Assembly (NCBI RefSeq): GCF_002584535.1
Contig: NZ_NUOT01000069.1
Location: forward strand, 30,201 to 94,200
DNA: 64,000 bases
DNA from: Bacillus cereus
GTDB taxonomy: Bacteria; Bacillota; Bacilli; Bacillales; Bacillaceae_G
Reading direction: 5' to 3'
The notes under the pieces were generated by a model. It was not told the DNA's origin. It saw nothing but the letters and a program-made list of their open reading frames with translations, and made no database searches. The first letter of the stretch is position 1. Each line of letters starts with the position of its first letter. Positions 1 through 64,000 of this stretch are shown here, piece after piece. The position numbers and the translations under genes are program-made.

Positions 1-578
1 ACTAAACACTCTACTTCCTTCCGATCTTCATGTTTTATATATTTATATACATTTAAACCATATGCTTGTACGACGAAGGAAAGTGACAATACAAATAGTT
101 CTTTTAACACATCCTCTTCGTACTCATCGACCCAATCCTTTGTTTCTGCGCAAAAATTAAAAATCAATGTATAGAAACTTCCGCATTCAATTTCTGTTTT
201 GCCTACACCTATTTCTCTTAATAGCTCTTTACATAATAACGAATGTCTATCAATAAAACGCGGAGAGTAATAAGCATAAATCATTTCACGGCACTTCTCC
301 CTAATTATTTCCTCAAATTTAATATAGTATATTTTACTTTCAAAATTGAGCGCTCCTCTTGTTTTCCCACTATACTCCCGTAAAAAATCTTCAATTGTAT
401 CATATGTATAGCTTTCGTGCGTTTGATTCATATGTACTAGAATACCACTAGAGTTCACCATATATTTTGGGACTGATATGTAATAATATGCAATCCAAAA
501 ACAAAGCTTTGCTATTATCTCCTCTTTCTGCTCCTGCAAAAACTCGTCGAACAATTTTTTAAAAAATTGTTGAATCAT
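1..578 (-). CDS. Hypothetical protein, 3' end outside window
   Basis: The reading frame is open from an ATG at 578 to the window edge, giving 192 codons with no stop. A GAGGGAGGG ribosome site lies just upstream of the start. The protein begins MIQQFFKKLFDEFLQEQ and is rich in aromatic and charged residues, with no signal peptide or obvious membrane segment and mostly helical composition. I do not recognise the family. It diverges from the MFS gene at 808, with a shared intergenic stretch of about 230 bases. The open frame and good ribosome site make it a likely real gene; its function is unknown. Confidence 0.7.
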   Translation of the reverse strand, partial: MIQQFFKKLFDEFLQEQKEEIIAKLCFWIAYYYISVPKYMVNSSGILVHMNQTHESYTYDTIEDFLREYSGKTRGALNFESKIYYIKFEEIIREKCREMIYAYYSPRFIDRHSLLCKELLREIGVGKTEIECGSFYTLIFNFCAETKDWVDEYEEDVLKELFVLSLSFVVQAYGLNVYKYIKHEDRKEVECL

Positions 579-807
579 GAGTATCCCTCCCTCATACATT
601 TTAAATTTATTCCAATGTATTTTCTAATATGTAAATTTGATTTTTTAGCTTTATAAATTCAATTTTTCATCCCAAACAAAAAGATTGAATTTCCGTTATC
701 AAACACGTAATATAGACTCTGATTCAAAAAAGAACGATTGAAATATATGAATAAAAGGAGGGTTTATATACAATTTTTCCTATTTTATAAGACTGAGAGG
801 TTTTGTT

Positions 808-2010
808 ATGTGGCGTAATAAAAACGTCTGGATTGTTCTAAGCGGTGAGTTTGTTGCAGGACTCGGTTTATGGCTCGGTATTCTTGGTAATCTAGAGTTC
901 ATGCAAAAACATATACCATCCGATTTTATGAAATCAATGATTATGTTTATTGGACTATTAGCAGGTGTTCTTGTTGGACCAATGGCTGGCCGAATGATTG
1001 ATCAATATGAAAAGAAAAAAATCCTTCTATATGCAGGGTTTGGTCGCGTTATAAGCGTTGTTTTTATGTTTTTTGCTATTCAATATGAAAGTATTGCTTT
1101 TATGATTGCCTTTATGATTGCCATTCAAATTTCAGCTGCGTTTTATTTTCCTGCATTACAATCAGTTATTCCACTTATCGTTCGTGAACATGAGCTATTA
1201 CAGATGAATGGTGTTCATATGAATATCGGGACAATTGCTCGTATCGTTGGTACATCCTTAGGTGGCGTTTTGCTTGTTATGATGAGTTTGCAATATATAT
1301 ACGCTTTTTCAATGATTGCATATGCACTATTATTTTTATCAACATTTCTATTACAATTTGAAGATCAAAAAAACAATACCCCAAATAAAAAAACAGAAAA
1401 AGACAACAGTTTTATGGAAGTATTCCGTATTTTAAAAGGAATTCCAATCGCATTTTGTGCACTTATTTTAAGCGTCATTCCCCTTTTATTCATTGGCGGT
1501 TTTAACTTGATGGTAATTAATATTAGTGAGATGCAACATGATACAACAATAAAAGGATTTATTTATACGATTGAAGGGATCGCATTTATGTTAGGAGCCT
1601 TCGTTATTAAACGTCTGTCCGAGTATTTCCCACCAGAAAAATTGCTATACTTCTTTGCGTTCTGTACTGCTTTTGCACATCTTTCACTGTTCTTTAGTGA
1701 TGTAAATTGGATGGCACTTGTATCATTCGGGCTATTCGGATTTAGTGTCGGTTGCTTCTTTCCTATCATGTCGACAGTTTTTCAAACGAAAGTTGAAAAA
1801 AGCTATCACGGACGTCTTTTCTCATTCCGTAATATGTTTGAAAGGGTCATGTTCCAAATTGTCTTACTTGGAACGGGATTTTTCTTAGATACAATTGGAT
1901 TGCAGTATATGGTGCTTATTTTCGGTGTCATTTCATTATTCATTATCCTTATGTCGTTATCAAAACAAAAGCAAACAACTAAAAATACTTCCAAAGTATC
2001 AAACATGTAA
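808..2010 (+). CDS. MFS transporter
   Basis: This is a 400-residue integral membrane protein with about 12 hydrophobic segments, the usual size of a major facilitator superfamily carrier. The motif GPMAGRMIDQYEKKK after the second segment matches the MFS signature loop (G-x3-D/G-R-x-x-R/K-K/R type). A central hydrophilic loop near residues 185-205 separates two six-helix halves. It is probably a proton-driven drug or metabolite exporter; substrate cannot be read. The ATG follows a GAGAGG site. It is monocistronic, with a terminator directly after the stop. Confidence 0.85.
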   Translation: MWRNKNVWIVLSGEFVAGLGLWLGILGNLEFMQKHIPSDFMKSMIMFIGLLAGVLVGPMAGRMIDQYEKKKILLYAGFGRVISVVFMFFAIQYESIAFMIAFMIAIQISAAFYFPALQSVIPLIVREHELLQMNGVHMNIGTIARIVGTSLGGVLLVMMSLQYIYAFSMIAYALLFLSTFLLQFEDQKNNTPNKKTEKDNSFMEVFRILKGIPIAFCALILSVIPLLFIGGFNLMVINISEMQHDTTIKGFIYTIEGIAFMLGAFVIKRLSEYFPPEKLLYFFAFCTAFAHLSLFFSDVNWMALVSFGLFGFSVGCFFPIMSTVFQTKVEKSYHGRLFSFRNMFERVMFQIVLLGTGFFLDTIGLQYMVLIFGVISLFIILMSLSKQKQTTKNTSKVSNM

Positions 2011-2040
2011 AATCCATCTCAACATTGAGATGGATTTTTT
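2011..2040. terminator. Bidirectional terminator between MFS and pduL genes
   Basis: A 12-base perfect inverted repeat (AATCCATCTCAA with its complement, 2-base loop) is followed by a T run. It lies between two convergent genes and can serve both. Confidence 0.85.
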
Positions 2041-2041
2041 C

Positions 2042-2611
2042 TTATTGTAAGAGTTGTCCAAAGTCTCCGGTTGTTATACTCCCACTATTTGCTTCATCTG
2101 TATCGATTTGCATATCTAATGCGTAAGTATCTTTTACACGAATTAGTACTTGATTAAAAACCAATCCTCTGTTTCCTTCTACTTTAACACTTACATATTG
2201 TCCATCTTTCACTTGAAAGGTATCAGCATCTTGAGGTGTCATATGTATATGACGCTCAGCGATGATTACGCCTTTTTCAATTTCTAAAGAGCCCTTTGGA
2301 CCAATAAGAGTAATTCCTGGCGTTCCATCAATATTACCTGACGCTCGAATCGGAGCATCTACTCCTAACTTACGTGCATCTGTTTTTGAAATTTCAACCT
2401 GTGTAAACTTTCGGATAGGACCAAGAATACGGACTTTTGAGATTTCTGCCTTTTCAGTCTTAATCGTTACTGTTTCTTTTGCTGCAAATTCTCCTGGTTG
2501 TGAGAGTTCTTTTGCAACCACTAGCTCATATCCTTCCCCAAAAAGTTTTTCTAAATCTTCGTTTGTCAGATGGATATGCCGATTTGATACGCCGATTGGA
2601 ATTTGTTTCAC
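2042..2611 (-). CDS. pduL: Phosphate propanoyltransferase (PduL-type phosphotransacylase)
   Basis: The protein matches the PTAC/PduL family, which interconverts acyl-CoA and acyl phosphate. Two repeated halves each carry the family's histidine motif (RHIHL near the N-terminus and RHIHM near residue 120), which bind zinc. There is no N-terminal encapsulation peptide and no microcompartment gene nearby, so it is probably a free housekeeping enzyme in acetyl or propionyl phosphate metabolism. The frame is open from an ATG at 2641, but a GAGGTG site places the likely start at the GTG at 2611 (189 residues). It is convergent with the MFS gene and apparently monocistronic. Confidence 0.85.
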   Translation of the reverse strand: MKQIPIGVSNRHIHLTNEDLEKLFGEGYELVVAKELSQPGEFAAKETVTIKTEKAEISKVRILGPIRKFTQVEISKTDARKLGVDAPIRASGNIDGTPGITLIGPKGSLEIEKGVIIAERHIHMTPQDADTFQVKDGQYVSVKVEGNRGLVFNQVLIRVKDTYALDMQIDTDEANSGSITTGDFGQLLQ

Positions 2612-2794
2612 CTGAAACACCTCTTCATTATATAGTAGCATTCATACTCTTTAGTCTTTCCTTCTTTTTCTTTTTACACAACTACATTTTGAATTCTGGC
2701 TCAAAAGTGTTAAAATATAATTATGTGTTTTCAGAATAATAAAAGAATATAAAAAGTAGATCATTGAAAACACAGTTTTTTAGGAGGGGTTTTG

Positions 2795-3994
2795 ATGACT
2801 TATACGTTAGCAACTAGAATGAAAGCATTCCAATCTTCTATATTTAGTGAACTAGCAGCTTATAAAAAAGAAAAAATTGCAGCAGGTCACAAAATGATTG
2901 ATTTAAGTATCGGCAATCCAGATATGCCTCCTGCTGATATTGTAAGAGAAGCTATGGTACATACAGCAAGTGGAAAAGAAAATTACGGTTATACTTTATC
3001 AGGTATTCAAGAATTTCACGAATCCGTAACTGAATATTACGATAACAATCACCATGTTAAATTAGATCCAAACAATGAAGTTTTATTATTGATGGGTTCC
3101 CAAGATGGGCTCGTTCACTTGCCGATGGTTTTTGCAAATCCAGGTGATCTTATTTTAGTACCTGATCCTGGATATACAGCATATGAAACAGGTATTCAAA
3201 TGGCAGGTGCAAAACCTTACTTCATGCCTTTAAAAAAAGAAAATGACTTTTTACCTAATTTACAAGACATTCCTGAGGAAATTGCTAAACAAGCAAAAAT
3301 GATGATATTGAACTTCCCTGGAAATCCAGTTCCAGCAATGGCACATGAAGATTTCTTCAAAGAAGTTATTACCTTCGCGAAACAACACAAAATTATTGTG
3401 GTACATGATTTTGCCTATGCAGAATTTTATTACGATGGAAAGAAACCAATCAGTTTCTTATCTGTTCCTGGTGCCAAAGAAGTTGGTGTTGAAATTAATT
3501 CCTTATCCAAAAGCTATAGCTTAGCTGGTAGTCGCATTGGTTATATGATTGGAAATAAAGAAATTGTAGGTGCACTAACACAATTTAAATCAAATACAGA
3601 CTACGGTGTGTTCTTGCCAATTCAAAAGGCAGCATCAGTTGCCTTACGTCACGGTGCCGACTTCTGCGCCAAAAATCGTATCATCTATCAAGAACGCAGA
3701 GATACTTTAGTCGATGGTTTTGCTTCTTTCGGATGGCATGTTGATAAACCTATTGGTAGTATGTTCGTATGGGCGGAAATACCAATAGGCTGGACTTCAT
3801 TAGAATTTGCTTATGCATTGATGGATCGTGCGCATGTTGTTGTAACTCCTGGTCATGCTTTCGGACCACATGGTGAAGGTTTTGTGCGTATCGCACTTGT
3901 CCAAGATAAAGAAGTGTTACAACAAGTTGTTGAAAATATAAAAAAGAGTGGTATTTTTTCTCTTGAAAAAGCAGATGTATTAGTCAAAAATTAA
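2795..3994 (+). CDS. Class I/II PLP aminotransferase, LL-DAP aminotransferase-like
   Basis: This is a 399-residue fold-type I aminotransferase. Visible motifs are NFPGNPVPA (the family's N-P-x-G-x-P region, slightly varied), HDFAYAEFYYDG (PLP-contacting Asp and Tyr), and SLSKSYSLAGSRIGY holding the Schiff-base lysine. Sequence style resembles proteins annotated as LL-diaminopimelate aminotransferase, but Bacillus normally makes DAP by the acetylase route, so the true substrate is uncertain. The ATG at 2795 is preferred over an in-frame TTG at 2792 because an AGGAGGGG site lies at proper distance. A terminator follows at 4003. Confidence 0.8.
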   Translation: MTYTLATRMKAFQSSIFSELAAYKKEKIAAGHKMIDLSIGNPDMPPADIVREAMVHTASGKENYGYTLSGIQEFHESVTEYYDNNHHVKLDPNNEVLLLMGSQDGLVHLPMVFANPGDLILVPDPGYTAYETGIQMAGAKPYFMPLKKENDFLPNLQDIPEEIAKQAKMMILNFPGNPVPAMAHEDFFKEVITFAKQHKIIVVHDFAYAEFYYDGKKPISFLSVPGAKEVGVEINSLSKSYSLAGSRIGYMIGNKEIVGALTQFKSNTDYGVFLPIQKAASVALRHGADFCAKNRIIYQERRDTLVDGFASFGWHVDKPIGSMFVWAEIPIGWTSLEFAYALMDRAHVVVTPGHAFGPHGEGFVRIALVQDKEVLQQVVENIKKSGIFSLEKADVLVKN

Positions 3995-4002
3995 TTACAA
4001 AT

Positions 4003-4031
4003 CCCCTGCTTGCTTTTAGCAGGGGTTATTA
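4003..4031 (+). terminator. Terminator after aminotransferase gene
   Basis: The stem CCCCTGCT/AGCAGGGG has a 7-base loop and is followed by TTATTATTTT. Confidence 0.8.
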
Positions 4032-4066
4032 TTTTCCCATTTAAAGATTAAAGATCGGAGACCTTT

Positions 4067-4474
4067 ATGAATATCAAGAATATTAACGATATACTTCCTC
4101 ATCGCTACCCATTTTTAATGATTGATAGAATCACAGACATTGAAGATGGAAGATCCGTTAAAGGATATAAGTTCATAACAAATAATGAATGGTTTATAAC
4201 GGAGTCGCAAAATAACATGCCTCACTTGCTAATTGTAGAAGCACTTGCACAGCTTGGTGCGTTCGTAGGAACAAACAATTCTACTGGATTAGGATTTCTC
4301 TCTTCATTAGACGGTGTAACATTTAATGGAACCGCTACACCTGGTGACAAACTAGATTTGCAATATGAAGTTCTGCGAAACAAACGAGGATTTATTCTTG
4401 GAAAAGGAATTGCTTCTGTAAACGGTAAACCAATTGTTACAGTTGAAAAATTATTAGTTTACATTTCTTCATAA
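4067..4474 (+). CDS. FabZ-like 3-hydroxyacyl-ACP dehydratase (hotdog fold)
   Basis: This 135-residue hotdog-fold protein starts with the FabZ motif [12 protein letters not shown], which carries the catalytic histidine, and has the second motif EALAQLGAF with its conserved glutamate. FabZ dehydrates 3-hydroxyacyl-ACP in fatty acid elongation. Its position away from murein or lipid genes suggests a second, accessory FabZ rather than the housekeeping copy. It is only a few bases upstream of the CoaW-like gene and probably co-transcribed with it. Confidence 0.75.
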
Positions 4475-4526
4475 AGAGTCAATGATAGATGTTCATTATT
4501 ATTACACAATGATAAGGGGTGCAAAA

Positions 4527-5348
4527 ATGAAGAGCGCCGTCGGTATTGATGCTGGAGGAACACTAACAAAAATCGCTTATTTTGATGATGACAATGAATT
4601 GCATTTCGAAAAATTTTACTCACATGAGCAAAACAAAATTAAAGATTGGTTCAATAAAAATAAATATATAAATAGATTGTCTCTGACTGGTGGTAAAGCT
4701 GAACAGTTACAAACAACATTTCCAGAAAAATACAATATAGAGTATGTTGCAGAATTCGATGCCACACTTGCTGGTGTTCATTATCTCATTGACCAAGAAA
4801 AGCATTCCATAAACAACTTTATTTTAACGAATATCGGCACCGGTACGTCCATTCATTATGTCCATAACAACAAGTATATTCGCACTGGTGGAACAGGGAT
4901 TGGCGGAGGAACTATCATGGGGCTATCAAAATTATTAACAGATATAGATTGTTTTGAAGAAGTCATTCAACATACAAAACTAGGATCTAGGCGGAATCTC
5001 GATATTACAGTTGGAGATATTTATAACGGCATTCTTTCCCCTATTGATAGTAATTTAACAGCCAGCAATTTTGGAAAAGCTGTTAGCAGTGAAGTGGATT
5101 ATAACAAATCTGATTTACTTGCAACCCTTCAAGGTCTTGTCGGTGAAGTAGTTACTGCATTAAGCCTTCAATTTGCAGAAGCGAATGATGTAGCTCATAT
5201 CATTTATATTGGATCTACCCTTTCAAACAATAAAAAACTACAAGAGATTATAGGTGATTATACCGTGTATCAAAATAAAAAACCTATCTTCTTGCAAGAT
5301 CACGGTTTTTGCGGGGCTATTGGGGCCTTATTGCGTACAACAAAATAA
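4527..5348 (+). CDS. coaW: Type II pantothenate kinase-like protein
   Basis: The 273-residue protein has the ASKHA-fold phosphate-1 motif [15 protein letters not shown] at the N-terminus and [12 protein letters not shown] plus [13 protein letters not shown] in the middle. This is the layout of staphylococcal CoaW, which phosphorylates pantothenate, the first step to CoA. The start at 4527 is chosen for the AAGGGGTG site; the longer frame from 4482 has none. Bacillus of this group normally rely on CoaX, so this copy may have another or weak activity. A CoaB-like gene sits at 19863 in the same window. Confidence 0.75.
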
Positions 5349-5439
5349 ATTTATTATTAACTTAGGAAGAGCTAGAGATCGACTTCACGGCTTAATTTAG
5401 CCTTTAATGTAACTTACATAATAAAAAGGGCCCCTGAAT

Positions 5440-5482
5440 AAATATCATGTCATCCATTAATATTGTGGATGACATGATATTT
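5440..5482. repeat. 17-bp perfect inverted repeat, possible terminator or operator
   Basis: The arms AAATATCATGTCATCCA (5440-5456) and the exact complement (5466-5482) flank a 9-base loop. It lies 90 bases after coaW and 40 bases before the CcdC-like gene. The T run is short, so it could be a terminator, an mRNA end or an operator. Confidence 0.6.
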
Positions 5483-5521
5483 CCCATATAATTGAAATAC
5501 ATTATGTAAAGGAGTGAAATT

Positions 5522-6019
5522 ATGGATACTTCTGCGTTTTACTCTATTGTGATCATAGTTGCTGCGTTGGTCTTATGGCGTAGAACTAGAGCAATGTATC
5601 GTCCTATTAAAGGAAACGGGATCCGCATTCTCTTACCCATACTATTTTTGTTATTACCCTGCATTCCCATCATCTTAAATCCAAAAGCACATGCCTCAGG
5701 TTGGGAATTGATTTGTGCAGTTATCTTTGGGTTCCTTTTGTCAATTCCACTTATTTGGACCACTAACTATGAAATTCGATCCGATCAGCATATTTATGCT
5801 GTAAGAAACAAGAGCTTTATTATTACCTTTCTCATCGTACTTATTATCCGGTTTTTACTTCGTGATTATTTAAAATGGCTAGATCCAGAAACAAAAGCAT
5901 CACTATTTATGACTGTAGCACTGGGATATATCTTACCTTGGAGAATTATCTCTTTCATCAAATTTCGTCAATTATACAAAAGTCGAATCCAAACGAACGA
6001 CAATATTGACTTACGGTAA
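5522..6019 (+). CDS. CcdC-like membrane protein
   Basis: The 165-residue protein has four or five hydrophobic segments. Family signs are the basic stretch LWRRTRAMYRPIKGNG after the first helix and the C-terminal LPWRIISFIKFRQLY. These match the CcdC/DUF1453 family, named from the cytochrome c maturation locus of B. subtilis but of unclear biochemical role. A paralogue with the same two motifs lies at 10284 on the other strand. GGAGTG precedes the ATG. A hairpin at 6032 ends the unit. Confidence 0.7.
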   Translation: MDTSAFYSIVIIVAALVLWRRTRAMYRPIKGNGIRILLPILFLLLPCIPIILNPKAHASGWELICAVIFGFLLSIPLIWTTNYEIRSDQHIYAVRNKSFIITFLIVLIIRFLLRDYLKWLDPETKASLFMTVALGYILPWRIISFIKFRQLYKSRIQTNDNIDLR

Positions 6020-6031
6020 CACTGAATACGT

Positions 6032-6057
6032 GCCCCTTCAGTACTTCTGAAAGGGCT
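6032..6057. terminator. Hairpin between convergent ccdC-like and pssA genes
   Basis: The stem GCCC-TTCAG pairs with CTGAA-GGGC across TACTT. It lies between two convergent stops and can end both transcripts; the T tracts are interrupted. Confidence 0.6.
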
Positions 6058-6058
6058 T

Positions 6059-6550
6059 TCAAAGTTTTTTAAACCTAATTGGACTTACCATTAAGAGCGC
6101 GAGGATTAAAGTAATCCATGCATTGCTATATAAAAACAACCCCATTCCAGCTAATGGCAATCCAGCGGCTGGGATAGGTAATCCCTTAAAATATCCAATG
6201 GTTGGTTTAACGCTAAATTTAGCTAATCTTAAGGCACCCATCGTTGGAAAAAGGATAAATGCCAAAGAAGTTAAAATAGATGGTGCTGCTATCGAATGAA
6301 ATAGAAGTGCAGGAGCAACTCCGAAACTAACAATGTCAGCTAAGGAATCCAATTCTACGCCGAATTCACTGTTCACTTTCAATTTTCTTGCAATCCTTCC
6401 ATCAAGAAGGTCTAAAACAGCAGAAAAGAAAATAAAAATAGAGGCTGCTTCCAAAAGGCCACTCATATTCAAGGTAATTGAAAAAACACCACACAATAAA
6501 TTTCCGATCGTAAATAAATTGGGTATAGCTTTTACTATGTGATTGAACAA
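6059..6550 (-). CDS. pssA: CDP-diacylglycerol-serine O-phosphatidyltransferase
   Basis: The protein carries the CDP-alcohol phosphotransferase signature D-G-x2-A-R-x8-G-x3-D-x3-D, seen as LLDGRIARKL and GVELDSLADIVSFG. Serine is the likely acceptor, since N-terminal PNLFTIGNLLCG and length fit bacterial PssA, which makes phosphatidylserine, the precursor of phosphatidylethanolamine. Several membrane helices span the rest. The TTG at 6550 is chosen because a GGGGGGA site lies five bases upstream, giving 163 residues; the open frame extends to 6583 without a ribosome site. No psd gene is adjacent. Confidence 0.85.
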   Translation of the reverse strand: MFNHIVKAIPNLFTIGNLLCGVFSITLNMSGLLEAASIFIFFSAVLDLLDGRIARKLKVNSEFGVELDSLADIVSFGVAPALLFHSIAAPSILTSLAFILFPTMGALRLAKFSVKPTIGYFKGLPIPAAGLPLAGMGLFLYSNAWITLILALLMVSPIRFKKL

Positions 6551-6619
6551 GGTTGTCCCCCCTAAATTGATCAAACTTCCCATATATGTAGCATTTTCTA
6601 TATATTCTTCTGTTATTCT

Positions 6620-7037
6620 TTAAAATAGATGACTACTGTACGCTAAGTAAATTTCGACAAGAGAAAAGTATCTAAGAAGGTTACAAACTTGAGGTTTATA
6701 AATTAAATACTGCATAATAAGCAGTATTTCTAAAGTGCGCTTAATCCCGACAACAGAGAGAATAAAATGATTTTCGTTTGTAGGTGAGATTAGCGTAACT
6801 GCTTCGCATGCCAATTTCACTCATACATCTTCTTCGTTAATAAAAGGATTTGAATGAGATTCTTGTAATGGTTCTTCTTGTGTGAGAACGTTTTGTTTAA
6901 TGTGGATATTTTCATAAATACCCCGATATAAAAGCCTTTATTTTCGTAATATTATATACTATCTAAAGTAAAACGAGTGTTGTAGTAAAACTATTTTTGA
7001 TGTGATAGTACATAAGGTCATATAGAGTTCTTCTAAA
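6620..7037 (-). other. Intergenic stretch with short open frames, possible gene remnants
   Basis: No confident gene lies here. On the minus strand, a 66-codon frame (6620-6820) and an overlapping frame whose product reads KQNVLTQEEPLQESHSNPF before its stop at about 6813 look protein-like but lack a ribosome site and full-length context. They may be fragments of a decayed gene. The stretch abuts an IS605-type end at 7038. Confidence 0.25.
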
Positions 7038-7090
7038 TTGAACTACCCCCACCTACCGTTACGCGCTTGAGGTAGAGGTCTTCTCGCTAA
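7038..7090. mobile_element. Remnant of IS200/IS605-type element end
   Basis: The 15 bases TTGAACTACCCCCAC at 7038-7052 are identical to the end of the IS605-type structure at 63864-63878. They are followed by a different, imperfect hairpin (CCTACC with GGTAG). No tnpB reading frame is attached, so only a solo end seems to remain. Confidence 0.45.
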
Positions 7091-7096
7091 ATATGA

Positions 7097-7131
7097 CAAA
7101 AAGTACACCACTCCCTAATAAGTGATGTACT
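7097..7131 (-). terminator. Terminator of helD
   Basis: The imperfect stem AGTACATCACTT/AGTGGTGTACT (minus strand) is followed by TTTTTGTC, 35 bases after the helD stop. Confidence 0.75.
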
Positions 7132-7165
7132 AACAATTATATAATGTTACAGAGTAGCCTGTTTT

Positions 7166-9526
7166 CTATTGAACCTTTTCATTTTCTAACATATACGTAT
7201 CTGTGGATACCGACTGCAAGAACGCATTCATTTCCCCTACAGAATAAATATATAACTCATGCATTGCACGTGTACAAGCAGTATAAAATAATTTCCGTTC
7301 ACTTTCTCGGCTATATTTTTTCTTTGATGCATCATAGATGATAACCGCATCAAACTCTACCCCTTTCGATAAATACGATGGGATAATCAAAATACCTGTA
7401 TCAAACGAACTCGTTTCTTTCTTAATGAGACGAACTTGTAATGATGTTTGAAGTGCAAGATAAGCTTCTTTACTTTCCTCAGCTGTTTTACAAATAACCG
7501 CAATTGTCTTATGACCTCTTTGCTTCAACTGCTCGATTTGATCCACAATCTTTTTATGATGCGCTTTTCCTTCTTTCACTTCCGTTATACTTGGTTGTTT
7601 ACCGTCACGCTGAAACGGTTCAATTTCATGCCCATCTGTAATTAACTGCCTTGTAAATTCAATGATTTGTTTTGTAGAGCGATAACTACGCGTAAGTACG
7701 ATTCTTTCACTCAGCTCTTCTCCATACAACGTACTTAACTGTGAAAATTCATTCTCTGATGCATGTTCATAAATGGTCTGATTAAAATCACCTAGTATTG
7801 TCATTTTTGTATGAGGGAATATTCGTTTTAAGAATGCATATTGAAATGCAGAATAATCCTGCGCTTCATCAATAAATATGTGCTGCACAGATGTATTTCT
7901 TTGCAACTCTTCCAGTTGATCTTTTAAATATAAATAAGGTGTTGCATCTTCATATGACATATAAAAATCTTGTATTTTTTCTATTGTTTCTTTACATATT
8001 TCATTCCATCTTTGCGGTAATTTACTTTCCTCTACAAGTTGCTTAGCAAACTGCGGATCTTTAAATATTTGTATATAAATTGCTGATGTATGAATAAATT
8101 GTAATTTTTTCACACGTCTTCGGAGTGGTTTAAAATGTTCTTTCACAACGATAGCCGCCAACATATTTTGTTCTCGTTCAAATTCATCAAACGCATCCTG
8201 GGAATATTCTTGCCTTTGCTGTAATTTCTGATGAACTTTTGCATATGTTTCCTTATCTAATAACTGTACTTCTTCTTCCACCCAAAGTTTTTTTCTCTCT
8301 ATTTTTTCTTGTTCTTTCAGCTCTTTTAGTAGCCATTCAGAAATTAATTTTATTCGATTTGGAATCCGTATTGAAGAATCAAATTCATAAAACCGTTCTT
8401 TTATTTGTTCTTTGGAGATTAATACTTCTCCTCTAAATTTAATATCTTTAAATAACATACCTTCTCGTTTTAAGTAAGATATATACCGATCTACTACTTC
8501 AATAAAATCAGAACTTGCTTTATATCTAATTCCTTCTAATCGTGTTTCATAACTCTTTTCTTCCATTCTTGTCAGTACATATTCCATTTGTGTAAATGGA
8601 TCTTCCAATTCAAACTTCTTATCAACATGACGCTCTAAGTATTCTTGGAATGTCGTTTGTTTCATATTGTCCTCACCAAGTTCCGGTAGCACTGTGGAAA
8701 CATAACTATTAAACATCGAGTTGGGAGAAAAAAGAACGATTTGATCAGCGTGTAGAGAATCCCGATATCGATATAATAAATACGCGACACGCTGAAGTGC
8801 TGCCGATGTTTTACCGCTTCCCGCAGCTCCTTGCACAACAAGCAAACGACTTTTTTCATTCCGGATAATTTGGTTTTGTTCCTTTTGAATTGTTGAAACA
8901 ATGCTTTTCATTTGTGTATTAGCGTTATTCCCTAATACTTCTTGCAGTAATTTATCACCAATCGTAACACCTGTATCAAACATACTTACAATTTGGCCAT
9001 TCCGAATAACATATTGTCTTTTTAATGTCATTTCACCCGAAATCGTATCATTAGGTGCTTCGTATTTTGCTCTTCCTACAGAATAGTCATAATACAAACT
9101 TGATATAGGGGCTCGCCAATCATATACAAGAAATTGTTCTGTATTTTCATCGTAGAATGAGTGAACACCAAGATAAATAGCATCTTCACTTTTTTCACCG
9201 TCTTCTAAGAAATCTATCCTTCCAAAGTATGGGGACTGTTGTAATCTTTGTAGTCCTTTTAGTTTTTGATAAGCATGGCGATGACTTTGCTCTCGTTCGG
9301 ATAATAACTCTGCTTGTTGTTTAATACTCGCTGCCGTTTCAATAGCCTCTTCTGTATTATCAACATTCACTGTTACATCGTCCCAAAAATGTTTTCGAAT
9401 CTGGACAACATCTTTCATTGCTGCACTCGTATATCGCTCTAATGTATCAATATGATTTTTTATCTTTCCAACTACTTCTTTCAGACGATGTTGTTCCTGT
9501 TTCCATTCTTGATTTGTTTTTTCCAT
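7166..9526 (-). CDS. helD: HelD-type RNA polymerase recycling helicase
   Basis: This 786-residue SF1 (UvrD/Rep-like) ATPase has an N-terminal coiled coil (QEWKQEQHRLKEVVG region), the HelD mark DWRAPISSLYYD, Walker A VVQGAAGSGKTSAALQR, Walker B HIFIDEAQDYSAFQ and C-terminal helicase motifs (LTRSYRSTKQI). HelD proteins insert into stalled RNA polymerase and release it from DNA; relatives in actinobacteria give rifamycin tolerance. The start at 9526 is chosen for the AAGGAGTGG site. The region upstream carries divergent promoter elements and a 12-base inverted repeat. Length fits the family. Confidence 0.9.
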   Translation of the reverse strand: MEKTNQEWKQEQHRLKEVVGKIKNHIDTLERYTSAAMKDVVQIRKHFWDDVTVNVDNTEEAIETAASIKQQAELLSEREQSHRHAYQKLKGLQRLQQSPYFGRIDFLEDGEKSEDAIYLGVHSFYDENTEQFLVYDWRAPISSLYYDYSVGRAKYEAPNDTISGEMTLKRQYVIRNGQIVSMFDTGVTIGDKLLQEVLGNNANTQMKSIVSTIQKEQNQIIRNEKSRLLVVQGAAGSGKTSAALQRVAYLLYRYRDSLHADQIVLFSPNSMFNSYVSTVLPELGEDNMKQTTFQEYLERHVDKKFELEDPFTQMEYVLTRMEEKSYETRLEGIRYKASSDFIEVVDRYISYLKREGMLFKDIKFRGEVLISKEQIKERFYEFDSSIRIPNRIKLISEWLLKELKEQEKIERKKLWVEEEVQLLDKETYAKVHQKLQQRQEYSQDAFDEFEREQNMLAAIVVKEHFKPLRRRVKKLQFIHTSAIYIQIFKDPQFAKQLVEESKLPQRWNEICKETIEKIQDFYMSYEDATPYLYLKDQLEELQRNTSVQHIFIDEAQDYSAFQYAFLKRIFPHTKMTILGDFNQTIYEHASENEFSQLSTLYGEELSERIVLTRSYRSTKQIIEFTRQLITDGHEIEPFQRDGKQPSITEVKEGKAHHKKIVDQIEQLKQRGHKTIAVICKTAEESKEAYLALQTSLQVRLIKKETSSFDTGILIIPSYLSKGVEFDAVIIYDASKKKYSRESERKLFYTACTRAMHELYIYSVGEMNAFLQSVSTDTYMLENEKVQ

Positions 9527-9558
9527 ATCGCCACTCCTTATCAACTAATCGTTCTGAT

Positions 9559-9671
9559 GCTCATTGTTTAATGCTATAACAAATTCAATAAAAAGTTTGA
9601 CAAACAAGTAATCGATTTGTTATAATTAAATTGGATAATTATTGAGTTTTATATAAAAATAAACAATGAGC
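9559..9671. promoter_or_regulatory. Promoter region flanked by 12-bp inverted repeat
   Basis: GCTCATTGTTTA (9559-9570) and its exact complement (9660-9671) flank an 89-base core. The core holds a plus-strand sigma-A-like promoter, TTGACA (9597-9602), 18 bases, TATAAT (9621-9626). The same -35 area reads TTGTCA on the minus strand, facing helD. The arms could be operator half-sites or ends of a small mobile repeat. Confidence 0.55.
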
Positions 9672-9741
9672 GTTTTTCCATTTTAACACATATATATGAA
9701 AAATCAATAAAAAGGAGATACAAATTTGTATCTCCTTTTTA
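9633..9741 (+). ncRNA. Possible small RNA from the helD upstream region
   Basis: A consensus promoter ends at 9626 and a strong terminator hairpin with 16-base perfect arms (9709-9740, T run) follows. The about 105-base span between has no ORF longer than six codons. The hairpin also serves the convergent gene at 9739, so it does not prove a separate RNA. This is an inference from promoter plus terminator spacing. Confidence 0.35.
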
Positions 9742-10245
9742 TTTTGGAAGTTCCACTTCAAATTCTATTATTGATTCTCCATCTTCCCCAATACGTTCAA
9801 CACTTACTTTTTCAATTACACATTTTAAGTTGATACTTAAATCCGGTAGCTCCTCTGCTATTTCTTTTGCTATTTTTTCATTTTCTTTTCTCCCGACCGT
9901 CACATGCGGTATATAAGAAATATCGCTTCGGAAAAATGCCGCTAAAGGCCCTTTATATAACTTTTCATGTAATGTACTTACTTTTTCACTTCCCTTTTCA
10001 GTAAGTAAAAACAAGTACTCTCCTTCATTACTAATTCGATCTGTAAACTCGATTGCTATCGAATCAACCCCTTCTAGACTTTCAATAATGTGCTTTTTAA
10101 GTTCATCGTTAGTAACCATGCTTTCAAAAGGGAATACAAGTGTAATATGAGGATTAATCAGTCCGAATAAAGGATCATGTTTTTTTCTAACCACTTCAAT
10201 TTCATCTATTTGCGCCTCATTTAGAAAAAGTAAAATAGTACGCAT
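9739..10245 (-). CDS. 2H phosphoesterase / 2'-5' RNA ligase family protein
   Basis: The 168-residue protein has two H-x-T motifs, HITLVFPF near residue 34 and HVTVGR near residue 114, as expected for the two-histidine phosphoesterase fold (LigT/YjcG-like). Such enzymes act on cyclic phosphodiester ends of RNA or nucleotides; the substrate here is unknown. GAAGGAGGAA precedes the ATG. The stop overlaps a strong palindromic terminator, so it is probably the last gene of a short unit with the CcdC-like gene upstream. Confidence 0.8.
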   Translation of the reverse strand: MRTILLFLNEAQIDEIEVVRKKHDPLFGLINPHITLVFPFESMVTNDELKKHIIESLEGVDSIAIEFTDRISNEGEYLFLLTEKGSEKVSTLHEKLYKGPLAAFFRSDISYIPHVTVGRKENEKIAKEIAEELPDLSINLKCVIEKVSVERIGEDGESIIEFEVELPK

Positions 10246-10283
10246 TTTCTATTCCTCCTTCAACAAAACCAAAAACAGCAATT

Positions 10284-10751
10284 TTATGAAACTGCACGAA
10301 ATACTTTTCTAAACTTTATATAACAAGCAATTCTCCAAGGGATGATATAAGAAGCAGCAACAACATAAAACAATAAGCCTATTGTTCGCTGATCCAAATC
10401 GATTATATATTTCCTAGAAACATACCTTAAAACTACAATCCCTATAAAAGTAATGAGAAATGCTACACTTTTTTTCGTATATATATTCCCATCTTCTCTT
10501 CTCTCATAGTTTGTAAGTATAATAAGCGGAAGCGCAAAAAGAATCCCAAATAATATCGCAAAACTAATGTATAATACAGCTGGATGAATAGGACCAAAAA
10601 ACATTAAAATTCCTGGTGATAAAAAAAGTAGTGGTAATAAAATTCGCTTTCCATTTCCCTTTATCGGTTTATGCATTGATCGATAACGTCTCCTTAAAAT
10701 TAACATTGCAATACATAAAAATGAGGTTAATAGTGAAGAAGTATCCTCCAT
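10284..10751 (-). CDS. CcdC-like membrane protein (second copy)
   Basis: A 155-residue protein with four or five hydrophobic segments. It shares with the protein at 5522 the basic motif RRRYRSMHKPIKGNGKRILLP and the C-terminal IPWRIACYIKFRKVF. It is therefore a diverged paralogue in the CcdC/DUF1453 family. The role is unknown; no thioredoxin-like or cytochrome maturation genes are next to it. AGAAGGGA precedes the ATG. It lies between the ABC permease gene (10793) and the phosphoesterase gene (9739), all on the same strand. Confidence 0.7.
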   Translation of the reverse strand: MEDTSSLLTSFLCIAMLILRRRYRSMHKPIKGNGKRILLPLLFLSPGILMFFGPIHPAVLYISFAILFGILFALPLIILTNYERREDGNIYTKKSVAFLITFIGIVVLRYVSRKYIIDLDQRTIGLLFYVVAASYIIPWRIACYIKFRKVFRAVS

Positions 10752-10792
10752 ACATTGTCCCTTCTCTCCTAAAATATTTATCTAACAATCAT

Positions 10793-11464
10793 TTATATCA
10801 TTTGCTCAAAGGAAACTTTACGAATAAGTATACTACTAACTATGATATAGACTACAGTTAATCCCATTGAAATCATAATAAAATATGGTACGTCTATTAA
10901 GGTTTCACTATTTATAAACATGAAACTTCTTATCCCTACTTCTCCATAGAGCACACTCGTTACCCCTAAGAAAATCGTCCCCCCTACAGCAAGACCAATC
11001 CACTGAAATCGTTGTTTAAAAATAACTACTACTTGAAAAAAACTCGCTATTGTAACGTAGAATAAAAACTGTGCAAAAAATCCCCCTAGTGAATGCCCCC
11101 CTATACGAGCGCTTTCTGAACTATATACTATATTCTGTAAAAAAATCAATTGAAGAGATGAAAATACTGCGGCTTGTAATGTTATATAACAAACTGCCCC
11201 AACAAAAAATTGTAGTCTTGTTACCCCAAACGAAACAACTAAACGAAATACTTCATCCTGTATAATAAAAGTGCTTACTACTATAAAAAATGTAATTGCA
11301 ATCGAAGGATTATTTAAAATATCCTGTAAAAATCCTACTTTTATTCCGTTTAAATCCGCTGCACTCGTTGTTCCTTTTATAAGTAACGCCACAATCCAAA
11401 ATATAAGAATCGCTTTGTAATGAAATTTCATATGTAACTTCAATTGTTTCATTAGCATCATCAT
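10793..11464 (-). CDS. ABC transporter membrane subunit
   Basis: The 223-residue protein has about six hydrophobic segments and sits directly after an ABC ATPase gene with overlapping stop and start, so it is the likely permease partner. It resembles the membrane components of the YtrA-regulated type of exporters. Substrate is unknown; linked GntR regulators of this class often respond to cell-wall antibiotics. GAGGTG lies before the clustered ATG codons. The exact start among ATGATGATG and the later ATG at 11452 is uncertain. Confidence 0.75.
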   Translation of the reverse strand: MMMLMKQLKLHMKFHYKAILIFWIVALLIKGTTSAADLNGIKVGFLQDILNNPSIAITFFIVVSTFIIQDEVFRLVVSFGVTRLQFFVGAVCYITLQAAVFSSLQLIFLQNIVYSSESARIGGHSLGGFFAQFLFYVTIASFFQVVVIFKQRFQWIGLAVGGTIFLGVTSVLYGEVGIRSFMFINSETLIDVPYFIMISMGLTVVYIIVSSILIRKVSFEQMI

Positions 11465-12339
11465 TTCACCTCATCATCTGTTATATAAATAAATAGTTTT
11501 TGTAGTGTTACGCTATCAATTTCTAATCCTTCTTTTTCAATAAATTGATAATCTTTAGTAGAAAACCCCTCCCATATAACAGCAATCTCCTTATTTCCAT
11601 ATACCTCTCGATGTACAACGTTTTTATTTATTAGAAATTCATCCACTTTATCTTTTCGGCCTGATATGCAATAGGCTTCCTGTAATAAATCTTCAACGGC
11701 TGATTGAACAACTACTTCTCCTCCTTTCAAAATCAGCACATCTTCCACAATATGCGCTACTTCTTCTACTAAGTGCGTTGATAAAATAATTGTTCGAGGG
11801 TGATTACCATAGTCTTCTAACAACATATTGTAAAATAATTCTCGGTGCGCCGCATCTAAACCGGTAGTCGGCTCATCAAAAATTGTAATAGGTGCCCTAC
11901 TTACTAATCCCTTAATAATTCCAACAACATTCTGCATACCATGCGATAATTTATGATATTTTTCTTGTACATTAAGCCCAAATTTCCTCGTAAGTTCTTC
12001 AGCATAGGCTTGGTCCCAATTTTTATAAAACATGTTACATAGATTAAAAATCTCTTTCACCTTATAGTTTAAATAAACTTCTTCTTTCACTTTTACAAAA
12101 CAAATATTTTGCAGCGCTTTCCTATTTTCAAAAACATTTTCATCAAATACGGATACACTTCCACTACTTGAAACGATCTGTCCAGAAAGAAGATGTAATA
12201 ATGTCGTTTTCCCCGCCCCATTTCTACCGAGCAAACCGTATATTTTATGTTTTTCCATCGAAATCGTTACTGCATTTACAGCCGCTTTTCCCCTATATTT
12301 TTTCGATAAGTCTTTTGTTTCGAATGCAATCATGGTCAT
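11461..12339 (-). CDS. ABC transporter ATP-binding protein
   Basis: A 292-residue single nucleotide-binding domain with Walker A GLLGRNGAGKTTLLHL near residue 35, a slightly degenerate signature (KLSHGMQNVVGI), Walker B PITIFDEPTTGLD and an H-loop in LSTHLVEEV. The C-terminal 80 residues are an accessory domain. It forms an operon with the GntR regulator (ATGA overlap upstream) and the permease (overlap downstream). Two ATGs fit the AAGGAGGGGG site, at 12339 and 12333; the first allows translational coupling. Confidence 0.88.
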   Translation of the reverse strand: MTMIAFETKDLSKKYRGKAAVNAVTISMEKHKIYGLLGRNGAGKTTLLHLLSGQIVSSSGSVSVFDENVFENRKALQNICFVKVKEEVYLNYKVKEIFNLCNMFYKNWDQAYAEELTRKFGLNVQEKYHKLSHGMQNVVGIIKGLVSRAPITIFDEPTTGLDAAHRELFYNMLLEDYGNHPRTIILSTHLVEEVAHIVEDVLILKGGEVVVQSAVEDLLQEAYCISGRKDKVDEFLINKNVVHREVYGNKEIAVIWEGFSTKDYQFIEKEGLEIDSVTLQKLFIYITDDEVK

Positions 12340-12710
12340 TCCCCCTCCTTCGTAATTTTTCGAATCATATTCATTAATTCTTCTTTTGAAATTTCAAGAA
12401 CTTTTGCTTCTTCCCACACTTTAGGTAAAAATTCAGTCATAAAAGCATTTTGCCGTTTTTTTAATACAACTTCTTTTGCTCCCTTTGTAACAAACATTCC
12501 AATCCCTCTTTTTTTATATAAGATCCCTTCATCCACTAGTAAATTTACCCCTTTCGCTGCTGTAGCTGGATTGATTTGTAACATCTTAGCAAATTGATTT
12601 GTCGATGGGACTTGTTCTTCTTCAAGCAATATCCCCTTTAAAATATCAGCCTCAATTGTTTCCGCAATTTGTATGTATATTAACTTGTTCTGCTCAAGTG
12701 TTGGTTTCAC
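12336..12710 (-). CDS. GntR family regulator, YtrA-type
   Basis: The 124-residue protein has a winged-helix DNA-binding domain (LIYIQIAETIEADILKG, then VPSTNQFAKMLQINPATAAKG as recognition helix) and only a short C-terminal tail. That is the YtrA subfamily, which lacks a large effector domain and usually represses its own operon with an ABC transporter. It is the first gene of the operon 12710-10793. Start is GTG with AAGGTGGTG upstream. The effector is probably indirect, such as envelope stress. Confidence 0.85.
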   Translation of the reverse strand: MKPTLEQNKLIYIQIAETIEADILKGILLEEEQVPSTNQFAKMLQINPATAAKGVNLLVDEGILYKKRGIGMFVTKGAKEVVLKKRQNAFMTEFLPKVWEEAKVLEISKEELMNMIRKITKEGE

Positions 12711-12805
12711 GTTTTCACCACCTTAGGTTCATAGGTTCATTACTTATGTAATTAACCATATCACAGGAATATAGATTCATTCAATATTTTCCCATAATTT
12801 ATTTC

Positions 12806-12842
12806 AAAAAAAGAAGTATCACACCTTACAGGATGATACTTC
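12806..12842 (-). terminator. Terminator of DinB-family gene
   Basis: The stem GAAGTATCA/TGATACTTC is followed on the minus strand by a run of seven T, 13 bases after the stop of the gene at 12855. Confidence 0.8.
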
Positions 12843-12854
12843 TCTAAAAACTAT

Positions 12855-13346
12855 TTATAAAACGGTTGTATTTTCTATACATGCTTTCAAGTTCTTTTCA
12901 TTTAAACCATTTTGACAGAAATTCAGCTTCATTCCCTTTAATAATTTTGTACGATCTACCACTTGTCCTAAATGATAACCTGTATGTTCCACTAAATGAA
13001 ACAGATCATGCATGTCTATCCTACTCATTTCCTTACAAGCTTTAACATAACTTTTTTCCCATTCATCAAATGTCCTCTGTACAGTTTCACATAACATTTT
13101 TGGACTCAATTGCACAATCGGAAAGTATTCTTCAATCCCATTTTCAAAATGTATATTTGGATTCGAATAACGGCTACTATTCCTTTTTATATGCTCACAA
13201 ATATGTAATACGATGCCACCAATTGAATTCGCTGAATCCTCTTGCTTCCATAATTCTTCTGCATGTAAGTGCCCAATTGTTTGAATTAGTTTAGATAAAT
13301 AATGGTCGTACATTCGATGATAGGCAATCTTATAAAACAGCTCCAT
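12855..13346 (-). CDS. DinB-like family protein
   Basis: The 163-residue protein is a four-helix-bundle type with histidines at the positions expected for DinB/YfiT metal sites: HICEHIKRN near residue 48 and HTGYHLGQVVDR near residue 125. DinB-like proteins are often metal-dependent thiol transferases; some use bacillithiol. The true substrate is unknown. GGAGGGAGAG precedes the ATG. It is monocistronic with its own terminator. A second DinB-like gene is at 24301. Confidence 0.7.
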   Translation of the reverse strand: MELFYKIAYHRMYDHYLSKLIQTIGHLHAEELWKQEDSANSIGGIVLHICEHIKRNSSRYSNPNIHFENGIEEYFPIVQLSPKMLCETVQRTFDEWEKSYVKACKEMSRIDMHDLFHLVEHTGYHLGQVVDRTKLLKGMKLNFCQNGLNEKNLKACIENTTVL

Positions 13347-13494
13347 CTTTCTCTCCCTCCTGTCTCTTGATGAAAAAGATATGATCCTCTAAAATTGACT
13401 GATTTATCTCATCTCTAAATCCTATCATGAATCATACAATTCCTTTCAAAAATATACGCACTTTAATCAAAATTAAAAATTTTCATTTTTTATG

Positions 13495-13523
13495 TTTACA
13501 ATTATCCATTAATTGTATATACT
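13495..13523 (+). promoter_or_regulatory. Promoter of the yrzI array
   Basis: TTTACA (13495-13500), 17 bases, TATACT (13518-13523) is a good sigma-A match, about 40 bases upstream of the leader ORF. Confidence 0.6.
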
Positions 13524-13564
13524 TACTAACGTAAGAAAAAAATTCTAAAAGGAGGTCGAATGAA

Positions 13565-13639
13565 ATGATGAAATTAAAATTACATGTTGCACCTGTTTTA
13601 CAATTAAATATTAGTTCGACCACCCTAATGGAGAATTGA
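13565..13639 (+). CDS. 24-residue leader peptide of the yrzI array
   Basis: A short ORF beginning MMKLKLHVAPVLQLNISS follows AAAAGGAGG and ends before the duplicated hairpins at 13674. It is not obviously a YrzI member, though it opens with the same M-K-hydrophobic pattern. It may be a regulatory leader peptide or a decayed first member of the array. No function is known to me. Confidence 0.45.
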   Translation: MMKLKLHVAPVLQLNISSTTLMEN

Positions 13640-13673
13640 AAATCGTTCGATATTTTCTTTAATTAACACATTC

Positions 13674-13751
13674 GCCACAGGAGGTCGTATGCTTACCTGT
13701 GGCTTTTTCATGCCCTGCCACAGGAGAACCGTATCCTTCTGTGGCTTTTTT
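13674..13751 (+). terminator. Two tandem terminator-like hairpins (duplicated 43-bp unit)
   Basis: Hairpin 1 is GCCACAGG (13674-13681) with CCTGTGGC (13696-13703) and T5. Hairpin 2 is GCCACAG (13717-13723) with CTGTGGC (13739-13745) and T6. The two units are clearly copies of one another. They sit between the leader ORF and the first yrzI gene, so they could attenuate expression. A GGAGG and an ATG inside hairpin 1 open a 32-codon frame through both hairpins, probably fortuitous. Confidence 0.65.
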
Positions 13752-13805
13752 GTGCGATCTTTTAAATCTCTGACACCATTTCTTTAAGAAAGGAGCAAAT
13801 ATTCA

Positions 13806-13946
13806 ATGACTTTTCACGTACTGTTTTTCAGTATTACAATTCAACGAAAGCAATTATCTGAAGTCGAAATTGTGCATGATCAACACATTCAAAAAGCTAT
13901 GAGTGATATAAAGGAGCGTCAAAGTCCTTACAGTAGTCACCTGTAA
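13806..13946 (+). CDS. YrzI family small protein, copy 1
   Basis: A 46-residue protein (MTFHVLFFSITIQRKQLSEV...), hydrophobic N-terminus of about 12 residues and a charged helical C-terminal half ending SPYSSHL. It matches the YrzI family (TIGR02413/PF09501), small Bacillus proteins found in tandem arrays in the B. cereus group and suggested to be sporulation related because many carry an EIxxE motif like GPR cleavage sites of spore proteins. Here the motif region reads EIVHD. An AAAGGAGC site lies upstream. Function is unproven. Confidence 0.85.
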   Translation: MTFHVLFFSITIQRKQLSEVEIVHDQHIQKAMSDIKERQSPYSSHL

Positions 13947-13973
13947 TTCCTTTACGAAAGGAGGAATTCGTTA

Positions 13974-14117
13974 ATGACTTTTCACATTTTCTTTTTTACG
14001 ATTACTCTTCAAAAAAAATCTTTATCTGAAACTGATATTTTACGTAAACAACAATTAAAAGAGATTATGGACGAAGTAAAAGATCGCAAGAGTTCTTATT
14101 ATAATCAAATGTATTAA
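13974..14117 (+). CDS. YrzI family small protein, copy 2
   Basis: A 47-residue paralogue (MTFHIFFFTITLQKKSLSET...) ending YYNQMY. The GPR-like motif region is DILRK, so the expected EIxxE is not kept. Its GAAAGGAGGAATT ribosome site is inside an inverted repeat whose left arm begins at the stop codon of copy 1, which suggests translational coupling. The tyrosine-rich tail matches copy 3. Confidence 0.85.
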   Translation: MTFHIFFFTITLQKKSLSETDILRKQQLKEIMDEVKDRKSSYYNQMY

Positions 14118-14147
14118 AAAATAATTTTCAAAAGGAGCAATCATCTT

Positions 14148-14291
14148 ATGAAATTTCGTGTATTCTTTTTAACCATTACCATTCATAAAAATCAATTTTC
14201 TGAAACTGAGATTTCACATGAACAGCAGATTCAAAAAATGATAAACGAAACAAAAGAACGTCAAGTTTCTTATTACAATCATATGTACTAA
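14148..14291 (+). CDS. YrzI family small protein, copy 3
   Basis: A 47-residue paralogue (MKFRVFFLTITIHKNQFSET...) ending YYNHMY. It has a full EIxxE motif (EISHE). AAAAGGAGC lies upstream without an overlapping hairpin. The spacing to copy 2 is 30 bases, consistent with one polycistronic mRNA. Confidence 0.85.
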   Translation: MKFRVFFLTITIHKNQFSETEISHEQQIQKMINETKERQVSYYNHMY

Positions 14292-14320
14292 AAACTCATA
14301 TAAATAGGAGGATTTACCTG

Positions 14321-14461
14321 ATGAAATTCCAAGTATTCTTTTTAACTATCACAATTCACAAAAACAAAGTTTCTGAGTTCGAAATGTTACACGAACAACA
14401 AATTCAACACGCTATGAATGAAGTGAAAGAACGGCAACTTCCTTATTGCAGTCACCTATAA
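14321..14461 (+). CDS. YrzI family small protein, copy 4
   Basis: A 46-residue paralogue (MKFQVFFLTITIHKNKVSEF...) ending PYCSHL, closely like copy 1 at the C-terminus. The motif region is EMLHE. It is the only copy with a cysteine, near the end. ATAGGAGG precedes the ATG. Its stop codon begins a hairpin that covers the ribosome site of copy 5. Confidence 0.85.
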   Translation: MKFQVFFLTITIHKNKVSEFEMLHEQQIQHAMNEVKERQLPYCSHL

Positions 14462-14488
14462 TTCCTTTACGAAAGGAGGAATTCATTT

Positions 14489-14629
14489 ATGAAATTTCAT
14501 GTATTCTTTTTAACGATTACGATTCAAAAGAAGCGATTAACTGAAGCTGAAATTGTACAAAAAGAGCAATATAAAAAAGTTTCTGATGAAATTCGAGATC
14601 GTAGAAGCAAGTATTATACACATCTATAA
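14489..14629 (+). CDS. YrzI family small protein, copy 5
   Basis: A 46-residue paralogue (MKFHVFFLTITIQKKRLTEA...) ending KYYTHL, the most basic copy. The motif region is EIVQK. The spacer from copy 4 is almost identical to the spacer between copies 1 and 2, so the array probably grew by duplication of a gene-plus-spacer unit. Confidence 0.85.
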   Translation: MKFHVFFLTITIQKKRLTEAEIVQKEQYKKVSDEIRDRRSKYYTHL

Positions 14630-14667
14630 TGATGCAAATTTAAATATTATAAAAGGAGTGAATTAAG

Positions 14668-14724
14668 ATGTTAATGGCGCGGTGTAAAAAAATGATTTGG
14701 ATTATTGAGAGGGATTCCACATAG
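14668..14724 (+). CDS. 18-residue ORF at the end of the yrzI array
   Basis: MLMARCKKMIWIIERDST follows AAAAGGAGTG at good spacing. It is too short to belong to the YrzI family and may be a truncated sixth copy; arrays of six are recorded for B. cereus and B. anthracis. It could also be a chance frame after a leftover ribosome site. Confidence 0.3.
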   Translation: MLMARCKKMIWIIERDST

Positions 14725-14780
14725 TTCGTTAACCTTTAAAAGGCCATATACTTCAAATAAGTATGCAAAAATCATACAAT

Positions 14781-14818
14781 AAAAACGGCTAATTACATCT
14801 TAAAAACTAGGCGTTTTT
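14781..14818 (+). terminator. Terminator of the yrzI array
   Basis: AAAAACGGCTA pairs with TAGGCGTTTTT with one G-G mismatch; the second arm supplies the T run. Confidence 0.75.
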
Positions 14819-14907
14819 ATTATTATTTATATGTGTAAATTAACTTTAATCGTTATATATAACAAGGCAGCAATCCCCCTTCTTCAAATCTTTTTACATC
14901 ACAATCA

Positions 14908-14943
14908 AAAAAAGATACATTGCTAAAAAGCAATGTATCTTTC
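14908..14943 (-). terminator. Terminator of the PerM-like gene
   Basis: The perfect stem GATACATTGCT/AGCAATGTATC with a 4-base loop is followed by T7 on the minus strand. Confidence 0.85.
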
Positions 14944-14963
14944 TTGATTCTTATGAATTCTTT

Positions 14964-16049
14964 TTATTTCCGATTATTTCTTTTCATCTTAATCAATCTC
15001 ACCAAGTTTGAAACAATCGTTTTCGTCACAGCGTAAACTGGTACTGCTAAAATCATTCCAATAATACCAGCGAAATTACCTACACCAAGGATTAACACAA
15101 TGATTGTTAAAGGGTGTATATTTAATTTCGAACTCATAATACGCGGTGAAATAATATTACTTTCAAATTGCTGTACAATTGTTACGATACCAATTACCCA
15201 AACAGCTTGCATGGGCGATACAAATAATCCAACAATTACAGCTGGTGCCGCTCCAATAAATGGCCCTAAGTTCGGAATAATATTAGTAAATGCCGCTATA
15301 ATCCCTAAAACGAAAGCATACGGCAAATCAATAATTATATATCCTACAAATGTAAATGCACCGACAAATAAACAAACGAGCGCTTGTCCCTGGATATAGG
15401 CAGACAACGTTTCGCCTGTTTCTTTTATAATATGAAGTCCTTCTTCACGATACGATTCTGGTAAAAAACCAACAGCTTTCCTTGGGAATGCATGACCATC
15501 TTTAAACATATAAAACAAAATAAACGGTACTGTAAAAATTACTAATGCAACGTTTGTAATAATACCAAACAAAGCCGTTGCACTCGACGTGATTGTATTT
15601 GGTATTTCTTTCAAATACTCCATTACATTTTTTTCAATCGTTTCAATTGATACATAATTTTGTGTAGCTAACCATTCAAATAGCCTATGATGAGATAATT
15701 CTTGTATGTATACTTTTCCCTCTTTGATATATGTTGGCATATTTTTCACTAAATCCATCAGCTGCTGTGAAATCGTCGGAACGACTACACCAATTGAGAC
15801 TGCAGTTAGTGTAATGATAAAAACATATAACAACAATATCGCTAAATTTCTAGGAACCTTTTTCCCTTCTAAAAACACTAAAATGGGATTAAATATAAAG
15901 TATAAAAACAAAGCGATTAAAATTGGGAAAAATAAAGTTGAAATGAATATACCAATGGGTTGAAATAAAAATGATATTTTTGTGCAAATAAATATAATCC
16001 CTACAACCATTAGCACTTCCAATGTCCAAAAGTGCACTTTCAATTTCAA
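14964..16049 (-). CDS. AI-2E/PerM family membrane transporter
   Basis: The 361-residue protein has paired hydrophobic segments at both ends and a central soluble region (LVKNMPTYIKEGKVYIQELS) before a conserved core GIIAAFTNIIPNLGPFIGAAPAVIVGL, the hallmark of the AI-2E transporter/PerM family (YueF, YtvI, TqsA types). Members include small-molecule exporters and Na+/H+ antiporters; the substrate here is open. The start is a TTG eight bases after GGAGG. It is monocistronic and has its own terminator. Confidence 0.85.
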   Translation of the reverse strand: MKLKVHFWTLEVLMVVGIIFICTKISFLFQPIGIFISTLFFPILIALFLYFIFNPILVFLEGKKVPRNLAILLLYVFIITLTAVSIGVVVPTISQQLMDLVKNMPTYIKEGKVYIQELSHHRLFEWLATQNYVSIETIEKNVMEYLKEIPNTITSSATALFGIITNVALVIFTVPFILFYMFKDGHAFPRKAVGFLPESYREEGLHIIKETGETLSAYIQGQALVCLFVGAFTFVGYIIIDLPYAFVLGIIAAFTNIIPNLGPFIGAAPAVIVGLFVSPMQAVWVIGIVTIVQQFESNIISPRIMSSKLNIHPLTIIVLILGVGNFAGIIGMILAVPVYAVTKTIVSNLVRLIKMKRNNRK

Positions 16050-16200
16050 AAAAACAGCCTCCTTTAAATTAGCACTTCACTTTATTGTATCAAAACACTC
16101 ATGAATTTTATACTCTATTTTCATCTTCAATGTTCCAAAATACTAATAAATACACTACAATAAGAATACATACAAATTTTCAGGGTAAAAGGTGATAAAT

Positions 16201-17031
16201 ATGACGCAATGTATCATTTGCAGAAAAGAAACGAAAGAACTTAGTGAACAACATGTTGTCCCAGAGATTTTATGTGGATATTATTTTACAAATTTAATTT
16301 GTGATACTTGTTATGAGCATCTCACAACAAACGTAGACCGACCATTAATCAGGCATAAACTAATCCAATACAAAATCGAACAAATGAAGCAACAAATTGA
16401 TTCTCCTCTTTATACGAATGAATATGGTCAAAAATTAGCGGCAGCGGAAACGGAAGAAGTTGAAACGAACGGCGAAGTATATTATTCTAATGCGTTAATT
16501 ATGAAACTATGTAAAAAACATGATATTTCACTACATAATGAAATTTGGAAAGAAGAACGTGTAACGAAAGTAGCAAGCTCCATTCAACGTGAATTACTTT
16601 TAGATAACCGTAAATATAAAATGAGTATCTTAAAAATGGCTTATATATTCGCAGTACATACAATTGACGGTTATTTTAATGATCCTGATGCGATTGATAT
16701 TTCTACTATTATATCTAATGTTGACTTTATCGAATTAAAAGAACGAAGCATTGTTCGTGATTTAAGTAAAAGCTCATTGTGGAATACCCTCAATACGACT
16801 AGCGATAACCATTACTTTATTTTATTAAGTGATAAAGATGGTCTATTCTGCTTTATTCGCCTATTTGATATTTTCGATGTTGTTGTCCATCTTTCTCGAA
16901 AAAAATATCAACTTCCATCTCCAATTGTTGGAGTGAATGATGTAGAAAAGCAAGAATTCTATATTGAGAATTTAAAACAATACATGGATCAATTATTTAA
17001 ACAAAAGAGTACACAAACGACTCGCGTTTAA
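16201..17031 (+). CDS. HNH-like zinc-binding protein of unknown function
   Basis: The 276-residue protein opens with CIICRKETKELSEQHVVPE and then ICDTCYEHLTTNVD. Two C-x2-C pairs around an H-V-V-P-E motif match the layout of HNH endonuclease domains with a zinc knuckle, but the usual asparagine after the second CxxC is tyrosine, so nuclease activity is doubtful. The C-terminal 200 residues are unknown and helical. The ATG at 16201 is preferred over a GTG at 16192 because of AAAGGTG spacing. No methylase or restriction partner is adjacent. Confidence 0.5.
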   Translation: MTQCIICRKETKELSEQHVVPEILCGYYFTNLICDTCYEHLTTNVDRPLIRHKLIQYKIEQMKQQIDSPLYTNEYGQKLAAAETEEVETNGEVYYSNALIMKLCKKHDISLHNEIWKEERVTKVASSIQRELLLDNRKYKMSILKMAYIFAVHTIDGYFNDPDAIDISTIISNVDFIELKERSIVRDLSKSSLWNTLNTTSDNHYFILLSDKDGLFCFIRLFDIFDVVVHLSRKKYQLPSPIVGVNDVEKQEFYIENLKQYMDQLFKQKSTQTTRV

Positions 17032-17149
17032 TAATCTTTGGATAACAAAGTTATTTTTACAGATTGAATCATAGTTAAATAACAAGAATTCGCAACAAGA
17101 ACATACGGTCTCCTTTCTTGTTGAAAAGACACTATGTTATAATGAGTAT

Positions 17150-17326
17150 GAAAAGAACAATACAATCACATAAAACAATTATAAATTGTATATAAATAAA
17201 AAAGACTAGTGTGCGGCTACACACCAGTCCATGTAACTTAGCAGATTGGATTGTTCATTTATCCTATTTGTTTCTTACAAACGAAACAACCCACATTCTA
17301 TTGGCGTAGGTGGGTTGTTATTTTTT
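17150..17326 (+). ncRNA. Candidate antitoxin RNA (type I TA, RatA-like arrangement)
   Basis: An extended -10 promoter (TGTTATAAT, 17135-17143) points rightwards. About 175 bases later a terminator hairpin (AACAACCCAC 17285-17294, complement 17310-17319, then six T) ends the transcript. The last bases overlap the end of the toxin ORF on the other strand, so the two RNAs would pair at their 3' ends as in TxpA/RatA. An internal hairpin (GACTAGTGTG with CACACCAGTC) lies near 17204. Inferred from promoter, terminator and geometry. Confidence 0.5.
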
Positions 17327-17410
17327 GAGCTTATCGATTAAAACGACAACAAACGTTAACAGTGCAACGAGAAATAATCCGCCTTGCAACAATAACGAAA
17401 TTTCACTCAT
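17318..17410 (-). CDS. Holin-like small membrane toxin (type I TA candidate)
   Basis: A 30-residue ORF, MSEISLLLQGGLFLVALLTF plus a VVVLIDKLKK tail: one membrane helix followed by a basic end. This fits the putative holin-like toxin family (Hol_Tox; TxpA/BsrG-type), which depolarises or damages membranes when not silenced. A GGGAGGTGAT site lies at ideal distance, yet is buried in a stem with the upstream ATTATCAC (17413-17448), a usual feature of type I toxin mRNAs. The stop codon lies inside the terminator arm of the convergent RNA. Confidence 0.7.
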   Translation of the reverse strand: MSEISLLLQGGLFLVALLTFVVVLIDKLKK

Positions 17411-17412
17411 TT

Positions 17413-17448
17413 ATTATCACCTCCCTTCAAGCCTGGAGAAGTGATAAT
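17413..17448 (-). promoter_or_regulatory. Hairpin sequestering the toxin ribosome site
   Basis: On the minus strand, ATTATCAC pairs perfectly with GTGATAAT, placing GGGAGG next to TTCTCC in the same stem. Translation of the toxin would need this stem to open. Confidence 0.6.
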
Positions 17449-17512
17449 TGAACAACCAACCGTACCATAAGTTACCTCTTAATTTTATCATATTTTCTAA
17501 TTTTTTACGATG

Positions 17513-17543
17513 AAAACCGGCAAGTCTCTCGCTTGCCGGTTTT
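17513..17543. terminator. Terminator upstream of toxin, downstream of membrane protein gene
   Basis: The perfect 12-base stem AAAACCGGCAAG and its complement surround a 7-base loop, with T/A runs on either side; it serves the minus-strand gene ending at 17560. Confidence 0.85.
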
Positions 17544-17559
17544 ACTGATTCCTATTCTT

Positions 17560-18633
17560 TTATTCCTCATCTTTCTCTAGTTTTTCAACAATTGCTTCAT
17601 AAAATCTCCGATTATCATCCACATTCACATGTACACGATTCACCTTTTTCGTAAATCCATATAGTAACTGCGCTGTTAACGGCTCTTTTAATTTGATTTC
17701 AAAGGTAGCCGGTTCTTTTATAAATTCCATTACCGTTGCTTCGAATATTTCTTTTCCTTCTTCCTTAGTTAATACTTCACCTTTGTAAAAGGAAATTTCT
17801 TCTATTTGAAAAAATGGTACAACAATTTTCCTACCAAATCCAACTTGAATGATCATTTCTGTTTCTGTCATAATATATGGATTTTTACGGACTGCTTGTA
17901 TCTCAGCTAAAAAATAAAGGATTCCATATATATTTAAAATGAGTAAAATCCAAGCTAACACTGGATTCCATTGATGAAGTAAATAATGAAACCCAATTGA
18001 TTCAATTAATGTTGCGTGAATCAGCATAATATAAAATGGAATTGCTCCAGTCTTTTTATGATATGAAAAAACATGCTGACTTTCTGGCATCTTTGTACGC
18101 CAAGAAAATAAAGCATAGTAAAATAACTTACATTCTGTAACGATCACATTTACTACAGTATTTCTTGTGAATGTTTTATCTAATGTTTTATCTAATGCCT
18201 TATCAATTGCAAAAGAAAATGATGGATATTCATTCTTATATTGCTTATAACATCGTATAATCTTCGGTAATGCTCTAGCAGTCTTATATAGAATAAATAA
18301 CTCTAAACCGATAAACACAATTTCTCCTGCAACTAAAATATAAGAAACAAATGAAAACGACTGTAAATAATCGCTTGGAATTATGAATCTTGCGGCAATA
18401 TAGCCTGCTATTACAACTGGAAATATATAAGTTAACGAATAGCGTTTTCGTATGATAAAGAAATACGTAATAACTGGAATTACAATAAGAAAATCAAACA
18501 AGGACCCTAGCACCATTTCCTTCGGTACAGCGGGTACAATAGGAAGTGTATATGCTAGATAATTTGATATTACAATTAAAGCAATAAGACCAATCGAAAC
18601 ATTTCTTCTTTTATGTGAAATTGAATCACTCAT
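17560..18633 (-). CDS. Multi-pass membrane protein of unknown function
   Basis: The 357-residue protein has about five to seven hydrophobic segments in the first 250 residues and a soluble C-terminal domain (from about 265) that looks like a PH-like or beta-rich domain ending VEKLEKDEE. A short internal duplication reads DKALDKTLDKTF near residue 145. I do not recognise the family. AAAAAGGAGAGAG precedes the ATG. It follows the TPR gene by 14 bases and likely belongs to the unit 21386-17560. Confidence 0.65.
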   Translation of the reverse strand: MSDSISHKRRNVSIGLIALIVISNYLAYTLPIVPAVPKEMVLGSLFDFLIVIPVITYFFIIRKRYSLTYIFPVVIAGYIAARFIIPSDYLQSFSFVSYILVAGEIVFIGLELFILYKTARALPKIIRCYKQYKNEYPSFSFAIDKALDKTLDKTFTRNTVVNVIVTECKLFYYALFSWRTKMPESQHVFSYHKKTGAIPFYIMLIHATLIESIGFHYLLHQWNPVLAWILLILNIYGILYFLAEIQAVRKNPYIMTETEMIIQVGFGRKIVVPFFQIEEISFYKGEVLTKEEGKEIFEATVMEFIKEPATFEIKLKEPLTAQLLYGFTKKVNRVHVNVDDNRRFYEAIVEKLEKDEE

Positions 18634-18647
18634 GCACTCTCTCCTTT

Positions 18648-19022
18648 TTATTTAAAAATCTTATTAAGCTGGTCTTTATAGAACAAAATAGCTCTTTCAT
18701 ATTCTTTAATATTATATTTTGCAATGGAAAGAACTACTTTCATGGTTTCATTGTCCGGAAACTTTTTGAGCCCAGCTTCTAATGTAACAATCGCTTTATC
18801 GTATTCACCGATGCATCGATATGTACTTCCGAGTCCAATATATGCCCTACATAATGCTTCTCCTTTAAGTCCATTTACAATTGCTTTTTCGTAAAATGGA
18901 ACAGCTTCTGTTTTAAGTCCCATTACATCATGTATATAAGCGCATTCATAGAGAACTTCTGGATGCTGGGTAAGGTTAGTTAACCCAATGAGTATATCCC
19001 TTACTTGTACATATTTCTTCAT
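18648..19022 (-). CDS. Small tetratricopeptide-repeat protein
   Basis: The 124-residue protein contains about three TPR-like helical pairs (for example GLGSTYRCIGEYDKAIVTLEA). It matches small TPR proteins that mediate protein contacts; the partner is unknown. Its start overlaps the stop of the HAD gene (ATGA type), so it is translationally coupled. The membrane protein gene follows 14 bases after. Confidence 0.75.
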   Translation of the reverse strand: MKKYVQVRDILIGLTNLTQHPEVLYECAYIHDVMGLKTEAVPFYEKAIVNGLKGEALCRAYIGLGSTYRCIGEYDKAIVTLEAGLKKFPDNETMKVVLSIAKYNIKEYERAILFYKDQLNKIFK

Positions 19023-19846
19023 TCCGAAATTGAATCGTTTGCTCCAATAAGTGTTTCACCTACATCACTCCTTATCTGCTCCAGAATACATGCTATACCA
19101 TCCTCTTCATTGCTATCTGTTATGCAATATGCTAATTCTTTTAGCTCCAAAATTGCATTTTCCATCGCAATTGGATAACCACATTCTTTGAACAAGCCGA
19201 TATCATTCCAATCATCACCAAATGCCATTACTTGTTTTGCACTTATCTCGTGCTTTTGGCACCAATTCAACACAGCATTTTCTTTCGAAACATTACGCCC
19301 CATTATTTGGACGAGCTGATTTTGATCTGTACAAATTACGTTTACTTTATGCCGAAATTGTTCTTCTAATTTTTCATAGTGAGAAAACGAGTGTAACAGT
19401 ATTTTAGATACAGAACGTTGTTTCATTTCTTCATTCGTCATAACAATCGGCTTCGTCGCTGTTATAAAATTTGTTTTTATATTTTGATTAATGTAACATG
19501 TATCTTGTACCTCAATTGCAATGAAAGAAGCAGGTTGCGTTTGCATAACAAAATTGATAATTTCCGCTGTGTGAACAGCATCAATTGGGTAATGGTAATT
19601 CATTTTTGTTATTTGATCCCGTAATAGAGCGCCATTGTAATACACCATCATTCCAATACTCTGTAATTCCTTTGGAAGAAACTGTTTTACAGAACGAGGA
19701 GCTCTTGCTGTCGCAAAAATAATATGTATTCCTTTTCTATGACAATCCAAAACTGCTTTTATATTTCTCTCTGATACCTTCTTTTCATTATTTAACAATG
19801 TACCATCTAAATCTAATACAATGACTTTGATATTTTGAAAAAGCAT
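19019..19846 (-). CDS. Cof-type HAD-IIB family hydrolase
   Basis: Motif I LDLDGTLLNN carries the nucleophile aspartate, motif II is in FATARAPRS, and motif III/IV reads MAFGDDWNDIGLFKECG. The cap inserted between motifs II and III marks a Cof/YbiV type HAD phosphatase acting on sugar or cofactor phosphates. The substrate is unknown. The start at 19846 is chosen for GGGAGAGG; an in-frame GTG two codons earlier is too close. About 15 bases separate it from the CoaB-like gene. Confidence 0.85.
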   Translation of the reverse strand: MLFQNIKVIVLDLDGTLLNNEKKVSERNIKAVLDCHRKGIHIIFATARAPRSVKQFLPKELQSIGMMVYYNGALLRDQITKMNYHYPIDAVHTAEIINFVMQTQPASFIAIEVQDTCYINQNIKTNFITATKPIVMTNEEMKQRSVSKILLHSFSHYEKLEEQFRHKVNVICTDQNQLVQIMGRNVSKENAVLNWCQKHEISAKQVMAFGDDWNDIGLFKECGYPIAMENAILELKELAYCITDSNEEDGIACILEQIRSDVGETLIGANDSISE

Positions 19847-19862
19847 GAACACCTCTCCCTTT

Positions 19863-20576
19863 TTATAAACGGCCCAAACTCCCCTCTTCTACACGATTGC
19901 ATAACTGTTCTAATTTGGTTACAATCTCTTTTGCTGTTTCATCTTTCCCTTCACAAATACAAACATTACCATCTTCTCCGATTACATGATGGATGGCTGC
20001 ATTTGAATATAATGAATGCGGAGAATTTGCTACCATAAGATTTGCTTTCGCCTGCCTCATTCTTTCACTCGCACGTTGAATTAATTCTACTTCATTGACA
20101 TCGCTTTCAAGTTTAAATCCAACTAAAACCGTTTCTGGATCCCATTGTTTAATTTGTTTTAATATTTTTGGTGCTTTTTGAAAATGAATAATTGGTGCTA
20201 TATCACTTGAAATCTTCCCATTCTTATCAAGTATATTTCCATCTTGATCACAAATTTTATTAACGATCCAATCCGATCCAGCTGCCGCCATAATTACTGC
20301 ATCAATTTTCTCGTGTGTAATGATACTTTTCATCTTATCTTGTAAATCAACAATACCTTCGAATGGATGTAATTCTAATTGATCATTGGTAGTATGCGGC
20401 TTTTCAGCGAAATAACCATGTAAATATATAACGTGTGCTCCCTTTGTCATCGCTTCTTCAGCAAGCATTCTTCCGATTGTACCTTTTGCTAAATTTGTAT
20501 GACCACGTACTTGATCCCATTTCTCTAAACAGCCACCACTTGTAATTAAAATCTTTTTCCCCTTCATCATAACCAT
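19863..20576 (-). CDS. Phosphopantothenate-cysteine ligase-like protein (CoaB type)
   Basis: The N-terminal KKILITSGGCLEKWDQVRGHTN matches the Rossmann loop of CoaB, and VLVGFKLESD, ANLMVANSPHS are the later conserved blocks. In CoA synthesis CoaB joins cysteine to 4'-phosphopantothenate. Most bacteria fuse CoaB to CoaC; this monofunctional form resembles the streptococcal type and would be additional to the usual Dfp fusion. Four possible ATG starts cluster at 20576-20567. It follows the AAC(3) gene by three bases. Confidence 0.7.
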   Translation of the reverse strand: MVMMKGKKILITSGGCLEKWDQVRGHTNLAKGTIGRMLAEEAMTKGAHVIYLHGYFAEKPHTTNDQLELHPFEGIVDLQDKMKSIITHEKIDAVIMAAAGSDWIVNKICDQDGNILDKNGKISSDIAPIIHFQKAPKILKQIKQWDPETVLVGFKLESDVNEVELIQRASERMRQAKANLMVANSPHSLYSNAAIHHVIGEDGNVCICEGKDETAKEIVTKLEQLCNRVEEGSLGRL

Positions 20577-20579
20577 CCC

Positions 20580-21386
20580 TTACTTATTTTTCGAACGAAA
20601 CCATTGTACACCAAAGTCAACAATTTCTTTTTGTTTCATTAATCTACACGTTGCATTTCCTACTTTATTAATTGTTACAGCATTTATACGTTCAAACTCT
20701 TTTCCAATCTCAACAAACAAGTCAGAATCATAATCCATTTCATCGAACTCTTTCCACACCCTTATGTTATTTTCTAAAACGGGTGCTCCAACTTTAATTA
20801 ATTCACGTGCTCCTGTACGTATTTCAGATAGGTGAATCGATGTATTAGAATCATAGCCTACACCTATCAACAATACATATCCATCTAAATCATATATTTT
20901 CTTTAAAGGTGAGTGTTCTCCAAAACTAATGGAAAGTGAATGCTCAGCTATAATAGTCTCTGCATGTTTCCCCCATACTGCGAAGCTATTTAATGGATGA
21001 TTACTCCGTTTTACATTCGGATATGTACGAAAACATTCTACAACTTTTCCCATCGCGAGTGTTGGGGTTATATCTGGATGGAATGCTGGAACGTTGTCTC
21101 GAATAATTTGCCACCAGCTTTCTGGGACAGGAGGTCTTGCCCAATTTTTTGGATCCGATAAATCAGACGTTTGTGTCGGCATAATGATCGTACCTTCTTC
21201 AGTAATTACATTCATTAACGCTTCTACAACCGCGACTGCCCCACCAGATACCCAACCAATTGAACTAAGAGAAGAATGAACAATCACTGTCATTCCTTTT
21301 TTAAGTCCTAATGCCTGTAAATCATTCGATATCGTTTCAATTGTATTTGGTAATTGCGTTTCCGCCACTATGTCGTTTATTTTCAT
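20580..21386 (-). CDS. Aminoglycoside 3-N-acetyltransferase family protein
   Basis: The 268-residue protein has the AAC(3)/YokD family core: [22 protein letters not shown] near the N-terminus, [15 protein letters not shown], and the active region [21 protein letters not shown]. Family members use acetyl-CoA to modify aminoglycosides or other amines; a close relative is found in B. anthracis. Native chromosomal copies do not always give resistance. GGGGGAG precedes the ATG. It is the first gene of the unit 21386-17560. Confidence 0.85.
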
Positions 21387-21594
21387 GATTACTCCCCCGT
21401 TTGTTCTGTGTTAAGATTTTACAAACTACCAATTTTCACTTTGAATTCACTCTCAATATTTTATCATATTTTTCTCAATTTTTAATCTAAACAAACACGT
21501 TAAGTACTAAATTTATAAATATAAGATTAAAAATTCGAAATAGTAAATTTATGGTATAATTATATGAATCATATTCTTTTTAAAGGTGGATAAT

Positions 21595-22044
21595 ATGAAA
21601 AAATTCATATTCATTTTTGGAGTACTGTGTATGATCGGATTAAGTGGATGTACTCTATTTACAAGCGATTATGAAAGCTATTGGGTTCTAGAAAAATCTA
21701 GATATAATGAAGGTGAATTCGGACCAATTAATCTGTATGAAAAAGCACAAGAAGATCCAACACTTGTTCATCACTCAATTGAAAGAATTAGCGAAGAAAA
21801 AATGATGATATTTTTAGCATTTGGCGAAAAATATCAGAATGATAAAATTACAGTAAAAGAAGTGAAAGATGAAAAAGATAAATCAGTTATTGTATTACAT
21901 GTGGAAAAAGATAAAGGTAGAGATAAAAACCCTGTTATGTATATTGGCGTAAATAAATTAAGAGACTCTGTAAACATTGTAAATGAAGATGGTAAAAAAA
22001 TTTTTGAGATAAAACAGAATGAAGGAGTTACGTCACAACAATAA
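21595..22044 (+). CDS. Small lipoprotein of unknown function
   Basis: The 149-residue product starts MKKFIFIFGVLCMIGLSGCT, a type II signal peptide with lipobox L-S-G-C. The mature part is charged and soluble, so it is tethered outside the membrane. No family is recognised. The ATG at 21595 is preferred over a GTG at 21586 for AAAGGTGG spacing. It stands alone between divergent and convergent genes. Confidence 0.75.
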   Translation: MKKFIFIFGVLCMIGLSGCTLFTSDYESYWVLEKSRYNEGEFGPINLYEKAQEDPTLVHHSIERISEEKMMIFLAFGEKYQNDKITVKEVKDEKDKSVIVLHVEKDKGRDKNPVMYIGVNKLRDSVNIVNEDGKKIFEIKQNEGVTSQQ

Positions 22045-22076
22045 AAACACAATACTTCATAACTAAAAAACCAAAG

Positions 22077-22115
22077 AAAAAGACGTCCTTATCTTCATAA
22101 GAAATCCGTCTTTTT
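22077..22115. terminator. Bidirectional terminator
   Basis: AAAAAGACG and CGTCTTTTT form a stem between the convergent lipoprotein and phosphatase genes. Confidence 0.7.
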
Positions 22116-22139
22116 CATTCTATTACTTTATACAAACTA

Positions 22140-22868
22140 TCACGATTTTACAATCTCGCTACCTTTTTCAGCATAACTCATATCGCCAACAGACTCAATT
22201 TTATACGTCCCATCTTGATAGAGAATTTTAGTTACACTTGCATTTTCTACCCCCATTTTTGTTTTACTACTATCAAGCATTTCTACTAATGAAGTGATCA
22301 TCAGTCCATGAGATACGATTAAAACGTTACCTCCTCCATTTTTGGCGGTGTCTTCACTAATTTTATCAATTTCTTTTTTGATACGAGTTGAAAATACTTC
22401 CCAATTTTCAGCTTGTTTTGTAGAGTCTGCTTCTACAATGAAATTGGTAATCTCTTTAATAGAGAACTTCATTAATTCAGTCGCTGATTTCACACCAGCA
22501 AGGTTTTTAATAGCCTCCCACATATTTTCAATCTTTTCACCTTCATAAATCCCAAAATTTAATTCACGTAAATCTTTCCTTTGTTCAAGTTTTAAATTTG
22601 ATTGTCCACTATACTTTAATACTAAGTTAGCAGTTTCAATTGCACGCCCACTATCACTACTATAAGCATCAACAAAAAGAATATCTTGTAATCCATTCCC
22701 TAAACCTTTAGCTACTTCAATGCCTTTCTCCACTAATGGAGAATCAGCCCAGCCTTGTACACGTTCATTTGTGTTTAATATTGTTTTGCCGTGTCTAGTA
22801 ATATATAACGTAACGATATTATCCATGTTTTTATCTGTTATATTTATATCTTTTTCCATATTATTCAT
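22140..22868 (-). CDS. Histidine phosphatase family protein
   Basis: The RHG motif (YITRHGKTILN), the second arginine region (SSDSGRAIETA), and the C-terminal SHGLMI mark the phosphoglycerate mutase-like phosphatase family. The glutamate in LRELNFGIYEGE completes the site. The substrate is unknown. The about 15-residue N-terminal extension (MNNMEKDINITDKN) before the core is unusual but has the only ribosome site, GGGAGAGAAAG. Confidence 0.85.
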   Translation of the reverse strand: MNNMEKDINITDKNMDNIVTLYITRHGKTILNTNERVQGWADSPLVEKGIEVAKGLGNGLQDILFVDAYSSDSGRAIETANLVLKYSGQSNLKLEQRKDLRELNFGIYEGEKIENMWEAIKNLAGVKSATELMKFSIKEITNFIVEADSTKQAENWEVFSTRIKKEIDKISEDTAKNGGGNVLIVSHGLMITSLVEMLDSSKTKMGVENASVTKILYQDGTYKIESVGDMSYAEKGSEIVKS

Positions 22869-23051
22869 TTCTTTCTCTCCCTTTAGCCTAATCTATTTGT
22901 TCTATCCTTACTATGCGAAAACACGTCTCAGTAAACAGGAACTCCCACCTTTATTATATGTTACATATAAAGTTAGTATATATCAATTCATATGATTAAA
23001 ACAAAAAAGGATCAGCCCACTATAATTATGCATCCGTTCCTTTCTCTTTAC

Positions 23052-23210
23052 TTAATCACTATAATCTGCAACTAGGAATTCAATTTCCCATCGTTGCCTT
23101 AGTACAGTCACTTCCACCATAATGCTTTCCCTTCTCACTTTACTTATCTTATAGAATATATGATTGTCTTCTAATCTATTTAGAAAATGAATGAATCCTT
23201 TTAATTCCAT
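23052..23210 (-). CDS. Small hypothetical protein (52 residues)
   Basis: The frame reads MELKGFIHFLNRLEDNHIFY, then KISKVRRESIMVEVTV and RWEIEFLVADYSD. It resembles small cytosolic proteins common in Bacillus whose core is a W-E-(V/I)-E-F strand; those usually continue about 15 residues further, so this copy may be truncated. The ribosome site (AGGAA) is weak. It lies in a 400-base gap between two other genes on the same strand. Confidence 0.5.
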   Translation of the reverse strand: MELKGFIHFLNRLEDNHIFYKISKVRRESIMVEVTVLRQRWEIEFLVADYSD

Positions 23211-23230
23211 GTAAATTCCTACATAAAAAA

Positions 23231-23264
23231 AATATTAGCTCCTTATTTTCAAAGAGCTAATATT
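23231..23264 (-). terminator. Terminator of DMT transporter gene
   Basis: AATATTAGCTC and GAGCTAATATT form a perfect stem right after the stop; minus strand T run follows. Confidence 0.8.
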
Positions 23265-23267
23265 CAT

Positions 23268-24206
23268 TCACGCCGTTATTTTTTCATCCTTTTTCACGAC
23301 AACTGCAACATAGCTATGCAAAATCATTCCAACCACCACTAAACTCATTCCAATCCATGATAGCGATGATGGAAACGGAGCAGATAACCATATCAACTCC
23401 CCTAATAGCGCAAATAAAACCTCACCAGATTGCGTCGCTTCTACAGTAGCTAATTTCTGCGGATCATCCTTTACAAGGTCAGTTGCAAAGAAAAATAATA
23501 CAGTAGCAATTAAACCAGAACTAATTGCTACGATGAAGCATTGGAAGACTTGGTCACTTGATGGCAAGCCATTTGTAGAAACCTCATAACCTGATAACAA
23601 AAACCAAAATGGTAAACTTGCGAGTGTCATTCCAAGAACTCGCTGAAAAACATCTATCTCACCTTTACATATTTGCATCATTTTCCGATTACCAAATGGA
23701 TAAGCAAACGCTGCAACTATTACAGGAACTACACATAAAACAGTTTCACGAATCCCTAAAGAAGAAGCTTGCTCTACTTGCATGAGAAGAACACCTAATA
23801 ATATGACAGCAGACATCATCAATTCTTTCATTGGAATTTTTTTATGTAGCGAATTCGTTGCGAAGAATGGTGTTAATAAAATTCCTGCTATAATCGTAAT
23901 TTGCCATGTTGAGGCAACGAGCCACCCTGGTCCAAATGCACCTGCGAAACTAAGTGGTGCATAAAAAAGACCGAAGCCCACAATACTCCATAACAACCAC
24001 TCTTTCGGATTATTTTTCATATATTGAAAGAGTTGCTTTAAGTTTCCTCTATACATGACTATCATGACAAGTAGCGGAACCATAAAGTAATATCGTAACG
24101 ATGCACTCCAAATCCAGCTTCCCCCTTGTAAGTCCATCGCACGGTTCAAAATAAATGTAAAGGCAAAGAAAAACGATGCCAAAACTCCCGCTGCAATTGC
24201 TTTCAT
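23268..24206 (-). CDS. DMT superfamily (EmrE-type) transporter
   Basis: The 312-residue protein has about ten hydrophobic segments with two internal EamA-like halves and the segment AGAFGPGWLVASTWQITIIAG. It fits the putative multidrug resistance efflux transporter family of the drug/metabolite superfamily. The substrate is unknown. The short lysine tail (VVVKKDEK) follows the positive-inside rule. AAGGGG precedes the ATG. Monocistronic. Confidence 0.8.
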   Translation of the reverse strand: MKAIAAGVLASFFFAFTFILNRAMDLQGGSWIWSASLRYYFMVPLLVMIVMYRGNLKQLFQYMKNNPKEWLLWSIVGFGLFYAPLSFAGAFGPGWLVASTWQITIIAGILLTPFFATNSLHKKIPMKELMMSAVILLGVLLMQVEQASSLGIRETVLCVVPVIVAAFAYPFGNRKMMQICKGEIDVFQRVLGMTLASLPFWFLLSGYEVSTNGLPSSDQVFQCFIVAISSGLIATVLFFFATDLVKDDPQKLATVEATQSGEVLFALLGELIWLSAPFPSSLSWIGMSLVVVGMILHSYVAVVVKKDEKITA

Positions 24207-24300
24207 CCTAAAACCCCTTATACCGTTTTCCCTCTACTATATAACAAAATATAATCAATTTGAAATAAAATTCGGAAATTTCATGCTTGAATTAGTGCTT

Positions 24301-24819
24301 TTATATGTTTATTTCTTGTCGATACAATTTCCGTAATCGGCTTATGTGAGCTTGATGATAGCGGCTATGATCAGCTATATGCCATATCCCCCACCTAATC
24401 GTAGCTGTTTCAGCTTTTTCATAATAGACTTCGCGGGTTAAGTCGGTTTCTATTAGTTTTATACATTCATTATAAAACATATTATGAACATCTTGATAAT
24501 CGTGCATGAGTTCTTGCAAAGAACCTTTTGTTATATTGGGCAATTCTCCTTTTTCATCAAGCATAGGACCATATTTTTCTTGTAATACTAATGGAGCCTG
24601 CACACCTTTCAAACGATACACCCAATGTAAATCTACAACTGCTAAATGCTGAAGAAGCTGTCCGATGCTATTTTCATCATTAGAAGGACCTTTGTAATAC
24701 AATTCTTCTTTTCCTACACCTTCAACTAGATCTCTTAATCTTTTGAATGTGTCACTTACAGTAGCATATAATATTGCAACATGAGGGTTCATGTCCCTTT
24801 CTAAATATAAATCTTTCAC
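24301..24819 (-). CDS. DinB family protein
   Basis: A 172-residue four-helix-bundle protein. Histidines at LLQHLAVVDLHWVYR and in the C-terminal HIADHSRYHQAHISRL match the DinB metal triad. Likely a metal-dependent thiol transferase; substrate unknown. Starts with GTG after GATGGGAG. It is on the same strand as the acetyltransferase gene at 24936, with a 115-base gap. Confidence 0.8.
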   Translation of the reverse strand: MKDLYLERDMNPHVAILYATVSDTFKRLRDLVEGVGKEELYYKGPSNDENSIGQLLQHLAVVDLHWVYRLKGVQAPLVLQEKYGPMLDEKGELPNITKGSLQELMHDYQDVHNMFYNECIKLIETDLTREVYYEKAETATIRWGIWHIADHSRYHQAHISRLRKLYRQEINI

Positions 24820-24935
24820 TGTAATTCTCCCATCTAACTCTTTATCTTTTCATTGATCTCAGTTGCCTGTTCATGATGATTATAATGAATACGCCTCTTG
24901 TTTTTAAACACCTTCAACCCTTTTGAAACATTCTC

Positions 24936-25436
24936 TTAGAGAAATAAAACCATGTGCTCCTCATTACGATATACATCATTCATTTTCAACGCTCTTCTTT
25001 CTACACCATACGTTGTAAAACCCATTGATTGATACAATGTTTTTGCTGCTTTATTATCTGAAACAACTCCTAAATTAATTTGCTCAATTTTCAGCTCTCT
25101 TGCTTTTTCAATTACTGCTCCAATTAAACATTTTGCGAATCCTTTCCCTCTACTTTGAGCATCTACATACATAGCAACAAGATGTCCTTTATGCTTAAAG
25201 GCTGCCTTTTGCTCTGTCAGTAATGTTACTACACCTAGCAGTCGATTTTCGTTATTAAAAGCTCCAAATGTGTAACTAGTTTTTGAATTAAAATTTTGAG
25301 CAACTTCCTCTACAGGATTTTCTTTTTGCATCGCTTCTTCATACGTGGTCACAAATGCATCTGGATTTACTCGTAATGCCTGCAAACGTAAATCCCAATA
25401 TTGCACTGCGTTAAGGTCAGATAAAATTCGAATCAT
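24936..25436 (-). CDS. GNAT family N-acetyltransferase
   Basis: The 166-residue protein has the acetyl-CoA binding motif A as VDAQSRGKGFAKCLIGAVIE (R-x-x-G-x-G/A) and motif B with NKAAKTLYQSMGFTTYG. The acceptor is unknown. The start at 25436 is chosen for AAAGGATG; the longer frame from 25454 has no ribosome site. A terminator sits between it and the lipoprotein gene upstream. Confidence 0.85.
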   Translation of the reverse strand: MIRILSDLNAVQYWDLRLQALRVNPDAFVTTYEEAMQKENPVEEVAQNFNSKTSYTFGAFNNENRLLGVVTLLTEQKAAFKHKGHLVAMYVDAQSRGKGFAKCLIGAVIEKARELKIEQINLGVVSDNKAAKTLYQSMGFTTYGVERRALKMNDVYRNEEHMVLFL

Positions 25437-25466
25437 TTTTATACATCCTTTCATAATTAAAAAGAA

Positions 25467-25489
25467 AAACCTGCTCTTTTAGCAGGTTT
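25467..25489 (-). terminator. Terminator of lipoprotein gene
   Basis: AAACCTGCT/AGCAGGTTT with a 5-base loop and a T run on the minus strand. Confidence 0.8.
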
Positions 25490-25573
25490 AACTCATATTT
25501 TTATTTTCTCTCTATATCGTCTTTAATAAATTACCGTGTTCTAAATAATATGTTTAATTAATTGATTCATACA

Positions 25574-26626
25574 TCATTTCATAAAAATACGATTCATACT
25601 TCCAGCAGATGTAGAATTTAATTTCCATTGATTTTTACCATGTTTCTCCATCTCAACTTCAGCCTTTTCTTCAATGCTAGAAGTTGTTACCTCTTGTAAC
25701 AATTTCTCATAAACAGCAAATACCTGATTAACAATTTGTTCATCTGTGGCATTTGGATTTGTTGAAGCAAAGTTCATCATTTCACTTTGCATTTTAGATT
25801 CTAATGCACTATTATCAATTGGTTTCCCTTTAATTTCAACCTTTGCTTTTCCATTTTTATTTGAAATTACTTTCGTTTCATACTTTACATTTTTTTGAAT
25901 AGCTAACTTTATTTTTCCTAATAAACTTTTTAATAAATCGTCATTCACCTTTTGACCGATTTCTCTTTCCATCGTTTGCTTAAATGCTGCTTCAAAATCA
26001 TTTAAAAATTGAGTACTATCTTCACCAGTTAAAGTTTTTAATTTCCCCGCATCTTTGTCATAAAATGCTGCATTTATGTAGGCATTTAACGCTTCTGCTG
26101 GCTTTTGTAAATCCTTCGCCTTTTCAGCTAATTTTTTGCCATCAATCTTATATCTTACTTTTTCATCTTTATCTTTTTTCGGATCTGAAATGAACTTTGT
26201 ATACACTAGTTCATACTTTTCTCCAGCTTCTACATCAAAAAATATATTACCAGTAATTGACTTACCCTTATCCAACTCTCCAGGATTTAAGTTTCCTTCT
26301 GATCCAAAATAGGTTTTCATTTTCTTATCATCAAGATATAGAGCGAAATCATTTGGAAGAATATTTAATGATTTATCACCTTTATTTTTCATTGTCACTT
26401 CTACTTTTAATACTTGCTCATTTTCTAGTTTAGCGTATTGATCAGGTAAGACAAATTCAGCACTTTCTAATGTCATCTCGACATCTTTTAATTTGCTTGT
26501 GTCCCCTACTTCACTTACTTTTGTTTCCTCAGGTTTAGATTCTGTCTTCTTTGAGTTACAACCACTTAGAATACCTGCTGCTAAAATAGTTGCAAAGCAA
26601 ATAGACATGACTTTCTTGTTAATCAA
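25574..26626 (-). CDS. Lipoprotein with DUF4352-like and DUF5105-like domains
   Basis: The 350-residue product has a signal peptide with lipobox (ILAAGILSGC), a low-complexity linker rich in K, E and S, then an immunoglobulin-like DUF4352-type domain (about residues 50-165, MTLESAEFVLPDQY, VEVTMKNKGDKSLNI). The rest, from about 170, resembles DUF5105. It is anchored to the outer face of the membrane; function unknown. Start is TTG with AAAGGGGAGTGG upstream. Monocistronic. Confidence 0.75.
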   Translation of the reverse strand: MINKKVMSICFATILAAGILSGCNSKKTESKPEETKVSEVGDTSKLKDVEMTLESAEFVLPDQYAKLENEQVLKVEVTMKNKGDKSLNILPNDFALYLDDKKMKTYFGSEGNLNPGELDKGKSITGNIFFDVEAGEKYELVYTKFISDPKKDKDEKVRYKIDGKKLAEKAKDLQKPAEALNAYINAAFYDKDAGKLKTLTGEDSTQFLNDFEAAFKQTMEREIGQKVNDDLLKSLLGKIKLAIQKNVKYETKVISNKNGKAKVEIKGKPIDNSALESKMQSEMMNFASTNPNATDEQIVNQVFAVYEKLLQEVTTSSIEEKAEVEMEKHGKNQWKLNSTSAGSMNRIFMK

Positions 26627-26706
26627 TTATGCCACTCCCCTTTGTAAAATAAAAACAATTCATTAACTAATCTTAATTATATACAATAATACGACAATTT
26701 GTGTAG

Positions 26707-27255
26707 CTAAAATTTTAAATTTACATTATTTTTATATTCATCTCTTAATATACTAAATCGATATCTATCAATAAACATTCCATTTCGTACTCTATCTCTC
26801 CTCATAATTCCTTCACAAACAAATCCAGCATTTTCATAACTTTTTATTGCTTTTATGTTATCTACGTCTACACGTAGCCACACTTTCTCCAGACCAAATT
26901 CATAAAATCCAATTTGTAACATGCTGTATAACGCTGCGATACCATATCCGCACCCCCAATATTCTTTATTTCCAATTGCAATTCCTAATTCAGCATTTTT
27001 ATTCGTTTTATCAAAGTTTTTTAGATCGACCCAACCGATATGCACACCATCCTCAGAAACGATAGCTCGTTGTTCATACCCATTTTCCCGGTTCATACAC
27101 ATTTCAATCCACCTTTTTGTCTCATCACGTGTAAATGGTGGGTATTGATCTGGTACCACTAAGTGCTTTGTTACTTTTGTATCCAATGACCATTGATATC
27201 GATCTTCTACGTCGTCTAATGTAAGTTCTCTTAACACAATAATTGGTACACTCAT
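26707..27255 (-). CDS. GNAT acetyltransferase, RimJ/RimL type
   Basis: The 182-residue protein has the RimJ/RimL order: N-terminal VLRELTLDDVEDRYQW, acetyl-CoA site ELGIAIGNKEYWGCGYGIAAL and C-terminal NIKAIKSYENAGFVCEGI. Such enzymes acetylate protein N-termini or small amines; acceptor unknown. It is 15 bases from the nucleotidyltransferase gene upstream and probably in one unit with it. Confidence 0.85.
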   Translation of the reverse strand: MSVPIIVLRELTLDDVEDRYQWSLDTKVTKHLVVPDQYPPFTRDETKRWIEMCMNRENGYEQRAIVSEDGVHIGWVDLKNFDKTNKNAELGIAIGNKEYWGCGYGIAALYSMLQIGFYEFGLEKVWLRVDVDNIKAIKSYENAGFVCEGIMRRDRVRNGMFIDRYRFSILRDEYKNNVNLKF

Positions 27256-27270
27256 TTTTTCATCTCCCTT

Positions 27271-27972
27271 TTATTTCCCTATGGAAAAACCTTCAAACAA
27301 CCTGCCACCATAGTTTTCTAAAGTTTTCTCGACAAAAATAATCAGTCTCTTTTTCTCTCCAGTTTTATAAAAATGATCAAAAGCTGCAACAAACTCTTCT
27401 GCAAATAATTCATCGTATTTTCTTAACACTCTAATAAACCATTTTGAATTTCCAACCCATTGCCCATTTACTCTAAGTACAAATTCATGAACCAACTCAG
27501 CCAAAAGATTAGCAATAAACAGTTCTTCTTCCCTCCTTGTCGCACCAATAAAATCATCTAATACATCCGTAATAAAGTAACGTTTCTGTCTAGTCAATTC
27601 TTCTGTCCACTTTTCAGGACCTTTATCTAATAATTGCCGTGCTTCCTGTTTTAAACTAGTTATAATTTCTTCCTTCCCCTTTAAAATAATCCCTTCCGAA
27701 ACTAATTGTGGTAAACTAGGTCTCCCGCACTTGCAGTCACTTTTAAAATATTCTTTATATGTTTTAAAATTATGTACAAACACTTCAACAGGCCAACCAT
27801 TGCTAAAAAAAGATTCACGATAACAATGAGATAGACTATCATCCCATATTACAATATCAAGGTCAGATGTTTTTGTCGCTTCTCCTCTTGCAACACTTCC
27901 TCCTAATAAAGCGGCATTACAATGTGGAAATTGCAATTCAATAAATTTGTGTGCAGCGTCAATTGCTTTCAT
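27271..27972 (-). CDS. Nucleotidyltransferase-domain protein
   Basis: The Pol-beta type motif G-G-S-(x)n-D-x-D is clear: LLGGSVARGEATKTSDLDIVIW near residue 22. The C-terminal helical half (EELTRQKRYFITDVLDDFIGA) is like that of MNT and aminoglycoside adenylyltransferase relatives. It might adenylylate a small molecule or protein. No HEPN partner is next to it, so an MNT/HEPN toxin pair is not supported. It lies just downstream of a decayed alkylation-repair gene. Confidence 0.75.
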   Translation of the reverse strand: MKAIDAAHKFIELQFPHCNAALLGGSVARGEATKTSDLDIVIWDDSLSHCYRESFFSNGWPVEVFVHNFKTYKEYFKSDCKCGRPSLPQLVSEGIILKGKEEIITSLKQEARQLLDKGPEKWTEELTRQKRYFITDVLDDFIGATRREEELFIANLLAELVHEFVLRVNGQWVGNSKWFIRVLRKYDELFAEEFVAAFDHFYKTGEKKRLIIFVEKTLENYGGRLFEGFSIGK

Positions 27973-27987
27973 GCCGTTCTCCTTCTT

Positions 27988-28426
27988 TCATTTACTTTTT
28001 TTATTTCGTTCTCTATCTCGGGCTTTTTTCATATACGCTTCTGCCTCAGATGTCTTACATGAAGTGACACCATGATCAACATCAGCTTTTCCAATTTCGC
28101 GTACAATTGTGATTGCTTTTTGCTCAAAGTCATCATTTCGAATTCCAATCGTAATAAGTGCACTATGTATCGCTTCCTTTTTCCATTTTTTTCGTATGTA
28201 TATGCATCTGAACCTCTTTTAAAAATGGAAGAAAAAATTCATCTTCTAACACTTTATCCTTTATAGCAATATTAGCGAGTAATGACCAACCTGCTCTCGC
28301 AATCCATTCATCCTGATAGATTGTCCATTCCTTCAATTTGCCTATTGCAATCGAAGACAACGATACAGATGACATAAGTACATCCATTAAACAATAATTA
28401 TCAACCTCTTGTTCATAATTTTCTTT
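27988..28426 (-). pseudogene. DNA alkylation repair enzyme (AlkD-like) pseudogene
   Basis: Two frames together give a HEAT-repeat style protein: VDNYCLMDVLMSSVSLSSIA with KLKEWTIYQDEWIARAGWSL in one, then, after an A7 tract near 28187, EAIHSALITIGIRNDDFEQK and GKADVDHGVTSCKTSEAEAY in the next. The pattern matches the C-terminal half of AlkC/AlkD-like DNA glycosylases. The first frame stops just after the A7 tract, so a one-base slip broke it. About 80 N-terminal residues are also missing, cut by a TAA near 28428. It is therefore doubly disabled. Confidence 0.65.
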
Positions 28427-28489
28427 ACTTTATACATGTACTTACGATATATTCGACACTATTTCTTATTTTCCTAGTTTTTTCTTCAA

Positions 28490-28506
28490 ATACGGTATGT
28501 GAAATT
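28490..28506. repeat. 17-base direct repeat, copy 1
   Basis: ATACGGTATGTGAAATT recurs exactly at 29936-29952. The copies flank the polysaccharide deacetylase gene and its spacers. No further function is visible. Confidence 0.6.
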
Positions 28507-28877
28507 TATAATATTTAAAAACAGAATCCTGTTATATACCCCCTTGTTATCCTGACCACTCAAGCTTTTACCGGCCGTTTTTAATAAAAAAGATGTACGA
28601 AATAAACACCTTATCTCACTAAAGAATGGTTCATCAATTTTCAATATAGGTTTTATAATAGAATATAAATTCTTTAAATATGTAAATTTTTGTTTTTTAC
28701 CACTTCTTTTTTTATTTTTAAAAACCTGCTAAACAAGAGTAATCCCGTCAGTAAAACAACAATATCTTGCATACTTTTCCACAAATTTTTTTGTACTTGT
28801 AAAAATCTTTTTTTGCATTTCTCTATCTAAAATTGCTAATATAGTAGAGTAGAACTATTATAGAGAGAAGGAAAATT

Positions 28878-29705
28878 ATGCACAATAGAATTCGAATGAC
28901 AACTTTAGTAAAGAGAGCATTGTTGATTTGCGTCGGGGTATTATTTTTGTACGAAGCAGTTTATGGATCAACTCATATTGCTTTAGCAAGTACGGAAGAT
29001 GAAACGAAGTCTGTTCAACTTGTAAGTGAAATTCAAACTGCTCTTGCCCCCAAAGAAGCTCCAAAGCAATATAACGGGCAAGTCAGAAAAGTTGCTTACT
29101 TAACATTTGACGATGGGCCTGGAAAATATACTGCTGAGCTGTTAGACATGTTAAAAAAAGAAGATGCAAAAGCTACATTTTTCCTAATTGGAGCAAATGT
29201 TAAAGCATTCCCTGATCTTGTAAAACGCGAAGTTGCAGAAGGACATTATGTTGGTATGCATAGTATGACACATAACTACAAAAAGCTTTATACAGAAGGT
29301 CATTATGTAGATGAAATGAAAGAAGACCAAGGCTTAATCGCTGGGGTTATTGGAAAATCACCAATATTAACTCGCCCGTCTTACGGATCAATGCCAGGAT
29401 TAAACGAAGCCCTTCGTAACAAGGTTGTAGAAAACGGCTTGAAAGTTTGGGACTGGACAATTGACTCTTTAGACTGGAAATATAATAAGATGCCAGTCGA
29501 TGCTGCCTCAGCACAAATTGCGCAAAATGTTCTTGCTGGTGCAACAGACCCAACAGAAGTTGTACTTATGCATGATATTCACCCACAATCAGTAAAAGCA
29601 GTACCTGCCATCATTAAAGGTCTGAAGGAAAAAGGTTATGAACTGGAAAGCTATCATGAGGATGAACACTTCCCATTAAATTTCTGGCATGACAAACGTA
29701 TTTAA
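28878..29705 (+). CDS. Polysaccharide deacetylase (peptidoglycan GlcNAc deacetylase type)
   Basis: The 275-residue protein has an N-terminal membrane anchor or signal (residues 11-33) and a NodB domain with all five motifs: TFDDGP, HSMTH (metal His), RPSYG (usually RPPYG), WDWTIDSLDW and VVLMHD. It is exported and likely removes acetyl groups from peptidoglycan GlcNAc or MurNAc, giving lysozyme resistance. The Pro-to-Ser change in motif 3 is the only oddity. AGAGAAGG precedes the ATG; a terminator follows. Confidence 0.88.
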   Translation: MHNRIRMTTLVKRALLICVGVLFLYEAVYGSTHIALASTEDETKSVQLVSEIQTALAPKEAPKQYNGQVRKVAYLTFDDGPGKYTAELLDMLKKEDAKATFFLIGANVKAFPDLVKREVAEGHYVGMHSMTHNYKKLYTEGHYVDEMKEDQGLIAGVIGKSPILTRPSYGSMPGLNEALRNKVVENGLKVWDWTIDSLDWKYNKMPVDAASAQIAQNVLAGATDPTEVVLMHDIHPQSVKAVPAIIKGLKEKGYELESYHEDEHFPLNFWHDKRI

Positions 29706-29709
29706 TTTA

Positions 29710-29750
29710 AAAAGACTTGATTTTCTCCTTAGAAAAATCAAGTCTTTTTT
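29710..29750 (+). terminator. Terminator of deacetylase gene
   Basis: Stem AAAGACTTGATTTT with AAAATCAAGTCTTT and a T6 tail. Confidence 0.85.
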
Positions 29751-29840
29751 GTTTCTAAAGACTTTTTTCGTATACGCGAAGTTGATTATCATTCATGATT
29801 TCGATGTATGCTTGTAATGAGTACTTCTTGTTGAAAAGAT

Positions 29841-29876
29841 GGGAGTATTACTGCCCATTAATACGGGGTAAAATTA
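29841..29876. repeat. Short dispersed repeat (B. cereus-type), copy A
   Basis: GGGAGTATTACTGCCCATTA and the following ATACGGGGTAAAATTA resemble 35830-35863 (AGGAGTGTTACTGCTCGTTA...). They look like copies of a small intergenic repeat. Confidence 0.5.
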
Positions 29877-29935
29877 TTTCGTTTCTGTAGTATGCAATAA
29901 TTATACACTTTTCATACATTCACTATACTCTATCC

Positions 29936-29952
29936 ATACGGTATGTGAAATT
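29936..29952. repeat. 17-base direct repeat, copy 2
   Basis: Exact copy of 28490-28506 (ATACGGTATGTGAAATT), located between the deacetylase and ltaS terminators. Confidence 0.6.
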
Positions 29953-29969
29953 ACCTTGAGTCTCCTAAA

Positions 29970-30013
29970 TAAAAAAGCCTCCTTACAAGGAATATTTATC
30001 CTTATAAGGAGGC
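29970..30013 (-). terminator. Terminator of ltaS
   Basis: GCCTCCTTA-AAGGA pairs with TCCTT-TAAGGAGGC; the minus-strand T run follows. Confidence 0.85.
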
Positions 30014-30037
30014 CGGCATTGATTTATTTTTTTACGT

Positions 30038-32011
30038 TTAACCTTCTTGCTCTTGCTTTGTTGTTTTTACCTGCGTTTTATTTTTATCACGATGATTATA
30101 ATTATATTTCGAACGATCTACAGGTGTAAATCCTTCTGGTGTGTAGAATCGGAGTAAATCACCATTTACAACTTCGTCAGAAAGCTTAAGTTTCTGTTGA
30201 ACCATTTTTTCATTTTGTTTGATTTCATTCGTTGCTTCTACTGATTTTCCAGTGGTTGTATCATAATACTTTCCATTAAGCGCAGTAACGGTCGGACTTA
30301 CATAGTTACCATTACGGAAAGGAACAACTTGTTGATGCTGTGTTGATAATAAATCTGTACCAAATTGGATATAATTCTTTGTATCTGTACCTAATAAGTG
30401 TAACAGTGTTGGGAGCACATCGATTTCTCCACCATATTGGTGTTGAACTCCGCCTTTCATTCCTGGAACATGAATGATTAAAGGTACACGTTGCAGTTGT
30501 GCATTTTCAAATGAATTAATTTCTTTACCCATAATTTGTGACATTGCTGCGTTATGATTATCTGAAATACCATAATGATCTCCATACATCACAATGATTG
30601 AATTGTCATATAAACCAGATTGCTTCAAGTAATCCATAAAGCCTTTTACAGATTCATCTAAATAATGTGCTGTTTGGAAATACGTATCTACAGATGTATC
30701 ACCTGTTTTTGCTGGTTCAATTGTCGCTTCTTCCTTATTAATCGGATAAGGGAAGTGGTTTGACAATGTAATAAATTTCGCATAGAACGGTTGTTTTAAT
30801 GTTTGTAACAATGGAATAGACTCATTAAAGAATGGCTTATCTTTTAGTCCATAGTTTACAACATCTTTTTCATTCATATCATAGTATGTTGCATCAAAGA
30901 ATTTATTAAATCCAAATGATTTATAAATATCATCGCGATTCCAGAATGTTTTATAATTACCATGGAATACTGCAGATGTATAGCCCTGCTGCCCTAAAAT
31001 AGCTGGTGCTGCTTGATACGTGTTATGAGCTTTGTTTGTAAATACAGATCCTTGTGGCAATCCAAATATTGAGTTTTCTAACATAAACTCCGCATCAGAT
31101 GTTTTACCTTGTCCTGTTTGATGGAAGAAGTTATCAAAATACAATGTATTTGCATCATGCGTAAATGAATTTAAAAATGGTGTAACTTCTTGTCCGTTCA
31201 ACTTGTAATTAATTAAAAAGTTTTGGAACGACTCTAAATGAATATAGATAACATTCATACCTTTCCCCTTACCAAAATACTCTGGATTAGGGCTTGCATA
31301 GTTCGATGCAATATAATTTCTTACACCTGTCATACTATCTCCATCTGCTAAAGCTCGTTCTGTTGATGCTTTCATGCTTTGAATCCCATCATAAATCGTA
31401 TAATTATATGCACCTAAATATTTTACAATGTAGTTTCTGTCAAATGTTCTTGTCAGTAATTCCGGACGATCAGATTCTGCTAAACCTAAGTTGATGCTAA
31501 ACAACAAAATCCCTGTAATAAATACAAGTGACAATTTATGTTTTGCAACACGAATTGGTTTTGGATTTGCAAATTTTGTTATGACTAACACAAGTAGAAT
31601 AATTGTATCTAAGAAATATAATGGGTCATATAGGTGTAATAACGCTAAAATACTACCACCTAAATCTCCAAAATTATTTGTTTGTGTTAATGTCGGGAAC
31701 GTAATAAAATCGCTGAAAAAGCGGTAATATACCACGTTTGAGTATAAAAGAATTGACAATAACAAATTAATAATAATTAACCAGATATAAGATCTTTTCC
31801 CTTTTGCAAATAATGCAAGTCCTAAAAATAGGACAGCTGAGCTTAACGGGTTGAAAAATAGCAAGAATTTTTGAATTGTGTTTGATATCCCTAGGTCAAA
31901 TTCCGTAACATATGCTGCATATGTTTTTAACCAGAATAAAACAACTGCAAAAATGAAAAATCCAAAATGGTTACTTAACACACGTTTGCTCTTTAACAAT
32001 AATTGTTTCAT
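30038..32011 (-). CDS. ltaS: Lipoteichoic acid synthase LtaS family
   Basis: The 657-residue protein has five N-terminal membrane helices (to about residue 175) and a large extracellular sulfatase-like domain. HLESFQ (metal Glu), FHQTGQGKTSDAEF with the catalytic threonine near residue 304, and MYGDHYGISD with the metal Asp-His pair match LtaS, which polymerises glycerol phosphate from phosphatidylglycerol. B. cereus-group genomes carry several LtaS paralogues; which one this is cannot be told. AGAGGTGGAG precedes the ATG. It is monocistronic. Confidence 0.9.
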   Translation of the reverse strand: MKQLLLKSKRVLSNHFGFFIFAVVLFWLKTYAAYVTEFDLGISNTIQKFLLFFNPLSSAVLFLGLALFAKGKRSYIWLIIINLLLSILLYSNVVYYRFFSDFITFPTLTQTNNFGDLGGSILALLHLYDPLYFLDTIILLVLVITKFANPKPIRVAKHKLSLVFITGILLFSINLGLAESDRPELLTRTFDRNYIVKYLGAYNYTIYDGIQSMKASTERALADGDSMTGVRNYIASNYASPNPEYFGKGKGMNVIYIHLESFQNFLINYKLNGQEVTPFLNSFTHDANTLYFDNFFHQTGQGKTSDAEFMLENSIFGLPQGSVFTNKAHNTYQAAPAILGQQGYTSAVFHGNYKTFWNRDDIYKSFGFNKFFDATYYDMNEKDVVNYGLKDKPFFNESIPLLQTLKQPFYAKFITLSNHFPYPINKEEATIEPAKTGDTSVDTYFQTAHYLDESVKGFMDYLKQSGLYDNSIIVMYGDHYGISDNHNAAMSQIMGKEINSFENAQLQRVPLIIHVPGMKGGVQHQYGGEIDVLPTLLHLLGTDTKNYIQFGTDLLSTQHQQVVPFRNGNYVSPTVTALNGKYYDTTTGKSVEATNEIKQNEKMVQQKLKLSDEVVNGDLLRFYTPEGFTPVDRSKYNYNHRDKNKTQVKTTKQEQEG

Positions 32012-32463
32012 CTCTCCACCTCTTTTTAACCATCCAAGGCTTATTTTTTTATAAGTCTATCTCTGTTTTTAATTTACGTCCCCAAACAACCCTCTCTTTT
32101 CTTTAACCTTATGAAGAATATTAGTAATTATAAGTTTAAGGTTGTATTTATTCAACTATTTCTTACGAAACATGTTGACCTAGATATATATTTAATGAAA
32201 TACATTTGTAACATTTTTTATGACTAAAATCTAAAGACCATCCGTTTAACAGGACTCACCTACTATAAACCTTTATACACTACTTCGCAAACATTCTTAT
32301 TTCCAAAATTACCAATTGGATTTGTTGTTACTAAATTATTCATGTATTAAGAGGTCTCGACTACTTTTTATTCCCTATAATTATTCATAGTTATAAGGAA
32401 ATAATATAATTTACATCCAATATTCCCCTTGTTGTTCTTTATAAAATGCTCATTAAAAAATAA

Positions 32464-32496
32464 AAACCCTCAATCTTATAATAAGATTGAGGGTTT
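32464..32496 (-). terminator. Terminator of ABC-F gene
   Basis: AAACCCTCAATCTTA and its complement form a near-perfect stem 12 bases after the stop. The 450 bases upstream, 32012-32460, hold no gene I can support, only the ltaS leader. Confidence 0.85.
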
Positions 32497-32507
32497 CATA
32501 CTGCAGA

Positions 32508-34148
<1,641 letters not shown>

Positions 34149-34268
34149 TTAATACTTTTATATATATATCTCACTAACTATAACATATTTAGCCATCTAA
34201 AGGTATATCTAATCATCTTTCTATTTCAGCAACCGCAATTTTCTATTCAAAACCAAAAATGAAATCAC

Positions 34269-35441
34269 TTAAAAGAAATCATAAATAAACGGCTTATGTA
34301 ATGGAATCAAATGTTCTAACTCTTTCACTTCTTCCTCAGTTCCTGAAACAGAGCCAATTTCGTATAACTCTAGCGGACGTTTATATCCGAATAACATTGC
34401 TGATAAATCATTTATATTTAAATGAATTCCTCCACTGTTCCATTTTTCTGTTTCTTCTTTACTAATAATTACTACTTCTTTACTTTGTAATTTAACCGTC
34501 ACATTATTCCATGGGGCAAATGAATCTGAAATATGCAAAATCACTTCGTTTTGTTGATTACTCCAAACAAATGAATATTGATTTAAAAACTGCTCCACGT
34601 CTACAATTCGAACCATAAAATAAGGAGTAATTTCAGCCTTAATTCGAGGCTCTTGCAGAGTATAAAGTAATGGCTCTGTTTCACTTAGTATCATCTTAAG
34701 TTCTCTTATCATAGAATCATGTTGGCAAATAAAATTCCAAAGTCCCCTTCTAGCTTCATTATTTAGCGGTACAAATTCTTCTACTGTCATTTTTGAATCA
34801 TTTATTTTGTACAGTATGTAACCAGTAGCTTCATTTTCTTCATTGTAATAGACTGCTGCCGCCTTGTCATGATAAACTGCTTGCCCCCACCAATCTGTAC
34901 TTCTAACTAGCATACCAGCGAATCGCCTCGCAAATTGCTCATATACTGCTTCTATTTCTTTTGGATGTGAATCTTTATTAAAACGTCTCACATTCCCTTT
35001 CACATGCTTTTGCATCACTAAATCACTCTTCGTCATTGAACATACGAAACGATTGGCAAATAGTTCCCATCCAAACTTTCTGTAAAATGAAACTGCGAAT
35101 GGATGTAACATTGATACACTAAATCCGTCTTGTTTCATTTTTTGCAGTACATGTTTCAATAGTTCTTTTACATATCCACTACGTCTATACTCTGGGTATG
35201 TTGCCACCCCTGCAATTCCACCCATTTTAAATACCTCATCACCAATATTTATTTCTAACGGAAGAAGATGCAGTTTTGCTGCGAGTTGATCTCCTTCTAA
35301 TATCCCAAACAATTGATGGTGCTTTTTCATTAATGTTAGACGCTTTTCAATCTGATCTTCTGGTACTTTATATTGGAAAGCATATTCGGATAATGTAATT
35401 GCTTCTCTATATTGTTGCCCTGCTAATTCAACTACTTTCAT
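34269..35441 (-). CDS. Eis-like GNAT acetyltransferase
   Basis: The 390-residue protein combines an N-terminal GNAT domain (GGIAGVATYPEYRRSGYVKEL, acetyl-CoA loop), a second GNAT-like domain and a C-terminal sterol-carrier-like part ending KPFIYDFF, with the free C-terminal carboxylate typical of the Eis family. Eis proteins acetylate aminoglycosides at several amines, or other polyamines. GGAGGAG precedes the ATG. It is followed downstream by the ABC-F gene with a 135-base gap. Confidence 0.8.
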   Translation of the reverse strand: MKVVELAGQQYREAITLSEYAFQYKVPEDQIEKRLTLMKKHHQLFGILEGDQLAAKLHLLPLEINIGDEVFKMGGIAGVATYPEYRRSGYVKELLKHVLQKMKQDGFSVSMLHPFAVSFYRKFGWELFANRFVCSMTKSDLVMQKHVKGNVRRFNKDSHPKEIEAVYEQFARRFAGMLVRSTDWWGQAVYHDKAAAVYYNEENEATGYILYKINDSKMTVEEFVPLNNEARRGLWNFICQHDSMIRELKMILSETEPLLYTLQEPRIKAEITPYFMVRIVDVEQFLNQYSFVWSNQQNEVILHISDSFAPWNNVTVKLQSKEVVIISKEETEKWNSGGIHLNINDLSAMLFGYKRPLELYEIGSVSGTEEEVKELEHLIPLHKPFIYDFF

Positions 35442-35580
35442 GACTTTTCTCCTCCTATTCCCTTAATACATTCGTACTCATGCGGATAAAATCCTATGCA
35501 AAAATGAGAAAGGGCGATGAAATATACATCGCCCTTTCTAAAATCGTTATATATATTGGTGTAACAAAAAACATCTTCCA

Positions 35581-35668
35581 CATAAAGTGAAACTTTAATC
35601 AGTGGGGTTTTCTTCATCCCCCACTGATTATTAGCCCTCACCAATTGGGCTTTTACGGGCAGTTTATC
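35581..35668. repeat. Intergenic repeat with hairpin, copy 1
   Basis: The block starts CATAAAGTGAAACTTTAATC and ends TTTTACGGGCAGTTTAT. It contains a strong inverted repeat, AATCAGTGGGG with CCCCCACTGATT. A second copy lies at 35923-36009. The minus-strand open frame over it (35438-35674) is an artefact of the repeat. Confidence 0.6.
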
Positions 35669-35686
35669 TCCCACCTAACTTCTTAA

Positions 35687-35807
35687 AGAAAAGCGGAAGC
35701 GGCTCGCACAGAATCGCAGGACGCCCAAACACCCGAACAGAGAGGCGCTTTTTGCCTCGTACAAGGGGGCGAAACGGCCGGAGATTCTAGCCGCTAGAGC
35801 TGGACAA
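35687..35807. repeat. GC-rich Bacillaceae intergenic repeat
   Basis: The block starts AGAAAAGCGGAAGCGGCTCG and ends GCTAGAGCTGGACAAT, with markedly higher GC than its surroundings. These ends match a dispersed Bacillaceae element whose usual form runs from AAAAGCGGAAG to CTGGAGCTGGACAA with a hairpin in the middle (here GAGGCGC-TTTTT-GCCTC). Confidence 0.55.
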
Positions 35808-35829
35808 TACTTTCGCTGAATTTTGAGGT

Positions 35830-35863
35830 AGGAGTGTTACTGCTCGTTAATATGAGATAAAGA
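35830..35863. repeat. Short dispersed repeat (B. cereus-type), copy B
   Basis: AGGAGTGTTACTGCTCGTTA plus ATATGAGATAAAGA, a diverged copy of 29841-29876. Confidence 0.45.
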
Positions 35864-35922
35864 TTTTCCATAAAACAAAAGGTTCTTTGTACTAATCACT
35901 TTCAGCACGTCCTTTGTATATC

Positions 35923-36009
35923 ATATAAAGTGAAACTTTAGTCAGTGGGATTTTTCCTCATCCCTACGGATTATTAGCTCCACCGATTAGACTTTTACGG
36001 GCAGTTCAT
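35923..36009. repeat. Intergenic repeat with hairpin, copy 2
   Basis: A diverged direct copy of 35581-35668: ATAAAGTGAAACTTTAGTCA at the start, GACTTTTACGGGCAGTTCAT at the end. The internal hairpin is less perfect here. The 36010-36150 stretch holds only the leader of the next gene. Confidence 0.6.
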
Positions 36010-36154
36010 GCAAGATAAAATATGCAAAGCAAATAGTGCCCTTGTTCGATCTTACAAATCGTTCGTTTAGATAATTTGAATACCCAGATGCATACATTAT
36101 CTAATTACTCCTCTATTCTTAACTAATAAATAAAGAAGGGAAGAATAAATAATT

Positions 36155-36691
36155 ATGAGTTCTTATTATGACAAATTAAATAGATTGAATGGAAATCGAG
36201 ATTCCCTTTCTCAAAGAACAAATGGCGACCTTAGAGGAGAGAGTTGTGAATCTACAAGGCCATCAGCATTTAGAGCAGTCAACATATCTTCACTTCAACA
36301 AATACCTGCTAATACTACTGTTAAAGTTTTATATCCTAACATTCAATTTGATTTGGCCAATGAATTCAATTCAGCTGCCTCCATGTTCATCCCTAACACA
36401 AGGGGTGTATACTCATTGATTGCCAGCCTTCTTTTTTCACCTAATAATTGTAATTCATCTTACAGAGGAAGAATAAACATTCAAGTAAATGGTCATGAAA
36501 TAGCTGCTGATAATGATTTCTTTGGAGCAAATATCCAAATTAAAAATATTATATCCGTTTCTACCATTGCTCAATTAAAATGCGAGGATATTGTTGAGGT
36601 ATTTTTTCTCTCTAACGTAGCTGGTACAATTAATATATTTAATAGCATTTCACGTTTTGAAGGAGCTAGATTTCCCTCTCCAGCAACCTAA
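36155..36691 (+). CDS. C1q/TNF-like jelly-roll protein
   Basis: The 178-residue product has a polar N-terminus (residues 1-35) and a beta-rich domain of about 140 residues: SAFRAVNISSLQQIPANTTV, GVYSLIASLLFSP, GRINIQVNGHEIAADNDFFG and ISVSTIAQLKCEDIVEVFFL. This resembles the C1q-like domains of exosporium proteins such as the BclA C-terminus, but no collagen-like GXX repeats are present. It may be a spore-surface protein. The AAGGGAAG site is about 12 bases from the ATG. Terminator follows. Confidence 0.6.
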   Translation: MSSYYDKLNRLNGNRDSLSQRTNGDLRGESCESTRPSAFRAVNISSLQQIPANTTVKVLYPNIQFDLANEFNSAASMFIPNTRGVYSLIASLLFSPNNCNSSYRGRINIQVNGHEIAADNDFFGANIQIKNIISVSTIAQLKCEDIVEVFFLSNVAGTINIFNSISRFEGARFPSPAT

Positions 36692-36695
36692 TCTA

Positions 36696-36736
36696 AAACG
36701 TCTATAACAAATGTTTCACTAATGTTATAGACGTTT
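36696..36736. terminator. Bidirectional terminator between C1q-like gene and aroA
   Basis: AAACGTCTATAACA and its perfect complement lie between the two convergent stops. Confidence 0.85.
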
Positions 36737-36739
36737 ATT

Positions 36740-38044
36740 TTATGACTTTTCCAATTCAGTTTGTAGTTTGTTTAGTTCTTTAAAGAATGTAGGATACGAA
36801 ACTCCAACAGCTTCTGCATCTTCTAGTATTGTGTTACCATCTGCTATAGCACCCGCAATCCCAAGCATCATACCGATTCGGTGATCACTATGACTATTTA
36901 CTTTATTCCCCTTTAACGAGGACTTACCGTAAATAATCATTCCATCAGCCGTCGCTTCAATATGTACTCCTAATTTAGTTAATTCAGCTACAACTGTATC
37001 TATTCGGTTTGTTTCTTTTACTTTCAATTCATGTGCATCCTTAATAACTGTATTCCCTTCTGCTTGTGTTGCCGCCAGCGCAATGATTGGAATTTCATCA
37101 ATAAGTCTTGGGATAATATCTCCACCGATTTCAATCCCTTGAAGTGATGATGTTTCAATTGTAATATTCGCAGCTGGTTCTGACGCAGAATTATGAATAG
37201 GATGTATTTCTAAATTAGCACCCATTTTCGTAAGAACATCAATAATCCCTGTACGAGTTGGATTCATTCCAACATTTTTTAATACAAGTTTACTATTTGG
37301 AACAATCGCACCCGCAACTAAGAAAAATGCTGCTGAAGAGACATCACCTGGAACTTGGATATCCGTCCCGATTAAATGTTGCCCACCCGCAATTTTTACA
37401 GTTTTGTCCTCACGAATTACTGTAACACCAAACGCTTCAAGCATTTTTTCCGTATGGTCTCGTGAAATATGAGGTTCTGTAACAGTTGTTACACCTTCAG
37501 CCGTCAGCCCCGCGAGTAGAATGGCTGATTTCACTTGCGCGCTTGCTACAGGTGAAGTGTAGTCAATTGCTTTTAAATTTCCACCCCTTATTGTAAGTGG
37601 GGTAAATGTTCCTTCTTCTCTACCGCCAATTTTTGCTCCCATAAGCCTAAGCGGATTCGTTACGCGTTTCATTGGCCTTTTTCCAATTGATGAATCCCCT
37701 TGAATACAGGAGTGGAAAGGCGTATTTGCAAGTATTCCAGACATTAACCGTATCGTTGTACCTGAATTACCAACATCTAAAACATTTTTCGGTTCTTGTA
37801 ATCCTTCTATTCCTTTTCCAATTACAACTACTTCATCACCATTTTGCGAAATTTCTACTCCCATTTCTCTAAAACAAGAAATTGTACTTAAACAATCTTC
37901 ACCAGGTAAAAAACCCTTAATTGTTGTTTTCCCTTGTGCAATTGCTCCGAACATAACCGCACGGTGTGAGATAGATTTATCACCAGGAATTGTAATTGTC
38001 CCTCTTAATCCACTTTTGACAGTTTGTATCATTACTTCTTTCAC
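36740..38044 (-). CDS. aroA: 3-phosphoshikimate 1-carboxyvinyltransferase (EPSP synthase)
   Basis: The 434-residue protein has [13 protein letters not shown] (PEP and shikimate-3-phosphate site), [17 protein letters not shown], and the late [12 protein letters not shown] and [12 protein letters not shown] blocks of EPSP synthase. It is step six of the shikimate pathway. It is the last gene of the operon with tyrA 18 bases upstream. The start is a GTG with AGAGGGTG; a later ATG at 38032 is possible. The sequence motif NSGTT, with no Gly/Ala change, suggests class by itself cannot be told here. Confidence 0.95.
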
Positions 38045-38062
38045 AGTGTCACCCTCTCCCTA

Positions 38063-39172
38063 TCATATTGTTTCATACGTTTGGTACTGTTCTTTCTGAA
38101 GTACTATCGTCGCTTTTAAGCGATCTTCTTCTCTTTGGAAACTAATACGAAGCACACCAAGTAATCCTTCTCGCGCTTCTATAATTTGCAGATTTGTAAT
38201 ACTAATTTCTTCATAAGCTAAAATACTCGTAATATGAGCTAATGCCCCTACTTTATCTAAAACATCAACATATAAGTCATGGAAAGCTGGAATCGCTCCG
38301 CTTTTTCGAACGGGTAAAGAATCACGGTACTGTTTCGCATTTTCAAAGTAGTTTTGTAATTCAACAGAATCACCTACAGAAACCGTCTTGTACAGCTCTT
38401 TCATCTCACTAATCCACTCTTCTAGTAATTGTAATAAATGACTTTGATTCTGTTTTACGATATCACTCCACATTTTCGGACTGCTCGAGGCAATACGTGT
38501 AATATCCTTAAACCCACCTGCCGCAAGTTGATGGATAAGTGGATTGTCCCCTCCATGTTTTTCAACTTGTTTCACCAACCCCGCCGCAATTAGATGTGGA
38601 AAATGACTCACAATTCCGGTTACATAATCATGCTCTTCTGTATTTAATACAAGAAAATGAGATCTTGTTCCTTTTAACCAATCTTTTAATTCTTCTACTC
38701 GATGATCTGACACATGACTCCTTGGTGTTAAAATATAAAATGCATTTTCAAACAAGTGAGCCTTTGCACTTTCAACACCCGTTTTATGCGAACCTGCCAT
38801 CGGATGTCCCCCAATAAAAGCCACTCCTGCAGGTAATAGATCTTCAGCTTCATTCATAATCTTGCCCTTTGTACTACCTACATCTGTAACAATTACATCT
38901 TCACGTAAATCATATAATGCAAGCTGACGTAATAACTTTATTGTTTCTTCAACTGGAGAAGCAAAAATAATTAAATTTGCCTCTTCACAAGCAGCCTGTA
39001 AATCTCCTGCAACTTTATCAATTACATGAAATTCTTTCGCGCGCTCCATTTGTTCACTATGAATATCATAACCTGTAATCATCACTTCATGTTCCCTCTT
39101 TATTGCTAATGCAAGCGAACCACCTATTAAACCTGTCCCAATTAATACAACTTTTTTACACATTTGCCTCAT
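38063..39172 (-). CDS. tyrA: Prephenate dehydrogenase with C-terminal ACT domain
   Basis: The N-terminal NAD site reads VVLIGTGLIGGSLALAIKRE, followed by GGHPMAGSHKTG and the catalytic-domain SHFPHLIA. The C-terminal about 75 residues (LYVDVLDKVGALAHITSILA) form an ACT domain likely to sense tyrosine. It converts prephenate to 4-hydroxyphenylpyruvate. Its start overlaps the end of hisC by 17 bases, so expression is coupled. Transcription depends on the upstream tyrosine T-boxes. Confidence 0.95.
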   Translation of the reverse strand: MRQMCKKVVLIGTGLIGGSLALAIKREHEVMITGYDIHSEQMERAKEFHVIDKVAGDLQAACEEANLIIFASPVEETIKLLRQLALYDLREDVIVTDVGSTKGKIMNEAEDLLPAGVAFIGGHPMAGSHKTGVESAKAHLFENAFYILTPRSHVSDHRVEELKDWLKGTRSHFLVLNTEEHDYVTGIVSHFPHLIAAGLVKQVEKHGGDNPLIHQLAAGGFKDITRIASSSPKMWSDIVKQNQSHLLQLLEEWISEMKELYKTVSVGDSVELQNYFENAKQYRDSLPVRKSGAIPAFHDLYVDVLDKVGALAHITSILAYEEISITNLQIIEAREGLLGVLRISFQREEDRLKATIVLQKEQYQTYETI

Positions 39173-40256
39173 CTCGAAACTTATTCTTTCTATTTATAAA
39201 GTGCTGTTTTAACACTGAAATCACTCCTTCATTCTGTTCACTCGTTCCAATCGTAATCCGGACACCATTTGAAAACGGACGAATAATAAAACCTGCGTGT
39301 GCACACCGTTCATAGATTTCCTCTGCATCGTCTACTGGTAAAAAGATAAAGTTTGTTTGAGATGGATAAAACGGAATCCCATTCTCGGTACAAAAACTCT
39401 CATATCGCTCTAATCCTTCTCGATTTACACGAGCGATCTCCTTTATAAATCCATCATCATTACAAGCGATTGTTGCCGCTCTTTGCGCAAATAAAGAAAC
39501 ATTAAATGGCAAACGAACAACATTTAATTTCTCAATCAATTCTGCCTGTCCAATTGCATACCCTATGCGAAATGATGCTAAACCATATGCTTTGGAAAAT
39601 GTTCGTAATACAAGAAGGTTTTTATGTTTTTTCAATAATGGTATTGTTTCTGGAAAATCTTTCGCTGTTACATACTCATAGTACGCTTCATCAATTACAA
39701 TTAGCGCATCATCATGTACACTATTTATAAATTTATTTAATTTTCGGTCATCAATATATGTGCCCGTTGGATTATTTGGATTACAAATCCAAATTATTTT
39801 TGTCTTTTCATCTACAGTTAAAACAATTTCCTCTAAGTCATAAATCCCTTTCTTTAATGGAACTTCTCTTACTTCACAACCTTCAATCACTGCATGATGA
39901 CGATATTGCGGAAAAGTTTCTCCTGCTGTTACTACATTATCTCCCTTACAAAGTACCGCACGACTTATAATTTGAATAACTTCATCAAGTCCACTTCCGC
40001 ATAAAATTTGTTCCTTTTGAACTTGCAGTTTTTCTGCGATTGTTTGACGAAGCTCTAATGCCCCTCCATCAGGATATAAAGCATGGTCATGCCATGTTTT
40101 TTGTAATTCTTCTTTAACACGTGGTGAACAACCAAATGGATTTTCATTTGATGCTAATTTTACAAATGAATGATCCCCATATACTTCTTTCATTTGCTCC
40201 GCTGATTTGCCTGGCTTATATGGCTGTAATGATGATAATTGCTCTTTCATCTTCAT
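39156..40256 (-). CDS. hisC: Histidinol-phosphate/aromatic aminotransferase
   Basis: The protein has NENPFGCSP, WICNPNNPTGTY, VIDEAYYEY and the lysine motif LRTFSKAYGLASFRIGY of HisC. Placed in the aro operon between aroC and tyrA, it probably transaminates 4-hydroxyphenylpyruvate and phenylpyruvate as well as, or rather than, histidinol phosphate. The start at 40256 follows AAGGATGG and avoids overlapping aroC; a longer frame reaches 40289. It has 366 residues. Confidence 0.9.
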   Translation of the reverse strand: MKMKEQLSSLQPYKPGKSAEQMKEVYGDHSFVKLASNENPFGCSPRVKEELQKTWHDHALYPDGGALELRQTIAEKLQVQKEQILCGSGLDEVIQIISRAVLCKGDNVVTAGETFPQYRHHAVIEGCEVREVPLKKGIYDLEEIVLTVDEKTKIIWICNPNNPTGTYIDDRKLNKFINSVHDDALIVIDEAYYEYVTAKDFPETIPLLKKHKNLLVLRTFSKAYGLASFRIGYAIGQAELIEKLNVVRLPFNVSLFAQRAATIACNDDGFIKEIARVNREGLERYESFCTENGIPFYPSQTNFIFLPVDDAEEIYERCAHAGFIIRPFSNGVRITIGTSEQNEGVISVLKQHFINRKNKFRDEANV

Positions 40257-40272
40257 TTGTAATCCATCCTTT

Positions 40273-41445
40273 TTAAAATTCTTTTGCATATTTGTTATGC
40301 TGCGTTATATTTTGCTTGATTAATTCCATGCGATCTTTTCCGAATTGTTCAACTAATGCATCCGCAAGTTCCCATGCAACAACAGCCTCTGCAACAACAC
40401 TTGCAGCTGGTACTGCACAGCTGTCAGATCGTTCAATACTTGCTTGGAATGCTTCTTTCGTATCAATATCTACACTCGCCAGTGGTTTATATAATGTAGG
40501 AATCGGCTTCATTACACCTCTTACTACAATTGGCATTCCTGTAGTCATACCACCTTCTAATCCACCTGCATGATTCGTTTTTCTCGTATATCCTCTTTCT
40601 TCGTCCCATAGAATTTCATCATGTACAGAACTTCCTGGCTGCCTTGCCGCCTCAAATCCAATCCCGATTTCAGCACCTTTAAAAGCATTAATACTCATAA
40701 TTGCTCCTGCAAGCTTTGCATCTAATTTTCGATCGTAATGGACGTAACTTCCAACGCCAATTGGCATTCCTTCCGCAATGACTTCTACAATTCCGCCAAT
40801 TGAATCACCGTTTGCTTTCGCAGTATCAATCGCATCCATCATTGTTTGTTCTACCTCTTTATCTAAACAACGAACAGACGAATTTTCTGTGATTGTTTGA
40901 ATTTCTTCTATTGATAACTGCCCTACATGACTTGCTTTGACACCGCCAATTTCAAGAACATGCCCAGCGATCTGTACATCTAATTCTTTTAAAACTTGCT
41001 TTGCAACTGCACCAGCTGCTACTCTTACGGTTGTTTCCCTTGCAGAAGAGCGCTCTAGAACATTTCGTATATCACGGTGCCCATACTTAATTGCACCGTT
41101 TAAATCTGCATGTCCCGGACGTGGTTTTGTAATCGTGCGTTTCATTTCTTTACTTTCTTGCTCAGAAATCGGTTCAGCTCCCATTACTTTCGTCCAATGT
41201 TTGAAGTCATCATTTTTTACGATTAATGTAATTGGGGAACCAAGTGTCACTCCGTGGCGTACACCACTTACAATCTCTACTGTATCTGTTTCAATTTGCA
41301 TGCGTCTCCCGCGACCATGGCCTTTTTGTCTTCTTAATAATTCCTTATTAATATGTTCTGCTTGTAACGATAACCCTGCAGGTACACCTTCTAAAATAAC
41401 AGTTAACTGTGGACCATGTGATTCTCCAGCTGTAATGTATCTCAT
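40273..41445 (-). CDS. aroC: Chorismate synthase
   Basis: The 390-residue protein starts [20 protein letters not shown] and has [15 protein letters not shown], the FMN-site [17 protein letters not shown] and [16 protein letters not shown], all chorismate synthase signatures. It makes chorismate from EPSP. The start at 41445 follows AAAGGGG; the extra upstream 17 codons fall in the T-box leader. It is the first gene after the internal T-box at 41472. Confidence 0.95.
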
Positions 41446-41471
41446 TTCTCTTACCCCTTTATTATTTTTTT

Positions 41472-41722
41472 GTACAAAAAAGTCCCTACTGAGCAATCAG
41501 TAGGGACGATTATTATCGCGGTACCACCCTAATTGTAGACTACCTTCGTCTACCTCTTATCATTTTTAACGATTTATAAAACCGTCTTTCCCTTCGTAAA
41601 GACCATGATCTTTACTACGAAAAAGATGCTCTAGGGCTGTAATTCATGCTTATCTTTGTACTGATTCTCAGCGTCCATCAGCTCTCTATAAACAGGGAGA
41701 TAAGCACTACTGTTTCCCTTTC
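41472..41722 (-). promoter_or_regulatory. Tyrosine T-box leader 1 (upstream of aroC)
   Basis: It carries the T-box AGGGTGGTACCGCG (minus strand; 41517-41530), a terminator stem GTCCCTACTGA... (41482-41507) and T run. In Stem I, GAATTACAGCCC places UAC at 41639-41641 as the specifier, a tyrosine codon. It sits between the DAHP synthase gene and aroC, so it controls the distal four genes separately. Confidence 0.9.
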
Positions 41723-41742
41723 AACGCATATTCAATATGAAA

Positions 41743-42819
41743 TTAAGATAATTTATTTTTGAATCCTTTTAACTCTTCCATGAATTTATGGAACTCTGGA
41801 ATATCCATTTGTTGTGCAGAATCAGATAATGCAACTGCTGGATCCGGATGTACCTCAGCCATTACTGCGTCTGCTCCAATTGCCAGTGCCGCTTTTGCAG
41901 TAGGTAATAATAAATCTCTGCGTCCTGTAGAATGTGTTACATCTACGACAACTGGTAAATGTGTTTCTTTCTTTAAAATTGGCACTGCTGAAATATCTAA
42001 CGTATTACGCGTCGCTCTTTCGTATGTGCGGATACCACGCTCACATAGAATAATTTGATCATTCCCTTGCGCGATAATGTATTCAGCTGCATGAATGAAT
42101 TCGTCAATTGTTGCTGCTAAACCACGTTTTAATAACACTGGTTTATTTACTTTACCTACAGCTCTTAGTAAATCGAAGTTTTGCATGTTTCGTGCTCCAA
42201 CTTGAATGACATCAACGTAATCAAGAGCCATCTCTACATCGTTTGGATTTAAAATTTCACTAATAATCGCTAAATCGAATTCATCAGCTACTTGACGTAA
42301 AATTTGTAAGCCTTCAATCCCTAATCCTTGGAAGTCGTATGGTGATGTTCTCGGTTTGAAAGCACCACCGCGCATTAATTTTAATCCTTGTTCTTTCATC
42401 GCTTGCCCTACTTGGCGAACTTGCTCTAAGCTTTCTACAGCACAAGGCCCCATAATGAACGTTTGCTTTCCATTTCCTAATAATTCACCTTTTACATCAA
42501 CAATTGTATTTTCTTTTTTCTTTTTACGTGAAACAAGTAACGCTTTACGATTGTCATCCTCCTGCAATTCTAAGCTTGCTTTGAAAATTGTTTTGAAAAT
42601 GTGTTGAACTGTTGAAGTTTCGAATGGACCTTCATTATGTTCCGCAATCATATCCAGTACTTCACGCTCACGAACTGGATCAAAACGTTTCGTACCTTGC
42701 ACTTGTTTTTGTTTTCCAATCTTTTGAACGATTTCTCCACGTTTATTTAACAGTTGTAATAATTGTAAATTGATTTCATCCACCTGTTTACGTAATTGTT
42801 CTAACTCATGATTTGCCAT
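41743..42819 (-). CDS. aroA(G): Bifunctional DAHP synthase / chorismate mutase
   Basis: The N-terminal about 90 residues are an AroQ-type chorismate mutase ([33 protein letters not shown]); the C-terminal part is DAHP synthase type I-beta ([64 protein letters not shown]). It makes the first shikimate intermediate and the N-terminal mutase also gives feedback sensitivity to prephenate or chorismate. AAAAGGAGG precedes the ATG. First gene of the operon, after two T-boxes. Confidence 0.93.
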
Positions 42820-42934
42820 TTTAAAATCCTCCTTTTAATGTTTAAAACTATTTGAAGAGAATAAAAATTCCCTATTTTCTGAATTAAAATTCTATAAAAA
42901 CTTATTGTGAGATCGATTCCGCCTTTTTTGTGTA

Positions 42935-43185
42935 CAAAAAATCCCTACTGATCTACTCAGTAGGGACGATATTTATCGCGGTACCACCCTAGTTGTAGAC
43001 TACTTTCGTCTACCTCTCTTCACTGTTAACGATCGTTTGACCGTCTTTCCCTTCATAAAGACTATCATCTTTACTACGAAAAAGATGCTCCAGGACTGTA
43101 ATTCGCACTTGTTTTTGTACTGGTTCACACCAACCACCAGCTCTCTGTTACAGGGAAACAACTACTACTTCTTTTCCTTTCACTG
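42935..43185 (-). promoter_or_regulatory. Tyrosine T-box leader 2 (proximal of tandem pair)
   Basis: T-box AGGGTGGTACCGCG at 42977-42990, terminator stem around 42941-42967 with T6, Stem I apical loop AGAGAGCTGGTGGTTGG. Specifier in GAATTACAGTCC is UAC (43098-43100), tyrosine. It immediately precedes the DAHP synthase gene. Confidence 0.9.
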
Positions 43186-43222
43186 CATGTAATATTCAAT
43201 TTTCAAGTTGGACCACAAAAAT

Positions 43223-43475
43223 ACAAAAAGTCCCTACTGATCCAATCAGTAGGGACGATATTTATCGCGGTACCACCCTAGTTGTAGACTACTTTCATCT
43301 ACCTCTCTTCACTGTTAACGATCATTTGACCGCTTTTCCTTCATAAAGAACATATATCTTTACTCGAAAAAGATGCTCCAAGACTGTAATTCATGAGTAT
43401 CCCTGTACTGATTCACACCAACCATCAGCTCTCTGTTACAGTAAGATCTTCACTACTGTGATCTCTTCATTGCAC
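43223..43475 (-). promoter_or_regulatory. Tyrosine T-box leader 3 (distal of tandem pair)
   Basis: T-box at 43266-43279, terminator stem 43229-43256, specifier in GAATTACAGTCT is UAC (43086-linked leader is separate; here 43386-43388). It is the first leader transcribed. It resembles leader 2 closely, so the pair probably arose by tandem duplication. Confidence 0.9.
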
Positions 43476-43519
43476 TTTGTTTATTCAAATGTTTGTGAAA
43501 TTGAATAAGTATGATTCGT

Positions 43520-43549
43520 ATTATAGAATGCTTTTTAAAATACTGTCAA
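43520..43549 (-). promoter_or_regulatory. Promoter of the aro operon
   Basis: Minus strand TTGACA (43549-43544), 18 bases, TATAAT (43525-43520). The consensus elements lie about 45 bases before T-box 3 and just after the SIR2 gene stop. Confidence 0.75.
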
Positions 43550-43593
43550 TACTTTTTTAGTTATTTTTTTAAAATTCCACTCTTTCCCCACTA

Positions 43594-46500
43594 TCAATCT
43601 TGTAAATTTGTCATCACAAGTCCAATACGAATCATTTCGTTTTGAATAGATATTAATAATTGTTTCTCCACTTGGTAATCTGTTAACAATTGTTTAATCT
43701 CAATGATTTCATTTTCAAAAGAATTTGCCTCATGAAGGTTTTGCAGTAGCGAAAAAAATAATTCACCATAGGTTTCCACATGATATTTCATGTTATTTTT
43801 CTTTTCCAAAATAGCCAAAAATAGTTGTTTCATTTCCGCTTGGTCGTAACGTTCTGATATGGGAGAGAAACGAGTAAGAATTGTTTGTATTCCGTTTTCT
43901 GCAACTTCATCCATATATAATACAAAACGTAAAAACATGACATATTCTCTACCAGTTACAGAACTCATTTTTGGACGTTCCATTAAAAAACCAGCTAACC
44001 AAGCCTCCCAAAATTTTTGTTGTTCTCTTACGCTTAATGTTTTCACATAATAACATAAGTATTCCATAAACTTAATTTTGTCATTTTCCGTTTCCTGTAT
44101 AAAAAGTGGATATAACCAATCGGCTCGTTGATCCCAATATAATACACATTTAATAAAAACAAAGCTGAGCCACTTTAAAAATACTTTCTTTGTATGTGGA
44201 TGTAATACATATAAATGTTCGACTGCATATTCAATATATCGCTTTATCTCTGTAAATAGCGGTAAATTTATTTGTGTATAGCAAAGGCCTGACCATGCAT
44301 ATTTTATTACCCTATCTTGTTTTTTTAAGTCGAGATAAGGTAGCAAATTTTTTCTACACCATTGTTTCTCAATATGGTACAAAAATGTTATGTCTGCCGT
44401 TAATCGTGCAAGCATGAAATGTGTACTCTGTGACAACGTTCGCATTTGTTCTTCAAATAAAAACAAGTATTCGTGAATGTTCCGATCGTATAAGTGATCA
44501 TATGCTAGCAGCTTTAATAATACTGACGTCATCTTTCCAATAGGATGTTGAATAGACTCATTATAAAAGTCATGTTCCCCTATCTTGAAATTCGGATCAC
44601 TTTTCATTACTTGGGGAAATAAAGAAAAGGCAAAACGTTTCACAACACGTATACTATCCTCTTGAAATTCTTCTAATCGATTGCTGATTTCATAAAGAAA
44701 ACTACTAATTAACCATTGAAAAGATGTATTCCTTACAAATTGTTGTAAGAGTGGAATAATTTTTTGTATCTGTTGATTAGTAAGCTTTCGATTATTCCCC
44801 CATGCCCTAATACAGACAAACCATACTTCATTACTTACCATACTTTCCCCTACTAATTGATAAGCAAGCGAAATACTCCACTCTGTATTCAATTTACATG
44901 CTTTTGATAACATTTCTAAAAAATGACGCTGTTCAAAAATACCGTCATGAGAAAAGAGCTTAACTTGTTTCATCATTTCATGCTCTTTCAATTGCAATAA
45001 CCCATCAGCAGTTACGTTACATGTAATGCTTTGTACAGCATCCTCTACTCGCTTTTCACCATAACTCTCTGGAGAAAAATGCGGATGTTTTTGTTTCATT
45101 TTTTTATATGCTTGTACTGTACAATTACCATTCGGATCACATGTGTATAGTAAATCCATAACAAGACAAGCATCAAAAGCTCTCTCATTAACAAGGTGTT
45201 TCATCACCCTTTGTAACACCTCTTGTTTACTTTGTTCCGAAGCACAGGAATAATGCTTCTTTAAAAAATTAAATACTTCATGCCTATATGTAACATGTAA
45301 AAGTAAATTTTGTTCTAGCAACCATTTGACTTTTTCATCGTCAGTTGCAAATGAATTTTCACTCATTGCCTCTACCGCAATTCGTTTTTGTAATATACTA
45401 TCTGTTTCAATCATTTGAGCGATATAGTAGTTTGCCTTTCTCTTATGATTCGCACATAAATATGCGAGGGATTCTTTTACAATACGAATTAAAAATGTAA
45501 AATCTTTTGGCTGTAAATCATGTTCAGAAAACTCGACTCTATTATATGTCACACCGTCCTTTTTCTCTAATGCAGCCTGTCTTAAAAATAACATTTGGAT
45601 TTTTTCTAATCCCATAACCATAATTTGGTCAGCAAAATATGCGATATGCGGTTTCATTCTCTCATCCCAAATCTGTTGTACAAATGAAAATACAGGAACT
45701 GGCAAACGACTTGTTTCCTCTAATTCAATCGAATCCTGCATATCGTGTTCCCATCTTCTGACACGTTTTAATTTAATCTTTCCATCCAAAATAAACGCCA
45801 ACAATAAGATGAAAATTTCTTTATGTTCAGGGAAAGAACATCTATGTAACAAATGTGAAACAAGTTCTATAGAACTGCTATTTTTTTCTGCTGTTTCTAG
45901 TAAAAGTAATGTCCATTTTGCAAATAATAGCGGTTCAACCTGCTCTTTTGTTTCGTTTAAATACGTACAAATGGTTCGCCATAACAAAGGAGAAATTTTT
46001 GAGTGATTTTTATAAATAAGCTGAAATAATTCTTTTTGATGACTAAAAAGAAATTGTTCGACAAGCCAATCGGCCAGCAATTCATCCTCTTCATTATGAA
46101 TGGTGGAAAGTAAAAATAAATTTTGGAGTTTCCCTTCTGCCTCTAACCATTCTACCCACTCGTAATCACGAGCAAATTCTATAAAATACCGGAGTGTTTC
46201 GATCTTTTTTACTGATTGCTTTATATATGATAATTGCTCTTGTTCAACTGATGGTGGAACTGTCACAATATCACGAATCCGCATTCTTTTTGTAATATAG
46301 TTATCCCCCATTAATTCAGCCCAGCGCCTCACAGCTTGCACAAGTGCCTGATGATTGTTCACCTTATTTGGATAAACAATGGGGCGTACTCCCAAATGCT
46401 CCCAATGATATGTATTATCTCCTTGAGCAACAAATGCATAACGTCTTGTACTCGGTGGTAAACCTGTTGCTAAATATTTCATAACAGGATCATTATGGCT

Positions 46501-47088
46501 ATATCCGATGAATAGTACCGTATAATTCGAAAATAAATCAACTAAAAATCTTCTTGCCCATCCCTCTGTTAAGTAAGCCCTTCCAAAATCACCGTCCGTT
46601 AATATTAAATTTTCTTTCTCCTGCTCTATATTGCCATGTATATATGCTAAACCTTTGAACGCTCTACCTGTTGGAAGTGCAGGTGCGTAATATATATTAA
46701 TATCTCGATTCATTTGTCTAATTACACTTGTAAAATGTTGATCAAAATTTGTAGTGACGATGCGAACATCAATGTCATCTGAAAAAAGCCGCGGAATGGC
46801 ATAGTGTAATGGATTCGGCTTTGAATCTTTCACATCAACAAGATCTTGTGCAACTTGATGTACATCTTTCGTCTTCGCAACTTTTCCAAGATAATAATCA
46901 TGCGGTTCGTTTTTTTCACGCTTTTCAACGTATAAAGTTTCCGCAATTTCATCAACTAAATCATCGAAATTTGGTAAGTTTGATTTCCCTTTCATAGAAA
47001 CCCCTGCTCCGACAAATAATACAAGCCTTCCTTGCTCAAGATTATCAAATAGTTCATCTGGAATTTCTACTTCTGAAGTAATCCACAT
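43594..47088 (-). CDS. Large SIR2-domain protein, defence-associated sirtuin candidate
   Basis: The 1164-residue protein starts with a SIR2-like domain (about 1-275): FVGAGVS at 26-31, TTNFD at 112-116, YIHG with His151, and LFIGYSHNDPVM at 192-203. Asn114 and His151 correspond to the NAD-cleaving pair of DSR/ThsA sirtuins. The remaining about 880 residues are helical, without membrane segments or known catalytic motifs; a DUF4020-like region is possible. Relatives kill or arrest phage-infected cells by depleting NAD+. GGGGGGATCC precedes the ATG. It is a single gene with its own strand neighbours unrelated. Confidence 0.85.
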   Translation of the reverse strand: MWITSEVEIPDELFDNLEQGRLVLFVGAGVSMKGKSNLPNFDDLVDEIAETLYVEKREKNEPHDYYLGKVAKTKDVHQVAQDLVDVKDSKPNPLHYAIPRLFSDDIDVRIVTTNFDQHFTSVIRQMNRDINIYYAPALPTGRAFKGLAYIHGNIEQEKENLILTDGDFGRAYLTEGWARRFLVDLFSNYTVLFIGYSHNDPVMKYLATGLPPSTRRYAFVAQGDNTYHWEHLGVRPIVYPNKVNNHQALVQAVRRWAELMGDNYITKRMRIRDIVTVPPSVEQEQLSYIKQSVKKIETLRYFIEFARDYEWVEWLEAEGKLQNLFLLSTIHNEEDELLADWLVEQFLFSHQKELFQLIYKNHSKISPLLWRTICTYLNETKEQVEPLLFAKWTLLLLETAEKNSSSIELVSHLLHRCSFPEHKEIFILLLAFILDGKIKLKRVRRWEHDMQDSIELEETSRLPVPVFSFVQQIWDERMKPHIAYFADQIMVMGLEKIQMLFLRQAALEKKDGVTYNRVEFSEHDLQPKDFTFLIRIVKESLAYLCANHKRKANYYIAQMIETDSILQKRIAVEAMSENSFATDDEKVKWLLEQNLLLHVTYRHEVFNFLKKHYSCASEQSKQEVLQRVMKHLVNERAFDACLVMDLLYTCDPNGNCTVQAYKKMKQKHPHFSPESYGEKRVEDAVQSITCNVTADGLLQLKEHEMMKQVKLFSHDGIFEQRHFLEMLSKACKLNTEWSISLAYQLVGESMVSNEVWFVCIRAWGNNRKLTNQQIQKIIPLLQQFVRNTSFQWLISSFLYEISNRLEEFQEDSIRVVKRFAFSLFPQVMKSDPNFKIGEHDFYNESIQHPIGKMTSVLLKLLAYDHLYDRNIHEYLFLFEEQMRTLSQSTHFMLARLTADITFLYHIEKQWCRKNLLPYLDLKKQDRVIKYAWSGLCYTQINLPLFTEIKRYIEYAVEHLYVLHPHTKKVFLKWLSFVFIKCVLYWDQRADWLYPLFIQETENDKIKFMEYLCYYVKTLSVREQQKFWEAWLAGFLMERPKMSSVTGREYVMFLRFVLYMDEVAENGIQTILTRFSPISERYDQAEMKQLFLAILEKKNNMKYHVETYGELFFSLLQNLHEANSFENEIIEIKQLLTDYQVEKQLLISIQNEMIRIGLVMTNLQD

Positions 47089-47275
47089 CTGGATCCCCCC
47101 TTACCTAAAAATGTCATATACTCTCATTTTACTATAACATTTTTTGTTTATTTTTTTAATATTTCGACAAGATGTTTAACATGAAAAAAATTTTTTTACA
47201 CTCATGTACATACATAAGGAATGTATGAACTTCTTGTTTTATACCAAAACTATGTAAAAACAGGAGGTGTGCACT

Positions 47276-47713
47276 GTGAGCAATTTTACTAATGTGCTTA
47301 TCAAATTTATATCGTGTATCATTGCTTTTGCTATCGGACTTGATTTGTTTTTTGATGCAACAATTGTTGATGTTATTTCCTTTAGCCTGTTTGTAACAAT
47401 CGTTTCCTATATGTTTGTTGATAAGATTCTATTGGAGCACATCGGCAATTCCGCCGCTATTATGGCCGACTTTTTGTTGACATATTTAAGCGTATGGATT
47501 TTCGGTAATATTTTATTGGACAATTATATGCAGATCGCATGGGGTAGTATTCTGTCCGCTATTCTCTTTACGTTATCTGAAGTATTTGTGCATCGCGCCT
47601 CTCATACGCATGAAAGACATAAAAATGAACGAATTAATATGAATGGTCGATTCGCGTATGGAACTGAGTTTGCTGAAGAACAAAACATCTTAGATAAAGA
47701 TAAGAAAAAATAA
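47276..47713 (+). CDS. yndM: YndM family membrane protein (DUF2512)
   Basis: The 145-residue protein has four hydrophobic segments and a charged histidine-rich tail (VHRASHTHERHKNER). It matches YndM/DUF2512. Function unknown; some family members are sporulation controlled. The start is GTG at 47276, eight bases after AGGAGG, rather than the GTG at 47267 that overlaps the ribosome site. It diverges from the SIR2 gene. Confidence 0.8.
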   Translation: MSNFTNVLIKFISCIIAFAIGLDLFFDATIVDVISFSLFVTIVSYMFVDKILLEHIGNSAAIMADFLLTYLSVWIFGNILLDNYMQIAWGSILSAILFTLSEVFVHRASHTHERHKNERINMNGRFAYGTEFAEEQNILDKDKKK

Positions 47714-47718
47714 GAAAA

Positions 47719-47757
47719 GAAGGATGTCACAATCTATATCATGACATCCTTCTTTTT
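47719..47757 (+). terminator. Terminator of yndM
   Basis: GAAGGATGTCA/TGACATCCTTC stem followed by TTTTT. Confidence 0.85.
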
Positions 47758-47845
47758 CATAAACTTTTCTTTTGATAATATTGCTCCATAACAGATTGCG
47801 GAACCATTCCGCTACCTGCTGTCACTACTTCCTTTCAATTCGATT

Positions 47846-48370
47846 TTATACTTCTATCTTTATATTTTTGAAATCCACAACATCAGCAAATGCACCCAGT
47901 ACTGCATTATGATGCTTAACAATTTCTTCCGCGCTCAATTGCTCCGAGTCAAATGTACTATGTGCATCGCGAATCAAAGTTACTTTATATCCTTCACTAA
48001 AAGCTCTGCGAGTTGTTGTATCCACACAATATTCTGTTTGCATTCCTGATATAATTACATGTTCGATTTCCTTATCTTCTAATACTTTACGAAGATTTGT
48101 TTTATGGAAAGAATCTGGTGTTTCTTTTTCGATAATGGTATCACCATCTTTCGGTGCAATGTCAGAATGAATATTCCAGGCCGGTTTTCCTTTTTCGAAA
48201 GGATGACCTTTAGGCCCATTATGCTGTACATATATAACAGGAATCTCATTTGAACGACATTTTTGAATTAATTCTTGTAAGGTTTCTAATAATTTCTGTC
48301 CATTATGTACTGGTCCATTTGCTGTATACATACCTTCTTGAACATCTATTACTACCAAAGCTTTCTTCAT
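47846..48370 (-). CDS. Isochorismatase-family cysteine hydrolase
   Basis: The catalytic triad is visible: Asp in VVIDVQEGM, Lys in IIEKETPDSF and Cys in MQTEYCVDTTTRRA. The family includes nicotinamidases and isochorismatases; length (174 residues) is typical, but the metal ligands of PncA-type nicotinamidase are not evident, so the substrate is open. Its ATG at 48370 overlaps the stop of the acetyltransferase gene by one base, so they form an operon. Confidence 0.85.
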   Translation of the reverse strand: MKKALVVIDVQEGMYTANGPVHNGQKLLETLQELIQKCRSNEIPVIYVQHNGPKGHPFEKGKPAWNIHSDIAPKDGDTIIEKETPDSFHKTNLRKVLEDKEIEHVIISGMQTEYCVDTTTRRAFSEGYKVTLIRDAHSTFDSEQLSAEEIVKHHNAVLGAFADVVDFKNIKIEV

Positions 48371-48921
48371 CACACATCGCTCCCTTTTTTTCTATACTCC
48401 ATCATCCAGCAATCTTCTAATTTCCCTTCGTGTAACTCATGTGCTTTTAATCTTTTCACCTTCTGAAATCCACATTTTTCATAACACCGAATGGCACGTT
48501 CGTTACTTACTCTTGGATCCATTGCAATTGCTTCTGCCCCTAATTCGTTGATGATATATGTAATTGTAGCTTGGACGAGTTCTGTACCAATTCCTCTATT
48601 CCAATATGTTGGTTCACCAATAAATTGGTCCATGCCCCATATATCCTGATTTTCTCTATATCCATATAACTTGTTCCATTCTGATTCTATCGGGTACATT
48701 TGCACATAACCAATTTGTTCTCCAGCATATTCTACTAGACACCTTTTTTCATCACTCTTTGGATTTTGGATAAAATGCATACGTACTTTTTCTGGAGATT
48801 GCGGATTATCTCTGCCTTCGTAATACTGTAAAACTTCAGGATTTGTTAACCATTTTGAAATTGTATTCACATCTTCTTCTATAACATATCTAATCGATAC
48901 ATCCCCTTTTTGAAATAACAT
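48370..48921 (-). CDS. AAC(6')-like GNAT acetyltransferase
   Basis: The 183-residue protein has the AAC(6') layout: VSIRYVIEEDVNTISKWL, WGMDQFIGEPTYWNRGIGTELV (acetyl-CoA site) and DPRVSNERAIRCYEKCGFQKV. Such proteins acetylate aminoglycosides at the 6' amine, though intrinsic chromosomal copies may have other substrates. AAAGAGGTG precedes the ATG. It is upstream in the same operon as the cysteine hydrolase. Confidence 0.75.
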   Translation of the reverse strand: MLFQKGDVSIRYVIEEDVNTISKWLTNPEVLQYYEGRDNPQSPEKVRMHFIQNPKSDEKRCLVEYAGEQIGYVQMYPIESEWNKLYGYRENQDIWGMDQFIGEPTYWNRGIGTELVQATITYIINELGAEAIAMDPRVSNERAIRCYEKCGFQKVKRLKAHELHEGKLEDCWMMEYRKKGSDV

Positions 48922-49121
48922 ATTTCACCTCTTTATTCATAGCCTTATAATATTCTATACTCATTGAATTAAGTCCTCTTATTAGACAGTGAATACGATA
49001 CACCGCCTTGCCATCATACCTTCGTATAAGTTTCACCTCAAAAAATACTACTATGGCTGGATGTTATAAAACCTTTACTTTAGTAATCTATAGATATCAA
49101 ACCAACATAGGAGGCATAAAA

Positions 49122-49655
49122 ATGTCTAAAGGTTATGATTCAAAAGAGCAGCAACAAGAAGAAATACATGCAATCCGACAAATGATCACCGAAATGGAAA
49201 TTGCATTTAATACACATGATGCGAATGAATTAGATCGACACTTCACCTTAAATGCCACATGGGTCAATGTGCTTGGCAAGCGGCTTTCAGGTTGGAAGCA
49301 AATCAATAAGACGCACAAAGTTCTTTTACCAGGACCTCTTCGTAATTCATACGCTCGTTATACAATTGAAAGCATTAATTTCATACGTTTCGACGTAGCT
49401 ATCACACATATTAGACAATATCCAACAACCTCTGACGGGACAATAATAGAAAATGAGCAAGGCAGTCTTGCTGTTTATGTGATGGTCAAAGAAAAGGAAG
49501 CGTGGAAAATTGCTGCCGGGCAAAATACGCTCATTCAATATTACTTCACATATCCCCTATTTGAACTGGAGGTTACGACTCATGTCGCACGTAAATCTGA
49601 AAAAAATAACTTCTACAAACTGGCGAGAAGCTCTAAACCTTTCTGTAAATATTGA
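49122..49655 (+). CDS. SnoaL/SgcJ-like (NTF2-fold) protein
   Basis: The 177-residue product has an NTF2-like core from MITEMEIAFNTHDANELDRH through WKIAAGQNTLIQ, similar to SgcJ/EcaC family proteins with about 130-140 residues. The last about 37 residues (from YYFTYPLFELEV) have no clear family match and overlap the next gene by 74 bases, so the original stop may have been lost. The start is the ATG after ATAGGAGG, not the upstream frame from 49008. Role unknown. Confidence 0.65.
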   Translation: MSKGYDSKEQQQEEIHAIRQMITEMEIAFNTHDANELDRHFTLNATWVNVLGKRLSGWKQINKTHKVLLPGPLRNSYARYTIESINFIRFDVAITHIRQYPTTSDGTIIENEQGSLAVYVMVKEKEAWKIAAGQNTLIQYYFTYPLFELEVTTHVARKSEKNNFYKLARSSKPFCKY

Positions 49656-50049
49656 GCAACAAAAATTCGTTTCTGAAGTTACACCACCTGTTGCTATTGC
49701 ACTTGCAAAAGCGTATATTAAGCCAGATGATAGAATGATTGAACCTTTTGTAATTTATCATAACGAGAAAATAGTTGGTTTCTTTAAACTACATTACGAA
49801 CCGGATTGTCAAAAGGACTTTTGACTATTTCATTTTTTTATCGACAAAAGATATCAAAGAAAAGGATTTGAGGGCACGGCAATGAAAGTGTTAATTAACC
49901 ATATAAAAACCATTCATCCATCTTGCCATCGCATTCGCTTAACTGTGCACCCTGAAAATGATTCGGGTCAAAAATTCTATTCAAATCTTGGGTTTACCGA
50001 TGATGAAATTCTCACATACGGTGAACAAACCTATTCCTTGTACCTCTAG
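49582..50049 (+). pseudogene. GNAT acetyltransferase broken by an in-frame TGA
   Basis: The frame begins MSHVNLKKITSTNWREALNL after GGAGG and stops at TGA 49822-49824, but continues in the same frame to 50049 as LFHFFIDKRYQRKGFEGTAM and ...FYSNLGFTDDEILTYG. The paralogue at 62618 has W at the matching place (NNFWIYRLMIDKEYQGKG against DF*LFHFFIDKRYQRKG), so TGG became TGA. Whole length would be 155 residues. Likely a recent nonsense pseudogene; stop readthrough is a remote option. Confidence 0.75.
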
Positions 50050-50149
50050 AATTTTTTTATTTTAGCATGATAACGAGCAAAGAGTGCCATGCAAAGTTCT
50101 AAAGACACTCTTTGTTCGTGTGAAGTACTATAGGTTATATCGGACTGTC

Positions 50150-50704
50150 TTAAAATCTCAAATACCAATATATTGCAACTTCATCACTTTTCTCATTTAT
50201 CCCTTTATATACAAGAAAATCAAAGCCCCCTATAACAAATCCACAACTCTCATAAAAGTTGCATGCTCTAACGTTATTGCATTGTGTCTCCAGCATAATT
50301 CCTGGCATTTCACAAGCTTGCGCCCATTGCTTTGCTCGCTCAATTAATTTTCTACCTACTCCAAGCTGTCTAAACTGCTTATCTACTGTTATATCTTCCA
50401 CGTAAGCAAAACCATTCCAATTCCTCTTTAATATAATCATTCCAATTATTTGGTGATTCATAACCGCCAAAAAGATTATTTGATCTGGATTATTAACATA
50501 TTCACTATAGTCTATCTCATCCCCTTTATATATATCGTCTGAATAATTTTTCTCATAGCTTGGTATTTCTTGCACTGTGTATTCTATTTGTTGATTTATA
50601 GCTCCTAATGAAAGAACTAGCTTAGAGTCAACCGTAAAACTATCATCAATTTCAGGAAATTCATTCAAATCTTCTAATTCTAGTTTCCTAATAACAATGT
50701 CCAT
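50150..50704 (-). CDS. satA: Streptothricin acetyltransferase-like protein (SatA type)
   Basis: The 184-residue GNAT protein ends with AIYWYLRF and contains NWNGFAYVEDITVDKQFRQL, GVGRKLIERAKQWA and MLETQCNNVRACNFYESCGF, the features of Sat4/SatA streptothricin acetyltransferases. A similar chromosomal enzyme gives streptothricin tolerance in B. subtilis and B. anthracis. AGAGGAGAG precedes the ATG. It is monocistronic. Confidence 0.75.
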   Translation of the reverse strand: MDIVIRKLELEDLNEFPEIDDSFTVDSKLVLSLGAINQQIEYTVQEIPSYEKNYSDDIYKGDEIDYSEYVNNPDQIIFLAVMNHQIIGMIILKRNWNGFAYVEDITVDKQFRQLGVGRKLIERAKQWAQACEMPGIMLETQCNNVRACNFYESCGFVIGGFDFLVYKGINEKSDEVAIYWYLRF

Positions 50705-50743
50705 CTTTCTCTCCTCTAAGTAAAATATAATATATTCCCCATA

Positions 50744-50851
50744 CTAAATATTTATAGAGATTCCTGCAATGAATAAACTAACAATTATGAGAAAAGGCGG
50801 ACCAATCATTGCACCTCTTAGATGCATCTTATCATTGTTATACCCCTTCAT
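50744..50851 (-). pseudogene. Small membrane ORF, probable C-terminal gene fragment
   Basis: The frame reads MKGYNNDKMHLRGAMIGPPF and continues as one hydrophobic helix. The same frame stays open upstream to about 50923 (CIDWLILCQINLRFVV...), giving a second hydrophobic stretch without a clear start. It looks like the end of a two- or three-helix membrane protein that has lost its beginning. Confidence 0.3.
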
Positions 50852-51157
50852 TCCTTCAGTACTTGAAATAACAACAAACCTCAGATTAATCTGGCAAAGT
50901 ATAAGCCAATCTATACATGTAAATAGAAACCACCTAAGAACTGTCTAGCGACACAAAAGCACCAACTGTTTTTGTGAACAGATAACGACTAATGTTAAGT
51001 TAACGTAATAATAAAACAGTAAATCAAAAAAGATGTAATATTCATGAAACAAACTCCTTTTCAAGTTTCTCTCATTGAATTATTACATCGATTGTTTAAG
51101 TCCCTATAGTACAAAATTGCACATCTATCTTATTTGATTTTTCAACCCTGTTAAAAG

Positions 51158-51283
51158 CTATGGATTAAAGAATTCTGCCTGAGAAACTTCCTTAAAGCTA
51201 CTGATTGCAAAAGTCAAATCATATCCATTCTCATTCACAATTTTTTCAGTTCCTTTAAAATAAAGTTTTCTCGGTGTATTCAT
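51158..51283 (-). pseudogene. Fragment of an unknown gene
   Basis: A 41-codon frame, MNTPRKLYFKGTEKIVNENG then YDLTFAISSFKEVSQAEFFN, looks protein-like but lacks a ribosome site. A neighbouring fragment upstream in another frame reads WVKLSNAINQNQKIVNQCEQ. Together they suggest one decayed gene. The rest of 50852-51157 shows nothing I can support. Confidence 0.3.
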
Positions 51284-51416
51284 CTATTCTGCTCGCATTG
51301 GTTAACAATTTTTTGATTTTGATTAATTGCGTTACTAAGCTTCACCCATGTGTCAGTAATTTAATTTATTCTAATAAATGCCGTTTACTACTCCTTTATA
51401 TAAAAATACTTTGTTT

Positions 51417-52643
51417 TTACAAATAATACGCAAACATTTTTGCAACCTTTTCTTTCATTTTTTCTTTTATCGATAATTGATTGACGTCAGAGGATGTTAC
51501 TCGCTTTGAATTTTGTAAATCTGCATGAATGACTGGCTTTATTTTCGAAATATAGACAGGGTCATGGATATAACAGTTCATTTCTTCATTTAAATGAAAC
51601 GAGCGCGAATCAAAATTCACGGTCCCAACCATCAATATTTTTTCATCAATCAAAAATACTTTACCGTGTAACACTCCCTTTTTATAACCATATACTTCCA
51701 TCCTCTGTTTTAATGCTTTTCGGATATATGGATACGCTGCTTCTTTAACTAACAGTGCATCCGAATGAGGTGAGAACAGAATTTTGACACGGACTCCCCT
51801 CTTTCTTGCATCTACTAATGCATTCCAAATCGTTTTGTCTTTTGGTATAAAATAAGGCGTTAATATAATGATGGACTTTTTTGCTTGTTGAAACAGCATT
51901 GCATAATCTTGTCCAAGTTTTTCTCCGCTATAATATGCAGTAAATCGATGCGAGGTTGCTCCCTTTTCCTTTATCGCGCTGTGTTTCGGAATTGGTTTCT
52001 CTGAGTTTTTCTTCCAGTCTAACACAAATTGGTTTTCTAGATCTTGAACGCCTTCTCCTCGTATTTGAAGGTGATAATCTCTCCAGTAACCAAGTTTTTC
52101 TTTTTCCCCCAAATACTTCTTGCCAATGTTAAATCCGCCAATGTACCCTATCTTTCCATCAATAACTGAAATACGACGATGATTCCGATGATCCAAAGAA
52201 GAAGAAAGATAAGGGAAAGCAGGCTTATTGTAATATGTAAAATGCACTCCTTGTTTAACTAATAATTCTCTTTCCTTTTTCTTTAGTAAAATTCCACCTA
52301 GCCTGTCCAACGCATAGTATACTTCTACACCTTCCTGACTTTTTTGCCTCAATAACTCTAGAAACTGATGACTTACTTTATCATCAGCAATAGAGAAAAA
52401 GTTAATATGCACGTAATGTTTTGCTTTCTTTATATCTGAGAATAATTGATTGTTTAACTGTTTCCCGTCTGTATACATAGTAATATCACTTTGACGAATA
52501 GGGTATTGGCTAGGCTGCTGGCCAAATCTCCCACTTTTTTCAGCTGCTGTTCTGTCAATTTCATCCCACACAAGCAAAACAAAACATACGCCGATAAATA
52601 CAAAGAGGAGTACCAGGAAAGTTTTCCCTATCTTTTTCAACAT
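51417..52643 (-). CDS. Cardiolipin synthase-like phospholipase D family protein
   Basis: The 408-residue protein has an N-terminal membrane helix (residues 8-27) and two PLD domains. The second HKD motif is canonical (LHGKVFLID). The first reads NHRRISVID, so the lysine is replaced by arginine. B. subtilis YwjE-type minor cardiolipin synthases have this architecture; they join phosphatidylglycerol molecules. The Lys-to-Arg change may alter or abolish activity. AAAGGAG precedes the ATG. Confidence 0.8.
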   Translation of the reverse strand: MLKKIGKTFLVLLFVFIGVCFVLLVWDEIDRTAAEKSGRFGQQPSQYPIRQSDITMYTDGKQLNNQLFSDIKKAKHYVHINFFSIADDKVSHQFLELLRQKSQEGVEVYYALDRLGGILLKKKERELLVKQGVHFTYYNKPAFPYLSSSLDHRNHRRISVIDGKIGYIGGFNIGKKYLGEKEKLGYWRDYHLQIRGEGVQDLENQFVLDWKKNSEKPIPKHSAIKEKGATSHRFTAYYSGEKLGQDYAMLFQQAKKSIIILTPYFIPKDKTIWNALVDARKRGVRVKILFSPHSDALLVKEAAYPYIRKALKQRMEVYGYKKGVLHGKVFLIDEKILMVGTVNFDSRSFHLNEEMNCYIHDPVYISKIKPVIHADLQNSKRVTSSDVNQLSIKEKMKEKVAKMFAYYL

Positions 52644-52980
52644 ATTTAATCTCCTTTATATCTTATCGTTTTCTTTCTGTTAGTTTTTGTTATCGGTACA
52701 AAACTATTCCATACCCATCCATGAATCTAATCTTCACCATAGAATATATAAATAAATTACGTTCTTACATGGTAGATTTTTCTTATGAATATTCTATTCA
52801 CGTTAAGTTAACATAACACCACTTAACAGTATTCCATGTAGCTATTAGCTAAAAAAATCCTCCCTCAAATAATTAACTGTAAAATTTCTCATTCACATAA
52901 CCCTAAAATTGGAAATCGTACTATAATAACAAAATAGGCATTCTATATTTTGAAGCACATTTACAAGGAGGAAATACTAC

Positions 52981-53181
52981 ATGACAGTAAGCACTAAACT
53001 TAAACAAACTATCGCTGGATTAAAGAGTGCTCAAGCATGCCTAGAAGGATTTGTTCTTGATACTGATAACCAGCAAGCAAAACAATTATATAAAGGTGCA
53101 GCACAACAAACTCAAGAGATTATTGAATCTTTAAATCCTCGTCTTCAGCAAATTGAACAAGAAGAACCTCAGTACAAGTAA
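52981..53181 (+). CDS. DUF1657 family small protein
   Basis: The 66-residue protein, MTVSTKLKQTIAGLKSAQAC, matches DUF1657, small proteins often found near spoVA-type or spore-membrane genes and thought to be made in the forespore. AAGGAGGAAA precedes the ATG. Upstream, ACATAA and CGTACTA (52917-52923) at about 16 bases apart resemble a sigma-G promoter, which would fit; this is inference. It stands alone here. Confidence 0.85.
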   Translation: MTVSTKLKQTIAGLKSAQACLEGFVLDTDNQQAKQLYKGAAQQTQEIIESLNPRLQQIEQEEPQYK

Positions 53182-53300
53182 TAACGTAATACCTTTCACA
53201 TAGAATATCTTCTACATGGAAGAGTGCTCAGCTTAGATAACGATTATTAAAATGATGATTACAATTAAAATCAAGATAAGAAAAGTAAGTATCCCAAAAC

Positions 53301-53339
53301 AAAAAAATGTACATTTTCATCTGAAGATGTACATTTTTT
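53301..53339 (+). terminator. Terminator-like hairpin
   Basis: AAAATGTACAT and its complement flank TTCATCTGAAG, then T6. It is about 120 bases after the DUF1657 stop. Confidence 0.6.
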
Positions 53340-53367
53340 CGTTTTAAGTGTGTTATAAAATTCTTAA

Positions 53368-53679
53368 GTTGATGGAGAGGCAAATCCTTTATATCACAAT
53401 AAAGCTAAACACTTTGAATCTTATTTTATTACTTTTGAATCTGAAGCACGTCTTGAAATTATGCGGAAGAAAGGAATAGAAGATAAACCTAATCCCGATA
53501 TAACTGGATATGCTCATTTGTTTTTTTCTGTTGGTAGTGAAGAAAATGTGAATCAACTAATCAAAACATTAAAAGAAGCTGGATATCCTGTATTAAATGG
53601 ACCACGTTTCACTGGAGATGGCTATTACGAGAGCATAATAAGTGATCTGGAAGGAAATCATATCGAGATAACCCTCTAG
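53368..53679 (+). pseudogene. 5'-truncated VOC (glyoxalase) family gene
   Basis: The frame reads [35 protein letters not shown], then [19 protein letters not shown] and [20 protein letters not shown]. This is a typical VOC metalloenzyme lacking about 20 N-terminal residues that hold the first metal histidine. A TAA directly precedes the frame. The in-frame ATG at 53461 has no ribosome site. Probably a remnant. Confidence 0.65.
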
Positions 53680-53726
53680 CATCATACTTATATTATTAGA
53701 TATTTAAATTATGAAATAAAATAAAA

Positions 53727-53749
53727 ACCGTTCAATAATTTTGAACGGT
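53727..53749 (-). terminator. Terminator of APH-like gene
   Basis: ACCGTTCAA/TTGAACGGT stem with 5-base loop; T run on the minus strand. Confidence 0.75.
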
Positions 53750-53811
53750 CTTACTATCTCATTCTTTAAAAAAGTTTGATCATTACAGAAATGCTGGTTC
53801 TGTCGTTTTCC

Positions 53812-54564
53812 TTAATGACAATACCGGTCTACTAACCCCTTTAGATGTTCTATGTTTTCTGAAGATGAATTTTCTGATAATCTAGCCCCAGCAATAATAG
53901 GAGCCCACTCCAAAACTTCATTCCTTGATAAGCCAGTATTATTGCAATATATACGTAAATACATTTCAGCTAACTCGACTGAAGACTGCGCATACAATAA
54001 ATATGTTCTGTATACATCTGCACGAATATCTCCCGCGCTAGCATCTACCCAATCAATAATTTTCACGTTATCATGACTCATGATCAAATTAAATGGATGA
54101 AAATCTCCATGACATAGCCTAGGTTCAATTACCATTGAATCCAATTTTCTTAACAATTTATCCTTTAGTTCCTCATCTAGATTGTATACTGATTCAATCT
54201 GGCGATGTAGCTTTGCTGACATCGGTTCAAGTAAATCCGAATTAACAACAACAGCATGCATCTTTTGTTGTATATCGACACAAATACTTATGTAATGCTC
54301 CGCCCGTTCCATATGATTTATCAAAAGTTCACCAACTGTTTGCCCTTTTACATATTCCATTATAATTGCTTGCCTACCCTTTATTTCTGTAACTTCAAAT
54401 ACCTGAGGGACGTTAAGTCCACATGAATAAGCGTATTCTTGTTTCTTTGCCTCGTATAAAGATTCTGTATTTGGAAAGTGTTTTTTAAACACTTTTACAA
54501 TTTTATGATCACAAAGATATATCTTTGCTGTATTTCCAATAGCTATTGGCTTACCTAGGTTCAA
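53812..54564 (-). CDS. Aminoglycoside phosphotransferase (APH) family kinase
   Basis: The 250-residue protein kinase-like fold has the catalytic loop LCHGDFHPFNLIM and the metal motif IIDWVDASAGDI, plus an N-lobe IVKVFKKHF with the ATP lysine. Family members phosphorylate antibiotics, choline or homoserine; the substrate cannot be told. The start is TTG after AAGGAGAG. It stands alone with a terminator downstream. Confidence 0.8.
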   Translation of the reverse strand: MNLGKPIAIGNTAKIYLCDHKIVKVFKKHFPNTESLYEAKKQEYAYSCGLNVPQVFEVTEIKGRQAIIMEYVKGQTVGELLINHMERAEHYISICVDIQQKMHAVVVNSDLLEPMSAKLHRQIESVYNLDEELKDKLLRKLDSMVIEPRLCHGDFHPFNLIMSHDNVKIIDWVDASAGDIRADVYRTYLLYAQSSVELAEMYLRIYCNNTGLSRNEVLEWAPIIAGARLSENSSSENIEHLKGLVDRYCH

Positions 54565-54675
54565 TTATTTTCTCTCCTTAAGATAAATTACAATAATGTC
54601 TTACACTTCATCTAATATATTCGATGTAATTATATTGAAAGCCTCCCCTCTTATATTAAACTCTGAATTTTTTAA

Positions 54676-54817
54676 TACCCATATTTCGTTAGCGAAACAG
54701 GTGATCGATTAACAATACATACAGTAGAAGGATCAAATCTTGGTTCTTTTATTTTTTCCTATCGATTAGAGACCAATAAAAAAGACCCTGTAAAACAGGA
54801 TCTAAATAAACTTTAAA
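54676..54817 (+). pseudogene. Gene fragment, C-terminal end
   Basis: After a stop, the frame YFVSETGDRLTIHTVEGSNL then GSFIFSYRLETNKKDPVKQD runs to a TAA at 54817. No start or ribosome site exists, so it appears to be the tail of a lost gene. The family is unknown. Confidence 0.3.
54783..54803 (-). terminator. Terminator-like hairpin after VOC gene
   Basis: AGATCCTG/CAGGGTCT with T6 on the minus strand, 50 bases beyond the VOC stop. Confidence 0.65.
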
Positions 54818-54855
54818 ACATCGTGTCAATATTTCAAATCGATTTATGCTCTTAA

Positions 54856-55236
54856 TTATTTTTTCTCCATAATTGCAAAATAATTTTTCTCGTGATCAGC
54901 AAAATTAAATGCTCTTCCAGACGGCATATTTACAATTTCTCCGACTGTAATTTCTTTCTCTACAAACTCTTTATGTAACTTATCGATATCTTCAGTGAAA
55001 AATAACATGGATGGCGTACTTAAATTTAATTCAGGCTGCATCTTCGCAATTAATTCCTTATTATGTAGAACAATACTCGTTTCCGCTTTCTCCGTTGGCG
55101 CAATTTCAATCCATCTAAATCCTTGACCATTATTTTCATCAGCAACTAAGTGGAAACCTACTTTTTCTGTCCAAAATTGCACAGCCTCATCTTGATTATT
55201 TACATATAACATAATTTGACCAACTTTATGAATCAT
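54856..55236 (-). CDS. VOC family protein
   Basis: The 126-residue protein has the VOC pattern VGQIMLYVNNQDEAVQFWTE, WIEIAPTEK, and PSGRAFNFADHEKNYFAIME with beta-alpha-beta-beta-beta repeats. Members include glyoxalases and antibiotic-binding proteins. The N-terminal metal His seems absent (Gln in the strand), so it may be a binding rather than a catalytic protein. GAAGGGAAGAG precedes the ATG. Confidence 0.75.
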   Translation of the reverse strand: MIHKVGQIMLYVNNQDEAVQFWTEKVGFHLVADENNGQGFRWIEIAPTEKAETSIVLHNKELIAKMQPELNLSTPSMLFFTEDIDKLHKEFVEKEITVGEIVNMPSGRAFNFADHEKNYFAIMEKK

Positions 55237-55493
55237 CAGCTTCTCTTCCCTTCTTCTACTTCAGTTGTATTCAGTATATACGAACTAGCGTTCTTTTTGA
55301 AGTGCTTTTATGCTAAATTTTCACTTCACACATTTTTACACACTGATTTTCTCGCTCTCTTCATATCTTGAGATGAGTTTGAGTTTTAGTATTTAAATAA
55401 TAGCCAACTTACTATTCCTTAACATAATAATATTATGTAAACTATATTGTTATATTCTCTCTTCACTTTAACCTATATATCTTAACTTGTTAC

Positions 55494-55518
55494 AGGAGCA
55501 TGAAATGTTGCTCCTTTT
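55494..55518 (+). terminator. Terminator-like hairpin in a 680-base gap
   Basis: AGGAGCA/TGCTCCT with T4. No gene reads into it from the left. A second hairpin (AACCCCGTTCT, 55610-55637) lies nearby without a T run. The rest of 55237-55913 has nothing I can support. Confidence 0.45.
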
Positions 55519-55913
55519 GGATGGATTGGCTTCTACTTTTCCTATTCTCCTCCGTTGTTAGTGTAAAATGATAATAATGTTATTTAATTTTACAAGCTCA
55601 AACAAGCATAACCCCGTTCTAAATTTAGGACGGGGTTAAACATATAGTTGTTTAATTTTTGACGTAGTATAATTTACTACACTAAAAATATAACAATAAA
55701 GTCGTTTGAAATTCTAAGTTTTATTCAACAATAGCTTACTTTAACAGAAGATCCGATTTCAACATAATCTTAACAGACATTAATATTGTTCTTCCGTTAC
55801 TGCCCCCCCATTTGTCCTAGTGACTGAGGAGGTTACCATAGACCGCAAAGCACCGTGTTATCAATGATTCTCTTAATTCGAATGCTCTTCTTTTATGATT
55901 TAAATGTAATGAA

Positions 55914-58541
<2,628 letters not shown>

Positions 58542-58589
58542 CTATCGCTCAATACTAAGACGAATTATATGAAAAAATTGTTCATCTGA

Positions 58590-58643
58590 TCAACTAATTA
58601 CGCTGTCCACTCGTTCTTGCTCCTGATGAAGTTCTATATTCAT
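58590..58643 (-). CDS. 17-codon leader frame before rph, HelD-like N-terminus
   Basis: MNIELHQEQERVDSVIS follows AAAGGAGTG at good distance, 64 bases before rph. It aligns with the start of the HelD in this window (ELHQEQERVDSVIS against EWKQEQHRLKEVVG). It could be the scar of a deleted second helD gene, or a leader peptide that couples to rph. The similarity is short. Confidence 0.4.
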   Translation of the reverse strand: MNIELHQEQERVDSVIS

Positions 58644-58677
58644 ATCAAACACTCCTTTAAAAAAATTGCTTTGTTAA

Positions 58678-58706
58678 ATTATATTATTGAAACCATTAGT
58701 AGGTAA
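58678..58706 (-). promoter_or_regulatory. Possible rph promoter
   Basis: Minus strand TTACCT (58706-58701), 17 bases, TATAAT (58683-58678). The -35 is poor, the -10 perfect. Confidence 0.45.
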
Positions 58707-58932
58707 TACTTATGTCTCCAATAGAATAGAGTACCGAAATGAATATCACCAATTAAACCTACCGATTTACGCAGGGAAAAACCCTCCAAACAATCGTTCA
58801 CATATTGCAGAACAATTGTTTGATTCAATCAAATATCTACAGAATTCTTTAACAAAACCTTTTTATTATAATTGCTTGCTTTCTCAATATGTATATATAT
58901 TAGATGTGTTAAAATCAAAAACAACGGCATGA
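58687..58932 (+). CDS. Uncertain ORF, possible fragment
   Basis: An 81-codon frame with the protein-like stretch IYAGKNPPNNRSHIAEQLFD and SIKYLQNSLTKPFYYNCLLS. It lacks a ribosome site at its TTG start and overlaps the promoter for rph on the other strand. It might be the remnant of a longer gene; family unknown. Confidence 0.3.
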   Translation: MKPLVGNTYVSNRIEYRNEYHQLNLPIYAGKNPPNNRSHIAEQLFDSIKYLQNSLTKPFYYNCLLSQYVYILDVLKSKTTA

Positions 58933-58960
58933 TTTTTCAAAAAAAGGAAGGTGAACGAGA

Positions 58961-59206
58961 ATGAACAGAAACCTTATATGGTTAGCATTGATTTTAAGTT
59001 TACTGGTAGTTGTGCCGTTTAATTGGCATCTCGGCATTACTTCGTTAGTTGTAGTATTTATTAATATGATCACTAAATTTTCTTTATATTTCATAGGGAT
59101 ATTATCCGCTCTACACCTTATACAATATTTAAAACGAAAATCTAAATACGAAAAACAAATACTTGAACTTTTAAAAGAAATTAAGGAGAGTACAAAAAAG
59201 GATTGA
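58961..59206 (+). CDS. Small membrane protein
   Basis: The 81-residue protein has two hydrophobic segments (about 5-22 and 27-57) and a basic amphipathic tail, YLKRKSKYEKQILELLKEIKE, likely a coiled coil. AAAGGAAGGTG precedes the ATG. Family unknown. A GGATTG... hairpin directly follows the stop. Confidence 0.65.
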   Translation: MNRNLIWLALILSLLVVVPFNWHLGITSLVVVFINMITKFSLYFIGILSALHLIQYLKRKSKYEKQILELLKEIKESTKKD

Positions 59207-59432
59207 GCCCTGTACAATACAGGATCCAATCCTTATTAGCTGCTTAGAATATTTGTCTAACTTTTTGGATTCACTTTAAATCATGGATTTTTTTAATTGT
59301 CCACGATTCGAGGTACAGTCTAAATATTAAGAAATTGGGCTTTTTTTGTTACCTCATTAAAGCGTCCTATAATTGAATAACTGATGGTTTTCTTACAGAA
59401 AGTTTACGAAATTCATAGTAAATTAGTAAAGT

Positions 59433-59468
59433 AAAGAAGAGAATATCCAAATTAATATTCTCTTCTTT
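59433..59468 (-). terminator. Terminator of DUF3892 gene
   Basis: AAAGAAGAGAATAT with a perfect complement and an 8-base loop, right after the stop. Confidence 0.8.
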
Positions 59469-59480
59469 GGGTTTATCCGT

Positions 59481-59795
59481 TTAAAAAGAAGGCAAGTTAT
59501 CTAAGTTATTTTCTTTAATACCGTCAGGTTCACTACGTATAATATCCCTGCCATACTTATGAAATACGTCCACATGAGCTAACTTCCCTGATTTTGCTTC
59601 ATCAAGAGCAGTAATATAATCTAATTCTCTTCCACTACTTGTTTTAAAAGCAATAATATCATCCTCATCATTTTTACGAACTGCAACAATTTGTTCTACT
59701 CCTGAATCGCCTTCCTCAACTACTTCCAATTGAGCTTGGTCTTCCCCTTGTTGTAAGTAATCATTATAAATTTTTTGAAAGTCTTTTTTATCCAT
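59481..59795 (-). CDS. DUF3892-like protein
   Basis: The 104-residue protein has an acidic N-terminus and a C-terminal DUF3892-like core: IVAVRKNDEDDIIAFKTSSG, ALDEAKSGKLAHVDVFHKYG and RDIIRSEPDGIKENNLDNLP. Function unknown. The start at 59795 follows TTGGAGGTGGG. The 240 bases upstream contain nothing clear. Confidence 0.75.
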   Translation of the reverse strand: MDKKDFQKIYNDYLQQGEDQAQLEVVEEGDSGVEQIVAVRKNDEDDIIAFKTSSGRELDYITALDEAKSGKLAHVDVFHKYGRDIIRSEPDGIKENNLDNLPSF

Positions 59796-60052
59796 AAAAC
59801 CCACCTCCAAACATTTTATTAATATGCTCGGATGCTATTAGTTTTATGTACTGTGATCCTTAAGAAAATTATTTTTTTACAGTTTTTCACATTTCCATTC
59901 TATAAATGCGAACCTATTCCACTTTTTCAGCTCGTATTCAAATCGAACACAATTTTTGCTATAGAACTGCGCCCGATAGTTGAAGAATGAAATTAAAACG
60001 TTTCCCTAAGTGGATCTATTCTCAAATTCAAATTTAGCTATCTGTGCAAAGT

Positions 60053-60634
<582 letters not shown>

Positions 60635-60848
60635 GTTAGGTCCCCCCTTATTATTTATACTCATATTAATTTCAGTATATATAAATAATTATTTTATAAT
60701 AAATCATTTAAATGATTGTGTGAATTCAGTTTACAATGGATTATAGGATTTAGTAAATCCATTTCTCCACAATCCTGCCTATATGCGGAGGAACGTTAGC
60801 TATTATAATAATGTCTGGGTAATAATAAGTAAGTTATCGTTGCTTATT

Positions 60849-60880
60849 AAAAAAGCAAGGCCCGATTGGCCCTGCTTTTT
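60849..60880 (-). terminator. Terminator of cupredoxin gene
   Basis: AAAAAGCAGGGCC/GGCCTTGCTTTTT stem overlapping the end of the CDS; T run on the minus strand. Confidence 0.8.
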
Positions 60881-61268
60881 ATTTGACTATTACTTTTCCA
60901 TCCATTCCTTTCTGGAAATGGTACCGACATATCAGTTCGTATGTACCGGTTTCATTCGGTTTCACGGTAATTGTTTTTTCTTTTCCCGGTTGAATTTCGG
61001 CGTCAATTTTGAGCTTCTCTACAGTGAAGGTGTGCTCTTTTTTACCTTGGTTTTTCAATATCAACGTTGTCGTTCTTCCAATCGGAATAGTGATGACATT
61101 CGGATTAAAGTAATCATCGTTCAACTCGACCTCAATCATTTCCACTGACTCAACAGGCTGCGTTACGACGCTGGATTCGGCAAATACACTGAGTGAGCCT
61201 GTATTTGTCACAACTATAAATATCGCAAGCAAAATGACCGATCCAGTTAACCACTTTTTCACAGACAT
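60879..61268 (-). CDS. Secreted cupredoxin-domain protein
   Basis: The 129-residue protein has an N-terminal signal peptide or anchor (KKWLTGSVILLAIFIVV) and a cupredoxin domain. Copper ligands are visible: His79 in KKEHTF, and the cluster C-R-Y-H-F-Q-K-G-M (Cys114, His117, Met122). It is likely an extracytoplasmic electron-transfer or copper-binding protein. The start at 61268 is chosen for GGGAGG; a TTG at 61274 is possible. Confidence 0.8.
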   Translation of the reverse strand: MSVKKWLTGSVILLAIFIVVTNTGSLSVFAESSVVTQPVESVEMIEVELNDDYFNPNVITIPIGRTTTLILKNQGKKEHTFTVEKLKIDAEIQPGKEKTITVKPNETGTYELICRYHFQKGMDGKVIVK

Positions 61269-61581
61269 TCGCAATCCTCCCTTTCCTAAGCACTATTGTT
61301 TTCCAATTCATAAAATATTATTACTATAAATGAGGTACAACGTGCTTCAAATAGTAACTCTTTCATCTGAAACAGTGACAAAGAAAAAAATCAACTCTTA
61401 TAACGACTTTCTACAATCCATTCTTCTTCACTTAACCTGCACCATTAGTTTAAGTGTAATACTTCATATTCAAACAAAATATTTTTTATCATCTCTTTCA
61501 TCTAGTTACCTTTTTAACTAAATGGTACAACGAGTATTTCCTAGTGATATTTATTGTATTTTATCTTTGGAATGTGCAATC

Positions 61582-62154
61582 TTATGAATTCCCATTCAAA
61601 CGATAGATTAGTTGCACAACGCCAGAGGAGAACGTTCTTGTATGAACCATCTTTAAATTCAATCTCTGTTTTATATCAATAAACAACGGTTTTCCTTCTC
61701 CCAAAATAACAGGGTGAACGGATAATCTAAATTCATCAACAAGCCCTAAATTGATAAAAGTTGTAATAAGACTTGCTCCACCATATAGCCAGATGTCTTT
61801 ACCAGGCTTATTCTTTAATTTATTTACTTCTTCAATAATATTATCATTTATGAATATTACTTTATGATCGGTCCCTTTTTGCGTTCTAGAAAACACATAT
61901 TTTTCTTTACTATGAACTAATTCCCAAATTCCTTTTTCAGTATCAGTATCTTCAATTTCTGGAGTAAATTGTCCCCATAAATCGTAGCTTTTTCTTCCAT
62001 ATAAAATAGTATCAATTTGATTTAAGAAATTAATAAACTCCATATCAGAGTCCATGATACACCAATCAACTTCCCCATTTTTCCCTTCAATAAAACCATC
62101 TAAAGTAACTGCTAAATCTAAAATGACTCTTCTTAGCCTTACGTTATTGGACAT
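61582..62154 (-). CDS. Dihydrofolate reductase/RibD C-terminal family protein
   Basis: The 190-residue protein has the family pattern ILDLAVTLDGFIEGKNGEVD, ILYGRKSYDLWG, IWLYGGASLITTFINLGLVD and RLSVHPVILGEGKPLF. These proteins share the DHFR fold with the RibD reductase domain; the substrate is unknown. AAAGGGAGG precedes the ATG. Between 61269 and 61581 I see no gene. Confidence 0.85.
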   Translation of the reverse strand: MSNNVRLRRVILDLAVTLDGFIEGKNGEVDWCIMDSDMEFINFLNQIDTILYGRKSYDLWGQFTPEIEDTDTEKGIWELVHSKEKYVFSRTQKGTDHKVIFINDNIIEEVNKLKNKPGKDIWLYGGASLITTFINLGLVDEFRLSVHPVILGEGKPLFIDIKQRLNLKMVHTRTFSSGVVQLIYRLNGNS

Positions 62155-62518
62155 AATTCTTCCTCCCTTTAATCATTTAGATATTGTTTCCTTAACTATG
62201 TATGCTGCTTTTCATTCCCAGTTCATCTTCAAATATATAACCCTCTTATGGAATAACATGACTGATGTTTTTAAACATCTGTATTGTAAATGTAACGATT
62301 TTATTTGTATGTAAACAATTTTAACAACTGTAAATATTTTAAAAGATAAAAAACAACCGTTTACAGTATACAAATAGTGCTAGTATCAAGAGTAATTTTT
62401 TACTTCCCCTTAGGATAGCACTATACTACATTAACATAACTAATAAAAAAGAAATCATATTATAATATTGAATATATTATTACGAAGTTTAAATCTTAAT
62501 TTTAAGGAGGCGTTGTCG

Positions 62519-62575
62519 ATGCAAAAGAAAATAGTATTCTTTGGACTTAAATATGAGGGAATAACGCTTCACTAG
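62519..62575 (+). pseudogene. Short frameshifted ORF before GNAT gene
   Basis: MQKKIVFFGLKYEGITLH follows a strong TTAAGGAGG site but stops after 18 codons. Adding one base near 62563 would extend it as NNASLAQKLRGSITRKGYHI. It may be a broken gene or a leader peptide. Region 62155-62518 shows no other gene. Confidence 0.35.
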
Positions 62576-62617
62576 CCCAAAAACTGCGTGGTTCTATCAC
62601 TCGAAAGGGGTATCATA

Positions 62618-63064
62618 TTGAACAAAATAACTTTAAAACCCATTGATAAAAGTAATTGGGAGGAAGCTACTAGATTATCAGTGAAAGAAGAACAAAGTAC
62701 ATTTCTTGCCTCTAATCTTTATTCTATCGCACAGGTTCAATTTTTAGATAACTTCTACGCAAATGGTATATATCTTGATAATAAATTAATAGGTTTTACA
62801 ATGTTTGGTATAGACGCTAATGATAACAATTTTTGGATTTATAGGCTTATGATTGATAAAGAATATCAAGGAAAAGGGTTAGGTATACAGGCTATATTTC
62901 TCATTATTGAAAAGATAAGAAGCATTAATAATAAAAATATTCCCCTAATTATGATTGGCTATAATCCTAAAAATCTTTCGGCGAAACTAGCTTATAAGAA
63001 GGCTGGATTTATTGAAACTGAATTATCATCTTGGGGTGAACAACTGGCGAAATTCATCTTTTGA
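62618..63064 (+). CDS. GNAT acetyltransferase (PaiA/BltD-like)
   Basis: The 148-residue protein starts at a TTG after GAAAGGGG: LNKITLKPIDKSNWEEATRL. It has the acetyl-CoA motif IDKEYQGKGLGIQAI and NLSAKLAYKKAGFIETE. The layout is that of spermine/spermidine acetyltransferase-like GNATs. It is the intact paralogue of the broken gene at 49582. A terminator follows. Confidence 0.8.
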   Translation: MNKITLKPIDKSNWEEATRLSVKEEQSTFLASNLYSIAQVQFLDNFYANGIYLDNKLIGFTMFGIDANDNNFWIYRLMIDKEYQGKGLGIQAIFLIIEKIRSINNKNIPLIMIGYNPKNLSAKLAYKKAGFIETELSSWGEQLAKFIF

Positions 63065-63078
63065 ACTCTAAAAATTCA

Positions 63079-63112
63079 GGGAGACTTTACTCGAAAATGA
63101 GTAAAGCCTCCC
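63079..63112 (+). terminator. Terminator-like hairpin after GNAT gene
   Basis: GGGAG-CTTTACTC pairs with GAGTAAAG-CTCCC around GAAAAT. Confidence 0.75.
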
Positions 63113-63236
63113 TAAAATACTTACCTTTTTCATGAAGGTTGATGAGTTAGTAGGAACGAATTATGCTACGAAGTTTAAGAATTCTATAATTTAGTTACCA
63201 AATCATTTAAAATACTACTAGAAAGGGTGAACCGTA

Positions 63237-63566
63237 GTGATTCGAGGTATCATTTTACATATCCCTTGTCACAGAAAATCTGAAAGGAGTTTTCTCAAAC
63301 TACAAAAATACATACCTTTATGTGCACGATGCACAGGTATATTGATTGGTTTCTTTATGTTTCCAATTTATTTTTTAATAACACCTTCGTATACGCTATC
63401 ATTAGCACTATCCTTCTCTGCTCAAATTCCATTATTCATCGATGGATTTACCCAAAAGTGGAAATGGAGAAGTAGCACAAATTTACTAAGAGTAACTACT
63501 GGTATCTTAAGCGGTAATGGTATGGGACTACTTATCTCATCTAGTATCATATGGATTCTATCCTAA
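63237..63566 (+). CDS. DUF2085 membrane protein
   Basis: The 109-residue protein has the family motifs CHRKSERSF and PLCARCTGILIGF with conserved cysteines and histidine, followed by three hydrophobic segments. The Cys/His pattern suggests metal or redox binding; function unknown. Start is GTG after AAAGGGTG. It is 30 bases from the Cys-rich membrane protein gene, so the two likely act together. Confidence 0.8.
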   Translation: MIRGIILHIPCHRKSERSFLKLQKYIPLCARCTGILIGFFMFPIYFLITPSYTLSLALSFSAQIPLFIDGFTQKWKWRSSTNLLRVTTGILSGNGMGLLISSSIIWILS

Positions 63567-63595
63567 ATCTATTTTACATCGACGGAGGTATTTAC

Positions 63596-63820
63596 ATGTT
63601 CTGGATCTATTCAATTCTAATTCTCATTTCCGGTGGCAGTGGAATTGGTTTTATCTTTCATGAAAAGTATACAGAAGCAATAGTAGCTTTTGTTATTTGT
63701 TTACTATTTATCGGATTGCTAAATTTTCATCTTAAGAGAAACCCCAAAAAGAGAAATTTGGATTGTGGCACTTTAGATTGTGCCGATTGTTCAGATTTTG
63801 ATTGTGATTGCAAAGATTAA
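63596..63820 (+). CDS. Small membrane protein with Cys-rich acidic tail
   Basis: The 74-residue protein has two hydrophobic segments and ends with LDCGTLDCADCSDFDCDCKD, five D-C pairs in 20 residues. Such a tail is likely to bind metal at the cytosolic face. GACGGAGG precedes the ATG at 63596; the longer frame from 63551 overlaps DUF2085. Family unknown. Confidence 0.7.
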   Translation: MFWIYSILILISGGSGIGFIFHEKYTEAIVAFVICLLFIGLLNFHLKRNPKKRNLDCGTLDCADCSDFDCDCKD

Positions 63821-63863
63821 ATGTAAACTTGAAATAAAGTTGCGGTATGGGACAGTCTCGTTC

Positions 63864-64000
63864 TTGAACTACCCCCACTTAACAGTCTAACCAACTGTTT
63901 GAAGTGGGGGATTCCTACGAACACCAAAGTATCCCTCGGCTTTATGAGTAGGCAATCCCCGTAGTCCCTACGGTTAGAAGCCTTAAGGCCTCTTTTCTCA
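63864..64000 (-). ncRNA. 3' end of an IS200/IS605 TnpB element, probable omega RNA scaffold
   Basis: On the minus strand the block ends with a hairpin, CCCCCACTT (63910-63902) pairing with AAGTGGGGG (63880-63872), and then TAGTTCAA at the element edge. A second hairpin, CCGTAG-CTACGG, lies near 63959-63973, with AAGGCTTCTAACCG further in. This matches the right end of IS605-type tnpB elements in Bacillus. The tnpB gene should lie beyond 64000 on the minus strand. The guide would be the flank from 63863 downwards (GAACGAGACTGTCCC...). Confidence 0.6.

Follow-up and report, generated by a model that had tools for sequence, protein, structure and literature searches.

A single long gene between aro genes and yndM

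The question raised by this locus is what is achieved by a solitary gene of 1164 codons that encodes a SIR2 domain followed by a long helical body, and that lies between a metabolic operon and yndM. We examined it in the context of the window, the whole 64,000-nucleotide stretch of DNA analysed. One uninterrupted ORF on the minus strand fills positions 43594-47088, with an ATG start, 1164 codons and one stop. Among 200 mononucleotide shuffles of these 3495 bp no open run exceeded 182 codons, the longest obtained, which excludes a chance origin of the ORF. The start codon is supported by a ribosome-binding-like site close upstream. Because the promoter scan gave a count (23) close to expectation (22.8), we assign the gene no promoter of its own.

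43594..47088, minus strand: gene for the 1164-residue protein with SIR2, helical body and DUF4020 (ORF, translation, Pfam)
47095..47102, minus strand: ribosome-binding-like site AAGGGGGG, ending 6 bases before the ATG (sequence)

Downstream of the gene lies an aro-type operon (gene names read by eye) with DAHP synthase as its first member; on the opposite flank is a gene of the DUF2512 (YndM) type. Neither a defence gene nor a mobility gene was found among the 10 ORFs scanned with Pfam (nine on the yndM side and one at 36155), in agreement with a sequence-only reading of the locus, which had described the gene as standing alone. Three T-box leaders surround the DAHP synthase gene, and two of these lie directly downstream of the SIR2/DUF4020 gene.

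43520..43549, minus strand: promoter-like site TTGACA-18-TATAAT (12/12) ahead of the aro genes, roughly 45 bp past the stop codon (context)
43248..43479, minus strand: T-box leader ahead of the DAHP synthase gene, the first of two in tandem (context)
42959..43192, minus strand: T-box leader, the second of the two (context)
43557..47220, no strand: segment without DNA counterpart in the loci fetched from genome G012

Judged by DAHP synthase, G012 is the closest genome, and the closest record with a species name is Ectobacillus antri. The window and the G012 DNA are similar up to 43556 on the aro side and again from 47221, shortly ahead of yndM; no exact empty site is drawn, since in G012 the aro and yndM genes sit on different contigs. 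The GC and GC3 of the SIR2/DUF4020 gene are ordinary for the window, and horizontal transfer is unsupported by base composition. Together with the lack of defence and mobility genes among the 10 ORFs, this leaves recent acquisition unsupported.

Domains, active site and predicted fold

Two Pfam families match the protein above their cut-offs: SIR2_2 (PF13289) at residues 109-224 (71 bits, cut-off 24.5) and DUF4020 (PF13212) at residues 977-1152 (190.3 bits, cut-off 22.7, E 3e-56). The SIR2 motifs are GAGVS at residues 27-31, TTNFD at 112-116 (N114) and YIHG at 149-152 (H151). Across 19 aligned proteins, this one included, G27, G29, S31, T112, T113, N114, D116, H151 and G152 are invariant.

The structure was modelled with AlphaFold2 from a 9-row alignment, replacing a single-sequence structure that was unusable (pLDDT 44). 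The model (mean pLDDT 71.6, pTM 0.44) is alpha/beta to about residue 260 and almost all helix over residues 283-1163, apart from a pair of short strands at 438-458 in a stretch of low confidence; the arrangement of the domains in this model is uncertain.

46294..47088, minus strand: N-terminal SIR2 domain, residues 1-265 (Pfam, AlphaFold2 model, Foldseek)
46417-46764, minus strand: SIR2_2 Pfam core, residues 109-224 (Pfam)
46747..46749, minus strand: codon of Asn114 (TTNFD), predicted NAD+-cleaving residue (identical in 19/19 aligned proteins)
46636..46638, minus strand: codon of His151 (YIHG), predicted catalytic residue (identical in 19/19 aligned proteins)
44161..46242, minus strand: helical body, residues 283-976, predicted to serve in sensing and oligomerisation (model; DSR1-type homology)
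43633..44160, minus strand: DUF4020 (PF13212), residues 977-1152, C-terminal end of the helical body (Pfam)

These results bear out the sequence-only reading, which had delimited the same 1164-residue ORF (leaving its strand unstated), placed the three motifs with Asn114 and His151 where they are found, predicted about 880 helical residues after the SIR2 domain and named the two Pfam families that the HMM search recovered.

Relationship to the defence-associated sirtuins DSR1 and DSR2

A PADLOC scan placed Dsr1 first (E 3e-53), the best stretch being 6-320 in a model of 1248 positions. Dsr1 (NF041818) was also the top match among NCBIfam models, at 244.8 bits and far below the equivalog cut-off of 1400, a value missed by all eight relatives scanned (seven score 38-340 bits, and the eighth gives no match). 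By this measure the protein lies outside DSR1 as NCBI narrowly defines that family.

Homology to DSR1-type proteins extends along the entire protein. When six proteins of the branch to which it belongs were compared by hhalign with seven DSR1-type proteins, one of them annotated Dsr1, the two profiles matched with probability 100 and E 6e-87 over 1117 columns (residues 3-1157 against 4-1226). In a full-length tree of 16 rows, rooted on a single long row (G490), the protein falls outside the DSR1-type clade (nine rows, support 100/100; two of the nine annotated Dsr1), in a separate branch of six rows with support 98/98. This tree alone was used because a SIR2-only tree gave little resolution, the placement of DSR1 included. 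The six-row branch, mostly recognisable by DUF4020, is sister to the DSR1-type proteins in this comparison.

Structural comparison against DSR proteins, a check proposed by the sequence-only reading, pointed in the same direction at the level of domains. Foldseek ranks 1-30 were all DSR2 chains (E 1e-8 to 3e-6), with cryo-EM DSR2 first, and the N-terminal domain gave target-normalised TM scores of 0.66-0.70 against SIR2-only DSR2 chains. The full-length rmsd for ranks 1-30 was 26-37 A, which together with the pTM of 0.44 means that the domain folds match DSR2, whereas the overall shape does not. HEAT-repeat proteins, importins for example, also match the model, and the viral structure library yielded nothing at E 0.001 or better. 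By sequence, neither phmmer nor a profile returned a DSR2 chain at E up to 1 from the PDB, in which such chains are present. The substitutions N133A and H171A are reported to abolish NAD+ cleavage by DSR2, and the same source describes DSR1 as conserving both residues (PMC11087589).

Distribution and genomic context of relatives

The occurrence of this type of gene in the genomes searched is sporadic. Matches were found in none of four genomes of the genus and, in the family of Ectobacillus antri, in none of 19 (both searches run without a positive control), and DUF4020 occurs in one of 397 genomes of the order. Among 398 genomes of the phylum, 16 contain any match to a three-row profile and six of these, judged by match lengths, represent the branch described above. 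Scans of genome contigs and viral contigs with the bare protein returned no close relatives; the three-row profile found nothing in viral contigs, nor did tblastn in 50,697 phage records. Wider profiles reached 21 and 22 viral loci, 23 of them distinct.

Several relatives reside beside defence genes or on mobile elements. Those of G662 and G624 lie behind BrxA-PglZ-BrxHI (BREX), with PglXI also identified in G662, and count as one context because the two are closely related (SIR2 end branches of about 0.05). In a lambda-type viral contig a relative sits between Q/RusA/NinB and O/P phage genes; on a Rhodococcus plasmid another is 1.7 kb from an IS1634 transposase; a further one seems to share an operon with a helicase-nuclease pair. 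PADLOC models match three of five tested neighbours in G484 and none of three in G613, while two of six in G662 are without a match; the G550 neighbourhood was read by eye only. The relatives in G613 and G708 are split in two pieces, so that loss may be common in the family, and one relative (G407/L134) keeps the body with a possible nuclease in place of SIR2.

Function of the SIR2/DUF4020 protein

The explanation we favor, with a probability of about 0.78, is that the gene encodes a stand-alone defence-associated sirtuin: a SIR2 NAD+ hydrolase restrained by a helical sensor body and triggered by phage. The SIR2 domain would hydrolyse NAD+ with Asn114 and His151 as catalytic residues, while the roughly 880 mostly helical residues would serve as sensor and oligomerisation scaffold and hold SIR2 inactive. 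The helical body would bind a phage product, which the case of DSR2 suggests to be a late structural protein like the tail tube; the SIR2 pocket would then open, NAD+ would be depleted and phage production would stop, with or without death of the cell.

NADase activity, anti-phage role and autoinhibition are properties that we infer; with 21% identity to an E. coli Dsr1, function is transferred over a long distance. Even so, a single-gene DSR-like defence NADase, as the sequence-only reading had proposed, is well supported by comparison of sequences and model: Dsr1 leads in both PADLOC and NCBIfam (in the latter far below the cut-off), DSR1-type homology spans the full length, DSR2 is the best structural match, and the catalytic residues are invariant. 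The absence of zinc-site cysteines, the sporadic presence and the defence or mobile contexts of several relatives add to this. The earlier reading had also named a pattern that would refute it, a gene conserved at this site in all B. cereus-group genomes with Asn or His lost in many. A partial check against this pattern found neither residue lost in any of the 19 aligned proteins, and no match in 19 genomes of the family of Ectobacillus antri, in a search that had no positive control.

A less likely possibility is that the same domain logic serves a different end, the protein being an NAD+-cleaving suicide or interference protein directed at plasmids, conjugation or another mobile element, or a SIR2 enzyme that makes a signal. 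NADase partners of short Argonautes are reported to act against mobile genetic elements (PMC10474274), and the plasmid-borne relative and the one with the helicase-nuclease pair would fit such a target. However, the nearest characterised relatives, DSR1 by full-length sequence and DSR2 by fold, are described as anti-phage (PMC10973363), and others lie behind BREX genes and within the lambda-type phage contig.

That the gene is a passenger, no longer working and retained by chance, is improbable: the two-piece relatives and the lack of defence neighbours among the 10 ORFs scanned are compatible with decay, but the 1164-codon frame, the ribosome-binding-like site and the active site are intact and DUF4020 still scores 190 bits.

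Classical sirtuins are marked by a zinc-binding four-cysteine module. A protein deacylase of this kind, with a regulatory or metabolic role as its place beside the aro genes might suggest, is rejected as very improbable, for although PRK00481 of NCBIfam gives a trace (E 6.4e-5, 22.6 bits, far below the cut-off of 221) and the gene lies head-to-tail upstream of the aro genes, residues 1-300 contain no cysteine and hence no such module, SIR2_2 is the sole sirtuin family that Pfam detects at E up to 1, a consensus promoter and T-boxes situated after the SIR2/DUF4020 gene belong to the aro genes themselves, and the 19 family genomes searched gave no match.

Comparison with known systems

In Thoeris, ThsA combines SIR2 with a SLOG domain and adjoins the TIR protein ThsB. 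Our protein shares the SIR2 NADase domain with ThsA (E 1.4e-11 to a PADLOC model), but is more than twice as long and is without the second ThsA domain (SLOG/STALD); we rejected ThsA, as Pfam finds no SLOG family and no TIR protein is encoded among the 10 ORFs scanned. Avs5 (SIR2-STAND) was likewise rejected: Pfam finds no NTPase family and the modelled body is mostly helical.

DSR2 of Bacillus subtilis, a NADase activated by tail tube, resembles the protein in joining SIR2 to a long helical C-terminal domain, in its catalytic Asn and His, and as its best fold match, at domain level only. It differs in length, the protein studied here being 159 residues longer than the 1005-residue DSR2 (PMC10973363), and in the lack of any sequence match at E up to 1.

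Closer in sequence is DSR1, likewise a single gene for about 1200 residues, with identical catalytic motifs in an N-terminal SIR2 domain and a body homologous across its whole length. The differences are the low identity to the E. coli protein, a score far from the NF041818 equivalog cut-off, the separate and supported branch, and the presence of DUF4020, a family without a match in the E. coli, Rhizobium, L137 and L154 proteins. Two relatives share the architecture in other hosts and among other neighbours: that of G387 (L103) at 30% identity over its length and that of the lambda-type contig L136 at 25%, with DUF4020 scores borderline to the cut-off of 22.7 (19.3 bits for L103, 25 in another scan, and 26.9 bits for L136).

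Neither DUF4020 nor PF13212 is named in the open-access papers searched, a body of literature that mostly excludes subscription papers. The comparison suggests for DUF4020 the role of C-terminal end of the sensor body in a DSR1-like anti-phage sirtuin, and its branch adds a lineage for which no experimental record was found. More speculatively, and in our view doubtfully, this branch may be a third type of single-gene defence sirtuin that senses another phage component, its body an exchangeable sensor module joined in the course of evolution to one killing domain or another, an idea suggested by the relative with a possible nuclease in place of SIR2. The gene is a distant cousin of a known defence family, and extends a known theme rather than opening a new one.

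The gene and its product

The SIR2-domain gene that the sequence-only reading had placed at window positions 43594-47088 is confirmed by its reading frame, motifs and Pfam domains. The minus strand carries here a single, uninterrupted frame of 1164 codons (the longest open run in 200 shuffles of the stretch was 182 codons), with a ribosome-binding-like AAGGGGGG immediately 5' of its ATG. GAGVS, TTNFD and YIHG lie as claimed, at residues 27-31, 112-116 and 149-152, and Pfam places SIR2_2 at 109-224 and DUF4020 at 977-1152, the latter with 190 bits. An AlphaFold2 model based on a 9-row alignment (mean pLDDT 71.6, pTM 0.44; residues 435-530 poorly predicted and the last ~75 weak) predicts an alpha/beta N-terminal domain and, from 283 to 1163, a body that is almost all helical.

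In an alignment of 19 proteins, the window protein among them, residues G27, G29, S31, T112, T113, N114, D116, H151, G152, Y172, G195 and Y196 are identical throughout. Residues 1-300 of the window protein hold no cysteine, and it therefore lacks the four-cysteine zinc module that is a mark of deacylase sirtuins. Excerpts of PMC11087589 describe the DSR2 counterparts of N114 and H151, Asn133 and His171, as required for NAD+ cleavage and as conserved in DSR1.

Genomic setting

Some 45 bp beyond the end of the gene is a perfect match to a sigma-70-type promoter, which precedes genes that by eye we take to be of aro type: DAHP synthase and then, on the same strand, AroC, HisC, TyrA and AroA types. 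The minus strand shows no terminator-like site in the interval from the gene to the aro promoter, so that transcription may run on from the gene into the T-box region. The other flank holds a DUF2512 (YndM-type) gene pointing away from the gene and, beyond it, isochorismatase, acetyltransferase, DUF4440, PLD, APH-type phosphotransferase, glyoxalase and PPDK-type genes (Pfam).

43248-43479, minus strand: T-box leader, member of a tandem pair, between the promoter and the DAHP synthase gene
42959-43192, minus strand: T-box leader, member of the same pair, between the promoter and the DAHP synthase gene
41499-41733, minus strand: third T-box leader, between the DAHP synthase and AroC-type genes
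53812-54564: APH-type phosphotransferase gene (PF01636)

With two T-boxes in tandem, the aro genes may respond to two different tRNAs, or show a steeper response to a single one. Among 10 nearby ORFs scanned there were no recognised defence or mobility genes; the ORF at 36155 was without any match.

The nearest genome by DAHP synthase is G012 (92% to the window's enzyme); the closest named record among the matches listed is Ectobacillus antri (86%, from exact peptide patterns). G012 gave no match to the window protein. Its two main aro loci are unlike each other: L095 has a tandem pair of T-boxes with its DAHP synthase and AroC-type genes, and L096 adds genes of TyrA and AroA type to these and has three T-boxes in the window's arrangement. 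DNA similarity to both ends at window position 43556, just past the aro promoter, and the next sizeable ORF on that side of L095, a 215-aa frame running the other way, is unrelated. Because the YndM-type gene of G012 lies on a different contig from the aro loci, this genome supplies no exact empty site.

Distribution of relatives

Searches run without a positive control gave no match to the window protein in 10 genomes reached via DAHP synthase matches or in 4 genomes of the genus, and none to a six-row profile in 19 genomes of the family; these sets overlap. DUF4020 occurred in one of 397 genomes of the order, G387, and in none of 14 control genomes. The G387 protein (1176 aa) matches window protein residues 1-1157 at 29.5%.

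Across the phylum, a three-row profile matched in 16 of 398 genomes (E 0.001 or better). Six of these (G662, G484, G708, G613, G624 and G550) were assigned to the window branch by match length; the relatives in G708 and G613 are each in two pieces, that in G624 is cut by a contig end and that in G550 is interrupted by N. In the remaining 10 the match was shorter and fell on other SIR2 proteins, except in G407, where it fell on a DSR1-type body. A profile of the body only, built with G662, G407 and G490 and so recovering these three among its own matches, hit 8 of the 398: five of the six window-branch genomes (not G624), G490 and G407 with DSR1-type bodies, and G655 with a 62-codon fragment. 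The two window-branch relatives in pieces, at loci L130 (7736-11307) and L128 (8080-11789), suggest loss or draft-assembly errors.

Plasmid records matched in 60 of 72,556 cases, the best being a Rhodococcus ruber protein, and none of the 60 covered 80% of the query or more. Phage records yielded nothing (0 of 50,697). Matches were found at 23 viral-contig loci, among them L136, over 13-1038, and L159, where a shorter protein is matched weakly.

Gene neighbourhoods of relatives

The relative in G662 stands 136 bp behind BrxA (22 bp with the longest frame), preceded on the same strand by PglZ, BrxHI and PglXI, and four of six tested neighbours match PADLOC. G624, a close relative, shares the order of BrxA, PglZ and BrxHI, all three tested genes matching. 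In G484 a gene that matches the PADLOC candidate PDC-M11B lies 55 bp away from the relative, and three of five tested neighbours match some PADLOC model. The count is two of three in G708, both in part only, and none of three in G613; the surroundings in G550 were read by eye.

On L136, a lambda-type phage contig, a full-length relative (7965-11486) runs against the direction of most neighbours. One of its flanks holds the genes for anti-terminator Q, RusA and NinB, the other P-/O-like replication and repressor-like genes. The Rhodococcus relative is plasmid-borne, and upstream of it, at 1.7 kb, is an IS1634 transposase. In G387 the closest full-length relative follows, at 91 bp, a UvrD/PD-(D/E)XK gene and its PD-(D/E)XK partner (locus L103, 1796-7826). 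A separate 1220-codon frame of G387, as long as an AddA, matches this UvrD helicase-nuclease at 26-33%; the pair at L103 thus looks accessory, and this apparent operon could be a helicase-nuclease-sirtuin defence unit.

A 1208-aa protein of G407 (locus L134, 5955-9581) has a DSR1-type helical body (PADLOC PDLC04166, 1e-51) without SIR2. Its N-terminus weakly matches the predicted pPIWI-associated nuclease PF18165 (22.3 bits, where the cut-off is 26.3), and it is possible that the killing domain has been exchanged on the same sensor body.

Relation to DSR1 and DSR2

The best PADLOC match of the window protein is Dsr1 (3e-53). Against the NCBI Dsr1 model it scores 244.8 bits and misses the cut-off of 1400, as do all eight relatives scanned (seven at 38-340 bits, one without a match). 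A profile of six window-branch proteins, compared with seven DSR1-type proteins, one of them annotated Dsr1, aligned over 1117 columns (residues 3-1157 against 4-1226, E 6e-87). It follows that DUF4020 forms the C-terminal end of a body that DSR1 has as well. Among the proteins scanned it is recognisable only in the window branch: above cut-off in the window protein, L136, L127, L128 and L130. It is borderline in L103 (19.3 bits in one scan, 25 in another) and was not found at loci L129, L105, L106, L107, L137, L154, L133 and L134. In a full-length tree of 16 rows, rooted on G490 and with three rows on long branches, the window protein groups with that of G387 (99/99) within a six-row branch (98/98). 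Nine DSR1-type rows, of which two carry the annotation Dsr1, stand apart from it (100/100).

The top 30 hits of a Foldseek search of the PDB with the model of the window protein were all DSR2 chains (E 1e-8 to 3e-6), followed by ThsA, KomC and unrelated HEAT-repeat proteins. SIR2-only DSR2 chains gave a target-normalised TM of ~0.7; full-length superposition on DSR2 was poor (rmsd 26-37 A).

Proposed function

DSR-like defence, as the sequence-only reading had proposed, is the best explanation of the window protein, which, as far as can be judged, works like a DSR protein. Parts of PMC10973363 and PMC11087589 relate that DSR2 takes up a phage tail tube protein on its helical part and that the SIR2 pocket then opens. 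By analogy, the helical body of the window protein would keep its SIR2 domain inactive as long as no phage product is bound; once one is, NAD+ would be destroyed. Since DSR1, according to a section of one review (PMC10952713), inhibits phage without killing the cell, cell death is not to be assumed.

DSR2 matches the model of the window protein in fold, at the level of domains, and is not detectable from the latter by sequence. DSR1 has a body homologous to that of the window protein over its length; because the window protein scores below the Dsr1 equivalog cut-off and falls outside the DSR1-type branch, we file it as a sister branch of DSR1, and not as DSR1 itself.
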